From Pseudorhodobacter antarcticus (GTDB taxonomy: Bacteria > Pseudomonadota > Alphaproteobacteria > Rhodobacterales > Rhodobacteraceae), in the NCBI GenBank assembly GCA_945860375.1, contig CAMAQR010000077.1, forward strand, positions 1 through 15,191: a DNA stretch of 15,191 nucleotides. Direction: 5' to 3'. The notes beneath the pieces were generated by a model. That model did not search any database, had not been told where the DNA came from, and saw only the letters and a program-made list of their open reading frames with translations. The position numbers and the translations under genes are program-made. Each line of letters starts with the position of its first letter. The stretch's first letter is position 1. Of this stretch, positions 1 through 15,191 are shown in pieces.

Positions 1-95
1 TACTCATCGCGGTGTTCCATAACCAGCCGCACCGCACGTTCGCGGAACTCGGGGGAATACGGCTTCGCGGTCTTCTTCTTTTGTGTCTGTTCCAT
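1..95 (-). CDS. IS3-family transposase OrfA, N-terminus (partial)
   Basis: This is the first 31 codons of an IS3-type OrfA. It starts with ATG at 95, and a GGAGAA ribosome-binding site lies about 9 bases upstream. The peptide has a basic lysine-rich lead (MEQTQKKKTAKPYSPEF) followed by FRERAVRLVMEHRDE. That matches the opening of the IS3/IS911 OrfA helix-turn-helix region, which binds the element's terminal repeats (PF01527 family). OrfA is normally joined to the OrfB catalytic integrase by programmed frameshifting; that part lies outside the window. Family assignment is firm; the subgroup is not determined. Confidence 0.85.
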   Translation of the reverse strand, partial: MEQTQKKKTAKPYSPEFRERAVRLVMEHRDE

Positions 96-146
96 AATGG
101 GCAATTCTCCGAGAGTTTTGCCCTCCGGTAAACCCGGGGCGGTTCA
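1..146 (-). mobile_element. IS3-family insertion sequence, one end only (partial at window edge)
   Basis: The minus strand from 146 begins TGAACCGCCCCGGGTTTACC, the GC-rich terminal inverted-repeat type of many IS3-family elements. A transposase OrfA start follows about 50 bases inside. The element runs off the left edge, so its other end and the target duplication cannot be seen. It interrupts the tyrosine-recombinase reading frame: recombinase-like codons continue up to about 147 and unrelated IS sequence starts at 146. The exact border is judged from the TGA-type terminus and the OrfA spacing, not from a second copy. Confidence 0.8.
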
Positions 147-865
147 AACAGTTCGTTGATCTCAGTGTCGGTGAGAACCTCCGGTAGCGATGCCAATCGC
201 CAGTGAGCTGCCCGCGGAATGCCGGTCACCAGTTCACTGACCCGGTCGCCGGACAGGGCACGGAACCGCAAATAGCAGCCGATGGTGCCGCCGATTACAC
301 CGATGGAGCCAGCGCTACGCCCATCCTGGCCGAGAACGAAACGCCGCACAGAGGCGGTGCTGATCTTCGACATCGTGATCGGTTGGCCGCCGAAATGGGC
401 AAGCAGAAACGCGCTGACGATCCGACTGCGTTGACGGCGGGTATTGTCCGCCAGGCCCCAGACATCACGCATGTGGGCGTCAAAGCGCGCCAACTCTTGC
501 GCAACGGCCGTTTCCGAAGCGGGATCCAGGGCTCCCACGCCATCGGCCCGTAACACTTCGAGCAACTGGGCGAGTGCCGCTCGCAGCTCGTGGCGCAAGC
601 GCCGGACCGGATCGGGACAACTGCAGGCTGGCATATGTTCTGCCAGGAATCGTGCCACCAAGGCCTCGCCGATCGCGCTCAGGCTGCATCGTTCCCCGGT
701 CACCCAATGGGCGAAGTGCGCAACGCAGCACAAATAGACACGCTGGGTGCTCGGGGCATACCGCCCACGGCGCAGATGAGCGCCAAATCGCGAAACGTAA
801 GGCTGAATAACGCTGCCCTCCAACCACGTGCGGGGCTGCGAATGGACGACGATCACTTGGGACAT
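143..865 (-). pseudogene. Tyrosine recombinase/integrase, N-terminal part, interrupted by IS3
   Basis: ATG at 865 with a strong AGGAGG five bases upstream opens a frame of about 239 native codons, which then crosses into the IS3 end at 146 and stays open to the window edge. The protein has two SAM-like, core-binding-type regions: residues about 20-60 (a YVSRFGAHL...YAPSTQRVYLCCVAHFAHW pattern) and about 120-210. It ends with AHWRLASLPEVLTDTEI, which in tyrosine recombinases directly precedes the catalytic domain. The R-H-R-Y catalytic residues would lie downstream, beyond the IS3, so this copy is probably inactive. The style resembles recombinases of multi-recombinase (recombinase-in-trio) elements; that subfamily call is tentative. 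A Cys-rich stretch (CSCPD, residues 81-85) and CC at 46-47 are visible. Confidence 0.75.
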
Positions 866-870
866 GTTGA

Positions 871-876
871 CCTCCT
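871..876 (-). promoter_or_regulatory. Strong ribosome-binding site of the tyrosine recombinase
   Basis: On the minus strand this reads AGGAGG, followed by TCAAC and then ATG at 865. It is a full Shine-Dalgarno match with 5-base spacing and fixes the start of the recombinase, for which no other start is equally good. Confidence 0.75.
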
Positions 877-888
877 GTCGGGCTGAAC

Positions 889-909
889 GAGACCAGGAGG
901 AGACCAGGA
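889..909. repeat. Short tandem direct repeat (2 x gagaccagga)
   Basis: GAGACCAGGA occurs at 889-898 and again at 900-909, a period of 11 bases, which is about one helical turn. It lies between the recombinase ribosome-binding site and the inverted-repeat cluster. A protein-binding role near the element end is possible, but two copies alone are weak evidence. Confidence 0.4.
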
Positions 910-1034
910 TTATGTGCAGTTCGTCGTGCCGAAAATCGCTGGCGCGTTAGCCTTGCAGGCACTTCACGCAGCGGGCTGCACATAATCACACTGTGCGCAT
1001 AATTGCGATTATGCAGAACTCAACATAATCGCAA
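908..1034. repeat. Cluster of five inverted/direct ATAAT-core repeats at the end of the recombinase element (putative recombination site)
   Basis: Five copies of a motif of about 12 bp related to TGCGCATAATCGC lie in 127 bp: GATTATGTGCAG at 908-919 (reverse), CTGCACATAATC at 976-987 (forward), TGCGCATAATTG at 994-1005 (forward), GATTATGCAGAA at 1007-1018 (reverse) and CAACATAATCGC at 1021-1032 (forward). The first two form a perfect 12-bp inverted repeat. TTGCGATTATG at 1003-1013 and CATAATCGCAA at 1024-1034 form a perfect 11-bp inverted repeat around a 10-base spacer. GCATAAT and ATTATGC (997-1003, 1008-1014) flank TGCG. Paired inverted arms around a short spacer are what tyrosine recombinases bind. 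The adjacent recombinase gene and the IS66 breakpoint at the cluster's edge support an end or attachment site. The repeats are seen directly; their function is inferred. Confidence 0.65.
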
Positions 1035-1227
1035 GAACGCCCTCTTCGCCGGTCACGATGCCGGGGCGCAGAACTGGGCCACCATCGCCTCACTGGTCGA
1101 GACCTGCAAACTCAATGCCATCGAGCCCCATGCCTATCTGACCACCACACTTCTGGCCATCGTCAACGGCCACAAGCAAAGCCAGATCGACGACCTGCTG
1201 CCATGGAATTACGACGCCAAGGTGTGA
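1030..1227 (+). pseudogene. IS66-family transposase (TnpC), C-terminal fragment
   Basis: From 1030 the plus strand encodes RKNALFAGHDAGAQNWATIA, then SLVETCKLNAIEPHAYLT and ends IVNGHKQSQIDDLLPWNYDAKV. These are the conserved C-terminal segments of the IS66 DDE transposase (SLIETCKLN, PHAYL and LLPW signatures). An intact TnpC is about 500 residues; only the last 65 or so remain. The frame can be opened by a TTG at 1003, but codons 1003-1029 belong to the repeat cluster, not to IS66, so the fragment has no proper start. The missing 5' part was probably displaced by insertion of the recombinase element. Confidence 0.85.
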
Positions 1228-1232
1228 TCGGG

Positions 1233-1287
1233 GCACCGCTTACAGTTTTTTGCGCTGCTCGGAAGGTGGGGTTGGTGCACCGCTTAC
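1233..1287. repeat. Direct repeat of the IS66 terminal 11-mer (subterminal and terminal copies)
   Basis: GCACCGCTTAC appears at 1233-1243 and again at 1277-1287, 44 bp apart and in the same orientation. The outer copy fits the IS terminus. The inner one is a subterminal copy just after the transposase stop codon and is followed by a T6 run at 1246-1251. Such paired sites may be transposase contacts. Confidence 0.65.
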
Positions 1288-1293
1288 CCTTCG

Positions 1294-3153
1294 TCAGACC
1301 TGCCCATCATCAAACGAAGCGTGATTTGCCTTGTAAAGCCTTGCATATGTGCCACCCAAGGCGATCAGTTCCGCATGGCTGCCTTGTTCAACGATCTGCC
1401 CCGCACTGAGGATCAGAATCCTGTCCGCATTGCGAACCGTCGCCAGCCGATGCGCAATGATCAAGCCGCTCCTGCCACGCAGTAGAACGGCGAGCGCCTT
1501 CTGTATCTGCCTTTCCGTCTGGCTGTCGATGCTGGAGGTCGCCTCATCAAGCACAAGGATGGGCGCATCGGCCACCAGCGCGCGCGCAAAGCTGATGAGT
1601 TGGCGCTGGCCCATCGACAGATTCGCGCCGCGTTCGTTCAGTTCGGTCATGTAGCCGTTCGGCAGTCGCTGGATCAGGTCATGCGCACCCACGGTGCGCG
1701 CGGCCTCCATCACGTCGGAGTCGGTGGCGGTGGTCTTGTTGTACCGGATGTTGTCCATCACGGTGCCAGTAAACAGGAACGGCTCTTGCAGCACCATCGC
1801 GATCTGCGCGCCAAGCGAGCGTTGCGTGACGCGGCGCACGTCATGTCCACCAACCAGCACCACCCCGTCGGAGACCTCGTAGAACCGATGGATCAGCGAC
1901 ATGACGCTGGACTTCCCCGACCCGGTCGGGCCGACCAGTGCGACCGTCTCGCCGGGGGCCACGGTGAAGCTGACGCCCTGCAGCACCGGCTGGTCGGGCA
2001 GGTATGAGAACCGCACGTCGCGAAACTCCACAGCGCCGGGGGTGCCGGGGGGCAGGTCGATTGCGTCTGGGGCATCCTCGATCCCGATGGGCACGTCCAG
2101 AACCTCGGTCAGACGCTGGCCCGAGGCCATGGCGCGCTGCATCACCGAATACTGCATGGTCAGCGACCGCACCGGATCAAAGAACCTTTGGATGAAGAAC
2201 AGGAACGCGACCATCACGCCCACTTCCATCTCGCGGTTCAGCACCATCCCTCCACCGACCACCACGACCGCCGCCATCGCCAGCCCGGTCAGCGCATCGA
2301 CGATCGGCACCAGCACCTGCGCATAGCGCGCCGCCACCAAATGGGTGCGCAGGTTGGCCTGCGCTTTGTCCTCGAAAAGCTGCATGTTGACGGTCTGGCG
2401 GGTCATGCCCTGCACCGTGCGCACTCCGTGGATCCCCTCGGCCAGCGCACCCGCCGTGACCGAGTTCGTGTCATGCGCCGCGATGAAGGCGGCACGCGCG
2501 CGCGGGAGCCAAACGATGCGGACCAGAAACAGGATCGGCAGGATTGACAGCGTCAGAAGACCCAGTGGCCAGTCCAGCCACAGCATGCAGCCGACGATGC
2601 CGAACAGCAGCACCAGATCGCCCACCGAAATGACCGAGGTTTCTAAGAACTCCTGCATCGCGTTCACGTCGCCCTGCAGCCGCGACATCAGGCGGCCCAC
2701 CTCGGTCTGGTCCATGAAGCTTTGCGACACGCGTTGAAGATGGGCGAACATCGCCTCACGGATGTCGAACAGAACGTTTTCGGCCACGCGCCCGACCAGC
2801 TTTTCCTGAGTGAAGCTGGACAGGAAATTGACGACGATGGCAACCGCAAAGGCCAGCACCGACCAAAGCAGCGCGCTGCGCCCGTCGGGGGCCAAAAGGC
2901 CGTCGTCGATGGCGGTGCGGATGATGATCGGGATAGAGAGTTGCGACAGGGTGAAGACCAACACCGCGACGACCGAGATCATCAACTGCCGCCGGTAGGG
3001 GCGCACAAAGACCCAGATCCGGCGCATCACATTGGTATCGAAGACGCGGCCGAACATCTCTTCGCGGATGCGGTGAGAGCCGACAACGGCACGCGGCGGG
3101 CGGCGACCGTCCTCGCGCACCTCGTTGCGCTCCATTTCGGTTTCGCCGCTCAC
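1294..3153 (-). CDS. Heterodimeric ABC exporter, canonical half (permease-ATPase fusion)
   Basis: This is a 619-residue half-transporter: a six-helix type IV/ABC-exporter membrane domain (about 45-340) fused to an ATPase domain (about 370-619). Walker A is GPTGSGKSS (408-416), the Q-loop Q456, the signature LSMGQ (512-516, with Met for Gly), Walker B ILVLDE (532-537) with the catalytic Glu537, and the switch His568. It pairs with the gene just upstream; the complex should sit in the inner membrane and expel a hydrophobic or amphipathic compound. I chose GTG at 3153: GGAG lies 7 bases upstream and GTGA overlaps the upstream stop by 4 bases. ATG at 3135 is an alternative. The operon appears to end here; six bases after the stop an IS66 end begins, so the native terminator seems lost. 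Substrate unknown. Confidence 0.9.
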   Translation of the reverse strand: MSGETEMERNEVREDGRRPPRAVVGSHRIREEMFGRVFDTNVMRRIWVFVRPYRRQLMISVVAVLVFTLSQLSIPIIIRTAIDDGLLAPDGRSALLWSVLAFAVAIVVNFLSSFTQEKLVGRVAENVLFDIREAMFAHLQRVSQSFMDQTEVGRLMSRLQGDVNAMQEFLETSVISVGDLVLLFGIVGCMLWLDWPLGLLTLSILPILFLVRIVWLPRARAAFIAAHDTNSVTAGALAEGIHGVRTVQGMTRQTVNMQLFEDKAQANLRTHLVAARYAQVLVPIVDALTGLAMAAVVVVGGGMVLNREMEVGVMVAFLFFIQRFFDPVRSLTMQYSVMQRAMASGQRLTEVLDVPIGIEDAPDAIDLPPGTPGAVEFRDVRFSYLPDQPVLQGVSFTVAPGETVALVGPTGSGKSSVMSLIHRFYEVSDGVVLVGGHDVRRVTQRSLGAQIAMVLQEPFLFTGTVMDNIRYNKTTATDSDVMEAARTVGAHDLIQRLPNGYMTELNERGANLSMGQRQLISFARALVADAPILVLDEATSSIDSQTERQIQKALAVLLRGRSGLIIAHRLATVRNADRILILSAGQIVEQGSHAELIALGGTYARLYKANHASFDDGQV

Positions 3154-4991
3154 GACCGGTCTCCAAAAGATTCGTGCTGAAGGTCGTAGAGCGCGCGGTA
3201 GCGGCCGTTCAGAGCCAGCAGGTCGTCATGCGTCCCCTCTTCGGCGACGCGGCCCCCGTCCAGCACCAGAATGCGGTCGGCATGCATCAGAGTGTTCAGC
3301 CGGTGCGCGATCAGGATGGTGACGCGGTTCGCAGCCTTGGCGCGGATGGCGGCAAAGATCCGCTCTTCGGTGCGGGCGTCGATGGCGGCGGTGCTGTCGT
3401 CGAAGATCAGCACCGCAGGCTCCAAGATCAGGCTGCGCGCGATCGACATGCGCTGGCGTTGCCCGCCCGACAGCGAGGCGCCACGTTCGCCCACCACCGT
3501 GCGATAGCGTTCGGGCAGCCCGTCGATATAGTCGTGCAACTGCGCGTCGCTGCTGGAGGTCTCGATTCCTGCCTCGGGCACCCAGGGGTCGCCATAAGCG
3601 ATGTTGTTTTCCATCGTTGTGGTAAACATGAACACGTCCTGTGTGACCACCGCGACGGCCTTGCGCACCGACGGCAGCGTGACGCTGCGGATATCCTGGC
3701 CGTCCAGCGTGATCGCACCGCCGGTGACGTCGTAAAAACGTGGGATCAGTTGCGCCACCGTGGTCTTGCCGCTGCCCTGTTCGCCGACGATGCCTCTGGT
3801 CTCGCCCCGGCGCGCGGTGAAGGAGATGTCGCGCAGCACCAGATGGTTGGGCGCCGAGGGATAGGCAAAGCTGACATGGTCCAGCTGCAGCGTGCCTTCA
3901 GTCAGGGTTAGGGCGGGCGCGTCGGGGGCGGTCGACACCGCAGGCTCCAGATCCAGAAGCGCAAAGATCCTCGCGCCGCAGGTCGAGGTGCGAGCGACCG
4001 AATTGACCAGCATCCCCAGTTGACGGACCGGCATCTGCAGAATCATCATGAAGGTCAGGAACGCGGTCAGCGTGCCCACCGTCATCTCACCGGCTTGGAC
4101 CTTTAAGCCGCCGACTAGCAGGACCAGCCCCATCGCCGCAAAAAACGACAGTGTCATCGCCGACGTGCTGCGCACCCTCAGGTCCACCCGTTCATGCGCA
4201 AGGTCTAAGGCCCGCAAGGACGCAGCACGGAACTTGGCCAGTTCATGCTCCTGCGCGGCAAAGGCCCGCACGACGCGGATGCCGGCCAGGTTTTCCTCCA
4301 TCACACGGGTCAGGACGGACAGGCGCTCCTGCAGGTCAAGCCAGGTTTGCCGTAGTTCCAGCTGCGAGGTCGACGAACGCCACCCGACATATGGCACGAA
4401 GCTGAGCGCCAGCAGCCCAAGCACGGGGTCTATGGCGATCAGTCCCCATCCGCCAAAGCCGATCAGTACCACCAAGAGCAGAAGTCGCACCACACCTGTG
4501 GCAAAGAACATCCGCGCGCCTTCAAGGTCCAGCAGCCCCAGCGTGATCAGATCGCCCGAATGCATCCGGTCATGGAAACTGAAACTCAGATGCTGGATCT
4601 TGTCGTAATAGGCCAGCCTCAGACGCAGGCCGGTGTGATGGCCCACCGCCTCACTGAAGTAGTTCTGAAAGGTCGCGAACAGGCCGCGCAAGGTCGACAC
4701 TGCCAAAACCAGCAGCGCGGTGATGAGCAACGCCCTCGTCGCGGCGTCGTCACCGCCGGTCGCCACCACTTGCGTCTGGTCCACCGCACGGCCCAGAAGC
4801 TGCGGGATGATCAGTTGCAGCACGGCGGCGAACAGGGTGGAGACCAGAGCGAAGGCCACCTGCCAAGGCGTTTCCATCCCGATGCGCAGCACGCGCCACA
4901 TCGTACGCAACCCCTTGGATGGGCTGACGGTGTCGGTCAGGCCAAGCACCTCAACCGGGCGCGAGCCGGGGTGCGCCTGCGCCTCAGGCAT
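3150..4991 (-). CDS. Heterodimeric ABC exporter, degenerate-site half (permease-ATPase fusion)
   Basis: This is a 613-residue half-transporter. It has a hydrophilic leader of about 35 residues, membrane helices between about 42 and 330, and a C-terminal ATPase domain: Walker A GEQGSGKTT (403-411), Q451, perfect signature LSGGQ (507-511), Walker B VLIFDD (527-532) and switch His563. Asp532 stands where the catalytic Glu is expected. The partner has Glu but an altered signature (LSMGQ), so the pair has one active and one degenerate ATP site, as in TM287/288, BmrCD and MdlA/MdlB-type exporters. Start at ATG 4991 (MPEAQAHPG); it overlaps the upstream SDR stop by 8 bases (ATGCCTGA). A longer frame upstream only reads through the SDR gene. 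The ribosome-binding site is weak (GGTGG), which fits translational coupling. Substrate unknown. Confidence 0.88.
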   Translation of the reverse strand: MPEAQAHPGSRPVEVLGLTDTVSPSKGLRTMWRVLRIGMETPWQVAFALVSTLFAAVLQLIIPQLLGRAVDQTQVVATGGDDAATRALLITALLVLAVSTLRGLFATFQNYFSEAVGHHTGLRLRLAYYDKIQHLSFSFHDRMHSGDLITLGLLDLEGARMFFATGVVRLLLLVVLIGFGGWGLIAIDPVLGLLALSFVPYVGWRSSTSQLELRQTWLDLQERLSVLTRVMEENLAGIRVVRAFAAQEHELAKFRAASLRALDLAHERVDLRVRSTSAMTLSFFAAMGLVLLVGGLKVQAGEMTVGTLTAFLTFMMILQMPVRQLGMLVNSVARTSTCGARIFALLDLEPAVSTAPDAPALTLTEGTLQLDHVSFAYPSAPNHLVLRDISFTARRGETRGIVGEQGSGKTTVAQLIPRFYDVTGGAITLDGQDIRSVTLPSVRKAVAVVTQDVFMFTTTMENNIAYGDPWVPEAGIETSSSDAQLHDYIDGLPERYRTVVGERGASLSGGQRQRMSIARSLILEPAVLIFDDSTAAIDARTEERIFAAIRAKAANRVTILIAHRLNTLMHADRILVLDGGRVAEEGTHDDLLALNGRYRALYDLQHESFGDRS

Positions 4992-5733
4992 GACCACCGT
5001 CCACCGACAGAACCTGACCCGTGATCCAGCTTGCGTCCGGTCCCACCAGAAAGGCCACGGCCCCGGCGATGTCTTCGGGCTGGCCCAGCCTACGGGTGTA
5101 AGTGGAAGCCAGAATGCCTGCCTGCCCTTCTGGCCCATAGCTGTCCCATTGCGCGCGGCTTGCCGGGTTCGACAACACAAAGCCGGGGGCGACGGAATTC
5201 ACAGTGAGGCCGAAGGGTCCCAGTTCCAGCGCCAACTGGCGGGTCAGGCCGACCAGTGCGTGCTTGGCGGCGGCATAGGCTTGGATACCGGTCAGGCTGG
5301 CGCGTAGGCCCGCGCCCGAGCTGATGGTGACCAAACGTCCCTGCCGCGCCGCTTTCATCGCAGGTGCAAAGGCCTGGGCGAGGTGAAAGGCGCTGTCGAC
5401 GTTGGCGGCAAAGATCGCCCGCCAGTCGTCTTCTGACACCTCTTCTACTGGACGGCTGACTTGGCCGCGCACGCCGCCCGCCGCGCTGACCACGATCAGG
5501 GGAGGGGTATCGGCCAACCGGTCAGCCAGCCCGCGGGCATCGGCGATCTGGCCAAGGTCGGCTGCAACGCCCGGTAGGCCTAGAGCTGCGCAGGCGGCGT
5601 CGAAGGCGGGTCCGGGAAGGTCGGTCACGGTGACGCGCGCGCCGTCGGCGGCCAGGCGGCGGGCGATGGCCGCGCCGATGCCGCCAACCACACCCGTGAC
5701 AAGCGCGGGCGTCCCATCCAGGATCAGGCCCAT
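4984..5733 (-). CDS. Short-chain dehydrogenase/reductase (SDR), first from operon end
   Basis: This is a classical SDR of 249 residues that would oxidise an alcohol or reduce a ketone in the cytoplasm. The nucleotide-binding motif is TGVVGGIG (13-20). Asp38 after the second strand suggests NAD(H) preference. The catalytic residues are Asn111, Ser139, Tyr153 and Lys157 (YAAAK), and the C-terminus WITGQVLSVDGGHA is typical. The structural NNAG motif is replaced by SAAG (83-86). Start is ATG at 5733: GGAGG lies just upstream, and the longer in-frame extension to 5811 reads through the creatininase gene. It overlaps that gene by 10 bases and the exporter by 8. Substrate not predictable; the neighbours suggest an amide-derived or modified amino-acid intermediate. 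Confidence 0.88.
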   Translation of the reverse strand: MGLILDGTPALVTGVVGGIGAAIARRLAADGARVTVTDLPGPAFDAACAALGLPGVAADLGQIADARGLADRLADTPPLIVVSAAGGVRGQVSRPVEEVSEDDWRAIFAANVDSAFHLAQAFAPAMKAARQGRLVTISSGAGLRASLTGIQAYAAAKHALVGLTRQLALELGPFGLTVNSVAPGFVLSNPASRAQWDSYGPEGQAGILASTYTRRLGQPEDIAGAVAFLVGPDASWITGQVLSVDGGHA

Positions 5734-6422
5734 GGCCCCTCCAGCGCGGCGCGGGTTTCTTCGACGCCGATCTGCCACAGGGCTCGGGTCACGGCGTCGG
5801 GCTTTTGCCATGCACCGCCAAAGTTGCCGTCCCCCAATATTGCGCGTGCAGCGGCGGGAGGGCTGGCGCGCAACAGGTCGAAATCGGTCAACGGCTTGTC
5901 ACCCGCCGGGGCCGGGGCATGGTGCAGCCGGGTCCAAGGGAAGTTTTCCATCCAGCTGGCATGACTGCCGCCGCCGTTGTCTTGAACGAAGGCCCAGGTC
6001 CTCGGCGCGCGCCACCAGTTGTGGAATTTGATCGACGTATCGCCCCAGTCGGCCATCAGTTCCTGCGCCAGCGCATCGACGGGCGCGTTGCCGCCATGAC
6101 CGTTCACGATCAAGATCTGCCGGAACCCTGCCCGGCGGATCGATGCGAGGGTGTCGCGCATCACCGCCAGCAGCGTTTCCACTCGCAGCGTCACCGTGCC
6201 GGGATATTCGACGAAATAGGGCGCAAGGCCGAAGGGCATCACCGGCCAAACCGGAACGCCCAAGGGTTCAGCCGCATCCAGCGCCACCTTTTCAGCCAAG
6301 ATCATATCGACGCAGAGCGACAGTTGCGCATGCTGTTCGACTGACCCGATGGGCAAAACAGCCCGCGGCCCGCGCAGGGCTGCGGCCGCCACATCGGCCC
6401 AGTTCATATCAGCAAGTTTCAT
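5724..6422 (-). CDS. Creatininase-family metal-dependent amidohydrolase
   Basis: The 232-residue protein is close to, but a little shorter than, usual creatininase-fold enzymes (about 240-260). The metal-site motifs are present: IGSVEQH (Glu29, His31), Asp39, the glycine-rich NGHGGN (107-112, His109), and SHASWMEN (His154, Glu159) in the place of the usual HAGExETS. YPGTVTL (73-79) matches the family's FPGTxSL. The stretch after EQH is AQLSLCVD rather than GPHLPLxTD, so the substrate pocket probably differs from true creatininase. Family members open lactams and hydrolyse amides, formamides or cyclic diketones. ATG at 6422 overlaps the M14 stop by 4 bases (ATGA). It is cytoplasmic, with no signal peptide. 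The reaction is unknown; an amide or lactam bond is the best guess. Confidence 0.85.
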   Translation of the reverse strand: MKLADMNWADVAAAALRGPRAVLPIGSVEQHAQLSLCVDMILAEKVALDAAEPLGVPVWPVMPFGLAPYFVEYPGTVTLRVETLLAVMRDTLASIRRAGFRQILIVNGHGGNAPVDALAQELMADWGDTSIKFHNWWRAPRTWAFVQDNGGGSHASWMENFPWTRLHHAPAPAGDKPLTDFDLLRASPPAAARAILGDGNFGGAWQKPDAVTRALWQIGVEETRAALEGPWA

Positions 6423-8071
6423 AACATCGTCTCAAACCTATGGGTGCCGCCCTTTTCAGAGCGTGCAGTGACGGTGACGCGACCGGTTCCGCGCACCAGC
6501 CATTCGACCTTGCGGGCCACGGGCGACCATTGCTGGCCCCAATTTGAGTATTCATAGTTGCGTTCGTTGCGGCCCGCCAGATGGCCCAGATCCGCGGCCA
6601 TCGGATTCATCAACACCTCGGCCCCTTCGATGGTCACGGTCACCGGGCGCGCAACCTTGTTCTTGACCGCGACGTCCGAAAGGTTCGTTGGCAGAAAGCC
6701 ATGGTTGGCGACGATCGCCGTCACCTTGTGCAGATCGCCCCCCAACGGGGTGACGGTGACGCACTCGACCCGCACGCGGGGCGCGGCGGCCGCGTGGCGC
6801 AAGTTGAAAAGCGTGTTGTCGTGGCAGACCTTTTCCAGAAGGTGGCCGGGCGGATTCCGGTAGCTCCAGATATAGACCATCCCGCCGACCTCGACCGGAC
6901 CAAGCTGGGGGTGATCGAAGGTTTTCCAGTCGCGGAAGCCATGGTCGCCGACATTCGCCAAGACCCAGTTGAAAAGCTTGCGCTGCACGTCCGCATCCCG
7001 GGGGCGGAGGTTGTAGTAGCCCTTTTTCTCGACCCCGGCGGCGATCTCGATGTCCCAAAGCTCGGTCGAGAAGCAAATGATCCCCTTCTCTTCATAGACC
7101 CAATCCTTGAGCGAGCCATGGCGCACCTTGGACTTGTCCGGCGTGAAATCTTCATAGGTGGAGATCACGGGGTAGCCGGTCAGACGTGTGCCAACCTCGC
7201 CCAGCGCCTTGTAAAGCGCCAGGTCGCGCGGGCTCATCTCGGCATCGGTGGCCATCATCGAGGGGCGCAGGATGATGCCGCCATGAGTGTGATAGGCGCA
7301 CATGCCGCAGATGTTGGGATGGTCGAGGATCAGACGCGCCATGCCCATCGTCTCGGGTTCCGAGAAAGGGTATTCGCCCGCGCCGTATTCCTGCGGCGAC
7401 CAATTGATCGGAAAGTTGCGGTTCATGTTGCCGTCGGCCTGGGGCAGGATCTTCACATCGGCGCCGTTATAGTCGGGGATCAGGCCTTCGGGGTAGATGC
7501 GGAAGTATTCGCCGCCCTCTTCGCCCGGTTCGCGCTGGATCATCAGGCGCGGTTCGGCGGGGTCTTTCTTCCATTCGCCCTTGGGGTCTGGGACGCGCAT
7601 GTTGACGATGTAGCCATCGCCGTCGATGTCTTGCGCCTGCAAGCCGTCCAACCGGTCCTCGCCGGGCAGGCAGCGCCCGTTGCCGCACCAGGGGTGGTAG
7701 GGTGCCTTCAGCGCATATTCGGCGCCGTCGGGATTGATGCGGGGGATAATGTAGAAGACCTGACCGTCGACCAGCCGCGTCACCTCAGAGTCGGTGCCGT
7801 AGCGGGTCAGCAGGTAGTGGATCGCGTAAAGCGCTGTGGCCGAGGTGGCGTGTTCCTCTGCGTGGATCTGGGCATCGATGTAGAAGCCCGGCTTCTCCAG
7901 CGCGGGGCCGGTATCGGGGTTGGTGATCTGCATGAACCACACCTCGCGCCCACGATGGGTTCGGCCGATTGAAGTCAGCTTTGTCAAATGCGGATAGGCG
8001 GCGGCCAGAGCCTGCAGATGCCCGGTCATTGCGTCGTAGTCGTGGTAGGTGTCGAATGGGATGTCCATCAT
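6419..8071 (-). CDS. M14-family zinc carboxypeptidase, cytoplasmic
   Basis: This 550-residue protein has the full M14 catalytic set: zinc ligands in IHAEEH (His70, Glu73) and in YHTHGG (His261, possibly His263), substrate-side Arg111 (PRINPDG), NMNRNF (Asn217, Arg218), and the catalytic Glu337 in STELWD. The catalytic domain spans about 5-370; the last 150 residues look like an added beta-rich domain of unknown role. Between the zinc motifs lies DIDGDG (148-153), a DxDxDG calcium-loop pattern. Cysteines at 129, 134, 255 and 258 (the latter CGMC, beside the zinc His) are notable. There is no signal peptide, so it acts on imported substrate. ATG at 8071 has GGAGA upstream and overlaps the M20 stop by 4 bases. 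Expected activity: removal of a C-terminal residue or side-group from a peptide-like molecule. Confidence 0.88.
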   Translation of the reverse strand: MMDIPFDTYHDYDAMTGHLQALAAAYPHLTKLTSIGRTHRGREVWFMQITNPDTGPALEKPGFYIDAQIHAEEHATSATALYAIHYLLTRYGTDSEVTRLVDGQVFYIIPRINPDGAEYALKAPYHPWCGNGRCLPGEDRLDGLQAQDIDGDGYIVNMRVPDPKGEWKKDPAEPRLMIQREPGEEGGEYFRIYPEGLIPDYNGADVKILPQADGNMNRNFPINWSPQEYGAGEYPFSEPETMGMARLILDHPNICGMCAYHTHGGIILRPSMMATDAEMSPRDLALYKALGEVGTRLTGYPVISTYEDFTPDKSKVRHGSLKDWVYEEKGIICFSTELWDIEIAAGVEKKGYYNLRPRDADVQRKLFNWVLANVGDHGFRDWKTFDHPQLGPVEVGGMVYIWSYRNPPGHLLEKVCHDNTLFNLRHAAAAPRVRVECVTVTPLGGDLHKVTAIVANHGFLPTNLSDVAVKNKVARPVTVTIEGAEVLMNPMAADLGHLAGRNERNYEYSNWGQQWSPVARKVEWLVRGTGRVTVTARSEKGGTHRFETML

Positions 8072-9441
8072 AGAGTATCTCCGCTGCGGCCAAAGTGTTC
8101 CATGATCGCGGCGGCATATTTTATGCCCTTGATATACTTGTCGATATGGATGTTCTCGTCCGGGGCGTGCAGGTTCGCGCCGGGATTGGCAAAGCCGGTC
8201 AGCACGCAGGGAATCCAGACGTGGCGCAGGATCGCGCCTTCGGCCGAGACGCCGTTGACGATGGGCAATTCGCCATAGACCTCGGTCGCGGCGGCGATGA
8301 TGGCTTGGCTGATGTCTTCCTTAACGCTGATCTTGTAGGGCGGCTCAGCCCCGTCAAAGGCCTTGACCTCGATATGACCAAAGCCGTGCTTGACCAGATG
8401 GGCCTTAAGGCGGCGGATCGCGGCGTCGGGCTGGATGTTCGGGATCAGGCGGAAATCAAGCCTTGCGCGCGCTTCGTTCGGGACGATGGTCTTGGTGCCC
8501 GGGCCGGTGTACCCCGCGATCAGCCCCTGGATGTTGGCGGTGGGTTCATAGCTGCGCGCGCGCAGAGCGTCGATACCGTCGCGGCCCATCGCAAATTGGT
8601 CGATCCCCCATTCTTCCTTCATCGCAGCAAGGTCGACCCGGGCAGCTTTGTCGGCCAGTTGCGCCTCGTCATCGGGCCCAAGCTGCCAGAGGCCTTCGTA
8701 CCAATCCTCGATCAGGATGCGGCGGTTTTCGTCCATGATGGAGTTAAGCGCCCGGATCAGGTCCCAGACAGGTGCGGGCACCAGCGGGAAGTTCAGCGAG
8801 TGGATGTCCTTGCTGGCTCCCCGCGCGATCAGTTCGACGAACAGCACCGATTTCAAGCCCAAGGAGACATCCGGCACCTCGGTGCCCGTCTCGATGGAGC
8901 CGTCAAGGCAGTGCATACCGTCGGCGGCCAGCAAATCCTTGTTCTGTTCAGCCCAGGCGGCGAGGTTCGGCGAGCCGATCTCTTCCTCGCCCTCGATCAG
9001 GAATTTCAAGTTGGCTGGCACCTCACCACGCACCTGAAGGAACGCTTTGGCCGCCTTGGTAAAGGCCAGGACGCCAGACTTGTTGTCGGTGGCACCACGT
9101 CCGTAAAGGACGCCGTCCACCACTGCGCCCGACCAAGGGCCGCCATGCGTCCAAGCGTCAATCGGTTCGGGGGGCTGCACGTCGTAATGCGCGTAGCACA
9201 GGATGGTTTTGGCCTTCGCCTTCGCCTCAAGGTGGCCAAAGACCACCGGCGGGCCTTCGGCCAGTTCGTGAAAATCGGCGGGCAGGCCATCACGGCGCAT
9301 CATGTCGCGGATCAGCGTGGCCCCTTCGCGCAGGCCGATGTTCTGGGCACTGATCGAGGGTTGCTGAACGAAGGTTTGCAGATCACGGATGCATTCGTCG
9401 GCATTCGCATCGATCCAGTCGTAGATGGCTTGCATGGTCAT
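8068..9441 (-). CDS. M20-family metallopeptidase (dipeptidase-like)
   Basis: The 457-residue length is typical of M20 di-zinc dipeptidases of the carnosinase/CNDP-like type. Metal and catalytic residues follow the family order: YAHYDVQP (His85, Asp87), GRGATDNKSG (Asp119, bridging), EGEEEIGS (Glu153 as base, Glu154 as ligand), Asp180 in CLDGS, and a late His in NLHAPDENIH. The lid (dimerisation) domain is the middle part, about 200-380. No signal peptide, so cytoplasmic. The reaction is hydrolysis of a dipeptide or N-acyl amino-acid bond. ATG at 9441 has AGGAG about 7 bases upstream and overlaps the upstream SDR stop by 4 bases (ATGA). A second ATG two codons in is less well placed. Confidence 0.9.
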   Translation of the reverse strand: MTMQAIYDWIDANADECIRDLQTFVQQPSISAQNIGLREGATLIRDMMRRDGLPADFHELAEGPPVVFGHLEAKAKAKTILCYAHYDVQPPEPIDAWTHGGPWSGAVVDGVLYGRGATDNKSGVLAFTKAAKAFLQVRGEVPANLKFLIEGEEEIGSPNLAAWAEQNKDLLAADGMHCLDGSIETGTEVPDVSLGLKSVLFVELIARGASKDIHSLNFPLVPAPVWDLIRALNSIMDENRRILIEDWYEGLWQLGPDDEAQLADKAARVDLAAMKEEWGIDQFAMGRDGIDALRARSYEPTANIQGLIAGYTGPGTKTIVPNEARARLDFRLIPNIQPDAAIRRLKAHLVKHGFGHIEVKAFDGAEPPYKISVKEDISQAIIAAATEVYGELPIVNGVSAEGAILRHVWIPCVLTGFANPGANLHAPDENIHIDKYIKGIKYAAAIMEHFGRSGDTL

Positions 9442-10145
9442 GTATCGGCTCCTGTGGACAAGGCCCAGGCGTCCAACCGCTGGCCTGACAGCTGCATGGG
9501 ACGCATCTGTGCCAGACGGGCGAAGGCGGGGGCGAGGCGGATCGGGTCAACCCAGCGGGCGCGCTGTTCGGCGCCGTAGGTTGTCTCGCTCATGGGGGTA
9601 TGCATCAGCATGCCCGGCGTGATGGTGTAGGAGGCGATGCCGTGCGCTGCGCCCTCCATAGCAAGGCATTTGGAAAAGCCTTCAAGCGCGTGCTTGGCGG
9701 CGCAATAAGCGGTCTCGTTCTCGAACCCTTCGATGCCAGAGCGGGAGGAGACGAAGATCAGCGTGCCCCCCCGCGCCTTCATCTGCGGCCAGAGGGCTTG
9801 GGTCAGTTGGAAGGCGGCTTGGATGCCGACGTTCAGCGTTGCCTGAAAGGTGGCAAGGCTGGTGGCGTCGACCGCCTCAACCCGCAGGATGGCGGCGTTG
9901 TGGATCAGGGTGTCGACAGCAGCGGGCAGTTGGGCAATGGCAGCGGCGGTGGCGGTGGCGTCGGACAGATCCACCGTCAGCGCGATGGCGCCGGGGCACT
10001 GGGCTTGCGTTGTCGCCAGCGCGTCCGCGTGGCGATCCATCAGGAACAGCCGCGCGCCTTGTGCCGACAGGTGGCGCGCGATGGCGGCACCCAGGCCCTG
10101 GGCTGCGCCGGTGACAACGATGGTCTGCGAGGAAAGCGCAATCAC
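9438..10145 (-). CDS. Short-chain dehydrogenase/reductase (SDR), second copy
   Basis: This 235-residue SDR has the cofactor motif TGAAQGLG (12-19), Asp37 (NAD preference) and catalytic Asn105, Ser134, Tyr147 and Lys151 (YCAAK). HNAA (82-85) replaces NNAG. After the TPG (176-178) the substrate loop differs from the other SDR, and the usual C-terminal TGQxxxVDGG is reduced to LSGQRLDAWAL, so the two SDRs are unlikely to be recent duplicates and should have different substrates. The start is GTG at 10145, overlapping the oxidoreductase stop (GTGA). The ribosome-binding site is poor, so translation probably depends on coupling. No better in-frame start exists. Confidence 0.86.
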   Translation of the reverse strand: MIALSSQTIVVTGAAQGLGAAIARHLSAQGARLFLMDRHADALATTQAQCPGAIALTVDLSDATATAAAIAQLPAAVDTLIHNAAILRVEAVDATSLATFQATLNVGIQAAFQLTQALWPQMKARGGTLIFVSSRSGIEGFENETAYCAAKHALEGFSKCLAMEGAAHGIASYTITPGMLMHTPMSETTYGAEQRARWVDPIRLAPAFARLAQMRPMQLSGQRLDAWALSTGADT

Positions 10146-11203
10146 GGCTGGACCCAGCGCCTTTCGGTGCCCGATAGGCGGACCGCGTCCAGCACCTTCT
10201 GGTTTGCCAGCCCGTCGCGGAACGTAGCCCCGCGCGCCAGAGGGCGACCTTCCGCGATTGCGGCGGCCATCTCACGCAGGACGGCCACGACCGAGACGTT
10301 CCAGATGCCGGCGTTCAGGCCCGGCAGCGCGGCGTTGGGGTCTGGCTGGGTGATGTCTTCAAACCCCTGCCCCGGCTTGGCAAACCACAGGTTTTCATCG
10401 GCATTGTCGAGGGTGATCGTCCCCTTCGATCCGAAGACCTGGGTCTGGTTGCCCATGTTGTGCGCCGCGACGCCGGACATGAAGACCTGCGCAAGCACGC
10501 CGCTTGCCATTTCAAGCCCCATCCAGGCCAGATCGTCCGCGGTTGCAGTCCAGGCTGCGCCAGTGGCCTTGTCCAGACGGTCGGGGACCAGGGTCGGCGC
10601 GGCACCGGTGACCCAGGCCACATCGCCCAGCCACCAGCGCAGCATGTCGACCTGATGGCTGCCGTTGGCACCAAGACGGCCGCCGCCCTGATCGGCCAGC
10701 GACCACCAGTCGCCCTTGGGCCGGCTGGAGGGGTTGGCCCAAGAATTGCCAATATTGGCGATGTTGACGTGGCGGATCTGGCCGAGATCTCCTTCAGCGA
10801 TCATCCGGGCGATGTAGGCGCGGTTCGGGTTGAAGCGCAGTTCGTGGTCGATCATGTGGATGCGGCCCGCAGCCTCGGCCGCGTGCAGCATCTGCGCGGC
10901 TTCAGCGGCATTCATCGCGGTGGGCTTTTCGCACAAGACATGTGCCCCGGCTGCCAGCGCACCCAGCGTCTGGGCTGCGTGCAGGTTGGTGGGGGTGGCG
11001 ATGCAGACCAGATCGAAAGTGTGGTCAGCCAGCATGGCCTGCCAGTCATCATAGGCATGCGGAACGCCGAACGCATCCGCGGCTGACCGGGCACTTTCCA
11101 GCCGACCCGAGGCGATGGCAACAACCTCGGCCCCGGGCACATGGGCCAATGCGGGCAGGTAAGCCGCACGGGCGAAGCTGGCCCCAATAATTCCGACTTT
11201 CAT
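10142..11203 (-). CDS. Gfo/Idh/MocA-family oxidoreductase
   Basis: This 353-residue two-domain dehydrogenase has an N-terminal Rossmann domain (about 1-120) beginning MKVGIIGASFA, the conserved CEKPTA (91-96, catalytic-side Lys93), and a C-terminal substrate domain. GGGRLGANGSHQVD (173-186) matches the family's GGGxLxDxGxHxxD, with His183 retained and the Asp position taken by Ala179. Members oxidise sugars, inositols and some imines or amino-acid-like compounds with NAD(P). ATG at 11203 is 3 bases after the permease stop, with GGGGA as ribosome-binding site. A second family member ends at the right edge of the window, so the operon carries two. Substrate unknown. Confidence 0.88.
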   Translation of the reverse strand: MKVGIIGASFARAAYLPALAHVPGAEVVAIASGRLESARSAADAFGVPHAYDDWQAMLADHTFDLVCIATPTNLHAAQTLGALAAGAHVLCEKPTAMNAAEAAQMLHAAEAAGRIHMIDHELRFNPNRAYIARMIAEGDLGQIRHVNIANIGNSWANPSSRPKGDWWSLADQGGGRLGANGSHQVDMLRWWLGDVAWVTGAAPTLVPDRLDKATGAAWTATADDLAWMGLEMASGVLAQVFMSGVAAHNMGNQTQVFGSKGTITLDNADENLWFAKPGQGFEDITQPDPNAALPGLNAGIWNVSVVAVLREMAAAIAEGRPLARGATFRDGLANQKVLDAVRLSGTERRWVQP

Positions 11204-11206
11204 GAT

Positions 11207-12127
11207 TTATCCCCGTTCCTTGAGGCGCGGGTCAAGCAGGTCACGCAACCAATCGCCAATGATGTTGAAGCTGAGCACGGTGACCACGATCGCCATGCCG
11301 GGAAACACCGCCAGCCACCACTTGTTGGCGATCAGCTGGTCGCGGCTTTGGGCCAGCATGCTGCCCCAGGTGGGCGTTTCGGGCGGGACGCCAAGGCCAA
11401 GGAAGGAAAGCGATGCCTCGGCCAAGATCACGCTCGCCACATTGAACGAGGCGATGACCGTCAGCGGGGCCACGATATTGGGCAGGATGGTCCGGAACAT
11501 GATTGACGTGGTGCTGTCGCCCATGGCGCGCGCCGCTTCGACAAACTCCTTTTCGCGCAAGGAAAGCGTCTGGGCGCGCACGATGCGGGCATAGGTGACC
11601 CATTGGCCTATCCCCAGAACCAGGATCAGGTTCAGCAGCCCGGGGCCAAGAACGACAAGAAACATGATCGCCAGCAGGATGAAGGGAAACGCCAGCTGAA
11701 TGTCGCCGAGCCGCATGATTACGTCATCGATCCAGCCGCCGAAATAGCCCGACAAAAGGCCCGCGACGGTGCCGATGGTGCCGCCCACCAGGATCGCCGA
11801 TATGCCGACCATCAGCGAAACCCGCGCGCCGTACAGCAGTCGCGAAAACACGTCCCGCCCAAGCGCGTCCGATCCCATGACAAAGGTCGCCCCGTTGGGA
11901 CCGGGGGCCATTGGACCAGCCAATCGCATCATGATGTTCTGCCGGTTCGGGTCCAGTGGCGACAGCCACGGGCCGAAGATCGCGACGACCAGCACGACGA
12001 ACAGGATCGCCAGCGCCAGCAGGGGCCATTTCGCGGCCACCATGCTGCGACCTGCGCGGCGCAACTCGCGGCTGAAGTTCGATCCGGTGACGGGCGAGAC
12101 GGCGAAGGTATCGGGAATGTTGGTCAT
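11207..12127 (-). CDS. ABC importer permease, DppC/OppC type
   Basis: The 306-residue inner-membrane permease has the OppC_N-type first helix (about 34-55), the conserved GSDALGRDVFSRLLYGAR (85-102), five further helices, the cytoplasmic ATPase-contact loop EAARAMGDSTTSIMFRTILP (197-216), SFLGLGVPPETPTWG (241-255) and the C-terminal GDWLRDLLDPRL. It forms the translocation channel with the gene immediately upstream and receives substrate from the binding protein two genes upstream. ATG at 12127 follows that permease's stop by 12 bases, with AAGG at the expected distance. The ATPase subunits that must power it are not in this window. Confidence 0.92.
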   Translation of the reverse strand: MTNIPDTFAVSPVTGSNFSRELRRAGRSMVAAKWPLLALAILFVVLVVAIFGPWLSPLDPNRQNIMMRLAGPMAPGPNGATFVMGSDALGRDVFSRLLYGARVSLMVGISAILVGGTIGTVAGLLSGYFGGWIDDVIMRLGDIQLAFPFILLAIMFLVVLGPGLLNLILVLGIGQWVTYARIVRAQTLSLREKEFVEAARAMGDSTTSIMFRTILPNIVAPLTVIASFNVASVILAEASLSFLGLGVPPETPTWGSMLAQSRDQLIANKWWLAVFPGMAIVVTVLSFNIIGDWLRDLLDPRLKERG

Positions 12128-12139
12128 CTGGCGCGCCCT

Positions 12140-13114
12140 TCAGAGTTTCACGCGCGGGTCGATCCGCGCATAGATCAAGTCGACGATCAGGTTGAGGGCG
12201 ATGAAGATCACCGATAGCACGATGACCGAGGCCTGGACGAGGGGAATGTCCTTCTGGTTGATCGCGTTGAACACCAATCGGCCGATCCCCGGCCAGGAAA
12301 ACACCGTCTCGATCACCACGACACCGCCAAGAAGGAAGCCGAATTCAAGCCCGACCATGGTGACGACCGGCAGCCAGGCGTTGCGCAGCGCGTGGTTGAC
12401 CACCACGGCGCGTTCGCTGATCCCCTTCGACCTTGCGGTGCGGACGTAATCCTGGCTGAGCACCTCAAGCATCGAGGATCGCACCAGCCGGGCATTCCGG
12501 GACAGCGAATAGAACCCGACGGCGACGCCTGGCAGGACCATGTAGTAGACCGAACTGGGGACGTTGGTCAGCGCGGTCATGAACTCGCCCTTCAAGAGCG
12601 GCATGATTAGCGGCACATGCCCCGAGATCGGGAACCAGTTGAGGTAAAGGCCGAAGAACAGAATCATCATGATGCCAAGCCAGAAATTCGGGATCGACTG
12701 GCCGAACATCGCCAGCGTCATAATGCCCCCGTCCACGGGCGTGCCGCGGTAGAGGGCGGCAAAGACGCCGAAGGGAATGGCAAGGCCGATAGCGAAGATC
12801 ATCGAAAAGACGGTCAGCTCGATCGTGGCAGGCAGGGCGCCAAGCACGATATCCATCGCGGGCTGGCGGTAGCTGAGAGAATTGCCGAAGTTGCCCTGCA
12901 GGATGTTGCCGAGGTAGGTCAGATACTGGATATGCAGCGGTTGGTCGAAACCAAGCGCCTTGCGGATCATCTCGATCTCCTCTGGGGTCGCGCGTTCGCT
13001 GACAAAGAGGAACGTCGGATCGCCGCCAATCTGCAGGGCCACGAAACTGATCAAAGTCACCCCGAAGATGACAATGATGCTTTGAAGAAGCCTTCGGATG
13101 ATGAACGTCCACAT
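12140..13114 (-). CDS. ABC importer permease, DppB/OppB type
   Basis: This 324-residue partner permease has the first helix at about 9-29, then the family's GDP (31-33) and LGFDQPL (54-60) periplasmic motifs, helices from about 95 onward, the ATPase-contact loop YVRTARSKGISERAVVVNHA (223-242), ETVFSWPGIGRL (269-280) and the C-terminal IYARIDPRVKL. It pairs with the DppC-type protein downstream to import a peptide, opine, glycoside or similar solute. ATG at 13114 has only a weak ribosome-binding site. A large hairpin lies just upstream (13153-13189), which may lower permease expression relative to the binding protein. Confidence 0.92.
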   Translation of the reverse strand: MWTFIIRRLLQSIIVIFGVTLISFVALQIGGDPTFLFVSERATPEEIEMIRKALGFDQPLHIQYLTYLGNILQGNFGNSLSYRQPAMDIVLGALPATIELTVFSMIFAIGLAIPFGVFAALYRGTPVDGGIMTLAMFGQSIPNFWLGIMMILFFGLYLNWFPISGHVPLIMPLLKGEFMTALTNVPSSVYYMVLPGVAVGFYSLSRNARLVRSSMLEVLSQDYVRTARSKGISERAVVVNHALRNAWLPVVTMVGLEFGFLLGGVVVIETVFSWPGIGRLVFNAINQKDIPLVQASVIVLSVIFIALNLIVDLIYARIDPRVKL

Positions 13115-13152
13115 GGTGCCGGGGGCCTTTCCAAGCAGGGATCGCAGGGTGT

Positions 13153-13189
13153 GGCGGCACGCGGGGCATGAAGCCCCCCGCGTGCCGCC
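13153..13189 (-). promoter_or_regulatory. Intercistronic GC hairpin between binding protein and permease
   Basis: GGCGGCACGCGGGG (13153-13166) and CCCCGCGTGCCGCC (13176-13189) form a perfect 14-bp stem with a 9-base loop. The hairpin starts 8 bases after the binding-protein stop. No U-run follows on the minus strand, so it is not a standard intrinsic terminator. In binding-protein transporter operons, hairpins here commonly stabilise the upstream mRNA or cause partial termination, giving excess binding protein. Structure seen; role inferred. Confidence 0.75.
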
Positions 13190-13197
13190 GGGTTGCG

Positions 13198-14748
13198 TCA
13201 GTTCAAGGTGGCCTTGAAGAGGTAGACCTTCTCATCCGGACGCGCGGTCCAGTTCAGGCGCTTGGAGACACCGTAGAAGTCGGGCTGGAAGTACATGTGC
13301 AGCCAAGGGCCGTCATCGTAGAACACCTTCAGCATCTCATCGATGATGGCACGGGTTTCTTCAGGCGACTTCGAGGCGGAAATGTCAGCCCAGCGGTCGA
13401 ACCAGCTCGGGTCGTTCCAGTGGGTGTAGTTGGTGCCACTGTCGACTTTCGCAAGGTCGGTCATGTCGTAGATCGGCGACCAGAGCGCGCCGCCGGAGCC
13501 CAGGAAGAACAACGGGCCGACATTGCGTTCACGGATCAACGGCACATAGACCGAGCCCCATTCCATGATGTCGGTCTCCACCTTCAGGCCGACATCCGAC
13601 AGATACTGTGCCACGGCCAGAACAACGTTCTCGTCGTTCAGGTAACGTCCACGGCCCGCCTGGAAGCGGATCGTAAACCGCGTTCCGTCCGCCTGACGCG
13701 GCCAGCCGGCAGCGTCCAGCAACTCTTCGGCCTTTTTTGGGTCATAAGCATAAGGCGTCAGCGACTTGTTGGCGTTCGGCGGGTTGACGATGCCGGTCAT
13801 ACGTTCGCAGGGAAAGTTCAGCAGTTGCGCACAGATCGTCGGCACATCGACTGCATATTGCAGCGCGCGGCGCACATCGGGGTTCTGGATCGCATCGCCA
13901 CCTGGCATCTTGGCGAATTCTTCAGACAGGTTGAAGCCGACATACATGCGCCGGGTTCCCTGCACCGCCTGCACCGCCGACGTGCTGGACCCGTTGATCG
14001 CGTCGATCTGGTCGGGAGCCACGTTGGTGATGATGTCGACATTGCCTGCCATCAATTCGGCGGACCGGGTCGAAGCTTCCGGGATGATCCGGTAGACGAT
14101 ATTCTGGAAGTTGCCTGGTTCAGCCACCTTGCTCAGACGCACTTCAGCGCCTGGCGTCCAGCTTTCCAGCTTGTACGAACCGGACCCGATCGGAGAGATC
14201 GCGGCCTGTTCCAGCGTCATCTTTTCGTAGCTGTCCTTGCAGTGGACATAGACCTCGGCCAACAAGCCGAAGGCGATCTGGTTCGGGGCGCTGATATTGA
14301 CCTGCACTTCAGTATCGCTCAGCGCGACCGCATCGACGAACCCGACGGAAGAAAACACGAAACCGGGCGTGTTGCCAGTAAAGGCGTTCGCAGGATCCTT
14401 GGCGCGGTTGAAGCTGTAAGCCACGTCTTCTGCCGTCAGCGCTTCACCATCGTGGCAGGTGCGCCCGGACTCGATAGTGTAGGTGTAGGCCAGACCGTCT
14501 TCCGAGATGACCAGATTGGTCGCAAGATCAGGGACCACCGATCCATCTGCTTCGATCGACTGCAGCGTGTCAAAAATGTGGCGGACCACGTTGGCATTGT
14601 CGCGGCTGGAAATGGCAGCCGGTTCAAAAGTGGTGATATCTGCACTGAGACCGACAACAAGTGTGTCGTCGGAGACCTGCGCAAATGCCGTACCCGCAAG
14701 CAACAGGCCTGCGGTAGTTGCCATTAAAAGATGTCTTGTCTTGGGCAT
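13198..14748 (-). CDS. Periplasmic solute-binding protein, family 5 (peptide/opine/glycoside type)
   Basis: The 516-residue protein has a Sec signal peptide: KTRH, a hydrophobic core (about 7-19) and an AFA cleavage site after residue 23, giving mature QVSDDTL. There is no lipobox, so it should be free in the periplasm. SBP_bac_5 features: LVVGLSADITTFEP near the mature start, CHDGEALTAEDVAYSFNRAKD (98-118), GSGSYKLESW (188-197), and NPDVRRALQYAVD (289-301). Four cysteines (98, 170, 306, 314) could form disulfides, which is not usual for the family. ATG at 14748 has GAGGA upstream, and its A overlaps the upstream TAA. It delivers substrate to the two permeases downstream. The exact ligand cannot be read from the sequence. 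Confidence 0.92.
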   Translation of the reverse strand: MPKTRHLLMATTAGLLLAGTAFAQVSDDTLVVGLSADITTFEPAAISSRDNANVVRHIFDTLQSIEADGSVVPDLATNLVISEDGLAYTYTIESGRTCHDGEALTAEDVAYSFNRAKDPANAFTGNTPGFVFSSVGFVDAVALSDTEVQVNISAPNQIAFGLLAEVYVHCKDSYEKMTLEQAAISPIGSGSYKLESWTPGAEVRLSKVAEPGNFQNIVYRIIPEASTRSAELMAGNVDIITNVAPDQIDAINGSSTSAVQAVQGTRRMYVGFNLSEEFAKMPGGDAIQNPDVRRALQYAVDVPTICAQLLNFPCERMTGIVNPPNANKSLTPYAYDPKKAEELLDAAGWPRQADGTRFTIRFQAGRGRYLNDENVVLAVAQYLSDVGLKVETDIMEWGSVYVPLIRERNVGPLFFLGSGGALWSPIYDMTDLAKVDSGTNYTHWNDPSWFDRWADISASKSPEETRAIIDEMLKVFYDDGPWLHMYFQPDFYGVSKRLNWTARPDEKVYLFKATLN

Positions 14749-15191
14749 TAGGACGTCCTCTTTGCTGTTGGAGTTGGTCGGGAGGTGTGGCTGACTGGCC
14801 CCGCCAGGTCATTCAGTTCAGCCGGATTGATGTTTTTGCCTTGGGAGGAAGAGGCGATGCACGCCTCGACCATGCGGAGCGATTTCAGGTGGTCCGCGCC
14901 GGAACAGAGCAGGGGCGCGGCGTCGATCAGGTGGGCCAGAAAGTCGGCCAGCAAGGCTGCGGCATCATCGCGCCACATCTCGGTCTGCGGCAGATCGACC
15001 GGGGTAAAACTGCGGTCGTCGCGCCGGGCGTAGGACAGGTCGCCGAACATCTCGGCCTGAACCGCGACGCCGTTGGCGCAGTCGGTGCGCCAGTTGAAGG
15101 CGAGGTGATCATGGTTGCCAGCCCAGGTGCCTTGATAGGTCACCTCGATACCACCCTCGAAGCTGATCAGGGCCGAGACGTTGGCGTCGCC
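14748..15191 (-). CDS. Gfo/Idh/MocA-family oxidoreductase, C-terminal part (partial at window edge)
   Basis: The frame is open from the right edge to TAA at 14748-14750, giving 147 residues. Apparent GTG at 15143 is internal, because upstream codons (GDANVSALISFEGGIE) continue the same beta-sheet pattern. The sequence resembles the C-terminal substrate domain of Gfo/Idh/MocA enzymes: alternating strands (ALISFEGGIEVTYQGTW), then ALLADFLAHL and the closing helix DHLKSLRMVEACIASSSQGKN with its family-typical helix plus SSxxG. The last 25 residues are a Pro/Thr/Ser-rich tail. The Rossmann domain lies outside the window. Stop and next start overlap (TAATG), tying it to the transporter. Family call is good, not certain without the N-terminus. 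Confidence 0.8.
   Translation of the reverse strand, partial: GDANVSALISFEGGIEVTYQGTWAGNHDHLAFNWRTDCANGVAVQAEMFGDLSYARRDDRSFTPVDLPQTEMWRDDAAALLADFLAHLIDAAPLLCSGADHLKSLRMVEACIASSSQGKNINPAELNDLAGPVSHTSRPTPTAKRTS

Follow-up and report, generated by a model that had tools for sequence, protein, structure and literature searches.

The described systems closest to the gene set reported here are importers of the Dpp/Opp/Nik type, ABC exporters of the TM287/288 and BmrCD type, heterodimers in which one ATP site is degenerate, and the catabolic pathways for allantoin and other purine ureides (AllB, PuuE, AllA and AllD), ectoine (DoeA/DoeB) and inositol (IolN/IolG). The window, by which we mean the whole analysed stretch of 15,191 nucleotides from Pseudorhodobacter antarcticus, holds a binding protein of the importer family and two permeases, and DppD/DppF-type ATPases occur in a divergent arm in relatives. 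It differs from the described importers in that the ATPases are split into that separate arm, as seen in the relatives, and in that the binding protein scores far under the DppA, GsiB, NikA and CntA cut-offs. As in TM287/288- and BmrCD-type exporters, two half-transporters adjoin, and their Walker B motifs differ in a conserved way, DD against DE; here, however, the pair terminates a catabolic-looking operon.

The likeness to the catabolic pathways is similarly partial. Paralogues of all four allantoin enzymes are present in the supercluster to which the window genes belong in relatives, yet they fall under the curated cut-offs (PuuE, 352-358 bits vs 424.6; AllB, 286 vs 357.85; AllA, the ureidoglycolate lyase, 72-78 vs 160 or more; AllD, 150 vs 496.2) and stand alongside peptidases and glycosidase-like, PLP and DapA-like enzymes. 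The joint presence of M24 and AstE-type enzymes recalls ectoine utilisation, but the supercluster scores are about 43 bits vs 575-613 for DoeA and 102 vs 403 for DoeB. The window also has a creatininase-superfamily enzyme (CRE) alongside Gfo/Idh dehydrogenases, as in the inositol pathway, but the scores of 42 bits vs 245 for IolN and 127 vs 355 for IolG led us to reject an inositol-type ring opening by CRE. NCBIfam was scanned with the enzymes of the window and with 16 gene families from the flanking regions, and M32, DUF4438, GntR and RidA were assigned by Pfam only. No named model reached its cut-off among the matches listed, at most 25 for each protein, a limit that matters most for the SDR, PLP and ABC proteins, and memberships of the allantoin, ectoine, inositol, creatinine and guanitoxin type were therefore rejected.

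The twelve genes of the window

All twelve genes lie on the minus strand, reading from 15191 to 1294 in the order GFOa, SBP, PermB, PermC, GFOb, SDR1, M20, M14, CRE, SDR2, ABC1 and ABC2, with GFOa cut by the window edge. Eight of the 11 junctions overlap by 1-10 bp, and the remaining three are gaps of 3, 12 and 83 bp. The preliminary description had read a densely packed, single-strand order of twelve genes from the same DNA, and this was borne out together with its family calls (SBP_bac_5, two permeases, Gfo/Idh, SDR, M20, M14, creatininase, SDR and exporter halves). GFOa and SBP overlap by 1 bp (TAATG), followed by the gaps between SBP and PermB (83 bp), PermB and PermC (12 bp) and PermC and GFOb (3 bp). 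The next four junctions, from GFOb through SDR1, M20 and M14 to CRE, overlap by 4 bp each. CRE overlaps SDR2 by 10 bp with the SDR2 start at ATG 5733, SDR2 overlaps ABC1 by 8 bp with the ABC1 start at ATG 4991 (14 bp with GTG 4997), and ABC1 overlaps ABC2 by 4 bp. The SDR2 start was placed from relatives and a GGAGG. This spacing suggests one transcript for the window genes. The gap between SBP and PermB (13115..13197, minus strand) can fold into a hairpin with 14 GC-rich pairs (-44.5 kcal/mol, z -2.44), and an equally good fold was obtained in 4 of 200 shuffles. Hairpins of such kind often stabilise or separate binding-protein messages. A step-down in expression after SBP is therefore possible, and uniform expression along the operon is not to be assumed. 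No RNA families or tRNAs were found within the window, and a search of plasmids gave no near-identical operon, the best plasmid M14 being 32% identical.

SBP (13198..14748, minus strand) is a periplasmic solute-binding protein of the SBP_bac_5 family (PF00496, E 4.6e-62) with an N-terminal hydrophobic signal-like stretch; at 68 bits against an equivalog cut-off of 1005, an assignment as DppA was rejected. PermB (12140..13114, minus strand; Opp2B, 307.7 bits, cut-off 350) and PermC (11207..12127, minus strand; Opp4C, 294.3 bits, cut-off 350) are inner-membrane permeases of the Dpp/Opp/Nik type, so that a binding protein and two permeases of a Dpp-type importer are in place. No importer ATPase gene was found in the window. 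In five of five genomes (L072, L073, L075, L076-L077 and L078), DppD and DppF, labels assigned by similarity, lie at the end of the divergent arm, and the ATPases missing from the window would therefore correspond to the far end of the other arm.

The four dehydrogenases belong to two families. The 3' part of GFOa (14748..15191, minus strand, 147 aa), a Gfo/Idh-type oxidoreductase, gave no family match when taken alone; its homologue in the nearest relative is 94% identical in the shared part, and the full-length homologue at locus L018 is a Gfo/Idh protein (PF01408, PF22725). GFOb (10142..11203, minus strand) matches PF01408 (E 1.5e-28) and has an EKP motif at 92. The short-chain dehydrogenases SDR1 (9438..10145, minus strand, GTG start; PF00106, E 2.6e-42) and SDR2 (4984..5733, minus strand; PF13561, E 6.3e-47) both have YxxxK. 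Catalytic motifs were found in GFOb, SDR1, SDR2, M20 and CRE.

M20 (8068..9441, minus strand; PF01546, E 1.8e-33) is a dipeptidase-like metallohydrolase with a PRK06446 score of 336 bits, under the cut-off of 369. CRE (5724..6422, minus strand; PF02633, E 2.7e-39) has the GSVEQH and NGHGGN motifs of a creatininase-superfamily hydrolase and scores 69.6 bits as creatinine amidohydrolase, against an equivalog cut-off of 235, which rejects that assignment. M14 (6419..8071, minus strand; PF00246, E 1.2e-43; 48 related loci) is a carboxypeptidase-T-like metallohydrolase, and the alignment to carboxypeptidase T reveals a long insertion and a C-terminal extension. Its H70, E73, H261 and E337 align with what we take to be the zinc ligands (H, E and H) and the general base (E) of carboxypeptidases, and are invariant among relatives. 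Equivalents of the residues that we take to be R71, R127 and Y198 in carboxypeptidase A were not found in this alignment of low identity; E72, C129/G130 and H263 occupy their places and are kept in the relatives. The claim that the window encodes three amide-cleaving enzyme families thus stands for the families themselves, M20, M14 and creatininase, whereas amide cleavage by M14 is unproven because the standard carboxypeptidase residues are missing. M14 may be a peptidase of unusual specificity or may act on a non-peptide amide. Its structure model (pLDDT 63.6) was too poor for a reading of the pocket. By simple hydropathy the N-termini of M20, M14 and CRE are without the signal-like hydrophobic stretch that SBP has, in agreement with the earlier reading of these hydrolases as lacking a signal peptide.

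The last two genes encode exporter half-transporters. ABC1 (3150..4991, minus strand) has PF00664 and PF00005 domains and an MsbA-like score under the cut-off; its Walker B is degenerate (FDD), with DD in 14 of 16 sequences and the other two unmatched by the pattern. ABC2 (1294..3153, minus strand) has a Walker B DE, found in 15 of 15 sequences, and an altered signature, LSMGQ, kept as LSMGQ or LSLGQ in homologues; in both counts one gene was possibly counted twice. Adjacent half-transporters with one degenerate nucleotide site, DD in one half and DE in the other, form what we take to be the pattern of a heterodimeric exporter.

Conservation of the genes and the two-arm supercluster

When genomes were scanned with the M14 alignment, 48 loci turned up in 47 genomes, two of them (L011 and L047) in the same genome. 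The scan used two peptide patterns and so was confined to near relatives; 47 of the 48 loci were carried forward, and their genes were called with a hexamer-scored caller. All twelve genes occur in the same order at four of the 48 loci: L001, a Tabrizicola MAG and the nearest relative (90-98% protein identity), L003, L041, where the caller split SBP in two, and L006, a Roseicyclus MAG. The gene order of the preliminary description therefore exists elsewhere, at L006 with only 62-86% identity. Adjacency was counted at the 48 loci as lower bounds, since the loci have at most 10 kb of flank and many are cut by contig ends. GFOb is followed by SDR1 in at least 22, SDR1 by M20 in at least 18 and M20 by M14 in at least 17, making GFOb-SDR1-M20-M14 the best-conserved run. 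The corresponding minima are 5 for M14 and CRE, 6 for CRE and SDR2, 4 for SDR2 and ABC1 and 6 for ABC1 and ABC2. Conservation is best in the middle of the set, and the creatininase, SDR2 and the exporter look like additions to the cluster. The creatininase (E up to 1e-30) was found in 19 of the 47 genomes, in the cluster in only six. Loci L004 and L013 retain ABC2-ABC1-M20-SDR1-GFOb-PermC and have M14 moved elsewhere.

The twelve genes are not a self-contained system: in relatives they are the distal part of a divergent supercluster of about 30-31 genes whose start lies well upstream of the position of the window edge. In the Tabrizicola genome (G001), nine more genes precede the first gene of the window, encoding M32, a PLP aminotransferase-like protein, VOC, AstE-like, PuuE-like, ureidoglycolate-lyase-like and DapA-like proteins, a GntR (FCD) regulator and an epimerase. 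The divergent arm has ten genes, for two DUF4438 proteins, Ldh_2, M24, an Xaa-Pro-type amidohydrolase, a second PLP enzyme, a GHL10-like protein, an AllB-like protein, DppD and DppF. By analogy with these relatives, the window organism would have the rest of the supercluster. Among 18 further-read genomes bearing the GHL10-like gene as a marker, the two arms were seen in 11 (G001, G003, G005, G007, G008, G052, G119, G214, G266, G177 and G278, in the last case with neither DUF4438 nor M24); four are rearranged (G012, G274, G280 and G281), and in three (G262, G264 and G279) only one arm was inside the stretch read. The cluster occurs in Rhodobacteraceae, in Devosia, whose members add a caprolactamase-beta-like subunit, in other Rhizobiales and in an Acidobacteriaceae MAG. 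A reduced form in Meiothermus (G012, L094) has VOC, AstE-like, AllB-like, epimerase, Gfo/Idh, PLP, GHL10-like, RidA and M32 genes, two amidohydrolases, a DapA-like gene and two M14 genes; of the genes read there, none was labelled exporter, creatininase or SDR.

The glycosidase-like marker of the divergent arm, which lies outside the window, is predicted to have a TIM-barrel glycosidase fold of the GH-A type (a moderate-confidence model, pLDDT 72). It was found in 45 of the 47 M14-bearing genomes, and the two negative genomes are MAGs in which M14 sits on short contigs (3.8 and 10 kb). The family of the Tabrizicola relative was sampled with 248 genomes, among them that relative as the centre, positive by choice for marker, M14 and exporter; the marker was found in seven of the 248 and M14 in four. 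All four were marker-positive (4/7 vs 0/241 marker-negative genomes; p 2.3e-7, or 8.1e-6 without the centre). M14 was not found at E 1e-100 in the other three marker-positive genomes and is therefore not essential.

A palindromic motif in the intergenic regions

A palindrome with the core TGTCGACA lies between the two arms and before relocated pieces of the cluster. The core is present in all ten M32-DUF4438 intergenic regions read, and the full ATTGTCGACAAT in three. In the cluster loci we counted 30 intergenic sites within 107.5 kb, made unique by context as some loci overlap, against 3.2 expected from the coding rate; ten of these are the sites used to find the motif and 20 are outside that set, and the related genomes are not independent. 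The next commonest of the 256 palindromes has 17 intergenic sites against 24 expected. A cluster gene reads away from the motif at 30 of 30 sites, compared with 36% of intergenic positions in the same loci. The genes behind the sites include M32 (12), DUF4438 (11), DppD (6), GntR (6), SBP (4), PermB (4), GFOa (3) and M14 (1). These statistics leave out L049, L080-L082, L088, L089 and some further loci.

Genome-wide, 12 genomes were scanned, with matches listed in full for eight and in part for a ninth. The looser pattern WNTGTCGACANW has 4-14 sites per genome against 0-5 for a reversed control. The eight fully listed genomes have 66 sites, 16 in the cluster and 50 outside it, and among the matches listed the exact ATTGTCGACAAT occurs five times, always in the cluster. 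The intergenic regions of the window have no motif site, and two TGTCGACA cores lie within coding sequence without the full flanks. The absence of intergenic sites would be expected if the window lies within a transcript beginning at M32. The GntR/FCD regulator, encoded in the same arm as the window genes, probably acts on the TGTCGACA palindrome.

Proposed function and competing explanations

We consider it somewhat likely, with a probability of roughly 0.6, that the window holds the distal twelve genes of a conserved, co-regulated supercluster for the uptake and cytosolic breakdown of one compound class. In the relatives, gene content, conserved order, linkage, co-occurrence and the operator-like motif were all observed. 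The direction of the pathway, the substrate class, the order of steps and the role of the exporter we infer from these data. The genes scanned gave hydrolases, oxidoreductases, lyases and PLP enzymes but no NRPS, PKS or ligase, so that breakdown is favoured over synthesis. The substrate is probably a peptide-like, probably glycosylated compound with ring amides; that it is a specific natural product, as first suggested, is plausible. SBP would capture the compound in the periplasm, and PermB and PermC would import it, powered by DppD and DppF from the far end of the divergent arm. Amide bonds would be opened by M14, M20 and CRE in the window and by M32, M24, the Xaa-Pro-type amidohydrolase and the AllB-like, PuuE-like and AstE-like enzymes outside it. 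The glycosidase-like enzyme would take off a sugar-like part, the Gfo/Idh, SDR, epimerase and Ldh_2 enzymes would oxidise a polyol-like part, and the PLP and DapA-like enzymes would cut the carbon skeleton. The exporter, which would be dispensable, may remove a product or toxic intermediate, and the GntR/FCD protein would control the whole through the palindrome. Each step is assigned by family, because no enzyme reaches the cut-off of a listed named model.

The SBP_bac_5 importer and the M14, M20, M24, M32 and Xaa-Pro-type hydrolases could be explained by ordinary peptide scavenging, with a Dpp-type dipeptide importer, cytosolic peptidases, and the dehydrogenases and exporter as loosely associated passengers. 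This is improbable, given that the Gfo/Idh, epimerase, SDR, PLP, DapA-like and glycosidase-like genes hold their positions across genera and stand behind the same motif, that the cluster, unlike general peptide use, is seldom found (M14 in 4 of the 248 genomes of the family sample), and that SBP reaches 68 bits against the 1005 of DppA. The grouping of PuuE-like, AllB-like, ureidoglycolate-lyase-like, Ldh_2 (AllD-like) and creatininase paralogues, with the caprolactamase-beta-like subunit in Devosia relatives, would fit a pathway for cyclic ureides or hydantoins that descends from allantoin breakdown. We hold that to be hardly probable either, as every paralogue scores under its cut-off, and M14, M32, M24, the glycosidase-like enzyme and the peptide-type importer would be left unexplained. 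Quite improbable, too, is the breakdown of glycosylated hydroxyproline- or proline-rich peptides, for example plant or algal cell-wall glycopeptides. It is suggested by a Granulicella neighbourhood in which the glycosidase-like protein has a distant homologue (31%), encoded next to genes for proline racemase, FAD oxidoreductases, a DapA-like protein, aminopeptidase P, a GH127 and a beta-L-arabinofuranosidase-domain protein, and by the Xaa-Pro-type hydrolases of the supercluster (M24 and one or more amidohydrolases). The link is nevertheless one distant neighbourhood, and no proline racemase turned up among the supercluster genes scanned.

The exporter could also be a separate multidrug transporter that lies downstream by chance, which we regard as unlikely. 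The exporter searches scored the best 27 or the best 5 candidates per genome, and the exporter (E up to 1e-180) was found in 24 of the 47 M14-bearing genomes. In 11 of these it is on other contigs, where MAG contig breaks may hide linkage, and homologous pairs without the cluster are present in one Rhizobium plasmid, where only one was read, and in two family genomes. Against chance placement, ABC1 overlaps SDR2, and in 13 of the 24 genomes the exporter is in the cluster (on one contig with M14 or the marker and no more than about 35 kb away). Six of the 13 lie beside M20, M14 or SDR2; the other seven are separated from the marker by about 3.3 kb and, where the layout was read (G266, G177 and G279), follow AllB. 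Its presence at two positions, after SDR2 or M20 and after AllB, indicates repeated retention. Importer, hydrolases and exporter are kept together in some of the relatives; homologous clusters that never do so, which the preliminary description had named as refuting evidence, are not what was found. In the family sample the exporter (13 of 248 genomes) is enriched with the marker, being found in 5/7 marker-positive and 8/241 marker-negative genomes, for which Fisher's test gives p 3.4e-6, or 4.7e-5 with the centre left out.

Returning to the supercluster as a unit for breakdown of one compound class, a bolder form of this reading can be offered tentatively, as a possibility that we rate below even odds. 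An undescribed catabolic regulon of about 30 genes might dismantle a widespread glycosylated, ring-containing, peptide-like natural product through a new series of enzymes paralogous to those for allantoin, ectoine, proline peptides and inositol, with its own exporter for a toxic intermediate in some lineages. The titles and abstract openings of the literature searched contained no description of the cluster, and the novelty lies in how the genes are arranged and in the lack of such a description rather than in any new enzyme fold. The set brings together amide or ring hydrolases of nine families (M14, M20, M24, M32, creatininase, Xaa-Pro-type amidohydrolase, AllB-like, PuuE-like and AstE-like), and none could be matched to a named function. 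The cluster can be found through the motif and the glycosidase-like marker, which also make it testable, and a search for the inducer needs no more than a single binding protein, regulator and divergent promoter. A large, rare, patchy and order-conserved gene set with an operator-like motif points to one valuable nutrient; a wide distribution of the compound is suggested by the partial version in Meiothermus and by relatives among bacteria of marine, freshwater and soil habitats.

Edge of the window and an intergenic hairpin

Downstream of ABC2, the exporter half-transporter gene that ends the 12-gene run, lies the remnant of an IS66-type transposase gene (window 1030-1246, plus strand), about 81% identical to IS66 genes of Tabrizicola and Agrobacterium plasmids. 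The stop codon of ABC2 is 47 bp from the end of this match. The remnant is a possible rearrangement point, because in the nearest relative, a Tabrizicola MAG, a large ORF is found about 450 bp past ABC2. The 5' part of a tyrosine-type recombinase/integrase gene, truncated by the window edge, occupies positions 2-865 on the minus strand. Among the matches listed are plasmid integrases from Rhizobium and Sinorhizobium, at up to 62%, and the alignments end at about residue 240. Within the run, a strong GC hairpin is located in the intergenic region between SBP and PermB (window 13115-13197).

Gene arrangement in Devosia aurantiaca

Devosia aurantiaca (G262) carries a second, partial M14 copy (L097, from 8848 onward), in which the genome search found one internal stop. 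The M24 and DppD genes beside this copy are apparently split, perhaps a result of assembly or decay. In this species the creatininase-SDR2 pair (L008 and L097) and M14 are separated by about 4 kb and lie on opposite strands; the pair is perhaps a movable two-gene cassette.

Reduced and distant loci

In a Meiothermus MAG (L094), the supercluster is present in a reduced form, with a DapA-like gene flanked by two M14 genes. A Granulicella tundricola plasmid encodes a distant homologue of the GHL10-like protein, the glycosidase-like marker of the divergent arm (L080, 15001-16395). Its neighbours encode a proline racemase, FAD oxidoreductases, a DapA-like protein, aminopeptidase P, a GH127 protein and, separately, a protein with a beta-L-arabinofuranosidase domain, and this neighbourhood is possibly a hydroxyproline-glycopeptide locus. 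On a Halomontanus rarus plasmid (L082), a haloarchaeal M14 (32%) is found near Gfo/Idh, amidohydrolases and a complete Dpp-type importer, a possible archaeal counterpart.
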